From positions 1 through 40,900 of IMG/VR virus record IMGVR_UViG_3300021363_000010: 40,900 nucleotides of DNA. One strand, 5' to 3'. Each line of letters starts with the position of its first letter. The first letter of the stretch is position 1. Under the pieces are notes generated by a model. That model ran no database searches, was not told the origin of the DNA, and saw only the letters and a program-made list of their open reading frames with translations. A program made the translations under genes and the position numbers. The DNA is from a virus. This document shows positions 1 to 40,900 of this stretch, in pieces.

Positions 1-145
1 CACGGCGGCCACGGCGAGCCTGCTGCCGACCCGTAACGCCTGCCCGCCGATCCCCATGAACAGGGCCGGCCAGACCAGCACCAGCACGCTCAGAAGGTAG
101 GTCGCGTTCGTCACCCCGAGCAACCCGACCACAGCTCGGCCGGCT
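1..145. repeat. Terminal direct repeat, left copy
   Basis: Positions 1-145 match 40756-40900 base for base except position 127 (G) versus 40882 (C). The difference falls in the third position of a valine codon (GTC/GTG) of the lysis-cassette gene crossing the junction, so it is silent. The simplest reading is a circular assembly of a circularly permuted or circular genome of 40,755 bp. A true short terminal repeat is possible but cannot be told apart from sequence alone. Confidence 0.9.
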
Positions 146-255
146 GGGTTGTCCTCGCGGGGCACGCCGATGCGCCAGAGGTACATCGCCAGCAGTACCG
201 CGGCCGGGATCAGACCCAAAAGCCACGATATGGTCAGCAGAACGTGCATCGTCAT
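1..255 (-). CDS. Lysis-cassette membrane protein, N-terminal part (continues at 40755)
   Basis: The reading frame starts at ATG 255 (MTMHVLLTISWLLG) and is still open at base 1. Joined through the terminal repeat to 40755-40678 it gives a complete protein of 110 residues. Three hydrophobic segments are visible (about residues 6-26, 46-68 and 73-92), followed by a basic tail (RAGRRKEREN). The start overlaps the stop of the upstream gene as ATGA, so translation is probably coupled. It lies downstream of the endolysin and upstream of a 59-residue holin-like protein. A role as holin or holin partner in the inner membrane is inferred from topology and position. No family is recognised with certainty. 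Confidence 0.8.
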   Translation of the reverse strand, partial: MTMHVLLTISWLLGLIPAAVLLAMYLWRIGVPREDNPAGRAVVGLLGVTNATYLLSVLVLVWPALFMGIGGQALRVGSRLAVAAV

Positions 256-446
256 CGGTAGCGGCGCCTCATCATGTCCTGAAAGATCAACGGGCCGAAG
301 TGGTTCGTCTCCAACTCACGCTCTATCTTACGTGTTTCGCGCAAGGTTTCCTTCAGCTCGTCGTTCGACTGACGTAATGCCTCATGTGCCCGGTTCAAGG
401 CTCTTTCGGCATCATCTCCCGGCTTGGCTCTTCGAAACCATTTCAC
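252..446 (-). CDS. Small charged coiled-coil protein of the lysis cassette
   Basis: This 64-residue protein has no membrane segment. Its N-terminus is basic (MKWFRRAKPGDD), the middle is a long charged helix (about residues 10-48), and the C-terminus reads NHFGPLIFQDMMRRRYR. Small proteins with this plan, a charged helix ending in an NHFxxxI-like motif, are common beside holin genes in actinophages, and that resemblance is from memory. It is coupled on both sides by ATGA overlaps (443-446 and 252-255). Its function is unknown. A peripheral partner of the neighbouring membrane proteins would fit the context. Confidence 0.8.
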   Translation of the reverse strand: MKWFRRAKPGDDAERALNRAHEALRQSNDELKETLRETRKIERELETNHFGPLIFQDMMRRRYR

Positions 447-736
447 GTCGAACCGCTCCGATCAGAGTCGGCCCAGTCACGAGCCTGCCGAAAACCGGAC
501 AACAGCGCGTTGGTCAGCTTGAGGGTCTCCAGCGCCGCGGCGTTCTTGTCGCGCTCGCGCTCCCTCGCCATCTCCGATATCTCGTGCGCTTTCTGCCATT
601 GGTCCGCGTATCGACGCATATCGTCGATACGCGCGTTTCGATCCTTCGCCCAGGACCAGCCCAGGACCAGGACCAGAGCCAGCAGCACGCTGGAGGCCGT
701 GAGAGCCCTCAGCGTGTCGCTGCTCATCCAGTCCAT
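443..736 (-). CDS. Single-span membrane protein, holin or spanin-like candidate
   Basis: The 97-residue protein has one hydrophobic segment near the N-terminus (about residues 12-30, ASSVLLALVLVLGWSWAK). A long charged helix rich in Arg, Glu and Lys follows (about 31-75), predicted to be a coiled coil. The gene starts 3 bases after the endolysin stop and is coupled to the next gene by ATGA. The architecture suits an N-terminally anchored lysis protein, but it lacks a lipobox and two classic holin spans, so holin, pinholin or spanin-like roles remain open. Confidence 0.8.
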   Translation of the reverse strand: MDWMSSDTLRALTASSVLLALVLVLGWSWAKDRNARIDDMRRYADQWQKAHEISEMARERERDKNAAALETLKLTNALLSGFRQARDWADSDRSGST

Positions 737-739
737 GGA

Positions 740-1522
740 TCAGGCGTCAGGGTCGATCAGGTCGTGCCCGAGCTCGTCCAGGGCGGCCCTGGCGCCGGCC
801 TCAGCCGCGGCGGTTGCCTGCTCCGCCGTGAGTCCGCCCTTCTCGACGACCAGGGACGTGAGCACCTCGGTCAGCGCGGCGAAGTGGGCAATCATCTCCC
901 GCCGGAGCCTGGACATAGCGGGGGTGTAGCCCCTGAGCATCACGTTCGCCGCGTAGGACTTGCCCTCCAGCTCCGGATGGCCGAGCGCCACCGCGTCGGC
1001 CTTGGTGTAGGTGTGCTCCTCGTGCCAGTCCATCTGCGTCTCCTGAGGTTGAGGTCTCCGTGCCCGGATCCTAGCCGCGGCCTGCTTGACCTGCACGGGG
1101 GTGGCGTTGATCTCGAAATGCATCTCATCCACCACCGTGGAGAAGTCACCCCCCCAGCGGATCACCCGATTGCTCTGGTCATCTCTCAGCCCGGAGAGGA
1201 TCTGACGAATAGCGATGACCTGCGTCTTGCTGAACGTACCGCGAACTCCCCGAGGGTGTTTGGTCGCGTTCATATCCCATGCCGTGGCCGACGCGTGGTT
1301 ACTGTAACCGCTGGTCTGTCCACGCTCCGGGCGGACGGCATAGGACCAATCATCCAGGACCGGCCCGGCGATTGACTCCACATTCGTATTGAAAGCTTCA
1401 ATCAAACATCCGGCTATGAACGCGACATCGGCATTCGCAGCCGCGAACCGACTACCACTCGCGGAGAACCACATCAGCTGTTCGCGAGTCAGGACCGGCC
1501 AGCCGTTCTGGGATCTGTCCAT
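740..1522 (-). CDS. Endolysin, M15-type L-Ala-D-Glu / D-Ala-D-Ala peptidase
   Basis: The predicted 260-residue lysis enzyme cleaves peptidoglycan stem peptides. Residues about 40-140 form a zinc peptidase of the VanY/M15 family. The SxHxxxxAxD zinc motif appears as SNHASATAWD (H76, D83), and the second motif DEMHFEIN supplies catalytic D132 and zinc ligand H135 in the DxxH spacing of phage Ply-type enzymes. RPERGQTSGYSNH matches the conserved substrate-cleft block. The C-terminal 90 residues differ from a known wall-binding domain and hold an Ala/Glu-rich helix, which may bind the wall or help oligomerisation. There is no signal peptide, so export depends on the holin-like genes that follow immediately. 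Confidence 0.92.
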   Translation of the reverse strand: MDRSQNGWPVLTREQLMWFSASGSRFAAANADVAFIAGCLIEAFNTNVESIAGPVLDDWSYAVRPERGQTSGYSNHASATAWDMNATKHPRGVRGTFSKTQVIAIRQILSGLRDDQSNRVIRWGGDFSTVVDEMHFEINATPVQVKQAAARIRARRPQPQETQMDWHEEHTYTKADAVALGHPELEGKSYAANVMLRGYTPAMSRLRREMIAHFAALTEVLTSLVVEKGGLTAEQATAAAEAGARAALDELGHDLIDPDA

Positions 1523-1537
1523 GGAGAGCGTCCTTTC

Positions 1538-2002
1538 CTAGGCGGCGCGGTAGCAGCCGGAGCCCGACAGGGGGTTACCGGCGACGGGTGCCAGAGGGGT
1601 GATAGAGGTGATACCGATCCGCTGGTCAGGCTTGGCGCTGGACGCCTGCCACGATCCGGCGAAGGTACCGTGGGTGCCGGCGGCCTCGAACGAATTGATC
1701 GAACCCGCGTAGTTGGACGTCGCCCCTGTTCGCAGTGTCCACGCCCCGAGCGTGGCGTTGAGACTGGCACCCCCTCCGGTAAACGCCGCGACGGGCAACT
1801 CGATCTGAGCGGTGGCCGTCCAGGCCGGCGACGTGCCGAACTCCAGCCGGAACCCCCACAGGACCATGGCGCCGATCTGCTGGTACCACCCCTCGTTGAC
1901 CGCTCCGGATCCGAGAGTGACACCGGTCCATGTCGGAGTGAACGGGACCAGCAGGAAAGCATCCGACGCCCGTACGAGCGACCCTGCCTGAGGAATGGCC
2001 AT
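1538..2002 (-). CDS. Small virion protein, putative minor tail protein
   Basis: This 154-residue protein is rich in Gly, Ser, Thr and aromatic residues, with a strongly beta-strand character (for example WTGVTLGSGAVNEGWYQQIGA). It carries no catalytic motif. Similar short beta-rich proteins lie between the large tail protein and the endolysin in many actinophages and are usually called minor tail proteins. That assignment is by position and composition only. It follows the large tail protein with an 11-base gap and precedes the endolysin, so it is probably co-transcribed with the late operon. Confidence 0.75.
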   Translation of the reverse strand: MAIPQAGSLVRASDAFLLVPFTPTWTGVTLGSGAVNEGWYQQIGAMVLWGFRLEFGTSPAWTATAQIELPVAAFTGGGASLNATLGAWTLRTGATSNYAGSINSFEAAGTHGTFAGSWQASSAKPDQRIGITSITPLAPVAGNPLSGSGCYRAA

Positions 2003-2013
2003 ATCACGCTCTC

Positions 2014-5000
2014 CTATAGAACATAGTACGCGGGGGCGAACAACTCTACCGCTGTGCCTGGATTCTGGGTCTTGACCACACCGTTGACCGACCTCACGAC
2101 CGTGAATGTCTGAGGGGACGTGGATCCGGTGATATTGGTTACCGTCATTCTCTCCCCACCGACACGGATATCGAAATCACCGTCAGCGTGCGTCCACAAC
2201 GGGCCGGACGGCGTAGCCACCAGAAGACTCGCGGTGGTGGCGTTGTGTGATCCACTTAGTTCGGAACCGTCCGACGAGTACCGAGAACCTTGGTAAGAGA
2301 TCCCGTATACCGTGGCTCGATCGAACGGTGAGCCAGGGGTGCAGTTGAACGAGAAACTCCACTCGTACTGACTCAGCCGTTCGGTGTATCCACGGATCAA
2401 CTGACTGATCGGATCAGGTGGCACCCATAATGGGGGGTTGGTCACCACGAGACGCGATCCGATGTCCGCCGAGGCTACGACGTCGCTCAGCCCAGTCATG
2501 TCCGGAGCGGCGAGATTGACGTCGATCACAGGGTACCTGGGTTCGTCGATGGTTCCCAGTCGGAGCCGCCATCCGGCCTGGTCCGCCAGCTGAATGTCAC
2601 TGGCGACGTTGAGATCCACTGATATGTCATAGGTCCCGACCCCTGCCGGAGGAGGCAGTGTGGACATTGATGAGCCGGTATCAACCGCGCGGGCCGAGCT
2701 ACCACCCGGTCGGGTAACGGTCACATCGTTGACAGTCTTCTGGTCGTCCTCCATCGGGTTCAGACTCAGCATCTGATGAGCGGAGTAGTCGAGCGTCAGG
2801 TCAGGTGGCTGAGCCATGAACGCGATCTGTGGTCGGTACGCGATCGCCAGCCAATCCCGGGGCGAGAACAGGATCCCACCGTCCGCGGTGGCGCATTCCT
2901 GGATCAGATTGAGGTAGGTGTCCCGCCGTTGCGGGCCCATCGGAGTGTTACCTATCGTGAAACCACCCGACTGCACGGCGACACCCTGCTCCGTAGAGAG
3001 CCGCACGATTCGCGCTTCCGAGGTCTCCCTTGAATACCCGTCCAGAGGTCCTAGAACCCCCGCCGGCATAGCCGTGACAGCCGATTCCACGGTGATATGC
3101 CCGACCACCACGTCTTGCATGAGAAATGTGTTGTTCACCCGTACCGAGGACGGCCTGCCGATGTTGTTCCCGTTCAGCGTGAACCCGGAAGAACTGATCG
3201 TGGAATTCCCAGCCGTGACCGTGCGAATAGTGGCTACCACGTTAGGCCCGGAATTGACGATCTCCACTGAAACGAGCAGATTCTTGCCGTCTACGGCGAA
3301 ACCGATGGGTCCGCTCGTCCCTCCGCCGATGGCGACGTCATCGCTGTCCCGGGCTGTCAGGGTCAGCGACCCGGCCGTCCCGTAGGTCAACGACCAGACG
3401 GCCACCGCTCCGCCGGCGAAGTAGATCCTCAGGATCGAAGCTCCGTTGACCGATCCTGTGCTCGGCACACGCAGCAGGAACCGGATCTGTACCGAGCCCG
3501 TGGCCGTGCTCGGATCAACCCGGCCGATGAGCGACGCACCGTTGAGCTCAGCCAGCGCTCCGGAGCCCAGGAACGAGCTGTCAGCAGCCAGCGAGATGCC
3601 GGAGCCGTTGAGGGTCATCGGGCTACCGCCGGCCAGCCCAGAGGCCAGCGAGAGGCTGTCGGAGTCGTCCTCGCCGGGCCAGTAGGCCAGCAGGCTCGCG
3701 GTGGACAGACCTGAGATCGTACGACGCATAGGCGACTGGAGCGGCGCGGCGCCCTGCCCCAGCCGGCGTCGGATGTCGGCGCACGTGATCGGGGTGTAGA
3801 CGTCGGTGCCGGTAATATCCCATGCTTGCGGCCATTCGGTCACCTCGCCCGTGAATCTCGGATCGAAATCGCGGATCTCCAGGGAGCCGAGAATTGAATT
3901 GACTGTCCAGACGTTGGTCTGCGCATCGACGAAGGTGGACGCGGCGAACACCTGGTTACTGAAATTCGGGCTCGCGACCAGCGTCCCGCCGAACACCTGA
4001 CGCAGCACGTCACCTGCAGCCGGAGCCGTGGCGAACGGTCGATCCACGAACAGATTGGTGAATCCGAAACCGCTGTTAGTGGAAGTGATTTTAAGTACAG
4101 ATGGCTCTCGGAGCACTCCTCCGGAGCTGTAAATCTGGCAGTACGTGCCGACCGGCATGTCAGCCGCGTCCGCGTCCGTACAGATTACATAACCGGTCGT
4201 CGGTGCCGCTCCGAACTGGGTGGCTGTTCCCGATCCGATGCCCGAACGAACCCGAGCCTCATAGATCCTCCCATGGATGACCGATCCCATGAAATTGGCG
4301 TTAGGGTTGTCGAGCAGGTAACTCAGGGCCGTGGAGTTGAATACCGACGTCGTGCCGCTCGCGGTAGCGATGGCGTCGCCGAGCTGCGTCCATATCCCGT
4401 CGATCTTGGTTCCGGTGTAGAACGTCACCGTATACCCGCCGACACCGTTGTTCACGTCCAGAACAACACGCACGGCGGCTCGGCCTGTGGTGATCGGAAT
4501 AGGTACCGTAGACGCCAACCCGATGGCATCAGAGCCCGTGGTCGACCACCAGAAGTTGAGCTTTCCGGTGTCGGTCAGGGTCAGTGCGTACGACCGTTGA
4601 GACGGTTCAGTCCACTTCGAGTACAGCTCCATGGCGTCACGCCAGCTGGTCAGGTCCGCGTCGATCTGGATGTCTATGTCACCGGTGACCGACGTACCTG
4701 GACTGTCGGGGGTCGACACGCTGCACGTGCCGATCGTTGTGGTGGTCGGCTGAGTGATCTGAGCATAACCCGTCGATTTCACGGAACACCTGATCGGGGT
4801 GTTTCTCCCAATCAACCCGTAGTACGGACTCATAGGGTTCCGAGGGGAGAACAGTCCGTCCCGGTTGTTTAGCGTGAGATTCATCGTCGCGGGGTTGGGC
4901 GTGCTCGCCTCGTCCTGGTCCCCCCGGACGATCGTGATCTGGTCAGACGAGCGAACCCGGGACGTGATGTCTATCCAGGCATTGTCGATCTGGATCTGAG

Positions 5001-6063
5001 TTCGAATCGGCAGGATGACAAAAGGGAACACCCGGCCGTCGCCGGTACTGGTCATGCTGGCCGCGGCTGATACCGTCAGCGCCGGACCGCTCACCGCTAC
5101 CGGCGTGGAGCCGCCGGCTATGGCTGCCGTTGTATGCACCACCAGTGGAGCCGTTGACGTGGCCGTGACGACGGACGACCCGGCGAACATCGACTGATAC
5201 CGAACCCCCGCGTTCGGGTTGGCCGCTGATCCGTCACCCGACTTTCGGAAGATGTCCGACTTCAGGTAGTCCTGAGTCTCGTTGAAATACGTGTCGAAAC
5301 CCATGATGTCCGCATTGGCAGACATCCAGTCGACCACCATTTCAGTGATGTATGTCGGATTATCCCCGCCCTCGTGCCCCGTCGCCACGTCACCAGAAAC
5401 CGCGCCCCACTCTGGGATCGCCAGGCCAAGGTTATTGGTTCGGCAGAACGACGTCCAGAAGTCGATACCCTGCGTCTGAGTATGGTAGTTGGAGATGGCG
5501 CCGCCACTTGTGAATCCGTCGAACCAGTCATACAGATCGGGACCGGCCCACTCGATGTAAGGACTGGCCGCCAGAAGATTGGTCATCGTTCCGGTGTACC
5601 CGGACTGATTGGCGCCGAAGTTCGGGTTAAGACCGATGTGACACTTGTTCCCCATGATCGATTTAAATATGTTGGCGTACTGCCCGAAACGTGATTTCCA
5701 CGTGTTCACATTGGCGTCGGTCACGGCCCAGGCCCATGACGGTAGGTTCATTTCCCAGCCGAGTCTGATGTAGAACACCCGACCGTCCGCGAGCCAGGCG
5801 TTAGCCATCGACGTGCAGTCGGCCGAGAGATCCTGAGACAGTGAACCGCCTTCATAACACATTGGCATCCCGATGGCGAACGCGGGAGCATTACCGCTGT
5901 ATGCGGAGTTTAGCCAGTAGTTGTTAGTCAACGAAGCAGAATTAGTTCTGGTCGGGAAGTACGAGCATATGTCCATGGCCCGACCACGCCATGTTCCCAT
6001 CTGAACCAGCGTCGCACCGTCAAGATCCGTGTATGCGCCGCTCGGCCATGTGACAACGCTCAT
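2014..6063 (-). CDS. Large minor tail protein with N-terminal GH26-like glycoside hydrolase domain
   Basis: At 1349 residues this is the largest gene. Residues about 25-275 look like a (beta/alpha)8 glycoside hydrolase related to GH26 mannanases. IRLGWEMN supplies a candidate acid/base E104, and GLAIPEWG a candidate nucleophile E218, about 114 residues apart and each in the expected context. From about residue 350 the protein becomes a typical actinophage tail protein (PATMNLTLNNRDGLFSPRNP and SPYYGLIGRNTP), followed by beta-sandwich segments resembling lectin or LamG folds. The start is ATG 6063, overlapping the tape-measure stop by ATGA. It probably sits at the tail tip, binds the host surface and cuts a surface glycan. 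The substrate is unknown. Actinobacterial mannans are one possibility, by inference. Confidence 0.85.
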   Translation of the reverse strand: MSVVTWPSGAYTDLDGATLVQMGTWRGRAMDICSYFPTRTNSASLTNNYWLNSAYSGNAPAFAIGMPMCYEGGSLSQDLSADCTSMANAWLADGRVFYIRLGWEMNLPSWAWAVTDANVNTWKSRFGQYANIFKSIMGNKCHIGLNPNFGANQSGYTGTMTNLLAASPYIEWAGPDLYDWFDGFTSGGAISNYHTQTQGIDFWTSFCRTNNLGLAIPEWGAVSGDVATGHEGGDNPTYITEMVVDWMSANADIMGFDTYFNETQDYLKSDIFRKSGDGSAANPNAGVRYQSMFAGSSVVTATSTAPLVVHTTAAIAGGSTPVAVSGPALTVSAAASMTSTGDGRVFPFVILPIRTQIQIDNAWIDITSRVRSSDQITIVRGDQDEASTPNPATMNLTLNNRDGLFSPRNPMSPYYGLIGRNTPIRCSVKSTGYAQITQPTTTTIGTCSVSTPDSPGTSVTGDIDIQIDADLTSWRDAMELYSKWTEPSQRSYALTLTDTGKLNFWWSTTGSDAIGLASTVPIPITTGRAAVRVVLDVNNGVGGYTVTFYTGTKIDGIWTQLGDAIATASGTTSVFNSTALSYLLDNPNANFMGSVIHGRIYEARVRSGIGSGTATQFGAAPTTGYVICTDADAADMPVGTYCQIYSSGGVLREPSVLKITSTNSGFGFTNLFVDRPFATAPAAGDVLRQVFGGTLVASPNFSNQVFAASTFVDAQTNVWTVNSILGSLEIRDFDPRFTGEVTEWPQAWDITGTDVYTPITCADIRRRLGQGAAPLQSPMRRTISGLSTASLLAYWPGEDDSDSLSLASGLAGGSPMTLNGSGISLAADSSFLGSGALAELNGASLIGRVDPSTATGSVQIRFLLRVPSTGSVNGASILRIYFAGGAVAVWSLTYGTAGSLTLTARDSDDVAIGGGTSGPIGFAVDGKNLLVSVEIVNSGPNVVATIRTVTAGNSTISSSGFTLNGNNIGRPSSVRVNNTFLMQDVVVGHITVESAVTAMPAGVLGPLDGYSRETSEARIVRLSTEQGVAVQSGGFTIGNTPMGPQRRDTYLNLIQECATADGGILFSPRDWLAIAYRPQIAFMAQPPDLTLDYSAHQMLSLNPMEDDQKTVNDVTVTRPGGSSARAVDTGSSMSTLPPPAGVGTYDISVDLNVASDIQLADQAGWRLRLGTIDEPRYPVIDVNLAAPDMTGLSDVVASADIGSRLVVTNPPLWVPPDPISQLIRGYTERLSQYEWSFSFNCTPGSPFDRATVYGISYQGSRYSSDGSELSGSHNATTASLLVATPSGPLWTHADGDFDIRVGGERMTVTNITGSTSPQTFTVVRSVNGVVKTQNPGTAVELFAPAYYVL

Positions 6064-7832
6064 GGTCCTAGCACCAGTTGCACGTTACCTCCACGACCTC
6101 GGATGTTCTTCCTCAGCCACTTGAGGAAATCGTCGCCCCCGTTACCGCCGACCCATTCCAGCTCGACCCGAGCCACGCCCCCGCCTGCGCGAGCCATCAT
6201 GGCCTCGGTCGTGCCGTGCGGGTAGACCTGCGAACCGGGGGCCAGCTTCACCAGCTCCCGGCCGTACTCGCCCACCATGGTGAAACCGGAGCGCGGGCCA
6301 CCACTGGCCGCTGCCCCGACGATGCCGCCGTGCGCCATCATCTCGGACGGCGCCGCGTGCGTCCCCCTGTGCGTGACGACCGTGACATGCACGACCCGAT
6401 CCCGCAGAGCGTTCAACGTCGCCCGGGCCAGGGCGACTCTTTGCTGAAGCTGATGGATGTCCGCACGGATCTTAGTCCGTTGCGGATTGGTTAGATGCTT
6501 GTCACGCAACCTCGCCTTAGCGGCGTTCAGCTTGGATACGAGATCCGCGATATCAGACTTGATCCGTACAATCTTGGGCATGCGTTCGACGGCGTTCTGC
6601 CAATCTCTGGTCTTCTGAATTGCTTTATCGAAACCGTCATCGACATGCCGCTTAAATCCCTCGACATCTTTTGCCGCGCGATCAGCCCAGTCATTACCAG
6701 GGATCTTTCCCAGCGCGTGAAGAATCCCTATCACCATGTTCAGTACGCCGTCTGACAGATGGTGGAGCGCTTCCAGCATCATACGAACACTGGTCAGGGT
6801 TTCCGATGCCGCTTCCGTGAACGCGGACGTCACGATGTCCCGGAACTTCGCGCTCTTGGCCCATGCCACGCCACAAGCCACCGCCAACGCGTACAACCCC
6901 GCTACCATGATAACCGCCGGGTTGACTGCCAATACCAGCGCCAGGGTTCCGAGAATGACCGTGAGCCCGCCGACCGCCACCGCTACAGCCTTGACTACGG
7001 CGGGGTTCTTCTCCATCCAGGCCAGCATCTTGACTCCCTTGTCCAACACCCCCGCTACCGCCGGCAACAGTTTGTCCCCGAAAGAGGCGGCCAGGTCCGT
7101 GACCTTGGCTTTAAGAATCTGCTGTTTCTCCGCCAGGGTGCTGGTCTGCTTCTGGAACTGCCCGGCCGCGTCCTTGCCCTGTTTGTTCAGGATGTTCATC
7201 GTCGCGGTCTGCTTCGCGGCGGCCTGAGCAGCGGGGGTCAGCTTGTCGAAAGCTTTTTGAGTTTTGACGTTCGCCACGGCCATCGCTTCGGCGTTGATCG
7301 TGCTCTGCTTCAGCGAGATACCGTACCGCTCCATCGGGTCGAACTCGCCCTTGAACGCCGAGCTGAGCGCCTCTACCGCTTCCTTGGCCGTGCCGCCATA
7401 AGTGGCTGAAAGGTCGGCGCCCATCTTGATCATCTTGTCCGTCTTGACGGACAACTGATCCGCGGCCACACCCTGATTCTTGAACAATGAGCCGATGATG
7501 TTGGCTGATTCGCGGTAATCGTTGGCGGAGAGCCCTACCGCGTCGCTGGCCTTTTTACTCTTGGCTATCACAACATCGGCGTACTTACCGAACACGGCCT
7601 GAGTCCCGCCGAGTGACTGCTGGGAATCGGACGCGGCTCCGACGATGGACTTGGCGGCCAGCGCCATCGCTCCACCGACCGCGATGCTCGCCATCTTGGC
7701 CTTGTCACCGAAACCCTCGAAAGCGTGACCGCCCTCTTTCTTCAGCTTCTCGGCGTTCTTCTGGGCAGAGGCTGTGCCAGGCGCGGTTTTATCCTGCACC
7801 TTGATGAGAATGTCAATCTCATTCGGCACTAT
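6060..7832 (-). CDS. Tape measure protein
   Basis: This roughly 590-residue protein fixes tail length and helps DNA ejection. It shows long alpha-helical stretches, Ala/Lys-rich repeats and a hydrophobic block (about residues 285-330, AVAVGGLTVILGTLALVL) that could cross a membrane. The section with SANDYRESANIIGSLFKNQG is typical of phage minor tail/TMP proteins. GTG 7832 is preferred because GGGAGG lies about 10 bases upstream. A TTG at 7838 in the same frame has almost no spacing. The gene overlaps the end of the frameshifted chaperone and, by ATGA, the tail protein. The usual rule of about 0.15 nm per residue suggests a tail near 90 nm. Confidence 0.92.
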   Translation of the reverse strand: MVPNEIDILIKVQDKTAPGTASAQKNAEKLKKEGGHAFEGFGDKAKMASIAVGGAMALAAKSIVGAASDSQQSLGGTQAVFGKYADVVIAKSKKASDAVGLSANDYRESANIIGSLFKNQGVAADQLSVKTDKMIKMGADLSATYGGTAKEAVEALSSAFKGEFDPMERYGISLKQSTINAEAMAVANVKTQKAFDKLTPAAQAAAKQTATMNILNKQGKDAAGQFQKQTSTLAEKQQILKAKVTDLAASFGDKLLPAVAGVLDKGVKMLAWMEKNPAVVKAVAVAVGGLTVILGTLALVLAVNPAVIMVAGLYALAVACGVAWAKSAKFRDIVTSAFTEAASETLTSVRMMLEALHHLSDGVLNMVIGILHALGKIPGNDWADRAAKDVEGFKRHVDDGFDKAIQKTRDWQNAVERMPKIVRIKSDIADLVSKLNAAKARLRDKHLTNPQRTKIRADIHQLQQRVALARATLNALRDRVVHVTVVTHRGTHAAPSEMMAHGGIVGAAASGGPRSGFTMVGEYGRELVKLAPGSQVYPHGTTEAMMARAGGGVARVELEWVGGNGGDDFLKWLRKNIRGRGGNVQLVLGP

Positions 7833-8360
7833 CCTCAACCCTCCCTAGCTCGTATATTTTCAGCATCCGAAAGAACTCCGCCGGTTCTCGGTACAGTTCC
7901 GACGGCAGACAGTGGAACCTCTCGCACAACCCGATCACGGTCTGAGCGGTGGCTAGCTCGCTGGGTTGCCCGACAATGGTTCCATCGGGAGCGACACCAC
8001 CGGGGACTGATTTCCATCGGAAGATGGCATCTCTAAAGGGGGCGACACCGACGTCATGACGTCCATCCAGGAAGATATGATATCGAACACGAAATCGAAT
8101 TCCTGGCTCAACATCCCCTCCAGCGTGGCCGGTACCGGAGTTCCGTCGTCGTTCTCGACGTTCCACGACCGTAGGCTCTGATTGGCGAACTCCTCGAACA
8201 ACGTTCTCATCTGAGACACGTCAGCCCGGGCGGTGTCCGCCATGGTGACAATCTCAAGAAACGCGCCTGTGCTGACCGACGTGGCTCTTACCTCCAATCC
8301 CTCCATCTCGGGTTTCTCGAACTGGAGCGTGAATACCTTACGGTTCGGTCGGTATCCCAT
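7819..8360 (-). CDS. Tail assembly chaperone, frameshifted (GT-type) product
   Basis: After codon 109 of the short product the ribosome can slip back one base on the heptamer at 8034-8040. It then reads 71 more codons in the -1 frame (RDAIFRWKSVPGG ... IYELGRVEDSAE) to TGA 7819, giving about 180 residues. The extension runs without a stop from 8166 to 7819 and ends 14 bases inside the tape measure gene. In lambda-type tails the GT extension recruits tail-tube subunits to the G-coated tape measure. That role is transferred here by analogy. Confidence 0.8.
7953..8360 (-). CDS. Tail assembly chaperone, short (G-type) product
   Basis: The 135-residue protein (MGYRPNRKVFTLQFEKPEMEG...) lies just upstream of the tape measure gene, where siphophages encode the G/GT chaperone pair. 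It has the usual plan of an N-terminal beta segment and helical middle, and ends at TAG 7953. A second open frame overlaps its 3' end and is reached by a -1 slip at 8034-8040. The short form is expected to be the abundant product and to coat the tape measure during assembly. Family membership is assigned from gene order and the frameshift arrangement. Confidence 0.85.
   Translation of the reverse strand: MGYRPNRKVFTLQFEKPEMEGLEVRATSVSTGAFLEIVTMADTARADVSQMRTLFEEFANQSLRSWNVENDDGTPVPATLEGMLSQEFDFVFDIISSWMDVMTSVSPPLEMPSSDGNQSPVVSLPMEPLSGNPAS
8034..8040 (-). promoter_or_regulatory. Programmed -1 ribosomal frameshift site
   Basis: Read on the minus strand the site is CCCTTTA, an exact X XXY YYZ heptamer in the zero frame of the short chaperone (C CCT TTA). 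A -1 slip re-pairs the P-site Pro and A-site Leu codons as CCC and TTT. It lies inside the region where both frames are open (7953-8166). Confidence 0.82.
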
Positions 8361-8366
8361 GTCAGC

Positions 8367-8792
8367 TCAGGCCCATGTCGGAACGGCGCCGTTGGCCAGC
8401 ACGCCGGGCGACGTCCAGGTGAGCGAGCCGTCCTGAGCACGGTCGATCGAGTAATCGGTAAACAGGCACTCGTTCGCCAGCGTGTTAGCCCCCACCGATC
8501 CGGTAATGGTCAGGGTGACCGTGCGCTGAACCGAAGTGCTCGGCACCGTTTTCATCACGGTGTGCGCACCCGTTAGAGCCGCGTCGTTGAACGCCACACC
8601 GGTCAGCGTGATGGAGAAGTCCGCCAGCAGAAGCAAGCGCTCCATCGCGGACTTGTCGACACCGGTCACATCTTGCACACCGCGGGGTACCGCGACCTGG
8701 AACGACCCGACGTCGTTCCGGATGTCACGGGCAGTGCCCGCGGAATCGTCGACACTGAGCGCCGTGAGCCCGAGGCCATTAGTTTTCGCCAT
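8367..8792 (-). CDS. Tail tube protein paralogue A (short)
   Basis: This 141-residue beta-rich protein contains the block DVTGVDKSAMERLLLLADFS followed by TGVAFNDA. The same arrangement (DVTGIDKSAFERIGGLRDGE, then AFFNDAA) is found in the larger protein at 9241-9984, so the two are paralogues. Position before the chaperones and the block, familiar from actinophage tail-tube proteins, support a role as tube subunit. The C-terminus (FTDYSIDRAQDGSLTWTSPGVL) resembles the usual end of such proteins. Which paralogue is the main tube subunit cannot be decided here. This one is closer in size and position to a minimal tube protein. Confidence 0.78.
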   Translation of the reverse strand: MAKTNGLGLTALSVDDSAGTARDIRNDVGSFQVAVPRGVQDVTGVDKSAMERLLLLADFSITLTGVAFNDAALTGAHTVMKTVPSTSVQRTVTLTITGSVGANTLANECLFTDYSIDRAQDGSLTWTSPGVLANGAVPTWA

Positions 8793-8797
8793 GCTGA

Positions 8798-9241
8798 TTA
8801 CCCTCTCTCGATCCGGTCACGAATGGCGCTGGTGCGCTCCGTGAAATCCTCTACCCAGTCCTCCGGGCGCTTGTGAAGTCGGACATCCCCTCGGGGGTTT
8901 CCTCTCCAATCCCCACCGCGGACGACGAACACGTCAGGCTTGTCGGTTCTGATCCGATGCGTGCTGGCCCGGAAACAGGGTGTCCCTGGTGCGAACGTGA
9001 AAATCACCTCGGCGGCCTCATGATCTATGAACTGAGCCAGGCGACCGGAATTACGTACCGCGGCCTCCAACTCACCTCCACCAGGAACAGCCGTCCGCCA
9101 GCCCTTGATGTAGTGCTCGCACTCGACTTCGGCGCACGTCGCCGGCCGGTAGTGCTCCGGAGTCTGAGGCGTGACAATCTGGTACGTCTTGTACTGATCA
9201 GGCTGACCGATGGGCTGAAACCGAAAAGGCTGGCCGAACAT
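8798..9241 (-). CDS. Conserved actinophage virion-region protein of unknown function
   Basis: The 147-residue protein begins MFGQPFRFQPIGQPDQYKTY and contains RPATCAEVECEHYIKGWRT, CFRASTHRI and RPEDWVEDF. I recognise this combination as recurring in actinophage structural regions, but know of no assigned function. Three cysteines (in ATCAEVEC and PCFRAS) could bind metal. The gene is sandwiched between the two tail-tube paralogues and overlaps the upstream one by one base at 9241, which suggests a tail-related job. Confidence 0.75.
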   Translation of the reverse strand: MFGQPFRFQPIGQPDQYKTYQIVTPQTPEHYRPATCAEVECEHYIKGWRTAVPGGGELEAAVRNSGRLAQFIDHEAAEVIFTFAPGTPCFRASTHRIRTDKPDVFVVRGGDWRGNPRGDVRLHKRPEDWVEDFTERTSAIRDRIERG

Positions 9242-9984
9242 CAGAAACTCACCCCTGCTGACTCGTTCTTAACCAGCTGCACAGCGAACACCGCGCTGGA
9301 GAATGTGCCGGTCGTGACCGCCCGTACGTAGCGCCGTACAGTTTGGGTGTTCGCCGTGGCGATTCGCTGAGCTCCGACGGCGTTGGCGGCCGCGAAGCTG
9401 ACACCGGAACCGATCGCGGCGAACGACGCATTGTCCGCCGAGTCCTGGAGCGTCACGGTGACCGACGTGCCCGTGAAAGCGAACAGGTGCAGGTAAGCCT
9501 GCATGCCGAACGAAGCGCTCACCGTCGTGTCCAGGCCCGTCGCCGGACTGGTGGCCGTCGTGTCGGTGCGCTGCCCGGCCGTGAGCTGCTGCCCCCACTC
9601 CAGCCCGTAGCCGTTGGTCTGCACCTGGACCGTCGATGTTAGTGCCCCGTCGCCCCCACGGGTCTGGTCGTAGTTGATCTGCTTGGCCACGCAGCAGGCC
9701 GCCGGCGAGCCGATCGACGTACCCCTGCCATAGGTGACGATCTGGTCCGACGTGCTCAGCGGCTTCAGCCGAGCGTGTTCCTGGTTCGCCGCGTCGTTGA
9801 AAAACGCCGTGAACGAGAGCTCGCCATCGCGTAGACCGCCGATCCGCTCGAACGCGGACTTGTCTATACCGGTCACGTCGAGCGCAGCCGGGCCACCATG
9901 GATGCCGGCTAGCGAGCCGATATCCCCGCTGAAGTCGTAGCCGGCCACCCAGAGCCGGTCGCCGAGCCCTGATTGTTTCGTCAC
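9241..9984 (-). CDS. Tail tube protein paralogue B with C-terminal extension
   Basis: This 247-residue protein has an N-terminal half (residues 1-145) related to the 141-residue protein at 8367-8792 through DVTGxDKSAxER and xFND blocks. Residues about 150-247 form an extra domain, repetitive and beta-rich (TGTSVTVTLQDSADNASFAAIG ... RRYVRAVTTGTF). That plan resembles surface decoration or adhesion domains appended to tail or capsid subunits. Two cysteines are adjacent (AACCVAKQ). It may be the major tail protein with a displayed domain, or a second tube subunit. Its position between tail terminator and unknown protein suits both. Confidence 0.78.
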   Translation of the reverse strand: MTKQSGLGDRLWVAGYDFSGDIGSLAGIHGGPAALDVTGIDKSAFERIGGLRDGELSFTAFFNDAANQEHARLKPLSTSDQIVTYGRGTSIGSPAACCVAKQINYDQTRGGDGALTSTVQVQTNGYGLEWGQQLTAGQRTDTTATSPATGLDTTVSASFGMQAYLHLFAFTGTSVTVTLQDSADNASFAAIGSGVSFAAANAVGAQRIATANTQTVRRYVRAVTTGTFSSAVFAVQLVKNESAGVSF

Positions 9985-9993
9985 GAGATCCTC

Positions 9994-10455
9994 CTACGGG
10001 CTCTGGTCGAATACGTCGCTGACGATGATCGGGATAGTGATCGTCATTATCCGGTAGAGCCGGCCGTCCTGGTCCAGGTAACCGGCTCTGGCGCCGAGTC
10101 CCTCACCCGCCATACCCAAGAGGTCAATCTCTTCGGCCAACCCGCCGAGCTCGAAATCACCGGAGTAAGCCATCATCAGCGCCGCGGTGGCGACCAGCAC
10201 CTTGGGGTCGATGTCGTCCTGTGGCTCCGCGATCATGTTGGTACCGATCCGGAACCAGTACTCCAGCCGGATCGTGGTCGACGCCAGACCGGACCGCCCC
10301 CGAGCCGGCGCCATACTGTTCATCCAGAGCGCACCGTACAGGTCGCCGATCGGCGCCGCTTTGGGTTCGTGACCCGATACCTGGGAGAACATGCCCAGAC
10401 TCAGAGCATGGCTCAGCAGGGTGTCCCGGATCCCGATCACGTCCAGGCCGCTCAC
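9994..10455 (-). CDS. Tail terminator-like protein
   Basis: The 153-residue protein (MSGLDVIGIRDTLLSHALSLG) carries GHEPKAAP, EPQDDIDPKV and AYSGDFELGG blocks that I associate with actinophage proteins between connector and tail-tube genes. By location and size it is the tail terminator or neck protein that caps the tube and joins it to the head. It overlaps the upstream gene by 4 bases (10452-10455), so translation is likely coupled. Confidence 0.7.
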   Translation of the reverse strand: MSGLDVIGIRDTLLSHALSLGMFSQVSGHEPKAAPIGDLYGALWMNSMAPARGRSGLASTTIRLEYWFRIGTNMIAEPQDDIDPKVLVATAALMMAYSGDFELGGLAEEIDLLGMAGEGLGARAGYLDQDGRLYRIMTITIPIIVSDVFDQSP

Positions 10456-10835
10456 TGGAGCCTGGCTAGGTTTTTGGTGACCACTCGGTCAACGATGGCC
10501 GGCGCGATCTTCTCCACGGCTTGGGTCGCTTTCCGGAACGACGCGTAGCCCTTGAACCGCGTGGTGGAGTTGCGCGAGCTGGTTCCCTCGAGCCACGGCC
10601 CGTAGACGATCCCGCGGTCGTGCACGACATCGACGTCGCCCCGCTGCTGCTGAATGATCTGGGTCTCGTAGTACGGCGTCGGGTGCTTGATCTGAGCGTG
10701 CAGGAACCACTGAACACGCTCCAGCGCGGCGTTACCGACCTCGCGCCGGGCCTGGTCCGCGATCTCGGCCAAGATGATCGGAGCGGAGCCGGAGAGCAGC
10801 GGGCCGTGAATCTTGACCGTGACCGTGGTCTGCAT
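10452..10835 (-). CDS. HK97 gp10-like head-tail connector candidate
   Basis: The 127-residue basic protein begins with a beta segment (MQTTVTVKIHGPLL), continues as a helix (AEIADQARREVGNAALERV) and has a central YGPWLEGTS block often seen in minor head/neck proteins of the HK97 gp10 type (YAPYVEFGT-like motif). It overlaps both neighbours by 1-4 bases in the connector block. The probable role is joining head to tail or tail completion. Confidence comes from motif plus order. Confidence 0.72.
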   Translation of the reverse strand: MQTTVTVKIHGPLLSGSAPIILAEIADQARREVGNAALERVQWFLHAQIKHPTPYYETQIIQQQRGDVDVVHDRGIVYGPWLEGTSSRNSTTRFKGYASFRKATQAVEKIAPAIVDRVVTKNLARLQ

Positions 10836-11893
10836 CAGACGGCCCTCGTCCGCGCGCGGCGCTGGTATCCGCCGACCACCATGTCTCGCAGATCGTTCAG
10901 GCCCGGGCCAGGGCCGATCACCCGAGCGCTCTCGAACGTCCCGGCCAGCCGGGCGTACCCGCTGTCAGCCTGCTGCAGCTCCACGATCGACTCAGCCACG
11001 GCCAGCGAATGGACCGGCGCCGGGACGATCTGTCGGCTCACCGTGGCCGCCGCTGCGTGCGTCGCGGCGGCGGTTCCGTTGGCTGCTCGCTGGACCATCA
11101 GCGTTCGGGGTGCGTAGATGGTCGATCCGGTGTGCGCGGCCAGCACAGTGGCGTTGACGGCCCGCTGCACGACCAGGGTGTTGGCGATGACGTCAACGAT
11201 CAGCACCTGCTCGGAGTCGAGCGTGAGCGTCTCGCCGGCGCCGAACGCTGATCCATCGGTCACCGCCAGGGAAACACTCGCCGCGCTGGCGGTGACCGGC
11301 GTCAGCAGGCTCTGGCCCGTGGTGGCCCATGATCGGCCGGTCACGACCAGGCGCTCAGACCCGATCTTCACCAGGTCACCGACGCCGATCTGAGATCCCT
11401 CGGCCACGGTCAGCAGACTGCCGCCCACGCTGGCGAGCGCTCCGGCCAGCGTGGTGACCGCCCTGGTGATGTCGTCGTACCCGTACAGCCCCAGGATCGA
11501 CAGGGCTCGCTGCTGGGTTGCTGGCCCGGAGCTGAACGCCGAGCTACTGCCCAGGTTCGTTTCGATCCGGTTGTAGGGCGGGCCGGACGCCTGAGGTTCC
11601 AGGTAGTAACCATCCGAGCCGATCACGGTTCCACCACTGGTCACGGTGGTAGCGCTGACGAGCTCGTTATCGTCGAGCCAGACACGCCAGCTCCGCGCGG
11701 AGCTGTTGGGATCCGGCCAGAGAAACTCTCGGGTGTCAATGCTCGGGTGGAACGTCCTGTGGCATCGCTTGTCGATGTTCCTGGTGGCCGTCTCGATCGC
11801 TCGGTCGATCGCTGGGTAGGCTCGTGAGGACTGAGTCACCCCCATGACGTTGTTGACGTCCTCACGGGTGCAGTACGTGGCACGGCTGATCAC
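10835..11893 (-). CDS. Head-tail adaptor with inserted beta-rich domain
   Basis: The 352-residue protein starts like a gp6-type adaptor (CTREDVNNVMGVTQSSRAYPAIDRAIETATRNIDKRC), an all-helical fold that binds the portal. Adaptors of this sort are usually 100-150 residues. Here a long middle section (about 140-290) is Ala/Ser/Thr/Val-rich with repeated motifs such as GASVSLAVTDGS and TLMVQRAANGT, then returns to helix near the C-terminus. The insert could be exposed at the neck. The start follows a good GGAGG-type site, with ATC as second codon. Confidence 0.78.
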   Translation of the reverse strand: MISRATYCTREDVNNVMGVTQSSRAYPAIDRAIETATRNIDKRCHRTFHPSIDTREFLWPDPNSSARSWRVWLDDNELVSATTVTSGGTVIGSDGYYLEPQASGPPYNRIETNLGSSSAFSSGPATQQRALSILGLYGYDDITRAVTTLAGALASVGGSLLTVAEGSQIGVGDLVKIGSERLVVTGRSWATTGQSLLTPVTASAASVSLAVTDGSAFGAGETLTLDSEQVLIVDVIANTLVVQRAVNATVLAAHTGSTIYAPRTLMVQRAANGTAAATHAAAATVSRQIVPAPVHSLAVAESIVELQQADSGYARLAGTFESARVIGPGPGLNDLRDMVVGGYQRRARTRAV

Positions 11894-11926
11894 CGATCGA
11901 CCTCCTGCTTTCGAGTGGCCTGATCG

Positions 11927-12001
11927 TCAGCGTACGGCAATCAACTCCCGAAAGCAGCGCTCGGCGACCTGAGCGGTCGTCAGCAGCGGGTCGGCGTTCA
12001 T
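11927..12001 (-). CDS. Candidate 24-residue peptide resembling the start of an HTH protein
   Basis: The ATG at 12001 overlaps the stop of the upstream gene as ATGA and opens 24 codons (MNADPLLTTAQVAERCFREL...). The segment LLTTAQVAERC is how many excisionase or MerR-type HTH proteins begin, but the frame stops before a recognition helix. It may be a degraded remnant or a genuine small peptide. It is the last ORF of the accessory cassette before the connector gene. Confidence 0.3.
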   Translation of the reverse strand: MNADPLLTTAQVAERCFRELIAVR

Positions 12002-12306
12002 GGCGTACCGCCATTGCGCGGGTTGCATCGGTCGCACTGGTCCGCCGGGACGTGCGGGTCGCAGTTCAACGTCCCTTGCTGCGCGGCGACCCGCTCGATC
12101 TCGGCGATCACCTGACCGCGCTTGTCACGGCCGAGGATGTTGCGTCGGTCCGTACTCGCGCTGATGATCTGGTCACGGATGCCGTAGTACACGCCCACGT
12201 ATCGACGACCCACGGGCGGGTGGTAGTACACGGCGGGGCAGCCGGGGCGGACCGTCCAGCCCGCCGCCGCCGCTACGGCGTCGACGGCTTCCTTCGCCGT
12301 GCTCAC
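11998..12306 (-). CDS. Hypothetical protein of the accessory cassette
   Basis: GTG 12306 is chosen because it overlaps the upstream stop as GTGA. An ATG four codons earlier is in the same frame. The 102-residue product begins with an Ala-rich helix (STAKEAVDAVAAAAGW). A tyrosine-rich strand region (YYHPPVGRRYVGVYYGIRD) and a C-terminal Cys/His stretch (CDPHVPADQCDRCNP), which might bind zinc, follow. No family is recognised. It is probably made from the leaderless promoter at 12513-12548. Confidence 0.68.
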   Translation of the reverse strand: MSTAKEAVDAVAAAAGWTVRPGCPAVYYHPPVGRRYVGVYYGIRDQIISASTDRRNILGRDKRGQVIAEIERVAAQQGTLNCDPHVPADQCDRCNPRNGGTP

Positions 12307-12512
12307 AGGAGGTTCCATTCCTCGTTGGCTCGCAGCTCGCGGCGGGCGGCGCGTAGCACGTCCTGCGGGGACAGGGGCGGCCCGGCGAAGTCACCGGCGC
12401 TGTAGATGGCGATGGCGGACCACGCCATCTCAATGTCGATGACCTCCCCCCGGCGACGTGCGATGACCCGCGCTTCCAGGGCTGCTGCTTCGATGTGCTC
12501 GCGCTTGGTCAT
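12303..12512 (-). CDS. Small helical protein expressed from a leaderless promoter
   Basis: The product of 69 residues starts MTKREHIEAAALEARVIARRRGE and is mostly helical. ATG 12512 is chosen over in-frame start 12548 because a promoter with -10 element only 6 bases upstream puts the transcript start at or near this ATG. An earlier start would lie upstream of the promoter. The C-terminal part (LSPQDVLRAARRELRANEEW) recalls small regulators but no DNA-binding motif is certain. Confidence 0.7.
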   Translation of the reverse strand: MTKREHIEAAALEARVIARRRGEVIDIEMAWSAIAIYSAGDFAGPPLSPQDVLRAARRELRANEEWNLL

Positions 12513-12548
12513 AGCTCTATTCTGTCTCAACTTGGTGTTACTTGTCAA
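12513..12548 (-). promoter_or_regulatory. Promoter for leaderless transcript (P12.5)
   Basis: On the minus strand the -35 is TTGACA (12548-12543), the spacer is 18 bases, the -10 is CAGAAT (12524-12519), and ATG follows after 6 bases. The TGA of the methyltransferase gene lies inside TTGACA. The spacer core CAAGTTG is shared with the promoter at 14461-14496. Confidence 0.75.
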
Positions 12549-13669
12549 GGCAGGAACGTACGCAGGATCGCGGTCCCAAGCAGCGGTGGCACCATGTTGC
12601 CGACCTGGAGGTAGCGCTTGGTCTGGCTGCCCTGGATCAGCTCAGGGCACGGGAAGGTCTGCAACGTCGCGGCCTCCTCGACCGTGACCCGGATGCCGGA
12701 CTCGGAAGGGATCAGCGCCAGGTCTCGTTCCATCCACGCGGTTTTGTTACTGGCCCTACCGAACATGACTGTCGGCGCCGGCGTGTCCAGCGACCGTTTC
12801 GTGGAGTTGGCCATGTTCGATGACCGGTAAACCCAGCGGTTCCGGTCGATCTTGCTGGTGATCGTCGGGGCAGGCTGCTGCTGCTGCCGTTCGCCTCGAT
12901 CCCGCGGGTCACCGCCGGTCCCGTAGTTGCTCCGCATCGACATCAGTGAGTCACGAGCAGCACGGCTCACCGGACCCCATCTGAGCGCGTCGGCCATCGA
13001 AATCCAGGGCGACACTCCGGCGTCCAGACGCGCGGGATCACGGGGGTAGTAACGGCTGTGCGTCGGCGACGGCGGAGCGGCCGGGCGCCCATCGCGGCGG
13101 GCGATCAGGAACGCGCGCTTGCGTGTCTGCGGCACGCCGTACTGCTCCGAACTCAGGTTGCCGGTCCAGACCGAGTATCCCGCCGCCCGCAGGACTTCGG
13201 CGCACGCCTGCCAGACCGGCAGCACGGGCGGTACCTGCTCCCAGACAACGAACATCGGCATACCCCCGAGAGCCAGCCGCAGAGGTTCCAGCACGAGCCA
13301 GGTGCGTGGATCACCGGCACCACCCCGGATCAGCTCACCCGTGACTCCGAGGTGCTTCACCCTGCGCAGCACCTCGTCCAGAGCACGCCTGCCTTCACCT
13401 TTACCAGCAGGGCTGAACGTCTGGCAGGGCGGCCCGGCTATCTGGAGTGGCGCCATCCGGCAGTAGTCGTCCGGAAGATCCGCGATCGACACGTTCTGGG
13501 TCAGCGCTCCCATGGCGTCTCGGGTGGCGATCGCCTCGGGCATGATCTCGATCCCCAGCTCGGAAATCCCGAGCTGCTGGCAGGCGACGTTCCAGCCGAT
13601 GCCGGCGCACAGGTCTATCGCCAACACTTCCGGATCACCAACACCTTGAGCGCGTCCAGAATCTGCCAT
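12545..13669 (-). CDS. DNA (cytosine-5-)-methyltransferase, solitary
   Basis: The roughly 374-residue protein carries the C5-methyltransferase motif series. Motif I is AIDLCAGIGW (S-adenosylmethionine site) and motif IV is GPPCQTFSPAG with catalytic C82. A motif VI-like VVWEQV, where ENV is usual, follows. Motif VIII is QTRKRAFLIARR, motif IX includes RVTVEEAATLQTFP, and motif X VGNMVPP. No restriction endonuclease gene is adjacent, so it is most simply a protective phage enzyme that modifies genomic cytosines. ATG 13669 is used. GTG 13678 and GTG 13627 are alternatives, the last giving a start right at VLAIDLCAG. Its recognition sequence cannot be read from the protein. Confidence 0.93.
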   Translation of the reverse strand: MADSGRAQGVGDPEVLAIDLCAGIGWNVACQQLGISELGIEIMPEAIATRDAMGALTQNVSIADLPDDYCRMAPLQIAGPPCQTFSPAGKGEGRRALDEVLRRVKHLGVTGELIRGGAGDPRTWLVLEPLRLALGGMPMFVVWEQVPPVLPVWQACAEVLRAAGYSVWTGNLSSEQYGVPQTRKRAFLIARRDGRPAAPPSPTHSRYYPRDPARLDAGVSPWISMADALRWGPVSRAARDSLMSMRSNYGTGGDPRDRGERQQQQPAPTITSKIDRNRWVYRSSNMANSTKRSLDTPAPTVMFGRASNKTAWMERDLALIPSESGIRVTVEEAATLQTFPCPELIQGSQTKRYLQVGNMVPPLLGTAILRTFLP

Positions 13670-13722
13670 CCGGTCCACCAGATCGGCAGGCCGATCAGCG
13701 CCGACAACGCGATGTCAGTCAT
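13615..13722 (-). CDS. Candidate 35-residue hydrophobic small protein
   Basis: The ATG at 13722 overlaps the upstream stop as ATGA and opens 35 codons: MTDIALSALIGLPIWWTGWQ, then a mixed helix ending in basic residues. The centre could span a membrane once. It overlaps the predicted methyltransferase N-terminus in another frame, by about 55 bases if that gene starts at 13669 and by 13 if it starts at 13627. Support is the tight coupling. Chance remains possible. Confidence 0.4.
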   Translation of the reverse strand: MTDIALSALIGLPIWWTGWQILDALKVLVIRKCWR

Positions 13723-14012
13723 CCCAGGGCAGCTTCAGCCGCGGCGATGATCTGGGCTTTGGTCATCTTGCTGCCGACCTGATCGCTGTCCGCGATCGAC
13801 CGGAGTACTTCTTCCAGCGCGTTTACTCGATGAACTAGGTACGTGGCGTCATTGTCCGTATACAAGATGACACCCCCGCCGTCGACTTCAATCCGATCGA
13901 CAGACCAAAAGCCCTCACCATCCACTACGTAAACCGGCGTTGTACGCGCCACCCGAAAGTCGATTTCGGACACCAGTTCCACAACGGTCAGGGTGCGCCC
14001 GGCTGCGTTCAT
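13719..14012 (-). CDS. Hypothetical 97-residue protein of the accessory cassette
   Basis: The start at ATG 14012 (MNAAGRTLTVVELVSEIDFR) is chosen because it forms an ATGA overlap with the stop of a hidden 40-residue ORF. The open frame upstream to 14168 is non-specific. The protein mixes beta strands (TPVYVVDGEGFWSVDRIEV, GVILYTDNDATYLVHRV) with a C-terminal helix (SKMTKAQIIAAAEAALG). It has no recognised family. The compact beta domain is plausible as a small inhibitor or binding protein, but nothing in the sequence proves that. Confidence 0.68.
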   Translation of the reverse strand: MNAAGRTLTVVELVSEIDFRVARTTPVYVVDGEGFWSVDRIEVDGGGVILYTDNDATYLVHRVNALEEVLRSIADSDQVGSKMTKAQIIAAAEAALG

Positions 14013-14131
14013 CGGCCCGTGGTCGGGTTTATGGACAGCCACCGGCACTCGCAGTTTTCCATGGTGCAGCGCCCCGTCACTCCCGCGGAATGAGCGGAGG
14101 GACGGTTTCCGCGACGCGTGCACTCGCTCAC
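14009..14131 (-). CDS. Small Cys-containing protein, 40 residues
   Basis: A GTG at 14131 overlaps the upstream stop as GTGA, and the frame ends at TGA 14009 overlapping the next ATG as ATGA, so it fills the gap between two genes exactly. The product has four cysteines at positions 4, 22, 27 and 29 (in SECTRR, GRCTMENCEC), compatible with a small zinc site. Dual stop-start coupling is the main evidence. No homologue is recognised. Confidence 0.55.
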   Translation of the reverse strand: MSECTRRGNRPSAHSAGVTGRCTMENCECRWLSINPTTGR

Positions 14132-14460
14132 GCGCCCTGCTCCCGCCGGTACTCGGCCGCGTCGTCAAGGGCGAGCTGCTGGTCGGTGGTCAGGCTGTGA
14201 ACAGAATTCACAGCCGTGAACCAGCGCTCCACGCCGGAAGTGGCCCGACCCACGATGTACTGCGTTGCCCCGGTTGCGCCGCGCGGGCCCACAACACCCC
14301 GAAATGCCGCGCGGATCACTGTGTAACTGGTCCGTCCGCAGACGGTGGAGACACCGATGACGTCTCCGATAGCAAGGTCAGCGGGTACCTTCGGTGTCCT
14401 ACCCGAGGTACCGACCGGGAGATTAATCTCAACCGTTCTCGGAAGCCGTGTCGTTGTCAT
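14128..14460 (-). CDS. Hypothetical protein, first gene of the accessory cassette
   Basis: The 110-residue product starts at ATG 14460 (MTTTRLPRTVEINLPVGTSG). That start is set by the promoter whose -10 lies 6 bases upstream. Residues 25-95 look like a small beta-barrel (DLAIGDVIGVSTVCGRTSYTVIRAAF, then ATQYIVGRATSGVERWF), and a helical tail follows (TTDQQLALDDAAEYRREQGA). No enzymatic motif or known family is visible. It leads a run of coupled small genes ending in the methyltransferase, so a role in host takeover or defence evasion is a reasonable but unproven guess. Confidence 0.68.
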   Translation of the reverse strand: MTTTRLPRTVEINLPVGTSGRTPKVPADLAIGDVIGVSTVCGRTSYTVIRAAFRGVVGPRGATGATQYIVGRATSGVERWFTAVNSVHSLTTDQQLALDDAAEYRREQGA

Positions 14461-14496
14461 AGCTCCAGTGTGGCCCAACTTGACGCTACTTGTCAA
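14461..14496 (-). promoter_or_regulatory. Promoter for leaderless transcript (P14.5)
   Basis: Minus strand: -35 TTGACA (14496-14491), 18-base spacer, -10 CACACT (14472-14467), 6 bases, then ATG 14460. The TGA of the head-fibre gene lies within TTGACA. TTGAC and GTCAA in the -35/spacer form a short inverted repeat with 7 bases between them, a possible operator. Confidence 0.75.
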
Positions 14497-16241
14497 CCGA
14501 TCGGCGTCGGCAGATTGACATCGAAGTCACCCCACGGGCAATACAGACCGCCGTGCGGCCCTGCCCGTAGCGGCTCACCGTCGTTCGGGCAGGCCGCCGG
14601 AGCAACGTCGTACGCGAGCTGTGCGCGAGCAGCCTCGATCTGCTCTGAACGGATGTCGAGCAGCTGGTACCAGCTGCCGCGTCCGCGTGCCTGGAAAGTG
14701 ACCTCCAGAGACGCCGTGAGCGCCAGGGAGAGCATGGTGAGCTGTCCCTGAGCCGGCGCCAGGGACGTGATGTCAGCGTCCGCGACAGCACCTATAGCCA
14801 GCGTCAGGGTGACGTCGACCGGCTTGGTGTCCGAAGCACCCGCCGTCGTAGCCAGCGCCAACACTGCATCTGTGCCGACGACCGGCTTGGCCCCGGTCGC
14901 CATCGCCGTAGAGCTCACGCTCAGCGCGGTGGTCGAATCGACGGGCTTGATCAGACCGGCGTCCGACGTCACGATCAGTGTCAGGTCGTCCTGCCCGCCG
15001 AGCGCGTTGACCACGCTCGCGGTAGCCGTCGCTGCCAGCGCCAACACTGCAGATGTACCGTCGACCAGCTTGGTGACATCCGCGGCTGAGGTGGCGGCGG
15101 CCGTGAGTGCGCTCGCCGAACTGATCGGCTTGGCTGAAGCCCCGATCGCCGTTCCGGTCACGCTCAGCGGGGCGGTCGAGTCCGACATCTGAGCCGATGT
15201 CACGCTCGCGGTACCGCTGACCGTCAGCGTGCTGGTCGAATCGACGGGCTTGGTCGAGGTGGCGCCAGCCGAGCCGGAGACCGTCAGCCCTTCGGTCGAG
15301 TCGACCGACTTGGTTGACCCGCCTAGGGATGACGTCGCGGACACGCTCAGCGCGCTGGTCGAATCGACCGGCTTGGTAACAGAATCCGTAGCCGTCGCTG
15401 CCAGCGTCAGCGCGCTGAGCGTGCCGTCGACCGGCTTGGTGGAGGCTCCGGCTGCCGTCGCGGCGAGCGTCAGCGCTGACGTGGAATCGACCGGCTTGGT
15501 TGACGACGCGGTGCCGGTTCCGCTGACCGTGAGCGCGCTGGTCGAATCGACCGGCTTGGTAAGGCTGGCCGTCGACGTGTTCGCCAGCGTCAGCGCGCTG
15601 GTCGAATCAGCCGTCGTGATCGGGAAGGTGGTATCCAGGCTGAAATCGTCGATGTCGAACGTGAGGCTCGCGGCGGACCCACCGCCGAGCGTGATACCGA
15701 CCGAACCCGCCGCTGTGATGTTGGAATCGGTGACCGAATAATCCCAGGTACTCGGCTCCGAGGAGCCGTCATTCCAGACGCGAGCCTTGATCGCCGTACC
15801 GACAACCCCGAATCTGGCCCAGTACTTTACGTTCGTCGTCCAGGTCTTGGACTTCGCCGTACCCAGATCCGTATTCGAGTACGACGAACCTCTGCCGATG
15901 TTCCAGGTATTCGATCCCTTGTCTATGCTCAGGAAATAACCGCCCTGACCGTCCAGAGCCGTATTCGTCGACCGGATGTAGAACGACGGATAAGTCTCGT
16001 CACCTGTCGTCCACTGGAATGAGAACAATGCCACGGCGTCGACTGGAGCCGTGATGTTAACCCGCCGAGAAATCCGGTCGCCACCGTTGTAGCCCCCGTG
16101 CGAACCAGTGGTCAGCCGGCCGCGGTTACTCTGAATCGATGGAGTGACGGCGCCCTGGTTAGGGTTAGAGCCGGTAGTCCATGTCGAACTCCACGCGGCG
16201 CCGTTCGTACCGGTAAAGGTGTCAGTCGCGAGGTTCGACAC
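14493..16241 (-). CDS. Head-fibre or decoration protein with lectin-like domain and 14 repeats
   Basis: The 582-residue protein has three parts. Residues 1-208 look like a concanavalin/LamG-type carbohydrate-binding fold (FQWTTGDETYPSFYIRSTNT, YWARFGVVGTAIKARVWNDG). Residues 209-491 hold about 14 degenerate repeats of 20 residues built on TKPVDSTSALTVSGT. Residues about 495-582 form a helical C-terminal domain with a CPNDGEPL...LYCPWG motif (C551, C568) that I associate with small actinophage head proteins. It lies between head genes and connectors, so a capsid-attached fibre that binds surface sugars is likely. The repeats may act as a stalk. Confidence 0.8.
   Translation of the reverse strand: MSNLATDTFTGTNGAAWSSTWTTGSNPNQGAVTPSIQSNRGRLTTGSHGGYNGGDRISRRVNITAPVDAVALFSFQWTTGDETYPSFYIRSTNTALDGQGGYFLSIDKGSNTWNIGRGSSYSNTDLGTAKSKTWTTNVKYWARFGVVGTAIKARVWNDGSSEPSTWDYSVTDSNITAAGSVGITLGGGSAASLTFDIDDFSLDTTFPITTADSTSALTLANTSTASLTKPVDSTSALTVSGTGTASSTKPVDSTSALTLAATAAGASTKPVDGTLSALTLAATATDSVTKPVDSTSALSVSATSSLGGSTKSVDSTEGLTVSGSAGATSTKPVDSTSTLTVSGTASVTSAQMSDSTAPLSVTGTAIGASAKPISSASALTAAATSAADVTKLVDGTSAVLALAATATASVVNALGGQDDLTLIVTSDAGLIKPVDSTTALSVSSTAMATGAKPVVGTDAVLALATTAGASDTKPVDVTLTLAIGAVADADITSLAPAQGQLTMLSLALTASLEVTFQARGRGSWYQLLDIRSEQIEAARAQLAYDVAPAACPNDGEPLRAGPHGGLYCPWGDFDVNLPTPIG
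14769..15617 (-). repeat. Coding tandem repeat, about 60-bp period, 14 units
   Basis: The DNA coding for residues 209-491 of the head-fibre protein repeats a unit of 57-63 bases, with GTCGAATCGACCGGCTTGGT recurring on the plus strand. Units differ by substitutions and single-codon indels, with closest identity among the first seven protein repeats. Unequal recombination could change copy number. Confidence 0.85.
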
Positions 16242-16273
16242 GGCTCTTCCCTTCCCGGTTCAGATAACACAGA

Positions 16274-16327
16274 ACCGGCCTACCCCCCAAGTTGATTCAG
16301 CTTCAACGCAACGAGGGGTAGGCCGGT
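16274..16327 (-). terminator. Intergenic 13-bp inverted repeat between head genes
   Basis: Perfect 13-bp arms (16274-16286 and 16315-16327) enclose 28 bases containing a smaller 5-bp hairpin (16291-16295/16303-16307). It lies between the 123-residue head protein and the head-fibre gene. There is no U-run, so a partial terminator, an RNA-processing site or an mRNA-stabilising hairpin are all possible. Confidence 0.7.
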
Positions 16328-16330
16328 CGA

Positions 16331-16702
16331 TCAGGCCGCGATCGGGGTAATGGTTCCGGTCAGCGTGTTCAGCGTGAGCGTGTCACCGGTGTTGACAGTC
16401 TTACTCGCGGTGAGCGCGACGCTGCCCTTGAACGTACCAGCGGAACTCGCCGTCCAGATGGAGACGTGAGTGACCACCTCACCGTTGGTACCGGCCCACG
16501 ATGCCCAGCTCGGCAGCGTGGTAGTGATCGACTTGGAGCCGGCCGACGCAGCGCTGAACGTAGCCGCGGGGCGAGTGGTGACCGACGACGCGTTGCTCGC
16601 GCCAGCCGATCCGGGATCACCGGTGTGCAGCTTGATGAACGTACTGTCGAGCCAGGTGTCGAGAGCGCTATTAGCGCTCGCCGCGGCAATACCGACCGTC
16701 AT
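16331..16702 (-). CDS. Small virion structural protein
   Basis: The 123-residue protein (MTVGIAAASANSALDTWLDS) contains FIKLHTGDPGSAG, TTRPAATFSAAS and THVSIWTASSAGTFKGS. This pattern recurs in actinophage structural regions, in small beta-barrel proteins attached to head or tail. There is no enzyme motif. It overlaps the 61-residue gene upstream by 4 bases and is followed by a strong hairpin, which would separate its expression from the head-fibre gene. Confidence 0.78.
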   Translation of the reverse strand: MTVGIAAASANSALDTWLDSTFIKLHTGDPGSAGASNASSVTTRPAATFSAASAGSKSITTTLPSWASWAGTNGEVVTHVSIWTASSAGTFKGSVALTASKTVNTGDTLTLNTLTGTITPIAA

Positions 16703-16884
16703 TCCGGATTCACTTCCTTCACCATCTCAGTGACGTCTTTACCGGACATCGCGGCGGACTTGATCGCGTGCGCTCGCTGAATGAGCTCATCCCTGATCGC
16801 TCCGGGCATCTCCACGACCGGCTGGGCCTTGGTCACCTCGGCTTCGGCTACGAGCTCGATCCGGGTGTTGGCCCCCTCAGTCAT
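16699..16884 (-). CDS. Small acidic helical protein in the head operon
   Basis: The 61-residue protein has an N-terminal beta/acidic part (MTEGANTRIELVAEAEVTK) and a C-terminal helix (DELIQRAHAIKSAAMSGKDV). It is coupled to both neighbours, overlapping 4 bases downstream and 8 upstream. No family recognised. Size and place fit a minor head or assembly factor. Confidence 0.68.
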   Translation of the reverse strand: MTEGANTRIELVAEAEVTKAQPVVEMPGAIRDELIQRAHAIKSAAMSGKDVTEMVKEVNPE

Positions 16885-17143
16885 CAGCGTCTCCCGCCCA
16901 TTTCAGGATCCCGGCCCGAGCCTTGCCTGCGCGCTCTGCCTCGATCACGGCGTGGCGCTCAACGGGGGCCAGCTCGCCGAGCTCGGCGACGACGTCGGAG
17001 ACGGAGTACTCGCCCGGATCGAACGGGGGTGCGGCCGGCCGCACCCAGTCCGCCGGCGGCTGAAGCACGGGCTCCGCGAACCCTGCGTCGCGTTCGGTCA
17101 GCCCGATGTTCGACGGACCGCCAAAACGGTTGATCTTCGGCAC
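16877..17143 (-). CDS. Small head-region protein
   Basis: The GTG at 17143 is preferred because GAGAGG lies 8 bases upstream. The open frame continues to 17308 but that stretch contains a large hairpin and noncoding-like sequence. The 88-residue product begins MPKINRFGGPSNIGLTERDAG and has a proline-rich middle (PPADWVRPAAPPFDPGEY). A helical C-terminus (VERHAVIEAERAGKARAGILKW) follows. Short proteins with this plan occur after decoration genes in actinophages. Function unknown. Confidence 0.7.
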   Translation of the reverse strand: MPKINRFGGPSNIGLTERDAGFAEPVLQPPADWVRPAAPPFDPGEYSVSDVVAELGELAPVERHAVIEAERAGKARAGILKWAGDADD

Positions 17144-17184
17144 TGCTTTCACCTCTCTCAGGTCCAGTTGCTGTCCGGGGTGCC

Positions 17185-17238
17185 GGGGGCACGACGTCAA
17201 GCGGGTCGAGTAGTACGACCCGCAACCGTCGTGCCCCC
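17185..17238 (-). terminator. Nested intergenic hairpin after the 155-residue head gene
   Basis: Outer 12-bp arms GGGGGCACGACG (17185-17196) and its complement (17227-17238) enclose an inner 8-bp hairpin (17201-17208/17216-17223) with a 7-base loop. Both stems are perfect. It occupies the 110-base gap between head genes. The absence of a U-run argues for attenuation or processing rather than full termination. Confidence 0.75.
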
Positions 17239-17253
17239 AAGCCCTCACAGGGA

Positions 17254-17721
17254 TCAGGCCGCCGTCACGGACGCGCCGGCGTCCAGCGGGACGTAGGTGA
17301 GCGTCCACTTCACGGTGCCGGTTGCCGCGGTACCCGTGGTCACCAGGTCCAGGGTGCCGATCTGAGCGACGAACCCGACGTACCCGAGCCCGTTCCCGCC
17401 ACCCGCGTTCTTGACGACGAGCGCTCCGCCGGCGGTCACGCCGAGCGTGATGGTGGAGCCGGCCTCGGCCGACGCCGTACTGACCGCTGTCGTCCAGTCG
17501 ACGTCGGTGCCCGTGGTCGGGTTACCTGTGACCTTGGTCGTGTTGGTGGTCGCCGGCATGACCACGACCACCTCACCGACCAGGGAGGTGACCAGGACCT
17601 TGCCACCGATGATGTTGAAAATGGCGGCCTGCGTGGTGGCCGGAAGCAACGCGGCGGCGCGGCTGACCGACACCCCGAGCACGACGGAGCGGACCTGATC
17701 CCCCTGAATCATGGCAGTCAT
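17254..17721 (-). CDS. Head decoration or capsid-associated protein
   Basis: The 155-residue protein starts at ATG 17721, overlapping the preceding stop by one base. Its sequence (ALLPATTQAAIFNIIGGKVLVTSLVGEVVVVM, TTKVTGNPTTGTDVDWTT, TVKWTLTYVPLDAGASVTAA) is beta-rich and resembles the all-beta proteins found next to the major capsid gene in many actinophages. A trimeric or surface-bound capsid protein is likely. A hairpin follows it and another lies between the capsid gene and the preceding gene, which may tune the ratio of products. Confidence 0.78.
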   Translation of the reverse strand: MTAMIQGDQVRSVVLGVSVSRAAALLPATTQAAIFNIIGGKVLVTSLVGEVVVVMPATTNTTKVTGNPTTGTDVDWTTAVSTASAEAGSTITLGVTAGGALVVKNAGGGNGLGYVGFVAQIGTLDLVTTGTAATGTVKWTLTYVPLDAGASVTAA

Positions 17722-18137
17722 CAGGCGCTCACAATCGGCAGGTTCGCCGGGGCTCGTTGTGCCAGCAGATCCGTGAAGATCGCCGTCACGAGACCAGCGC
17801 TGGACGGCGTGCACTTGACGTAGACCATGCCGTCCAGCAGGGCCGACGAGTCCAGCCAGAACGCCACGGTGCCCGAGGAGATGGTGACCGCGGCGGCGGC
17901 GGCCTGAGTCGCGCGCACCCACGCGGCTGTGCCGTTGGTCGCGGTGTTCGTGTACTTGCGGGTGATCGGCGTCCAGCTCGTTGACGCGTACGACCCACCG
18001 AACGTCGCGCTTTCCGTCAGACTGAACGTGTCGTTTCCTGTGCAGACGAACAGCACGCCGGCCGCATTGCGCAGGGACAGGCCGACGCTCGCCGCGATCG
18101 GCACGACGTTGATCTTTCCGAGTGGCTCGATAGCCAT
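17721..18137 (-). CDS. Capsid-associated beta-rich protein
   Basis: The 138-residue product (MAIEPLGKINVVPIAASVGLS) has repeated short strands (NAAGVLFVCTGNDTFSLTESATFGG, TAFWLDS-type segments). It lies directly after the major capsid gene and before the 155-residue head protein. Small beta proteins at this place are usually decoration or cement proteins. No motif proves this. Start ATG 18137 follows a purine-rich segment. Confidence 0.75.
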   Translation of the reverse strand: MAIEPLGKINVVPIAASVGLSLRNAAGVLFVCTGNDTFSLTESATFGGSYASTSWTPITRKYTNTATNGTAAWVRATQAAAAAVTISSGTVAFWLDSSALLDGMVYVKCTPSSAGLVTAIFTDLLAQRAPANLPIVSA

Positions 18138-18209
18138 GATCCTTACCTTTCGTCGACTGGGCAGGTGATCCGGGGGGCGTCACTGCCCCGGCCTGTCGTA
18201 CTTGGCCCC

Positions 18210-18249
18210 GCACCCTGTAGCGGACAGCTCCCTATGCACTACAGGGTGC
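18210..18249 (-). terminator. Hairpin after the major capsid gene
   Basis: Perfect 11-bp arms GCACCCTGTAG (18210-18220) and CTACAGGGTGC (18239-18249) with an 18-base loop lie just downstream of the capsid stop (18257). A post-capsid hairpin is common in phages, as a leaky terminator or a 3' stabiliser for the capsid message. There is no U-run. Confidence 0.75.
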
Positions 18250-18256
18250 TGGAGTT

Positions 18257-19741
18257 TCAGGAACGAACAGCGAGCTGGACGAACGGGCTCAGTGTCGGGC
18301 CGTTGTTCTGCGGGGTGACGGCGCTCTTCAGCCAGGGACGGCCGTCCAGGCGCTCGATGATCCGGTACGCCGTCTGGTCGTTGCTGAACTTGAAGTGCGG
18401 AGACGACATCGCGGACATGACCTGACGGTCGCCGATCAGGTAGTAACCGAAGTCCACGAACGAGATGTCACCCTGAGCTCCGAGAAGACCGGTTGCCTTT
18501 TCGGTGAACACGACAGGTCGACCGAGAATGGTCATCGGCGGACCGGACTGACCATTGTTGAGCCAGATCGCGGAGCCACCTGTGCCGACACTGAGCGCCA
18601 TCGTGGCGAGCTCCGGGAAGCAGTCGATCGAGCAGACCCAGACAGCCCGGTCGAGAGATCCAGGCAGCATCCGGGAGAACATCTTGACGATGTTCTCCCA
18701 GACGATGGTGTTCGCCGGCTGACCGGTCTCCTTGGCCACCGCGATGATGGCCTCGTTACCCGTCGACAACGACCCGAGAGGCTCGCCGACGCCGGTTCCC
18801 TTGAGGAACGCGATGTCCTCGTAGAACGACAAAGCCTCGGGGAAGATCTGCGAGATGAACGCGTCGAACGACCCGATCGAGTCCGAGAGCAGCTCGTTCG
18901 GAACGGTCGTGTAGGCGGTCAGTTTCTTGGCGTCGAGCACGATACGGCCGAACGATGCCGCGGACTCCGTGAGCGCGGCACCTTCCTCCGTCCAGTAACC
19001 GACAATTCCGCCGTAAACCGAACTGACGTTGCTGGTGGCATCGATCGCGGGGAACGGGACACGGAGGGTCTCCATCGGGATGACCCGCGCCCGGCCGCGC
19101 ACGATGCCGGTCTCCAGGGCAACCCTCAGCAGCTCCGACCGGAGCGTTTCCGGGATCAGGAAACCGCCCTCGGAGGGAACGGTAGAGCTGAACGCGTTGC
19201 GGAGCCGGGACAGTTTGTCCTGGTTCGCCGCGGTCCGATTGGCGTTGTGCCAGATGGTGGAGAAGTAGGACGACGCGTCGGGGAAATCCTTGTCGATCGC
19301 GGCGCCCATGGCCTTGGAGTTGTAGAGCCCACCTCGGTTGTTCCGGCTGGTCTCGGCCAGCACCGCGGCGGGGGTGGTGAGGTTCGGACGCTGAGGGCGT
19401 ACTCCCTCGGGGCTGTCTTCCTGGCTCTTGAGCCACTCGGCCAGTACGACCTGCGTCTGCTCACGGACCTGAGCCTGGATCGACAGATCCTTGTCGAGCT
19501 GCTTGCGGGCGTAGGCGGTGATGAACTCGCCGAACTTGGTGCCATCCTGGGTGGCCAGAACGGTCATCTTGGCCTGATCGCCGAGCCATTCCTCGAGCCC
19601 GGCCTGCGTGTCTGGGATCGGGCCGATGCTGGCCGCGGTGATCGCCGGGACGATGTTGCGGGGGCGTCCGATGTTGGCTGGGTCGATCCCCATGGCCTGC
19701 AGCTGCTGCAGGTGCCACGGCTGGACAGTGGTATTGGTCAT
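18257..19741 (-). CDS. Major capsid protein, HK97 fold
   Basis: This 494-residue protein has an N-terminal delta/scaffold-like region (residues about 1-165) with helical and coiled sections. An HK97-type coat domain follows: EGGFLIPETLRSELLRVALE (start of the mature part and N-arm), VPFPAIDATSNV and GYWTEEGAALTESAASFGRI (E-loop region). The spine and A-domain include LTAYTTVPNELLSDSIGSFDAFI and GTGVGEPLGSL. The protease gene just upstream probably removes the N-terminal part. The gene overlaps it by ATGA (19738-19741). It forms the icosahedral shell. Whether subunits are cross-linked cannot be told. Confidence 0.93.
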   Translation of the reverse strand: MTNTTVQPWHLQQLQAMGIDPANIGRPRNIVPAITAASIGPIPDTQAGLEEWLGDQAKMTVLATQDGTKFGEFITAYARKQLDKDLSIQAQVREQTQVVLAEWLKSQEDSPEGVRPQRPNLTTPAAVLAETSRNNRGGLYNSKAMGAAIDKDFPDASSYFSTIWHNANRTAANQDKLSRLRNAFSSTVPSEGGFLIPETLRSELLRVALETGIVRGRARVIPMETLRVPFPAIDATSNVSSVYGGIVGYWTEEGAALTESAASFGRIVLDAKKLTAYTTVPNELLSDSIGSFDAFISQIFPEALSFYEDIAFLKGTGVGEPLGSLSTGNEAIIAVAKETGQPANTIVWENIVKMFSRMLPGSLDRAVWVCSIDCFPELATMALSVGTGGSAIWLNNGQSGPPMTILGRPVVFTEKATGLLGAQGDISFVDFGYYLIGDRQVMSAMSSPHFKFSNDQTAYRIIERLDGRPWLKSAVTPQNNGPTLSPFVQLAVRS

Positions 19742-20709
19742 GCCCTTGCCTCTCTGATCGCCTGAGCGAACGTGCTTGGATCCATGAAGCCCGGCGCCTT
19801 GATCGGCTCAGGGACAGGTGGGGGCTCGTGGGCCGGTGAATCGTTCACCACGAGCGTGATGGCGGCCCGGAACAGATCCGAGCTCCATGCGGTGGGGTCG
19901 GGATCGGCGAACTCTTTCGCCGCCGCGGTGATGCCGCTCAGAAACTGGCTGAAGTCGACCACGAGCGTGTCACTGTTCGGCGGTGACGGCTGGTCGTCGG
20001 CCGTGGTCTCAGGCTCAGGTAGAGCTTTGGGCGCGTGGTTGTAGACGCTCAGGTCGAATCGGGCCGCTGTCTCGTGGGCGCCGCGCTCGGCTGGCAGTGG
20101 AGCCACGGAGTCAGCCAGGCCCGCCGCCACGGCCTCGTCAGCGCTGTACCAGGTCTCGGCTGCCATCGCGGCCAACCAGTCCGCCTGCTTACCGCCGGCT
20201 CGCTGGGTGTAGACATCGGCGATGTTGACCGTAGTGGAGTCAAGCAGGTCCGCCATCTTGCGCAGGTCGACGGCTTCTCCCATGGCGAACCCGGACGCGT
20301 TGTGGATCATCATCATGGAGTTACGACCCATGACCACCTCGTCACCGGCCTGAGCAATCACGCTCGCGATGCTCGCGGCGAGCGCGTCAACCTGCACCGT
20401 GACCTTGGCCGGATGATCCCGCAGAGCGTTCATGATGGCGATTCCGTCGAACACGTCACCACCGGGACTGTTCACGTGCACGGTGATATCCGCGACGCTC
20501 AGCGTGGCCAGCTCGGAAACCAGGCCCTCGGCCGTGATCCCCCACATCCCGATTTCGGAGTAGATCCACAGATCCGCGGCGTTACCGCCCAGGTTGCGCA
20601 ACTTATACCAGGACCGGTCAGCGGTGGTCAGGTTCCAGGGGCGATCAGGCGGTGCGAGCGCCGGGCCGTTGCGGACCTGCCCGTGTTTCACGGGAAACGA
20701 GATCGTCAC
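19738..20709 (-). CDS. Capsid maturation protease, ClpP-like (S14/S49 type)
   Basis: The roughly 323-residue protein cleaves the capsid delta domain during head maturation. The core has VHVNSPGGDVFDGIAIMNALRDH (oxyanion region) and VDALAASIASVIAQAGD with nucleophile S113. MMMIHNASG carries H136, and an Asp near 165 (NIADVYTQR) completes a ClpP-type triad. The C-terminal 100 residues are low-complexity and helical (PEPETTADDQPSPPNS ... TFAQAIREARA), perhaps a scaffold tail. GTG 20709 is chosen because it overlaps the portal stop as GTGA. The frame is also open to 20760. Confidence 0.9.
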   Translation of the reverse strand: MTISFPVKHGQVRNGPALAPPDRPWNLTTADRSWYKLRNLGGNAADLWIYSEIGMWGITAEGLVSELATLSVADITVHVNSPGGDVFDGIAIMNALRDHPAKVTVQVDALAASIASVIAQAGDEVVMGRNSMMMIHNASGFAMGEAVDLRKMADLLDSTTVNIADVYTQRAGGKQADWLAAMAAETWYSADEAVAAGLADSVAPLPAERGAHETAARFDLSVYNHAPKALPEPETTADDQPSPPNSDTLVVDFSQFLSGITAAAKEFADPDPTAWSSDLFRAAITLVVNDSPAHEPPPVPEPIKAPGFMDPSTFAQAIREARA

Positions 20710-22760
20710 TTGTCCCCTACCTGTTCCGGTCGCCAGACACCGACGACCATTCCACGACACCGGTCACGACCCAGGCAATCGATGTACCCACCGGTAGGGT
20801 ACAGCCGGTTCACGTTCTCGATCACGCTGTTACCCAGCCACTTGCCATTGACCCGCCGGCACGGCTCGCAGGTGTGCGAGTCGAGCTGCTCACTCGCGTA
20901 CCAGGCGCTGGTGGGCGCCGCCAGCAGGGTGTTCATCCGGCCCTGTCTCTGAGCCTGCGTCAGCGCCGATCCGAGGATCGCCCTGGGCAGGGCGTCGGAC
21001 AGCTCGTCCACCGTGGATCGAATCTTGGCGGTCACATCGTCCGGCGAGTTGGCCGGATTCCAGACCCGGATAGCCTCCCGGATCACGCTGAACACCAAGC
21101 CAGACGTCAGCAGGCCGGCGATGGCCCTGGCTGTAGCAGCCAACCCGTCAGCCCGTGGGGGCACGGCGTTGATCGTGACGCCCTGAGCGTCAGCCTCATG
21201 TACGACGTGTGTGGCTGCGTCCTGGCCGAGCATCGACATGGCCTGCTGGAGCGCGGCGGCGCCGTCCTGGCTCGTCGTACCGATCCCCGCCAGATCGGCC
21301 GGCGTCCCGCTGGTGACAATATTGTGGACCTGCCGCATCAGATCATCTTTCTGAGCCGCCGTGATCCCCGTATAGGTCACGATCAGCGCGGCAAGCGTGG
21401 TCTCCCACGCTTCCTGAACTTTGCTCAGGTCAGGGTGCTCATCGTCGGGCAACGTCTTGGCGTTGGTCGGCCAGTGGACATCACGGCGGGCTCGGTTCTT
21501 CGCTGTGCCCAGAGGGGGTGGTTCGGGATCGGCGCTCGGATCAGGCAGCAGCTGAGGCGGTGGCTCCGGCTTGGTGTAGGTCAACTCCGGAACGTTGAGC
21601 ATCTCCAACACCTCGGACACGTCGAACCCCATGTCGACCCATACCTTGACCGTGTCAGCCGTAGCTTTCCGGTTGAGCGCCTCGAACTCTTTATCCTCAG
21701 GTACAGGCGTCACGTAATCGAACTCGACATCCGGTTCGGCGCCCGGCGGGTAGAACATCGGCAAAAAGTCGTTGTTCAACGCTGATTTGATCCGGTCAAG
21801 TCGAGGCTCAATCAACCACTTGGCGAACACGTACTCCGCTGCTTCAGCGTTGGCCCTGTTGACATCATCCGTAGTGCCAAGCATCGGCTTGGGGAATCCG
21901 AAAGCCTCCCGGATGACCTCGCTGGTGGCAGACCGTAGCGAGGTCATTTCCATGTCTTTCATTGTGTACTTGCGGTCAACCCAGTGGCCCTTTTCGATCA
22001 CAGCTACCCTGTGCGCGTTGCTCACGCCCTGGTGCTGCTCCCGCCACCGCGTGGTCATCTCGTCGAATTCGGAGTCAGACAAGCGCTCGTCCACCTCGAT
22101 AATGCCGCCCGGCTCCGCGGAGTTAGTGAAGAAGTTAGCCACGTACTGAGCGGCCATGTTCGACGCGTTCAGGTCCGGCAGGATCGTCTGCACAGGTCCC
22201 ATTCCCCGATAAGAATCCAGCGGGTTGGGCGACCGGATGAATACCACCTGGTTGGTCTCCAGCGGGATACGTTCACCGCTCGGTCCGGTGTAGATGTACC
22301 CGACAATGTAATCATCGGCGTCTGGGATCGGCTGCATCTTGTCCGGTCGTACCGGCCAGATCTCCAGCGGCAGGGTCGATAGCGGGTTACGGCTGATCAC
22401 CCACCATGCCTCGCCGGTCAGCTCGTGATGTTGCTGGAACGTCTCGACGAACTCTTGACGGGGGAAGAACGCATTCGGTTTATTCCATATCTGGAGTGCC
22501 AGATGGTTGGTAACCTCGACTCGATCCTCGATCTTGCCCGACTTGGCCTTGCGCCAGAGTTTCCACTGGTTGGCCGCCGTCGCCGTGGAGCACTTGGTCA
22601 CGATCGCGAACAGCGTGCCCACCTGACCCATGGCACGCATCTCGGACAGCATCGGCTGTGGCGCGGCGAACAGCTGCTGCACCCTGCTACCGGACTGGGA
22701 GACGTAGGGCACGGCGGATCTGTTCACGACTCGCGCCAGCGTCCGACCAGGGGATCTCAC
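20706..22760 (-). CDS. Portal protein fused to a MuF-like head-morphogenesis domain
   Basis: At 684 residues this is longer than the usual portal of about 400-480. Residues about 1-430 match an HK97-type portal (TGEAWWVISRN, PNPLDSYRGMGPVQ, SATSEVIREAFGFPKPMLG, NRANAEAAEYVFAKWLIEPRL). A proline-rich linker (PPPQLLPDPSADPEPPP) leads to a C-terminal domain that looks like MuF/SPP1 gp7. It contains WYASEQLDSHTCEPCRRVNGKW and YPTGGYIDCLGRDRCRGMVV with paired cysteines. Portal-MuF fusions occur in other actinophages. It forms the dodecameric DNA channel, with the fused part inside the prohead. Confidence 0.9.
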   Translation of the reverse strand: MRSPGRTLARVVNRSAVPYVSQSGSRVQQLFAAPQPMLSEMRAMGQVGTLFAIVTKCSTATAANQWKLWRKAKSGKIEDRVEVTNHLALQIWNKPNAFFPRQEFVETFQQHHELTGEAWWVISRNPLSTLPLEIWPVRPDKMQPIPDADDYIVGYIYTGPSGERIPLETNQVVFIRSPNPLDSYRGMGPVQTILPDLNASNMAAQYVANFFTNSAEPGGIIEVDERLSDSEFDEMTTRWREQHQGVSNAHRVAVIEKGHWVDRKYTMKDMEMTSLRSATSEVIREAFGFPKPMLGTTDDVNRANAEAAEYVFAKWLIEPRLDRIKSALNNDFLPMFYPPGAEPDVEFDYVTPVPEDKEFEALNRKATADTVKVWVDMGFDVSEVLEMLNVPELTYTKPEPPPQLLPDPSADPEPPPLGTAKNRARRDVHWPTNAKTLPDDEHPDLSKVQEAWETTLAALIVTYTGITAAQKDDLMRQVHNIVTSGTPADLAGIGTTSQDGAAALQQAMSMLGQDAATHVVHEADAQGVTINAVPPRADGLAATARAIAGLLTSGLVFSVIREAIRVWNPANSPDDVTAKIRSTVDELSDALPRAILGSALTQAQRQGRMNTLLAAPTSAWYASEQLDSHTCEPCRRVNGKWLGNSVIENVNRLYPTGGYIDCLGRDRCRGMVVGVWRPEQVGDK

Positions 22761-22789
22761 GCGCTCAGAGTAACCCCGTGGTCAAGGGA

Positions 22790-23059
22790 TCATGTCGCGT
22801 CGTCCCGGGTCAGGTACTCCAGGTACCAGAGCATGCAGCCGGCGACAGCCCAACCGAGCGGCACGGTGAGCGTGAACGCGGCAACGATGAACGAGAACAT
22901 GCCGGCGACGGCCAGCACCAGGCTGACAGGGCCCTGCCTGACGAACCAGCGCGCGGCCTGTCCGGCCCGGTCCTGACGCAGGACTAGCGGCTGGACATGA
23001 CGCGCACGCGGGGGCGTCCTTGGGTCCGGGTCGCGGCGAAGTAGCGCAGGGCGTCGCAT
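22790..23059 (-). CDS. Small membrane protein after the terminase
   Basis: The frame codes for up to 89 residues. The informative part is RWFVRQGPVSLVLAVAGMFSFIVAAFTLTVPLGWAVAGCMLWYL, two hydrophobic spans ending in EYLTRDDAT. Small membrane proteins with this plan occur between terminase and portal in actinophages, function unknown. Start ATG 23059 lies inside the terminase frame (76-base overlap). No better start appears between there and the first span except an internal GTG, so the N-terminus is uncertain. Confidence 0.6.
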   Translation of the reverse strand: MRRPALLRRDPDPRTPPRARHVQPLVLRQDRAGQAARWFVRQGPVSLVLAVAGMFSFIVAAFTLTVPLGWAVAGCMLWYLEYLTRDDAT

Positions 23060-24336
23060 CCGTGATCATCCACTTTCAGGGGAGTTTCCTTGACGGCTTT
23101 TCCCGTGCCTTGATCCCAGATGTATCCCGGGATCTCGTCAGCCGTGCACGTCGGTTTCTTGGCATCTTCCAGGTCCGGATCAGGCTTGTGTATCCGAGCA
23201 TCCCGCATGATGTAGAGCCCGCGTCGTCCGTTCGATCGTTCTCGCAACAGCACCTGCACAGCTTCGATCCCGTCCTTGACCGCCTTGCGCGCCGGCACGG
23301 TGCTCATTCCGAGCTCTCGGGCCAGAACCGCTCGTCCCTCAGCGTCATGGTCACAGATGATCGCGGTCGGCACAGGTTCCAGCCATTCGCCTTTCCTGCC
23401 GTGGTTCCTGCCGTCCGTGACCTTTTCAAGGATCGCCGCGGCGTGCTGGTCGTTCGTTCTCTTGGTATGGTAGATCTCCCATACCAAGAACGCCTCGTCG
23501 TCCGGGCTGACGGCCCAGTTCTGCCAGACGAACGGGTTCGTGAAACCGAAGTCGATCGACCAGTACCTCGGCCAGTCCTTGGGCACGCGGAACCGGTCGA
23601 TCAGGTGGACAGCCGGGTCGTAATCCTCGTAGATCATTCCTTCAGCGGCCACCCAGAGTCCACTTTTCAATCGTTGTTTCCGCACACCGGTTAGATTGTC
23701 GAGCTTGGACAGGTACGCCTTTCCAGCCTCGGTCATCGACCCATCGGCGTGGACCAGTGTCGGATTATCCTCGTGCCGGGACTCAATCATCAATGTGACA
23801 CCCAAGTCACAACGAGCTTTCAGCCAGTGCGTCGGGACGTCCGGGTTGGTGTCCGCCATCAGCAGCTGATAAGGGACGACACCGTTCCGTAATCGAGTAG
23901 TGATCGCCTCCCAGTCAGCCGCTGTGAGCTCGATCGCTTCCTGCACGTATACGACGTCATACTCCGAGGACATGATCCTGGACGGCTTGTCCATTCCACC
24001 GATCATGATCCGGGCACCGTTGGCGAACCGGTACTGAGGTGGTTCCTCAGCTGATCCGCCGTAGTACTTCACCATGCCGGCGGCGAGCGCTTCCTTGGCC
24101 ACGTTCTGTCGCCATGTCACCAGTGCCGTGGAGCCGAGGCTGGCCAGCGTCTTTCGGACGATCAGCCCGCGCATCCCGGGGTACTTCAGCGCCATGACCA
24201 TCAAACGTTCGAGCAGAGCCCGAGACTTGCCCGTGCCGGCCGGGCCGGACAGCAGGATCTCAGGCGCTCGGGACGTGAAAGCCCTGGCGCATCCACCGCG
24301 TGGTGCGTAAGTGTGTGTGGTCAACTGACGGACCAA
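22984..24336 (-). CDS. terL: Terminase, large subunit
   Basis: This 450-residue motor and nuclease packages DNA into the prohead. The ATPase has Walker A GPAGTGKS (31-38), Walker B YDVVYVQEA (D127-E133) and a coupling MADTNPD motif. The nuclease half shows SIDFGF (D262), ICDHDAEG (D329/D331) and DDHGCDALRY (D424/D428), the acidic residues of the RNase H-like fold. The start is TTG 24336 with AAGG about 10 bases upstream, because an in-frame stop lies just before. A 15-codon GTG frame (24368-24321) couples the upstream 46-residue gene to this start and may act as a leader. Confidence 0.95.
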   Translation of the reverse strand: MVRQLTTHTYAPRGGCARAFTSRAPEILLSGPAGTGKSRALLERLMVMALKYPGMRGLIVRKTLASLGSTALVTWRQNVAKEALAAGMVKYYGGSAEEPPQYRFANGARIMIGGMDKPSRIMSSEYDVVYVQEAIELTAADWEAITTRLRNGVVPYQLLMADTNPDVPTHWLKARCDLGVTLMIESRHEDNPTLVHADGSMTEAGKAYLSKLDNLTGVRKQRLKSGLWVAAEGMIYEDYDPAVHLIDRFRVPKDWPRYWSIDFGFTNPFVWQNWAVSPDDEAFLVWEIYHTKRTNDQHAAAILEKVTDGRNHGRKGEWLEPVPTAIICDHDAEGRAVLARELGMSTVPARKAVKDGIEAVQVLLRERSNGRRGLYIMRDARIHKPDPDLEDAKKPTCTADEIPGYIWDQGTGKAVKETPLKVDDHGCDALRYFAATRTQGRPRVRVMSSR

Positions 24337-24364
24337 CGCCCCCGTGCCTTAATATCTCGGATAC

Positions 24365-24505
24365 TCACGGTGTTGGCTCCAGATGGATGTTTCCCGGTTC
24401 ACGGAACATGCGTACAACGTCTCCACGGAGCTCCGGAGACACAGCCGTCAACGCGAGTATGACGGCGCAGAAACCGACAACGAAACCGGCGAGGATACGC
24501 GTCAT
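24365..24505 (-). CDS. Small membrane protein, 46 residues
   Basis: ATG 24505 abuts the upstream stop (TAGATG). The product MTRILAGFVVGFCAVILALT has a single N-terminal hydrophobic segment, then a short charged tail (SPELRGDVVRMFREPGN). It could be a signal-anchored membrane peptide. It sits between the two terminase-region genes with no known role. Coupled spacing on both sides supports it. Confidence 0.6.
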   Translation of the reverse strand: MTRILAGFVVGFCAVILALTAVSPELRGDVVRMFREPGNIHLEPTP

Positions 24506-24829
24506 CTACACGCCACCGTGTCCAAGTCGGGAAATGCATGAGGGGCATGGGTCGCTAGGTCGACAAGCTCCTATGGTTACACGCGGGTCGTGCCCGGGAT
24601 GAGTTTTCGATTGTTGTTCACACGACTTGCACAGAGCACCTGGACGGCAGGTCTCGTCCCTGATCCCGTCCAGGACGGCGGCCGCGGCTCTTGTCCAAGC
24701 AGCCTGGATCCGATGGTTCTGCGCGTCCCATAGCGGAAGTCGATCCCCGCTGACAGCGGAAACGCCCCCGGTACTGACGCTGTACGCCTCGTACGCGAGC
24801 CGGCCGAGATCACCCATCGTCTTGCTCAC
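24506..24829 (-). CDS. Terminase-region protein with Cys-rich C-terminus
   Basis: GTG 24829 overlaps the small-terminase stop as GTGA. The 107-residue product has an N-terminal helix pair (MGDLGRLAYEAYSVSTGG, RIQAAWTRAAAAVLDGIRDE), a composition I associate with small actinophage proteins of unknown function. Its C-terminal half has six cysteines and several histidines (CRPGALCKSC, THPGHDP, ACRPSDPCPSCI), which suggests a zinc-binding region. Confidence 0.72.
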   Translation of the reverse strand: MSKTMGDLGRLAYEAYSVSTGGVSAVSGDRLPLWDAQNHRIQAAWTRAAAAVLDGIRDETCRPGALCKSCEQQSKTHPGHDPRVTIGACRPSDPCPSCISRLGHGGV

Positions 24830-25461
24830 GGCATCTCTCCCTCTGCTATCCCTCGAACCACGAACTCGACCTGAGCCGTGACCTCTGACTTGCTCGCCGC
24901 GTCCAGCCCGAGCAGCTTGCGCCGGCTCTCCCCGACCTTGCGCAGAGTCTCGATCGCGGCGAGGACCGGGCCGTCGTCGATCAGGTCCTGATCGTTGTGA
25001 CGCACCACCTGGCCGGCGTTCACGAGCACGTGCGGCCTGCGCAGCACGGTGAGCGCTTCCGCGGTCAACATCTCCAGATGCGCGAGCTCGTGTCGGCGCA
25101 TCTCGTCGATGGTCTCGTCGATGACAGCCTGGCGACGGATCATCTCCCCCCGAGCGGACTTGTACGCGGCGGCTCCGTCGCTGTACCCGCATGCTTGCGC
25201 GATAGCCTCCCAGGTGAACCGATCGCGTCGCATCGTGAGCGCCTTGAGTGCCCGTTCCTGCGTCTGAACGCTCGCCGTGGTCAACTTGAGGGTACGTGTA
25301 ACAACCTCGGAGTTGCTCGACAGTAACGGCGATATGTCCGCTTCTGTCTTTACTATTGGTTTCGGTTTACACGTTTCGCAACGCTGTGGAAGTCGTCCGG
25401 TGTTGGTCTTGGTCTCGAACGTCCCGTCACAGTTCTTGCAGGTGAACAGCCTGCGAATCAC
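24826..25461 (-). CDS. terS: Terminase, small subunit
   Basis: This 211-residue protein recognises packaging DNA and delivers it to the large subunit. Residues 8-31 form a zinc ribbon (C8, C11, C28, C31). Residues about 80-105 form an HTH (FTWEAIAQACGYSDGAAAYKSA), followed by helices for oligomerisation and a C-terminal ESRRKLLGLDAASK tail typical of small terminases in actinophages. GTG 25461 follows GAGGTG. An array of GAAAC half-sites and a promoter-like sequence lie directly upstream. The N-terminal ribbon is an addition to the minimal family plan. Confidence 0.85.
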   Translation of the reverse strand: MIRRLFTCKNCDGTFETKTNTGRLPQRCETCKPKPIVKTEADISPLLSSNSEVVTRTLKLTTASVQTQERALKALTMRRDRFTWEAIAQACGYSDGAAAYKSARGEMIRRQAVIDETIDEMRRHELAHLEMLTAEALTVLRRPHVLVNAGQVVRHNDQDLIDDGPVLAAIETLRKVGESRRKLLGLDAASKSEVTAQVEFVVRGIAEGEMP

Positions 25462-25471
25462 TTCTTCACCT

Positions 25472-25512
25472 CGTTTCGAAACGTTTCTGAAAACGAAACC
25501 GTAGCACGAAAC
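25472..25512. promoter_or_regulatory. Cluster of GAAAC/GTTTC half-sites upstream of terS
   Basis: Five GAAAC half-sites in 41 bases include the perfect palindrome CGTTTCGAAACG (25472-25483), a spaced pair (GTTTCTGAAAAC, 25483-25494), GAAAC 25495-25499 and GAAAC 25508-25512. The region overlaps a promoter-like element, so a dimeric regulator binding site is plausible. Confidence 0.6.
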
Positions 25513-25528
25513 GGTCTCAACTTGTCAC
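25498..25528 (-). promoter_or_regulatory. Possible promoter for the terminase/head operon
   Basis: Minus strand: GTGACA (25528-25523), 19-base spacer, TACGGT (25503-25498). The spacer begins with AGTTGAGAC, as in the promoter at 12513-12548. The spacer is slightly long and -35 imperfect. Support is moderate and comes mainly from position. Confidence 0.45.
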
Positions 25529-26019
25529 TACCTGGAGTCTGTCTCACGTTGACTCATCCTGTCAAGGTTCCTCAGAACATCCTGAGCCGGCAGGGCGACC
25601 ACGTGCCAGGCCAACGCGATCAGCGCCTCAGGCCGATCTCCGACGTATCCGAGGAACACGTTGCACGGGCTACACAAAAGGCCACGAACACACCTACGAC
25701 ACCCTTTACCCCCACATAACAGACAATCATGATCATGGTCGACCGCCGGTTCCTTGGATCGTCCGATGACCCGACCACACCGACACCGGAGCTTCCCGTC
25801 AGCGCCCCGCTGTGCGCCGCGTAGAGCGTCCAGATCGGCTGGGGTCAGTCCGAACCCACGGCGGACGGCCGCTAGACGCCCCAGCGTCCGTCTGTGGCGT
25901 CTGCGGGCGTAGTGGCAGCTTCGGCACCAGCCCTCCACGTCGACCTTGCGCTTGGCATGGGCCGGATCGCCCTTACACCGCTGGGTGGCTTCGGGGTCGG
26001 ACGTCCAGCTGATCACCAC
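25528..26019 (-). CDS. Recombination endonuclease VII-like HNH nuclease
   Basis: The roughly 163-residue product has the C-terminal motif set of the T4 endonuclease VII-like HNH family: CRCGRVIGRSKEPAVDHDHDCL, CVRGLLCSPCNVFLGYVGDRPEAL. H and D residues at VDHDHD form the active site and CxxC pairs bind zinc. An N-terminal CxxC-type segment (RCKGDPAHAKRKVDVEGWCRSC) adds a second metal site. Likely roles are resolving branched DNA before packaging or nicking for terminase. The start is uncertain: GTG 26019 is used because upstream codons overlap another gene. It lies directly upstream of the terminase genes. Confidence 0.85.
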   Translation of the reverse strand: MVISWTSDPEATQRCKGDPAHAKRKVDVEGWCRSCHYARRRHRRTLGRLAAVRRGFGLTPADLDALRGAQRGADGKLRCRCGRVIGRSKEPAVDHDHDCLLCGGKGCRRCVRGLLCSPCNVFLGYVGDRPEALIALAWHVVALPAQDVLRNLDRMSQRETDSR

Positions 26020-26035
26020 CGCCGGTCCGGATCTG

Positions 26036-26200
26036 TCACCGTGACCGGGAGTAATCAGTGATGCCCGACCAAGTCTTTCGTGTTCCACCCCGGTTGATCC
26101 AGCAGACCAAGCACACACCTCGAACCTCCGGAGTCCACCGCGCTTCCCTCAGTCGGTGAGATTCCGTCCTGGAGTACATGCACACAACCTTGTCGCTCAT
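26036..26200 (-). CDS. Small hypothetical protein with CxxC
   Basis: The 54-residue product starts at ATG 26200 (MSDKVVCMYSRTESHRLREAR). A purine-rich AAGGA site lies upstream. The GVCLVCWINRGG segment might bind metal along with an earlier Cys. It is transcribed into the endonuclease VII-like gene, after the iteron region. Function unknown. Confidence 0.6.
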   Translation of the reverse strand: MSDKVVCMYSRTESHRLREARWTPEVRGVCLVCWINRGGTRKTWSGITDYSRSR

Positions 26201-26216
26201 GAGCTGTTCCTTCCTC

Positions 26217-26365
26217 GGGAACCATAGATTTTGTTGATCTTGCTTAACCGTATGGTTCCCCCTGGCCCCTGATCTTCGATACAGGGGCCACGGGAACCAT
26301 AGACGGTAGATGGTTCCCTGATTAGCCGGAACCATCGGGAACCATAGGAACCATAGGAACCATAG
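26217..26365. repeat. Iteron-like array, eight GGGAACCATAG copies
   Basis: Direct copies at 26217-26227, 26292-26302, 26328-26336, 26337-26347, 26347-26356 and 26356-26365 and inverted copies at 26251-26260 and 26310-26318 share GGAACCAT. The last three overlap in tandem with 9-10 base steps and code for the MVP repeats ending the primase/helicase. The rest is intergenic. Repeats beside replication genes suggest an origin or an operator. Neither is proven. Confidence 0.8.
26251..26301. other. Extended inverted repeat inside the iteron array
   Basis: TGGCCCCTG (26263-26271) pairs with CAGGGGCCA (26282-26290) across a 10-base loop. The flanking inverted iteron (26251-26260) pairs with the direct iteron (26292-26301) after a small bulge. 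This gives a stem of 19 bp in two blocks. Cruciform or terminator are the obvious options. Confidence 0.75.
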
Positions 26366-28688
26366 ATCCGGACATAACGGAAGAATCGACGATATTCAGT
26401 GGATCGCTGAGACGGTGCAGATGAGCTCTTCCCACTGTTTCAACTATCACGGAGCCGCTCTCCACCATCCTCAGCAGAGCGGCGCCAACAGCCTCAGCGC
26501 GGCCTGGAACGGCTTCCCTGATCGCTCGTGTAGTTGACCCTGAGTAATCACGGAGGTAAGTCGTGATCGCCTGAACCAGCGCTTCCCCTCGATCCTCGTG
26601 GTCCTCCACCTCGACCAAAGGTGGGTCGATCTGGCAAGTGAAAACTTGGGGACTGGACGAGTCGATCAGGAACGTCCCGATCTGCTGCATGCCGTCCCGA
26701 TCCGCTCCCCCTGCCCAGCCTCTCAGGCCGCCGGCACGGTCCTTGGCGACCCAGACCTCGCTCAGCCCGCGCTTACCCTCTCCGAACGGCTCAGAACGTC
26801 TCACGCTGAACGCTGCCCCCGTCAAAGCCGAGACCTTCCGTTCCGACCCGCTCGGCCAACGCCCCCGGGTCTCCTTGTCCTTGATCACGTGGTCCACGGT
26901 CACCACCGCGGCTCCCGTGCGCCGGACGATCAGCTCGGGCATGGCTCGATAGAACGCCGTGATGTCGTCATCGTCCTTGGACTTCAACCCGTACAGCCCG
27001 AGCGCTCCGGACATGGCATCGATCACGGCCAGCGCGTAGGGTCGGTTCAACGTGCGGTTGAACCATGCCTCGAAGTCCTCTTGAACACTCGGCTTGGCCC
27101 ATGGCCCGACATAGTGGAACAGCGACCGGATCACGTCAGGCGTGCACCCGAGTAGCCGCAACCTGTGCACGGTCTGACCGGGGTCCGATTCCAGGTCGAT
27201 GAACAGCACAGGCCGGCCGGCCCGGATCTCCTGAGCACAGGCCAGCAACACAATCCAGCTCTTGGCTGACTCGGTCTCGCCGTAAACAGCATGCGTCAGT
27301 CCGGGATAGAGCAACGCCAACCCGTCCGTTCTGCGCAGCATCGACGGTCGAGGTGGGCTGTAAGTGCCGTCCAAGTAGGGAGCCAGGTCGACGGCGTCCC
27401 ACGAGCTGAGTTGTTCAGCCGGTCCCGGGGCGGCCCGGGGCACCGAAGGGTCCGGCGGTCCTCCTCCGGGTGTCCCGAAGGGGTCCGTAGTGGTAGGGTT
27501 CGCCGCTAGCGGCGACGTCGAGGGATGTTCGTTGAGTCCGCGTGGTTCGTTCCACTCGGCCGGTACTTCCCAAGCGGCCGGAGCGCTCGTACCGATCCCC
27601 AGCCCGCGGATCGCCGCTGCGTCATCCCCCCCGTGCTCCATCGCCGAGACGAACTGCAGCTTGGTCACCGCTCCCTCCGCCGGCAAGCCGTCCGGCGGAT
27701 GATCGGTCCAGATCTTGAGCGGTCCCCAACCCTCGGAGACGTCGAACCGCTGGCAGGCCAGGTCGTGAGCGGTGGCCGACTTGGGTGATGCGTGCACCCC
27801 CGGCGCCGTCCAGACCGGACAGCCGCACGATCCCTCGACCATGGACGTCTCAGTCCAGCCGTGCGGCTCCAGCAGGCTGGCCCAGGACACCGACGCCGAC
27901 CACTCGTCGATCGGGCCCCCAGCGCCGGCGCTGCGCCGCTCGACGTCCACCTGGCGCAGGCGGCCCGAGAACGTCAGCTGTTCCAGCAGCCAGGCCGGAG
28001 CCGGGCTGGTCCCCCCTACCAACCGGTAGGAACCCTCTGGCCGGCCGGAGGGAGGCACAAGAGCGTAGGCCTCGCCGTACATGGCCGCCCACCCGCCGGG
28101 GCCCTTGAACACCTTGCCTGGCGGCATCTCGTAACCCTCAGGAAGCTCGAGCCACCAGTGCCCTCCACCGAAGTGCTTCCAGGTCTGGGTAGCGACGTCG
28201 AAAGAGCCGGGGGACTCGACGGTGATACTGGGCAGATCGACGTACGGGCCACCGCCGGGGATATCCGCGTTGATCCCCAGGGCATCGACGAACGCCTGCC
28301 GCTCGGCCGGCGTGTCGACGTCCACGACCAGCATTCGTGAGCGCCCGAGGTGGAGCGCGACGTTGGCCCCGCCGTGGATCTCGATCAGCCGCTTGACGAT
28401 GGGTCCGACCTTGGCGGGGTCGTCGAGCACGTGCTTCATCCCGCAGGCGTGCCGGATCCGGTCGACCAGCCGGGCAGGATTGCCGGCGAGCGCGAACGCC
28501 TGAGCCTCCCGGTCAGCCTTCTTGGCTTGGACAGCGGACAGGACGCAGACCGGTTCCTTGGTTCCCGGCCTGCACAGCACGGGGGAGTATCCGGCCCGGA
28601 TGACGGCTCGTAGGTGTTCGGTCAGGTGTTCGGCGGTGTGTGATGGATTACCACCGAACACGCTGGTGAAAGAATCAACGCCTAGCAC
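26322..28688 (-). CDS. Bifunctional primase/polymerase-helicase
   Basis: The 788-residue replication protein has two parts. Residues about 20-250 form a prim-pol domain of the archaeo-eukaryotic primase type with VVDVDTP (D123, D125) and GGGHWWLELP (H176). Residues about 445-690 are a RecA-like hexameric helicase domain. Walker A is YGETESAKSW, with Ala where Gly is usual before Lys, and Walker B is VLFIDLESD. AVIDAMSGALG and VVTVDHVIKDKETRGRWPSGSE follow. Residues 700-770 resemble a winged helix (TTYLRDYSGSTTRAIREAVPG). GTG 28688 is used because GGAG lies 8 bases upstream. Its 3' end carries iterons. Confidence 0.88.
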   Translation of the reverse strand: MLGVDSFTSVFGGNPSHTAEHLTEHLRAVIRAGYSPVLCRPGTKEPVCVLSAVQAKKADREAQAFALAGNPARLVDRIRHACGMKHVLDDPAKVGPIVKRLIEIHGGANVALHLGRSRMLVVDVDTPAERQAFVDALGINADIPGGGPYVDLPSITVESPGSFDVATQTWKHFGGGHWWLELPEGYEMPPGKVFKGPGGWAAMYGEAYALVPPSGRPEGSYRLVGGTSPAPAWLLEQLTFSGRLRQVDVERRSAGAGGPIDEWSASVSWASLLEPHGWTETSMVEGSCGCPVWTAPGVHASPKSATAHDLACQRFDVSEGWGPLKIWTDHPPDGLPAEGAVTKLQFVSAMEHGGDDAAAIRGLGIGTSAPAAWEVPAEWNEPRGLNEHPSTSPLAANPTTTDPFGTPGGGPPDPSVPRAAPGPAEQLSSWDAVDLAPYLDGTYSPPRPSMLRRTDGLALLYPGLTHAVYGETESAKSWIVLLACAQEIRAGRPVLFIDLESDPGQTVHRLRLLGCTPDVIRSLFHYVGPWAKPSVQEDFEAWFNRTLNRPYALAVIDAMSGALGLYGLKSKDDDDITAFYRAMPELIVRRTGAAVVTVDHVIKDKETRGRWPSGSERKVSALTGAAFSVRRSEPFGEGKRGLSEVWVAKDRAGGLRGWAGGADRDGMQQIGTFLIDSSSPQVFTCQIDPPLVEVEDHEDRGEALVQAITTYLRDYSGSTTRAIREAVPGRAEAVGAALLRMVESGSVIVETVGRAHLHRLSDPLNIVDSSVMSGSMVPMVPMVPDGSG

Positions 28689-28852
28689 AGCGTGTACTCC
28701 GTGACGCCGTATCGGGAAGTGAAACGTTTTAGCGCCACGGAGCGTGTAGCATCTGACGATAAACCCTCACTGACAAGCCGACCTCGTCCAGTACCTTTCT
28801 GGAGGTAGATATCCCACTTAAACCAGCTGGCGCGTTCTATACGAAACATCAT
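28682..28852 (-). CDS. Small protein between polymerase and primase genes
   Basis: The 56-residue product starts at ATG 28852, which overlaps the polymerase stop as ATGA, and overlaps the primase start by 7 bases. The sequence (MMFRIERASWFKWDIYLQKG, then ATRSVALKRFTSRYGVTEYTLC) looks like a small beta/alpha fold. No family. A polymerase-primase accessory role is only suggested by coupling. Confidence 0.68.
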   Translation of the reverse strand: MMFRIERASWFKWDIYLQKGTGRGRLVSEGLSSDATRSVALKRFTSRYGVTEYTLC

Positions 28853-30717
28853 GCCTTGCTCCACGCCTTTCCAAGTGTCTTGATATCCGTACGGATGACG
28901 GGCGTACGACGGGACAGCTTGCGGAACCGTTCCGTGGGTCTCTCGGCCAGCCGTTGAATGTCGTGCGCCGCTTCGCTCTCCACCAACACCTCGTCATGCA
29001 TCCCGAACCTGACCGCCATCCCCAGACCGGCTCGACGCGCGTTGACCACCAGCGCGGAGAGCTCGTCATTCGCGCTGCCACTGACGCAGTAGTTGATCCA
29101 CTTGTGGGCTTGCACGGAGAACTTGCCCCTGTAGAAACCACTGGGAATAGGCACTATCCGCCCGGCCACGGTGTATGCCACCTTGTGATCCCGCGCGATC
29201 CGCTTGCCCGACTCCATGAAATCGGCCGTGGCCGGCATGGCGGAGAACACGGCCTGCTGAATGCCTTTCGCGGCTTCGTACCCCCAGCGTGCCTCGCGCG
29301 TAACCCCATTCGACCACACCTCCTCCGGGATCCAGGGCTCAGGGCTGAGACCGAGCTGAGCCGACATCGCGGCGAGTCCACGGCCGTACAGCCCGGCCAG
29401 GACGACGATCTTGGCCCAGTCGATGCTGATATCGGCATGGTCGGCGATGCCCTGGTAGATCTTGACGCCGAGCAACTCATAGGGCTCAAGGGGTTTCAGG
29501 TCGCCGGCGAGGTTCATCCCGATCCGGGGTTCCTGCTGCGAGTAGTCCACGGACGTGAACGAGGTGTCCGCCAGAATGATCCCCCGGGCCGGCCCGGGGA
29601 ACTGGTGCAGCGGTGGATCAGCCATTGCATCGCGCCCGTGCGCTGCTTTCAGGACGTCGGTCACGGGGTGGATGCGCCCGGAAGCGTCCGCCATGTCCAC
29701 GCATTTCTGTAGGTATCCGTCGAGCTTGGTCTTGAGCTGCAGTTCACCCCAGATCTTGGCGAGTGGATGGTGGAGCAGTTCCAGATCATCAGCTTTGGAG
29801 CTCCACTGCTGACCCTTGGGTGTGCGCGGGTAGTCAGCGGGGATGGCGCCGATTTGTTCCAGAAACCGCGTCAGCTGGTTGGCGTTGGTGATCCCCAGCC
29901 CGGCGAGGTAGGTCGTGGCTTGGTCCATGGATGCCTGGTTGGTCGTGCGGTAGGTGTCCAGGAAATCGAAGTCGACGAGCAATCCGTGGATGGTCTGTTC
30001 GATCGACCACCGGTTGTGCTCGTGCCGCTCGGCGATCATCTGCTCGGCTTCGGCCCGGCTCAGTCCGATGTCAGCACTGAACGGGTGGTTGAGCTGACGG
30101 TCCACCGCTGCCTGGTGGATAACCGGCCACAGACGAGCCGTACCGACCCCGTCAGCCGCGGCTCCGAACAGGTAGGCGGGGGCGTCAATATCCAGGTTCA
30201 GAAACCCGTCCCGCTTGGTCTTGTACCCGAGGCTCCGGAACAGGTCCATGATCGGTGCGTTCTTGATCCCCAGGTAACGCTCTACGCAGGAGTCCAGATC
30301 CTTGGCCGGCGTGATCCCCGGAGTGGCCAGCCGGGCCAGCAGCAGGGTGTCAATGATCTTGTCAACCAGTTGCGTCGGAAACAGGCCGTTGATCGCCAGG
30401 GACGGGGCATCAAAATTGGCCTTGTGCATCACCAGCGCGCTCGCGTAGTCCTGAGCTCGCAGGATCTCGGCCCGGTCGCCGGGTTCTCGGGGGTTGAGCA
30501 CCACCGCTGCCTCAGCGGTGGCCAGCGTGACGCACTTGATCCGGCCCGGCCCGGCGTCGGCGCCGACGCCGTACGTTTCGATGTCCTCGATCAGCGGGAC
30601 TGGTCCGTTACGGAAGATGTCCGCCAGCACCCTGGCAACGTGTTCTGTCCCCGCGGTCAGAGTGGCTCTGGCGAAACTAGGGAGAGGATACGTTCCGATA
30701 AGCGCGAATTGAGGCAT
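28849..30717 (-). CDS. DNA polymerase I-type (family A) with 3'-5' exonuclease domain
   Basis: The 622-residue phage replicase has a 3'-5' exonuclease N-terminus (LIEDIETYG with D45 and E47). Its polymerase motifs are A (SVDYSQQEPRIGMNLAGD, D391), B (AKIVVLAGLYGRG, K436 and Y444) and C (FGMHDEVLVE, H574-D575-E576). No 5'-3' exonuclease domain is present, as usual for phage enzymes. ATG 30717 is chosen because AAGGA is 9 bases upstream. The longer frame to 30774 lacks such a site. It is preceded by a 195-base leader full of inverted repeats and followed by the primase/helicase, so the phage likely replicates its own DNA. Confidence 0.93.
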   Translation of the reverse strand: MPQFALIGTYPLPSFARATLTAGTEHVARVLADIFRNGPVPLIEDIETYGVGADAGPGRIKCVTLATAEAAVVLNPREPGDRAEILRAQDYASALVMHKANFDAPSLAINGLFPTQLVDKIIDTLLLARLATPGITPAKDLDSCVERYLGIKNAPIMDLFRSLGYKTKRDGFLNLDIDAPAYLFGAAADGVGTARLWPVIHQAAVDRQLNHPFSADIGLSRAEAEQMIAERHEHNRWSIEQTIHGLLVDFDFLDTYRTTNQASMDQATTYLAGLGITNANQLTRFLEQIGAIPADYPRTPKGQQWSSKADDLELLHHPLAKIWGELQLKTKLDGYLQKCVDMADASGRIHPVTDVLKAAHGRDAMADPPLHQFPGPARGIILADTSFTSVDYSQQEPRIGMNLAGDLKPLEPYELLGVKIYQGIADHADISIDWAKIVVLAGLYGRGLAAMSAQLGLSPEPWIPEEVWSNGVTREARWGYEAAKGIQQAVFSAMPATADFMESGKRIARDHKVAYTVAGRIVPIPSGFYRGKFSVQAHKWINYCVSGSANDELSALVVNARRAGLGMAVRFGMHDEVLVESEAAHDIQRLAERPTERFRKLSRRTPVIRTDIKTLGKAWSKA

Positions 30718-30769
30718 GATCAGGTATCCTTCGATCGTCGGCCCGGGTGATGTCGTTGTCTCCACCGAT

Positions 30770-30819
30770 ACCACAGCCCCCGACCAGACGTGACGTGACC
30801 GTACGTCGGGGGCTGTGGT
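30770..30819. other. 15-bp inverted repeat in the polymerase leader
   Basis: ACCACAGCCCCCGAC (30770-30784) pairs perfectly with its complement at 30805-30819 around a 20-base loop holding GACGTGACGTGAC direct repeats. It lies about 50 bases upstream of the polymerase start. It may be an attenuator, a terminator for the upstream genes, or part of an origin. Confidence 0.8.
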
Positions 30820-30900
30820 TCACCTACGTGTTCCTCACCGCTTCCGAGCCGCGGAGCACTGGCACGTAGGTGACGCGGAGGATCTGCTCCGCGGCTCGGA
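30820..30900. other. Interleaved inverted repeats A-B-A'-B' (pseudoknot-capable)
   Basis: A (30820-30830, TCACCTACGTG) pairs with A' (30863-30873). B (30843-30858, TCCGAGCCGCGGAGCA) pairs with B' (30885-30900). Both stems, 11 and 16 bp, are perfect and cross each other: B lies inside the A loop and A' inside the B loop. Spacers are 12, 4 and 11 bases. They can form either one of two hairpins or an H-type pseudoknot. The element abuts the 15-bp repeat at 30770-30819. Confidence 0.8.
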
Positions 30901-30912
30901 TGCGGTCCGAGG

Positions 30913-31284
30913 TCATGTCGACACCACCAGCAGTGCGCTAGGCGCCGCCAGCAGGCCATCCCGCGACGGGTGCGGGTCGTGGACCAGCGCGCCGGTGGCG
31001 GCGTCGAGGACGACGGCATGCATCACGCCCCGGATCGACATCCCAAGCCCGATCACCTCGGGCTGGCCGAAGCGGACCGGGAAGCGAGGCGGGTCGACCC
31101 ATCGGACGCTGAGGCCGCGGGGGTAGAGCCACTCCCCGAGTGCCTTCAGCCAGTAGGTGGACTCGACGAAGTGCGGCACCTCGGCGCGATCCACGTCGAG
31201 CTGCGAGGCGACGCACGCGCGGAGGCAGTCGCCGAGCCGCCCGGACCCGTCACCCACGATGAACTCCTGATCTGCCGGGGTCAT
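30913..31284 (-). CDS. Papain-like fold protein, putative cysteine peptidase
   Basis: The 123-residue product shows GDCLRACVASQLDVDRAEVPHF with C20 and GVMHAVVLDAATGALVHDPHPSRDG with H89 and D103. That is the Cys-His-Asp order of papain-like and C39-type enzymes, and I recall similar small proteins in phages and actinobacteria. Target unknown. The start overlaps the upstream gene as ATGA. The C-terminus ends just before the interleaved repeats. Confidence 0.72.
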   Translation of the reverse strand: MTPADQEFIVGDGSGRLGDCLRACVASQLDVDRAEVPHFVESTYWLKALGEWLYPRGLSVRWVDPPRFPVRFGQPEVIGLGMSIRGVMHAVVLDAATGALVHDPHPSRDGLLAAPSALLVVST

Positions 31285-31449
31285 TCGGGGTCACCGCCGA
31301 GGGCCAGGCGGGCTGCGTTGATCCGGTCGCCGGGCGTGAGGTCGTAGCGGTTGAGCGCGTCCAGGGCAGCGGCCCTTCTCGCGGGCCAGGGTGGCCACCA
31401 TCTGGACCAGCCGCTCCCGGCTGACCATCAAGAGCGCTGGGTCGCTCAC
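31281..31449 (-). CDS. Small gene split between two frames (apparent +1 frameshift)
   Basis: GTG 31449 overlaps the upstream stop as GTGA and reads MSDPALLMVSRERLVQMVATLARE. The natural continuation (AALDALNRYDLTPGDRINAARLALGG) lies in the +1 frame and ends at TGA 31281, overlapping the next ATG. Ends in both frames are coupled but 169 bases is not a multiple of three. The shift falls near GAGAAGGGCC (31371-31380). One base is either extra in the sequence or skipped in translation. If restored, the protein has about 55 residues. Confidence 0.6.
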
Positions 31450-31637
31450 GTGCCCCTCACCGCCTCCAGCACCTCAGCGAACGGGGGCCCGTCCGGGTCG
31501 AGGGACTCAGCGAGGACGACCAGCCACGCGGCGTGCGCGCGGGCCTCGTCCGGGGTGAGGCGGCGGAAGGGGGCCAGCACTACGATCTCCTGATGTCCTC
31601 GAACGCCGACCATCTGCCGGTTCGCGATGTCGATCAT
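31446..31637 (-). CDS. Small hypothetical protein in the regulatory cluster
   Basis: The 63-residue product (MIDIANRQMVGVRGHQEIVV) starts at ATG 31637, which overlaps the upstream stop as ATGA. It has a beta segment, then a helix (LTPDEARAHAAWLVVLAESLDP) common to small actinophage proteins of unknown function. Translationally coupled at both ends. Confidence 0.7.
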   Translation of the reverse strand: MIDIANRQMVGVRGHQEIVVLAPFRRLTPDEARAHAAWLVVLAESLDPDGPPFAEVLEAVRGT

Positions 31638-31822
31638 CGGTGAACTCCCGTATCGGACCAGACGTGGTGATCCCACGCGTTACCGATGGTCTCGGACTTG
31701 ATCGCTTCCAGGGACCAGCGCAGACATCCGCACGTACCTCGCAGGTGGGCGCCGTTGCTTCGCTCGATCGTCAGGGACCAGCGAGGGTAGTTGTCCAGGT
31801 CGAGCTCATTCGTCCCGGACAA
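31634..31822 (-). CDS. Small hypothetical protein, TTG start
   Basis: TTG 31822 is chosen because a near-perfect ribosome-binding site (GGAGGTGATC, 31835-31826) lies 8 bases from it, while GTG 31831 sits inside that site. The 62-residue product is basic with a central CGC motif (GAHLRGTCGCLRWSLEAIKS). The start lies within the end of the HTH gene. No family recognised. Confidence 0.65.
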   Translation of the reverse strand: MSGTNELDLDNYPRWSLTIERSNGAHLRGTCGCLRWSLEAIKSETIGNAWDHHVWSDTGVHR

Positions 31823-32018
31823 CCGGATCACCTCCGGGCGCCGGCATCAGGCGCTCGACCAGCGCGCGGTCTATACGTACCTTGCCAGGTGTCCGGCGGT
31901 AGCTGGTCCGCCCCGGGGTGCCGGCGGGGATGTGACGATCGATGGTCCGCACTGAGACGCCGAGCAGCGCCGCGGCTTCCTCCCTGGTGACCGTGGAACG
32001 TTCATCTGTACTGTCCAT
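31806..32018 (-). CDS. HTH DNA-binding protein (excisionase/MerR-like)
   Basis: The 70-residue protein has an HTH at residues 8-30 (STVTREEAAALLGVSVRTIDRHI) followed by a basic wing (GRTSYRRTPGKVRIDRALVERL), as in Xis-type helix-turn-helix proteins. No integrase accompanies it in this genome, so a role as transcription regulator of the adjacent divergent promoters is more likely than excision. ATG 32018 lies 6 bases from a promoter -10, giving a leaderless mRNA. It would be the first gene of the leftward transcript. Confidence 0.8.
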   Translation of the reverse strand: MDSTDERSTVTREEAAALLGVSVRTIDRHIPAGTPGRTSYRRTPGKVRIDRALVERLMPAPGGDPVVRDE

Positions 32019-32054
32019 GACCCTAGTGTGTCGCTACTTGACGTGTGTTGTCTA
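32019..32054 (-). promoter_or_regulatory. Leftward promoter for the HTH gene, leaderless
   Basis: Minus strand: TAGACA (32054-32049), 18-base spacer, CACACT (32030-32025), 6 bases, ATG 32018. The -10 is identical to that at 14467-14472. It overlaps the rightward promoter. Confidence 0.68.
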
Positions 32055-32067
32055 GTCGGGCTAAGGT
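32038..32067 (+). promoter_or_regulatory. Rightward promoter for the early operon
   Basis: TTGACG (32038-32043), 18-base spacer, TAAGGT (32062-32067). The predicted start is near 32074, about 129 bases before the first gene, and the leader is highly structured. It overlaps the leftward promoter, so one bound regulator could affect both. Confidence 0.72.
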
Positions 32068-32074
32068 TGAAATC

Positions 32075-32098
32075 TCACTACGGAACGACCCGTAGTGA
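32075..32098 (+). other. Hairpin at the 5' end of the early transcript
   Basis: TCACTACGG and CCGTAGTGA (32075-32083/32090-32098) form a 9-bp perfect stem with a 6-base loop (AACGAC), starting at the predicted transcription start. It could stabilise the 5' end of the RNA or act as an operator in DNA. Confidence 0.7.
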
Positions 32099-32107
32099 TC
32101 ACAGATT

Positions 32108-32179
32108 GGTGACCGACCGCGCATCGCAAGCCCTCCGCTGCTTGCCCTAGCGCGTGCAGGCCGTACGCGGTCGGTCACC
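32108..32179 (+). ncRNA. Structured leader element in front of the early operon
   Basis: A 14-bp perfect stem (32108-32121 with 32166-32179) encloses 44 bases containing a 6-bp hairpin (32126-32131/32140-32145) and other pairing options. It lies 23 bases before the first start codon, near the ribosome-binding site AAAGAGG. It may be a regulatory leader or cis-acting RNA. No known riboswitch class is recognised. Confidence 0.5.
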
Positions 32180-32202
32180 CTCCACCGAAAGAGGTACACC
32201 CG

Positions 32203-32538
32203 TTGAGTATCGAGGATTGCGCGGCCACCGCGGCTGCGCTCGGATCCCGGATCAGCCACGACCGGTCGATGCTGACCCACGTCGCCGCGACCGTGCAGGC
32301 CAGTATCGAGGGTTTCGCTCCGGTGTCCGAGGACCTGGACGAGCTCGCGGGCCTCTACACCCAGATCGGAGACGACTCCAAAGCCGCTCAGGCGTCCGGT
32401 CTCTCGGACGACGCGGGGGAGATACAGGTCAAGGTGGAGGCTGCGCACAACCTGATTCTCAACGCCATCACCGACATTGACGTCTGTATGCGCGAGCTGG
32501 AGGATCTGATCGCGGGAATTCACGGGCTCGACTCCTGA
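32203..32538 (+). CDS. Helical early protein A
   Basis: The start TTG 32203 follows AAAGAGG at 8 bases. The 111-residue acidic protein is almost entirely helical (CAATAAALGSRISHDRSMLTHV ... DVCMRELEDLIAGIHGLDS) with no Trp. It resembles in composition small helical-bundle proteins such as secreted WXG-type proteins, but has no WXG motif, so this is only a description. It is the first gene of the early operon, and the next gene is another helical protein, so a partner pair is possible. Confidence 0.75.
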   Translation: MSIEDCAATAAALGSRISHDRSMLTHVAATVQASIEGFAPVSEDLDELAGLYTQIGDDSKAAQASGLSDDAGEIQVKVEAAHNLILNAITDIDVCMRELEDLIAGIHGLDS

Positions 32539-32541
32539 CCT

Positions 32542-33219
32542 GTGGCCATGACGTGGGAGGGCGACCCTGATTCGCCGGAAGAGAAAGCCAAACTCCGTGA
32601 TCGCCAGAATCGGTTACGAAACTGGCGAGTCACCAAAGCCACCCGCGACCAGGATCTTTCGTACCAGCTTGCTCAAAAGTGGTTCAGCCCTACTCAGGAG
32701 ACAACGGCAATGATTGAAAGTGTCAGCGACGCGGTAGCAGCCACGGCGAGCGTGGAACACACCGTGGCGGAACAGATAAGTGTCAGTGGTCTGACGAAAG
32801 AGTCCTACCAGTCCGGATACACGGCGTGTCTCCAGCTCGGTCAGATTCTCGCGGGCGTGATCAGTACCACCGCGAGCCAAGGTCAGGACGTCGAAAAAAC
32901 GTTGTCGATCCTGAATGATCTCGACGGTTACCTCAGTGAATCCGGCGCGATCGCTCAGGCTCGTGGCTGGGACTCGATGGCGCTCTCGATCGCCGAATCC
33001 CAGGTCAAGCTGGAGGAGGTCGCGAACCAGATGCGTCAGTCTCTGACGGATCTGACCGAACTCCGCCAGTCCGCGTCGATCACGCGCTCGGTCGTCGATC
33101 GGCTCTCCGAAGGGATGGCGGTCGGAGGCATGCTGTCCGAAAAACTCCAGGAACAGCTCAGCGCCAGCCGCCATGATCTCGACGGCCTGATGGCGCTGAT
33201 CGCGTCTACAGCGGGATGA
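32542..33219 (+). CDS. Helical early protein B with coiled-coil
   Basis: The 225-residue acidic protein starts at GTG 32542 or ATG 32548. A short N-terminal basic part (KLRDRQNRLRNWRVTKATRDQD) precedes a long helical region with repeated heptads (VEKTLSILNDLDGYLSESGAI, VKLEEVANQMRQSLTDLTELR). No enzymatic motif. It overlaps the membrane gene by ATGA. It is probably made with protein A and the membrane protein, perhaps as a complex. I recognise no family. Confidence 0.75.
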   Translation: MAMTWEGDPDSPEEKAKLRDRQNRLRNWRVTKATRDQDLSYQLAQKWFSPTQETTAMIESVSDAVAATASVEHTVAEQISVSGLTKESYQSGYTACLQLGQILAGVISTTASQGQDVEKTLSILNDLDGYLSESGAIAQARGWDSMALSIAESQVKLEEVANQMRQSLTDLTELRQSASITRSVVDRLSEGMAVGGMLSEKLQEQLSASRHDLDGLMALIASTAG

Positions 33220-33452
33220 CCATGGTCGGGTTGTTCCTGGAGCTCTGGTCGGGAACGGTCGCCGTGGTCGGAACCGGAGCAGCAATCAGAAACCGACGCC
33301 CCACTCGCTCCCAGAGCGACCCGAGCGAATGGGTTCGGGCAATGGACGGTTACCTTGATCAGAAGCTCACCGAACAGCACTACGCACGTGAAAGCCACGT
33401 GTGCGGCCCGGGGTGTCAGAGACTATCCCTGACCGATGATTGGAGACCGTGA
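33216..33452 (+). CDS. Small N-terminally anchored membrane protein
   Basis: The 78-residue product has an N-terminal hydrophobic segment (MVGLFLELWSGTVAVVGTGAAI), a charged middle and a CGPGCQRLS tail with two cysteines near the C-terminus. It is coupled to both neighbours by ATGA and GTGA overlaps. It may anchor the two helical proteins at the membrane (inference). Confidence 0.7.
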   Translation: MTMVGLFLELWSGTVAVVGTGAAIRNRRPTRSQSDPSEWVRAMDGYLDQKLTEQHYARESHVCGPGCQRLSLTDDWRP

Positions 33453-33805
33453 TGGCGAACCCGAAACGCACGGACCTGACTGATCGAGAGTTGCAGGTCT
33501 GTGCCCTGGTGGCCGAAGGGCTAACTAACAAACAGATTGCTGATCGGATATACCTCACCCACTGGACCGTGAAAACTCATGTCGCCCGGATACTCAAGAA
33601 AACCGGGGCGGTCAACCGCGCGGGGATCGCCGGTCTCAGAACTCCGTCCGCGCTACCGGATCGAAACCAGATCACGGGTACCATTCGTCAGGTGCGTCAG
33701 GACGTCTACCAGAAGATTTACAAGCCCGGGTCACCAGACTACTACCGCCGGCAGGGAGCGCTCGCGGTCCTTGATCATCTGACGAAGCGAATCACGCCGT
33801 GCTGA
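33452..33805 (+). CDS. LuxR-type HTH transcription regulator
   Basis: The 117-residue protein has a GerE/LuxR helix-turn-helix at residues 8-55 (LTDRELQVCALVAEG, then NKQIADRIYLTHWTVKTHVA) with the expected ARILKKTG. No sensory domain precedes it. The tail (VRQDVYQKIYKPGSPDYYRRQG) is basic. ATG 33452 has GGAG at 6 bases. It lies between the helical cluster and helicase, so it probably regulates phage early or middle transcription. Confidence 0.85.
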   Translation: MANPKRTDLTDRELQVCALVAEGLTNKQIADRIYLTHWTVKTHVARILKKTGAVNRAGIAGLRTPSALPDRNQITGTIRQVRQDVYQKIYKPGSPDYYRRQGALAVLDHLTKRITPC

Positions 33806-35439
33806 TTCTCTATCCGTACCAAGAGCAGGCTCTCACGGGCCTGGACGAAGCGCTGGCAGCCGGTATCAACCGGCCGGCCATCGTCCAGGCCACAGGGTTG
33901 GGCAAGGCTGTGGAGATGGCCACGTGGCTGGCCCGCCAGCACGCGATCAACCCCCGGGGGCGATCACTGGCGCTGGTGCACCGCGATGAGCTGGCGCAGC
34001 AGCTCCGGAGCAAGGTGCACAGCCAGGCACCCCACCTGCGACCGGGGATCGTGATGGGCGCACAGAACGACTACGACAGGCCGGTCGTGATCGCCAGCAC
34101 CCAGACGCTCGGCCGGCGAGACAAGAACGGGCGCAACCGCCGGCGTGAGTCGATCCACTCCGTGGCCCGGATCGTGTACGACGAGTGCCACCACGCGGCG
34201 GCGCCGACCGGCCGCGAAACGCTCGACCACTTCGGAGCGTTCGCCGGCGTGCCGACCGTGGGTTTCACCGCGACCATGAGCCGGGAGGACAGCCGTGGGC
34301 TCGGCGAGATATGGCAAACCATCGTTCAGCGCCCGGGCGGTGGGGTCTGGGATACCGAATGGGGAGTCAGGAACGGCTACCTCGCGGACCCGCGCGGGAT
34401 CCGGGTCCAAGTGCCGGCACTGGACCTGAGCGACGTGCACATCCGCGGAGGGGATCTGGAGCAGACCGAAACCGCGGACGCGATGCTCAACGCGGACACC
34501 GGAGCCGCCATCGTCAAAGCCGTCCGGGAATTCGCTCCAGGGAGGCGTGGCGTGGTTTTCGCCCCCGATGTACGTACCGCGTTGTCTTTCGCCGAGGACA
34601 TGAACAACGACGGCATCCCGACCGGTACCATTCTCGGTTCGACACCGCGAGAAGAACGAGCGCGGATCTACAAGGCGTTTCGGACCGGTGAGCTCCAGTG
34701 GCTGACCAACGCCATGGTGCTGACCGAAGGGTGGGACGCGCCGTGGTGCGATGCCCTGGTGATCGCGCGACCGACCAAGAGCTCTGGGTTGTACCAGCAG
34801 ATGCTCGGCAGGGGGCTACGACGATTCGCCGGTAAGCAGGACTGTCTGATCCTGGACGTCTGCGGGGCAACCGAGCTCCACGGCCTGGCGAGTCTTCAGG
34901 ACCTGACGATGGACCGGCTGGTGAAACCGCGTGACGGTCAGAGCCTGTTGGAGGCTCTTGATGAGTTCGACGCGATGGATACGGACTGGGTCGACAATGA
35001 GCCGTTGGCAGCTCCGCCCGTGCACAAGGTGGTCGGTACCGAGATCGACCTGTTCGGTAAGAGCCGCTCGGTCTGGCTCCAGACGCGTGCCGGAACCTGG
35101 TTCGTACCCGCCGCGGATCAGCTGTTCTTCCTGTGGCCCCAGCCGGACGGGCTTTTCACGCTGGGCCAGACACCGAAAGAACGAGCCGAACCGGCCACCG
35201 CTCTACAGACCGATCTGGATCTGGAGATCGGTATGGCGCTCGCGGAGCAGGCCGCGTTCGCCTATGATCCGAGCTCGGCCGGCAAGGACGCCCCGTGGCG
35301 GATCAGCGGTCCGATCCGGCCCGGACAGAAAGCCGACCTCGCCCGATACCACGTGCCCGTAAAGGCGAAATGGAACGCCGCTCAGGCTTATGACGCCATC
35401 TGCGTCGCCATGGCCACGACTCGATTGGATATCTCATGA
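33799..35439 (+). CDS. SF2 helicase, DEAD/DEAH-like
   Basis: The 546-residue protein contains motif I ATGLGKAVE, where the usual GKT is GKA, motif II YDECHHAAA, motif III GFTATMS, motif V MVLTEGWDAPWCDALVIARP and motif VI QMLGRGLRRF. The order matches restriction/UvrB-like SF2 helicases used in phage replication or recombination. It is followed at once by a RecB-like nuclease (overlap 35436-35439), so they may work together on DNA ends or forks. GTG 33799 overlaps the regulator gene by 7 bases. The Thr-to-Ala change in motif I may lower ATPase activity. Confidence 0.9.
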   Translation: MLILYPYQEQALTGLDEALAAGINRPAIVQATGLGKAVEMATWLARQHAINPRGRSLALVHRDELAQQLRSKVHSQAPHLRPGIVMGAQNDYDRPVVIASTQTLGRRDKNGRNRRRESIHSVARIVYDECHHAAAPTGRETLDHFGAFAGVPTVGFTATMSREDSRGLGEIWQTIVQRPGGGVWDTEWGVRNGYLADPRGIRVQVPALDLSDVHIRGGDLEQTETADAMLNADTGAAIVKAVREFAPGRRGVVFAPDVRTALSFAEDMNNDGIPTGTILGSTPREERARIYKAFRTGELQWLTNAMVLTEGWDAPWCDALVIARPTKSSGLYQQMLGRGLRRFAGKQDCLILDVCGATELHGLASLQDLTMDRLVKPRDGQSLLEALDEFDAMDTDWVDNEPLAAPPVHKVVGTEIDLFGKSRSVWLQTRAGTWFVPAADQLFFLWPQPDGLFTLGQTPKERAEPATALQTDLDLEIGMALAEQAAFAYDPSSAGKDAPWRISGPIRPGQKADLARYHVPVKAKWNAAQAYDAICVAMATTRLDIS

Positions 35440-37265
35440 CGTCACCTGACCCGTTCGGTCCGCCGGCAGCACCTCGATTGCCCGACCGCGGGGACCCTTT
35501 CGGCCTGCCCAGTGACTCGGGCAGGGCCACCCGTACCGGTGACGCCGAGGACCGGGCAGAGGTACCACGTGACCAGTGGGGTCGGTACCTGATGCCTCAA
35601 CAGGATGGGACCAAGCCGGCGCCGAACAAAGGCATGACCAGGGTGTCCACCACGAAATCCGCGCTGAGCAACACGTTCGGCATCCAGAAGTGGAACGGTC
35701 GGCGGATCGTTCAAGGCTTGGCGATCAACCCGGACGCCGTAGCCGCGGCCATGCGAGCCGCCGCCATGCCCGAAGGACCGGAACGTGAGAAAGCGTTCGG
35801 CCGAATCGCTGACGGCGCTTTCCAGACCGGCGGCGGGAAAGAGCGCGCGGGGCTGGGTACGGAGTTTCACGAGATCACGGAGGATCTCAACCGCGGCACG
35901 CTGATCCGGGAAAACGTGGACGAGAAGTGGACGCCCGACCTGGGCGCCTACGATCAGCTGCTGATCGACAACGACCTGACACCGCTGGCGGAGTACCTCG
36001 AACGCCAGGTGCTGTGCCCGTACAACCAGGCAGGCACGTTCGACAACATCATGCGGTACTGGAACCCAGACACCGAAGAGTACGAGCTGGTGATCGTCGA
36101 CCTGAAAACCGGTCGTAAGCTCGATCTTGGGTGGCTTGAGATCCTCATCCAGCTCTGGTCCTACGCCAACGCCTACGCGATGTGGACGACCACCAAGGTA
36201 ATTCGTGATCCGAAAGACGAAACAAAGATCACGGAAATTGAGGGTTTTTACGAGCCGATGCCGCGAGAGTTGCGGACCGACAAGGCGTTCGTCATCCACA
36301 CCCCGTTGGATGGCACGGCGTCGCTGATCGAACTGGACCTGAGCGGTGTTGAACGTTATGTCCGGGCCGCTGTGGAGGCCAAGCGGGCCAACGCTGAGGC
36401 ACCCAAGAAGGTGCGCACGGTGGCGACGATCCGGCCCGATGCGTTCACGCCTCCGGCTGGTCCCGTTAATGTGACGCAGAACCTCAACCCGACCGCGGCT
36501 GGTGTCGTTCAGACGACCGCGACCACCACACCCCAGATGCTGGCTGACGAAGCCAAAGCCAACGAGCGCCGGATCGCTGCCGTTGAAGCACTGTCGAGAC
36601 CTGGTCAGGTCGGAGTACCGGCTACCGCTGAGCCGGAGAAGGATCCGACCACCGGCCGCAGGAAACGGACTTGCGGTCACTGCCGGAAGCCGGGGCACAC
36701 ACAGAAGACGTGCCCGGAGAATCCGGCCAGCACGAAGTATGTACCACCGATTATCGCTGGTGCACCAATGCCTCAGCCGATCCCCGCCGGCGAACCGGCG
36801 CCCGAGAACAACTGTGACCACCTGCGCGACGGCGACTGGCACCCCTACGTCGAGGGGCAGTGCTCGCCGGACGGACCAGCCGACTCGGCTGACGACGCGG
36901 CCCCGCCACCTGCTCGTGTCGTGCTGACTGATCCCGGCGGGCAGCCCTACTGCACGCAGAACCACGCCTGCCAATGGACGAGCCAGCACCCGAACGCCCT
37001 CGGGCAGTGGGTGTGCTCGGTCAGTGGTAAGCCGGGCCGCCAGGCTTGGGAAAACCAGACCACCGCGGTCACCCCCGTGCCACCGCTCTACGGCGCACCG
37101 CCGGTCGAGCAGCCGCAGACACCCATGATGACGCCGGCTCAGCAGGTCGAGAAGGCAACCACCGTGGATCAGCTGCTGAAAATCCGGGACTACAACATCG
37201 AAGCCGGTACCTGGTCAACCGAGCTGGAAGAGTTGGGACGGCTTCGGTATCAGAAGCTGATCTAG
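35436..37265 (+). CDS. Cas4/RecB-type PD-(D/E)XK exonuclease with CCHC zinc knuckle
   Basis: The 609-residue protein has a nuclease core at residues 140-250: GTEFHEITEDL (H145), FDNIMRY (D203), VIVDLKTGRKLD (D222 and K224) and IQLWSYANAY (Q239, Y243). These are the RecB/Cas4 motifs. Residues 413-426 form a retroviral-type CCHC zinc knuckle (C-x2-C-x4-H-x4-C), with further Cys/His segments downstream (NNCDHLRDGDWHPYVEGQC, YCTQNHACQWTSQHPN). A disordered Pro-rich tail follows. It is paired with the helicase and probably processes DNA ends for recombination. Such knuckles normally bind single-stranded nucleic acid, so the added domain may hold the substrate. Confidence 0.85.
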   Translation: MTSPDPFGPPAAPRLPDRGDPFGLPSDSGRATRTGDAEDRAEVPRDQWGRYLMPQQDGTKPAPNKGMTRVSTTKSALSNTFGIQKWNGRRIVQGLAINPDAVAAAMRAAAMPEGPEREKAFGRIADGAFQTGGGKERAGLGTEFHEITEDLNRGTLIRENVDEKWTPDLGAYDQLLIDNDLTPLAEYLERQVLCPYNQAGTFDNIMRYWNPDTEEYELVIVDLKTGRKLDLGWLEILIQLWSYANAYAMWTTTKVIRDPKDETKITEIEGFYEPMPRELRTDKAFVIHTPLDGTASLIELDLSGVERYVRAAVEAKRANAEAPKKVRTVATIRPDAFTPPAGPVNVTQNLNPTAAGVVQTTATTTPQMLADEAKANERRIAAVEALSRPGQVGVPATAEPEKDPTTGRRKRTCGHCRKPGHTQKTCPENPASTKYVPPIIAGAPMPQPIPAGEPAPENNCDHLRDGDWHPYVEGQCSPDGPADSADDAAPPPARVVLTDPGGQPYCTQNHACQWTSQHPNALGQWVCSVSGKPGRQAWENQTTAVTPVPPLYGAPPVEQPQTPMMTPAQQVEKATTVDQLLKIRDYNIEAGTWSTELEELGRLRYQKLI

Positions 37266-37369
37266 TGAAGCTGCTCAGGCCGTACGAACGCCTACTGTTG
37301 GTCGCGATCTTCGGGATCTACACAGTCATTTCAGCGTTCGGCGTCCTGCTGCTCGTCCTCTACCTCTGA
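37265..37369 (+). CDS. Small membrane peptide, 34 residues
   Basis: The GTG at 37265 overlaps the nuclease stop (TAGTG). The product MKLLRPYERLLLVAIFGIYT continues with a long hydrophobic segment, giving one membrane span with a basic N-terminus. It looks real by coupling and composition. Function unknown. Confidence 0.55.
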   Translation: MKLLRPYERLLLVAIFGIYTVISAFGVLLLVLYL

Positions 37370-37394
37370 AACTGTCGGACCCCTTCTGTAGGGT
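37366..37394 (+). promoter_or_regulatory. Possible promoter for the Pro/Gln-rich gene
   Basis: CTGAAA (37366-37371), 17-base spacer, TAGGGT (37389-37394). A 7-bp inverted repeat (37376-37382/37391-37397) covers the -10. The -35 is weak. Confidence 0.4.
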
Positions 37395-37426
37395 CTGACT
37401 CACGACAACGACACCCACCGAAAGGC

Positions 37427-38293
37427 ATGACCGTGACCCAGAACCCGTACCAGCAGCAGGCTCCTCAGCCCGGCTACCAGCCGGTTCAGCAGCCCGGCTA
37501 CGCCTACCCATCTGCTCAGCCCGGCGGGTACCCGCCCCCCGGCTACCCGCAGGTCCAGCCCGAGCAGCAGCCACCGTCCGCGAACCCCTTCACGCAGCCG
37601 GGCCAGGCAGGCGCCCCGGCGAGCGGTGATGAGCCGTTCGGCAACCCCGGCACCCCGGGCAGCGGTGGTGACTCCCCGGCGATCCACCAGCTGGCCGGTC
37701 GGTTGCTGCTGATCCGTCCGCTCAGCTATGACCCGCTCGCGGCGGGTTACCAGGGCGGTGAGCCCGGCCCGCTCGTGCGGGCCGACGTCATCGTGTGCGA
37801 CGGCGAGCCGATCAGCGGCAACTTGAACGCCAACACCGGTCAGCTGACGCCGTTCGCGGCCGGGCCGAAGGTGGCGCCGTTCCACTGCGGGGCGATGTAT
37901 ATCCGCGGAGCGGTGATGCCCGGCCAGCTGGAGGGTTACGTCGCCGGCCGCGGTCAGTGCCTCGGCAGGGTCGTCAAGGGCCAGCCTGGCTCGGTTGGCA
38001 AGCCGCCGTGGATGCTGGCCGATCCATCAGAGCAGGACAAGGTGCTCGGCCGTCAGATCCACGCTCAGTGGGACCAGATCAAGGCCGCCAGTGCTCCGGC
38101 TCGGCCCGACCAGTTCGGCGCGCCACAAGGCCAGCAGCAGCAGGCGCCGACGGCTCAGCCTGCCTACGGCCCGACACCTGGATACCAGCCTCAGTACCCG
38201 CAGGTACCTACGGGCTACCCGGGCGCTCAGGCCCAGAACCCGTACGGTGCGCCGACGGCTCAGCCTGCCTACCCGCCGTACCCGACGCACTGA
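37427..38293 (+). CDS. Pro/Gln/Tyr-rich protein with a central folded domain
   Basis: The 288-residue protein has disordered Pro/Gln/Tyr-rich tails at both ends (QNPYQQQAPQPGYQPVQQPG, QPAYGPTPGYQPQYPQVPTG). Between them is a folded domain (about residues 85-215) with beta strands (IHQLAGRLLLIRPLSYDPLA, RADVIVCDGEPISGN, VAPFHCGAMYIRG). Such a body with sticky tails resembles single-strand DNA-binding or phase-separating proteins, but no OB-fold motif is certain. GTG 37433 has AAAGG at 7 bases and is an alternative to ATG 37427. It follows the helicase/nuclease pair. Confidence 0.75.
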   Translation: MTVTQNPYQQQAPQPGYQPVQQPGYAYPSAQPGGYPPPGYPQVQPEQQPPSANPFTQPGQAGAPASGDEPFGNPGTPGSGGDSPAIHQLAGRLLLIRPLSYDPLAAGYQGGEPGPLVRADVIVCDGEPISGNLNANTGQLTPFAAGPKVAPFHCGAMYIRGAVMPGQLEGYVAGRGQCLGRVVKGQPGSVGKPPWMLADPSEQDKVLGRQIHAQWDQIKAASAPARPDQFGAPQGQQQQAPTAQPAYGPTPGYQPQYPQVPTGYPGAQAQNPYGAPTAQPAYPPYPTH

Positions 38294-38487
38294 TGAGCAA
38301 CGCTGAGAACGTGCTCGCTCAGCTGGCTGTCGAGAGGGAGTCGCTCATGGAGAGAATCCAGGTGATCGACGATCAGGCAGCCGAGATGCTGCACGACGTC
38401 ATCAGCGATATCGACTCCGATGAGGCAGTGCTTATCGATCGACGGAGCCGTGTCCGTAGTACGTGGGGGCACGTGATCCCGAAGTAA
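38293..38487 (+). CDS. Small helical protein
   Basis: The ATG at 38293 overlaps the previous stop by one base (TGATG). The 64-residue acidic protein is a single long helix pair (AQLAVERESLMERIQVIDDQAAEML) with a basic C-terminus. No family. Coupling suggests a partner of the Pro/Gln-rich protein. Confidence 0.65.
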   Translation: MSNAENVLAQLAVERESLMERIQVIDDQAAEMLHDVISDIDSDEAVLIDRRSRVRSTWGHVIPK

Positions 38488-38531
38488 CCGGATCCTGGTA
38501 TGACACCCACCTCTAGGAGACAAAGGAACCG

Positions 38532-38609
38532 GTGTCAGGCTCCGGCTCGAATACGAGTCGACTGCCCGCGCACGTCGGGCCCGGGGCACGTGTCTCTGTC
38601 TCTACTTGA
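38532..38609 (+). CDS. Candidate 25-residue peptide before a promoter
   Basis: GTG 38532 follows AGGAGA and AAAGGA. The 25 codons (MSGSGSNTSRLPAHVGPGAR...) end in TGA 38607-38609. That stop lies inside the -35 of the next promoter, the same arrangement as at 12545 and 14493. That match, not homology, supports it. Confidence 0.35.
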   Translation: MSGSGSNTSRLPAHVGPGARVSVST

Positions 38610-38640
38610 CTTAACCTGCGCACAGGTGGAGACTGATCGC
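38606..38640 (+). promoter_or_regulatory. Promoter for leaderless transcript (P38.6)
   Basis: TTGACT (38606-38611), 17-base spacer, GAGACT (38629-38634), 6 bases, ATG 38641. This is the plus-strand member of the family at 12513, 14461 and 32019. Confidence 0.7.
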
Positions 38641-38883
38641 ATGACAACGACGATCTCGCAGAACAGCTCAGAACGGTGGCGTACGACGGGAACACCGGTC
38701 ACACTCACTCCGGGTACCGTGTTCGATACCCCCTTTGAAGACGGTTGCACGGTCACCACGTCTCCAGGGTTGGACTCGTTCGCCCCGAAGAACTTCCTAG
38801 CGACCGACTCCGATGACGTTGAGTGCGAATTCAGCACCGTCATGGTGGTCGGTCACCCAGATTACATAGCGACCATCTCGTGA
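38641..38883 (+). CDS. Small protein expressed from a leaderless promoter
   Basis: The 80-residue product starts at ATG 38641, set by the promoter. An upstream frame to 38500 exists but starts before the promoter. It begins MTTTISQNSSERWRTTGTPV and is mainly beta with acidic loops (TPGTVFDTPFEDGCTVTT, DSDDVECEFSTVMVVGHPD). No family. First of a run of coupled small genes. Confidence 0.7.
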   Translation: MTTTISQNSSERWRTTGTPVTLTPGTVFDTPFEDGCTVTTSPGLDSFAPKNFLATDSDDVECEFSTVMVVGHPDYIATIS

Positions 38884-39083
38884 CGCTGACCAGGGCCAAC
38901 ATCGACGCGTTGAACGCGCTGGCGACCGACCATGAAACCACCGCGCTGCTCCGTCGTGGCCTGCCCGCATGGCGGTTCGAGCAGATCGTTCAGGCGGAGT
39001 ACACGGCCTACCTCTGCACCTTGTGCGATCACGACTGTCAGTGCCTCGCGCTCAGTTTCGATGAATGGAGAGCCACGCTATGA
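38880..39083 (+). CDS. Small Cys-rich protein
   Basis: The GTG at 38880 overlaps the previous stop as GTGA. The 67-residue protein is helical (LTRANIDALNALATDHETTAL) with a Cys/His cluster (YLCTLCDHDCQCLAL) that could bind a metal. It ends ATGA-coupled to the next gene. Function unknown. Confidence 0.7.
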   Translation: MTLTRANIDALNALATDHETTALLRRGLPAWRFEQIVQAEYTAYLCTLCDHDCQCLALSFDEWRATL

Positions 39084-39445
39084 CTGTTCTTTCAGCAACT
39101 CTGCTGCTCATTCTATTGAGCTGGATGATCGCTCCGAGCGTTCAGAACTACCGCACACGTACCCGGCGCGGTTCCGGTCCTCGTCACCGGGAGCCGGGTA
39201 TGGCCACGCCGTGGAGGCGCCGGCGCACCCCCGTCGTTCCGTCCCTCGTTCGACGGCCGTCGCCGGCGCTTCTGGAGATGCGCGAGTGGACGAGAGCTCG
39301 GAGCCAACCGGCCGTGATCTCCACAACGGAATGGCTCAAGATGGTCAATCTGGGCCGCCGCGTACCTCCCGCGATTCGGCCAGTTGCTCAGTTACGAGCC
39401 GTTGACCTGAGAGGACTTCAGCGAGTCGCGGGTGGTCGGCTGTGA
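39080..39445 (+). CDS. Membrane-anchored basic protein
   Basis: The 121-residue product starts at ATG 39080 (MTVLSATLLLILLSWMIAPS), one N-terminal hydrophobic span, and continues as a very basic chain (YRTRTRRGSGPRHREPG, WRRRRTPVVPSLVRR). An anchored protein with a nucleic-acid or lipid-contacting cytoplasmic side is possible. No family. Confidence 0.68.
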   Translation: MTVLSATLLLILLSWMIAPSVQNYRTRTRRGSGPRHREPGMATPWRRRRTPVVPSLVRRPSPALLEMREWTRARSQPAVISTTEWLKMVNLGRRVPPAIRPVAQLRAVDLRGLQRVAGGRL

Positions 39446-39654
39446 GACACCGTCGGTTCAAAGCTCGATTCCTACTGCGTCCGTCCATCATCCGGCTCCA
39501 CGTGCTCGCCGTGCTCGCCGGTTTCAACGAGAACTACGGCCGGGAGGATCAGATCATGCGCCGGATCGGCGCTCACTGGGCCGTGGCTCTCGATCAGGAA
39601 TACCACCGTAGAAAACGGACGACCACCCCGCTGGAGGTGACGTCCAATGACTGA
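39442..39654 (+). CDS. Small basic protein
   Basis: The GTG at 39442 overlaps the previous stop as GTGA. The 70-residue product is basic (MRHRRFKARFLLRPSIIRLH) with a helical middle (VLAVLAGFNENYGREDQIMRR). The end overlaps the next start by 8 bases. No family. Confidence 0.65.
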   Translation: MRHRRFKARFLLRPSIIRLHVLAVLAGFNENYGREDQIMRRIGAHWAVALDQEYHRRKRTTTPLEVTSND

Positions 39655-39937
39655 CTTGATTCCGGAAGACCATAGATCCGCCGCTACACACGCATTGCTC
39701 GCGTATTCCAGCCAGTTCGATGCCTTGACATTCGCGTTCGGGTATCTATCCAATTCCCTTAACATTTACAACTTTCCGACATGCCGTTCCATCCGTGACG
39801 GTCTAGAGACAGCTATGGAGATTCTTAGAGATGAGCAACGTGGTATCGCTGTGCAAGCAGCGGAGCAAGCCAGACCGGATCGCCCGGACCGGAGCACTGG
39901 TCCGCCAGGACTGGGCCATCCGACAGTTCGACCGTAA
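39647..39937 (+). CDS. Small protein overlapping its neighbour
   Basis: The frame starts at ATG 39647 (MTDLIPEDHRSAATHALLAYS), helical to about residue 65. The remainder (RPDRPDRSTGPPGLGHPTVRP) overlaps 39831-39937 in another frame and looks like a shadow of that gene. The C-terminal third may therefore not be conserved. Confidence 0.6.
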   Translation: MTDLIPEDHRSAATHALLAYSSQFDALTFAFGYLSNSLNIYNFPTCRSIRDGLETAMEILRDEQRGIAVQAAEQARPDRPDRSTGPPGLGHPTVRP

Positions 39938-40151
39938 ACCGGATCATGGCCGTCTGTTCGACCCGGACACCGTGGAGATGCCGGCGTTCGACGCCCTTCT
40001 CGCCGGACCGGCCAGCGAAACCGACGCCGTGCCGGTTCCGGGACGTCGACCTGAACTGGTCCAGGTCGAGACCGTGTTGTGGATCTCCACGGGCGCTTTC
40101 CTGAGCGGCGGCGCTCTCATGCTCGGCATGCTCGCCGTAATGATCCGATGA
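39831..40151 (+). CDS. Small C-terminally anchored membrane protein
   Basis: The ATG at 39831 has GGAG about 10 bases upstream. The 106-residue protein has a polar N-terminal part (SNVVSLCKQRSKPDRIARTG, RKPDHGRLFDPDTVEMPAFD) and one C-terminal hydrophobic span (LWISTGAFLSGGALMLGMLAVM). Its stop overlaps the next ATG. No family. Confidence 0.68.
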   Translation: MSNVVSLCKQRSKPDRIARTGALVRQDWAIRQFDRKPDHGRLFDPDTVEMPAFDALLAGPASETDAVPVPGRRPELVQVETVLWISTGAFLSGGALMLGMLAVMIR

Positions 40152-40474
40152 TCAGGTTCGGTTTACACAGATGGGAGAGATGGCCCATTGTCGCGGAAGG
40201 CGGTTATCACCCAACTCATGCACAGTCCCGTGATCAGAATCCACATCGCGACCATGGTCGTGATGATCCGATGATCAAGAACGGGCTAGCGCCCGTGATC
40301 TCAGAATTCTGCGTCGTCTGCCGGGTCTACGGTCCCCACGACAACGGTTCCACTCGTATTCCGATACCTGTGGATCCCTACTGGATGACCGTTAACATCA
40401 GCCCAGAATTAGGCTGGAACTGGAAATTGACCACTCAATGTCAGCACTGCGGATGGAATACGATCTACCGATGA
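40148..40474 (+). CDS. Zn-binding-like small protein, last gene of the plus-strand run
   Basis: The frame from ATG 40148 codes for 108 residues. A better supported product starts at ATG 40271 (MIKNGLAPVISEFCVVCRVYG, 67 residues) with two CxxC pairs (FCVVCRV and CQHCGW) typical of a zinc site. The 41 residues in front are His/Arg-rich and lie between two near-identical start contexts (40136-40155 and 40259-40278). Both starts follow CCG ATG ATC. Which is used is open. Confidence 0.6.
   Translation: MIRFGLHRWERWPIVAEGGYHPTHAQSRDQNPHRDHGRDDPMIKNGLAPVISEFCVVCRVYGPHDNGSTRIPIPVDPYWMTVNISPELGWNWKLTTQCQHCGWNTIYR
40188..40274 (+). CDS. Alternative 28-residue hydrophobic frame
   Basis: In another frame, TTG 40188 with GGGAGAG upstream opens MSRKAVITQLMHSPVIRIHI and ends VVMIR-stop with ATGA coupling to ATG 40271. 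That is the same end (VMIR) as the gene that stops at 40151. Either this or the 41-residue leader of the 40148 frame may be the true content here. Confidence 0.3.
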   Translation: MSRKAVITQLMHSPVIRIHIATMVVMIR

Positions 40475-40497
40475 TCCTTCGTTCGACGGCTCTAAAC

Positions 40498-40526
40498 GCC
40501 AACGTTGATCAAGGCTCCACGTTGGC
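40498..40526. terminator. Possible bidirectional terminator between convergent arms
   Basis: GCCAACGT (40498-40505) pairs with ACGTTGGC (40519-40526) across a 13-base loop. It lies where the plus-strand run ends (40474) and the minus-strand run ends (40509). Eight bp and no U-run make it weak. Confidence 0.45.
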
Positions 40527-40688
40527 CGGCGCGAACACCGACTGACGGGTGATCAGCGCCAGGATCGCCGTGCTGGCCGTCAGTATCGCTCCCTGCTGCT
40601 CTCCGGTGAGCTGCAGGCCGAGAGTCACGGCCAAGACGATGACGGCCTGCACAACGCCGAGGATCAGCGCGGGCTCTCTACGGAACAT
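40509..40688 (-). CDS. Small holin-like membrane protein, 59 residues
   Basis: ATG 40688 has GGGAG at 5 bases. The product begins MFRREPALILGVVQAVIVLA and continues with a second hydrophobic segment (GAILTASTAILALITRQ). Short two-segment proteins of this kind, starting REPALIL and ending ALITRQ, are usual at the end of actinophage lysis cassettes and are called holins. It overlaps the previous gene by 11 bases and is the last gene of the leftward operon. Too short for a standard ORF cut-off. Confidence 0.75.
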   Translation of the reverse strand: MFRREPALILGVVQAVIVLAVTLGLQLTGEQQGAILTASTAILALITRQSVFAPANVEP

Positions 40689-40900
40689 GGTTCTCCCTCT
40701 CTTTACGCCGGCCGGCTCTCTGGGCCAGCAGGAACACTCTCAGCAGATTCCACAACACGGCGGCCACGGCGAGCCTGCTGCCGACCCGTAACGCCTGCCC
40801 GCCGATCCCCATGAACAGGGCCGGCCAGACCAGCACCAGCACGCTCAGAAGGTAGGTCGCGTTCGTCACCCCGAGCAACCCCACCACAGCTCGGCCGGCT
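40678..40900 (-). CDS. Lysis-cassette membrane protein, C-terminal part (continues from position 1-255)
   Basis: This is the other end of the gene described at 1-255. It reads through 40756-40900 (the repeat) to TAG 40678. The last hydrophobic span and the basic tail are here. The apparent GTG start at 40887 is only an artefact of the window edge. The whole protein has 110 residues. Confidence 0.8.
   Translation of the reverse strand, partial: AGRAVVGLLGVTNATYLLSVLVLVWPALFMGIGGQALRVGSRLAVAAVLWNLLRVFLLAQRAGRRKERENHVP
40756..40900. repeat. Terminal direct repeat, right copy
   Basis: It matches 1-145 except for one base (40882 C versus 127 G). The unit length is 40,755 bp. Confidence 0.9.

Follow-up and report, generated by a model that had tools for sequence, protein, structure and literature searches.

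Crossed perfect inverted repeats and a probable small ORF upstream of the DNA polymerase gene of an uncultured bacteriophage

In phage T4, an operator hairpin lies about 40 bases upstream of the start codon of gene 43, and a pseudoknot 67 nt upstream of that of gene 32 (PMC3014915). In Cluster K mycobacteriophages, a 13-bp repeat, GGGATAGGAGCCC (SAS), is found at many start codons, and the extended start-associated sequences (ESAS), a recurrent imperfect 17-bp pair, form an inverted repeat upstream of the start codon (PMC3203893). Other hairpins terminate transcription without the canonical tail: the early region of phiC31 contains terminators lacking poly-U (Ingham 1995, as cited in PMC8355165), clustered hairpins terminate transcription in GC-rich bacteria (PMC8355165), and Streptomyces terminators have few Us and the longest, most stable hairpins (PMC12207403); to judge from the title of a cited work, there is published dissent over the need for a U-tract in mycobacteria. 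In leader-ORF (uORF) attenuation, a short ORF spans mutually exclusive stems, and the choice between them follows the position of the ribosome.

Here, we explored a site of crossed inverted repeats in a virus record of 40,900 bp, the whole of which is referred to as the window. It belongs to an uncultured bacteriophage related to actinobacterial phages, the host group being suggested by distant phage relatives only. The two ends of the record (1-145 and 40756-40900) share 145 bp, differing at about one position, and the genome is therefore probably circularly mapping or terminally redundant.

The locus recalls each of the described systems without coinciding with any. As at the T4 operators, a structured leader precedes a replication gene, but the polymerase is of another family, its ribosome site is not reached by the structure, and a pseudoknot is not favoured; the A+U-rich unstructured stretch over the ribosome site of gene 32 is absent here, where the sequence is GACAUCACCCGGGCCGACGAUCGAAGGAU, and a stable H-type pseudoknot of the gene 32 type is, by a rough estimate, not favoured upstream of the gene, its loop being too short for the full stem. 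Like the ESAS, the site places an inverted repeat upstream of a start codon, but its repeats are perfect and unique; the SAS is absent from the polymerase start region, which instead carries CGAAGGATACC, of which the window and a related contig (L001) each have a single exact copy. The U-less terminators of actinophages and actinobacteria are likewise GC-rich stable stem-loops between genes, soon after a stop, and neither of the two strong hairpins described below (B and C) is followed by a U-tract; the present site differs in that B lies inside a coding-like small ORF, interleaved with a second repeat, and in that termination here is putative. Clustered-hairpin intrinsic terminators (PMC8355165) share the arrangement of two adjoining strong hairpins past a stop codon, whereas here an open polymerase gene lies directly downstream and the hairpins are candidate terminators. 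Finally, the short ORF over mutually exclusive stems, chosen in our models by ribosome position, resembles leader-ORF attenuation, but no stalling codons were identified and the models show no output of the switch at C or at the ribosome site.

Crossed repeats at the polymerase junction

All genes near the site are on the minus strand, in the order excisionase-like gene, three small genes, a PHROG 5845 gene and a family A DNA polymerase. The PHROG 5845 gene (30913-31284; 123 aa, unknown function) was identified by profile match, and the polymerase (28849-30717, ATG at 30717) by matches to PF00476 and phrog_17; the ribosome-binding region of the latter, CGAAGGATACC (30723-30733, minus strand), is identical in the relative. 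Consecutive genes join through 4-base junctions, namely, ATGA at 31637, GTGA at 31449 and ATGA at 31284. One small gene of this operon (about 31285-31449, minus strand) seems to switch frame midway, its GTG frame ending at 31291 and the other frame running to the ATGA overlap at 31284, which could reflect a sequencing error or a frameshift. In the three nearest named phages, the polymerase gene overlaps the preceding gene, and there is no intergenic leader. Neither consensus promoters nor U-tract terminators were found at the crossed-repeat site.

The first-pass annotation described two interleaved perfect repeats of 11 and 16 bp with a third of 15 bp adjoining them, and all three are present, the first two in the order A-B-A'-B' on the plus strand. 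On the mRNA, which is read from the minus strand, the 5' arm of A, UCACCUACGUG (30863-30873), lies in the loop of hairpin B and is complementary at 11 of 11 positions to the 3' arm, CACGUAGGUGA (30820-30830), as found by a repeat search. Repeat B extends farther than first described: its perfect 16-bp core (30843-30858 and 30885-30900) is part of a 22-nt repeat at 95% that reaches 30906, with a 5' arm (30885-30906) starting 6 nt past the PHROG 5845 stop and a 3' arm at 30837-30858. The 16 perfect pairs are followed by one A.A mismatch and 5 more pairs, to which CCUC/GAGG adds 4. The adjoining repeat, C, consists of arms of 15 nt matching at 100% (5' arm 30805-30819, 3' arm 30770-30784, minus strand) around a loop of 20 nt, and is followed by AUCGGUGGAG, not a U-tract.

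The crossed repeats are real and far exceed chance expectation. When the 195-nt gap between the large ORFs was dinucleotide-shuffled 1000 times, no perfect stem was longer than 13 bp, against 16 observed, and in no crossed pair was the shorter stem longer than 9, against 11; the gap folds at -103.3 kcal/mol compared with -76.3 +/- 4.1 in the shuffles (z -6.6). Across about 330 kb of the window and related phage DNA, other crossed perfect stems of at least 9 bp have arms of just 9-10 bp. No exact A or B repeat pair was found elsewhere in viral contigs, although this search may omit records close to the window.

Two other repeat regions of the genome deserve description. The window's only other crossed repeat pair lies past the primase gene (26119-26360, minus strand), where several tandem copies of ATGGTTCC at the gene 3' end (MVPMVPMVPDGSG) are followed by inverted copies of GGGAACCAT and a long hairpin; the relative (L033 5232-5580, minus strand) keeps these repeats and their layout with a different inner stem. 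This region is a possible origin or structured RNA. The divergent intergenic region at 32019-32202 contains a 14-bp perfect inverted repeat (32108-32121/32166-32179), then AATCTGTGAT and a second hairpin, and its counterpart in the relative (L033 11850-12230, minus strand) has the same order with other stem sequences and a conserved TAGCCC..CTAGACAA..CGTCAAGTAG stretch.

A probable small ORF and hairpins near stop codons

The 195-base gap ahead of the polymerase holds as the distance between large ORFs, but not all of it is non-coding. The stop of the PHROG 5845 gene sits in an ATGA (30916) from which a frame of 30 codons, MTSDRIRAAEQILRVTYVPVLRGSEAVRNT, is open to a UAG at 30824-30826 (30824-30916, minus strand), which makes this the fourth 4-base stop/start overlap in succession. 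The codon log-odds of this ORF are +6.7 bits; 2.7% of 30-codon windows in a wrong frame but free of stops score as high, and among true coding windows the value lies near the 31st percentile. GC content by codon position is 63/50/90% compared with 62/50/78% in genes, a third-position value that the GC-rich repeats could partly inflate. No homologue was found in phages or in the relative. By its codon score and junction sequence, the small ORF is probably real, if not proven. It covers B and most of A: the first 7 nt of the A 3' arm end the ORF, including the UAG, and the last 4 nt (30820-30823) lie past the stop. Thus, most of the crossed repeats fall where translation is probable.

The repeats are not accounted for by coding alone. 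The RNA of the small ORF folds at -55.2 kcal/mol, compared with -31.4 +/- 4.5 for 3000 synonymous recodings that encode the same peptide with the codon usage of the phage (z -5.3), of which 1 was as low, and none of the recodings contained a stem longer than 13. A frameshift fusion of the small ORF to the polymerase was considered and rejected: the sequence shows a TGA in the polymerase frame within A', and no shift upstream of that codon can join the two.

Both hairpins stand close to stop codons. Stems of at least 11 bp starting no more than 10 nt from a stop occur at 4 of 54 gene ends, in a list picked by hand that includes the small ORF, added after the site was seen, compared with 0.2% of random intragenic positions. 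B and C, the latter 4 nt past the UAG of the small ORF, are two of these four, C being near a stop codon only if the small ORF is real. Neither has a U-tail, the sequence after B being GAGGAACACG and that after C as given above.

Elsewhere on the minus strand, strong hairpins at 16242-16330 and 18138-18256, the second following the capsid gene, start 3-4 nt past stop codons; they are of the same design as B and C and are terminator candidates. In the relative, a tRNA-Val gene is found just past the capsid gene (L034 18357-18443, minus strand); the window lacks one and has a strong hairpin in that gap.

The sole relative found, contig G001/L001, encodes a polymerase, helicase and primase 64%, 77% and 74% identical, respectively, to those of the window (tblastn). 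Searches with the polymerase (single and aligned) and with helicase and primase profiles in viral contigs, and with polymerase and primase in genome contigs, yielded no others, and ten records with capsid relatives, many of them fragments, contained no match to the polymerase or the upstream gene. Relatives of the upstream protein occur at 23 loci, all in other contexts; the 220 nt past the stop were read by eye at each. In the relative, a different gene precedes the polymerase gene, and neither A, B nor the small ORF is present. Nevertheless, a hairpin (z -2.7) lies at the position of C, 16 nt past the preceding stop and upstream of CGAAGGATACC. This hairpin and C are not alignable by sequence, so what is conserved is the kind and place of the element, and homology is not demonstrated.

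Predicted folds with and without a ribosome

The computed energies of hairpins B, A and C are -45.8, -17.7 and -33.0 kcal/mol, respectively, and free RNA is modelled as B plus C, without A. With a ribosome on codons 3-9 of the small ORF, A is complete (11/11) and B is lost; at later positions, B partly returns at codons 15, 18 and 30 and A at codon 24, with neither at codons 21 and 27. Hence, A forms mainly with a ribosome on the 5' part of the small ORF, and the initial proposal of two mutually exclusive hairpins agrees with the geometry, but the pair is unbalanced by the far greater stability of B. C remains whole at all modelled positions except the stop codon, where 10 of 15 pairs are left. 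The polymerase ribosome site is free of A, B and C and sits in a separate, weak local hairpin.

In these models, the choice between A and B neither changes C nor covers the polymerase ribosome site, which leaves a full attenuation circuit unsupported. A phage attenuator, in which ribosome position on the 30-codon ORF would select B or A and thereby set transcription or translation into the DNA polymerase gene, is unlikely.

Control junction, ordinary hairpins, operator or DNA site

We tentatively favour, at less than even confidence, an intercistronic junction that would act at the RNA level, with U-less tandem hairpins serving as a translation-modulated partial terminator or decay barrier that lowers polymerase expression. 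Under this scenario, the operon of small genes with overlapping stops and starts would end in the 30-codon ORF holding B and most of A. When the RNA is little translated, B (about 25 pairs, counting the outer extension) and C (15 pairs) would form strong tandem hairpins without U-tracts and act as a partial terminator or 3'-decay barrier between the operon and the polymerase gene, resulting in less polymerase. Translation of the small ORF would melt B, a ribosome on its 5' part permitting the alternative hairpin A, and a ribosome at its stop would disturb the foot of C, so that readthrough into the polymerase gene would rise with translation. We infer that the small ORF is translated, that the hairpins terminate transcription or protect against decay, and that the polymerase is affected.

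The same hairpins could be of the ordinary kind that forms at mRNA 3' ends or in processing, or tolerated fold-backs, with no role in polymerase regulation, the small ORF being a small protein gene or a chance occurrence. We consider this possible, if doubtful: other stop codons in the genome also precede hairpins, the relative lacks A, B and the small ORF, and the polymerase is served by a ribosome site of its own that does not differ between the two phages, but two perfect interleaved repeats within 90 nt are far outside both the shuffles and the synonymous recodings. A translational operator to which a phage replication protein binds, comparable to those in the autoregulation of T4 gene 43 (hairpin) and gene 32 (pseudoknot), would fit a structured leader of a replication gene; the end of C is about 53 nt from the polymerase ATG, on its upstream side. 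Such an operator is, however, quite improbable, given that none of A, B and C reaches the polymerase ribosome site, that the polymerase is of family A (PF00476) rather than the T4 type, that no AU-rich stretch follows the structure, and that neither stem nor loop sequence is kept in the relative.

The exact A-B-A'-B' order, with the 5' arm of A in the loop of B free to pair with A', speaks for an H-type pseudoknot combining the B and A stems. Loop 3 is 6 nt long, too short for a 22-row stem, which needs about 10; when the base of B is opened to make room, rough energy bookkeeping gives the sterically possible form about -56 kcal/mol before any penalty, no better than the -57.4 of the ordinary fold. 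The pseudoknot is absent from the relative, and the structured RNA families of Rfam 15 gave no match at gathering score, so we regard it as very unlikely to be the functional fold. Equally improbable is a DNA-level site, be it a replication origin, a resolution site or a regulator operator. Perfect inverted repeats can indeed bind dimers or extrude cruciforms, and an endonuclease VII-like gene is present, but the proteins scanned include no integrase, resolvase or other recombinase, which speaks against a resolution site. The earlier suggestion of an origin fares no better: the crossed repeats show no iterons, AT-rich DNA or skew change (gap GC 65% vs 63% overall), none of 3 DnaA-box patterns searched occurs in the gap, and an iteron-like array lies elsewhere, adjoining the primase gene.

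The crossed repeats do not demonstrate a new kind of element, and function is inferred only. Should the proposed mechanism hold, the junction would be a compact case of a phage replication gene whose control depends on translation. For now, the finding means mainly that a "non-coding leader" holds a small ORF with coding-like features and that the genome repeatedly places strong hairpins close to stop codons.
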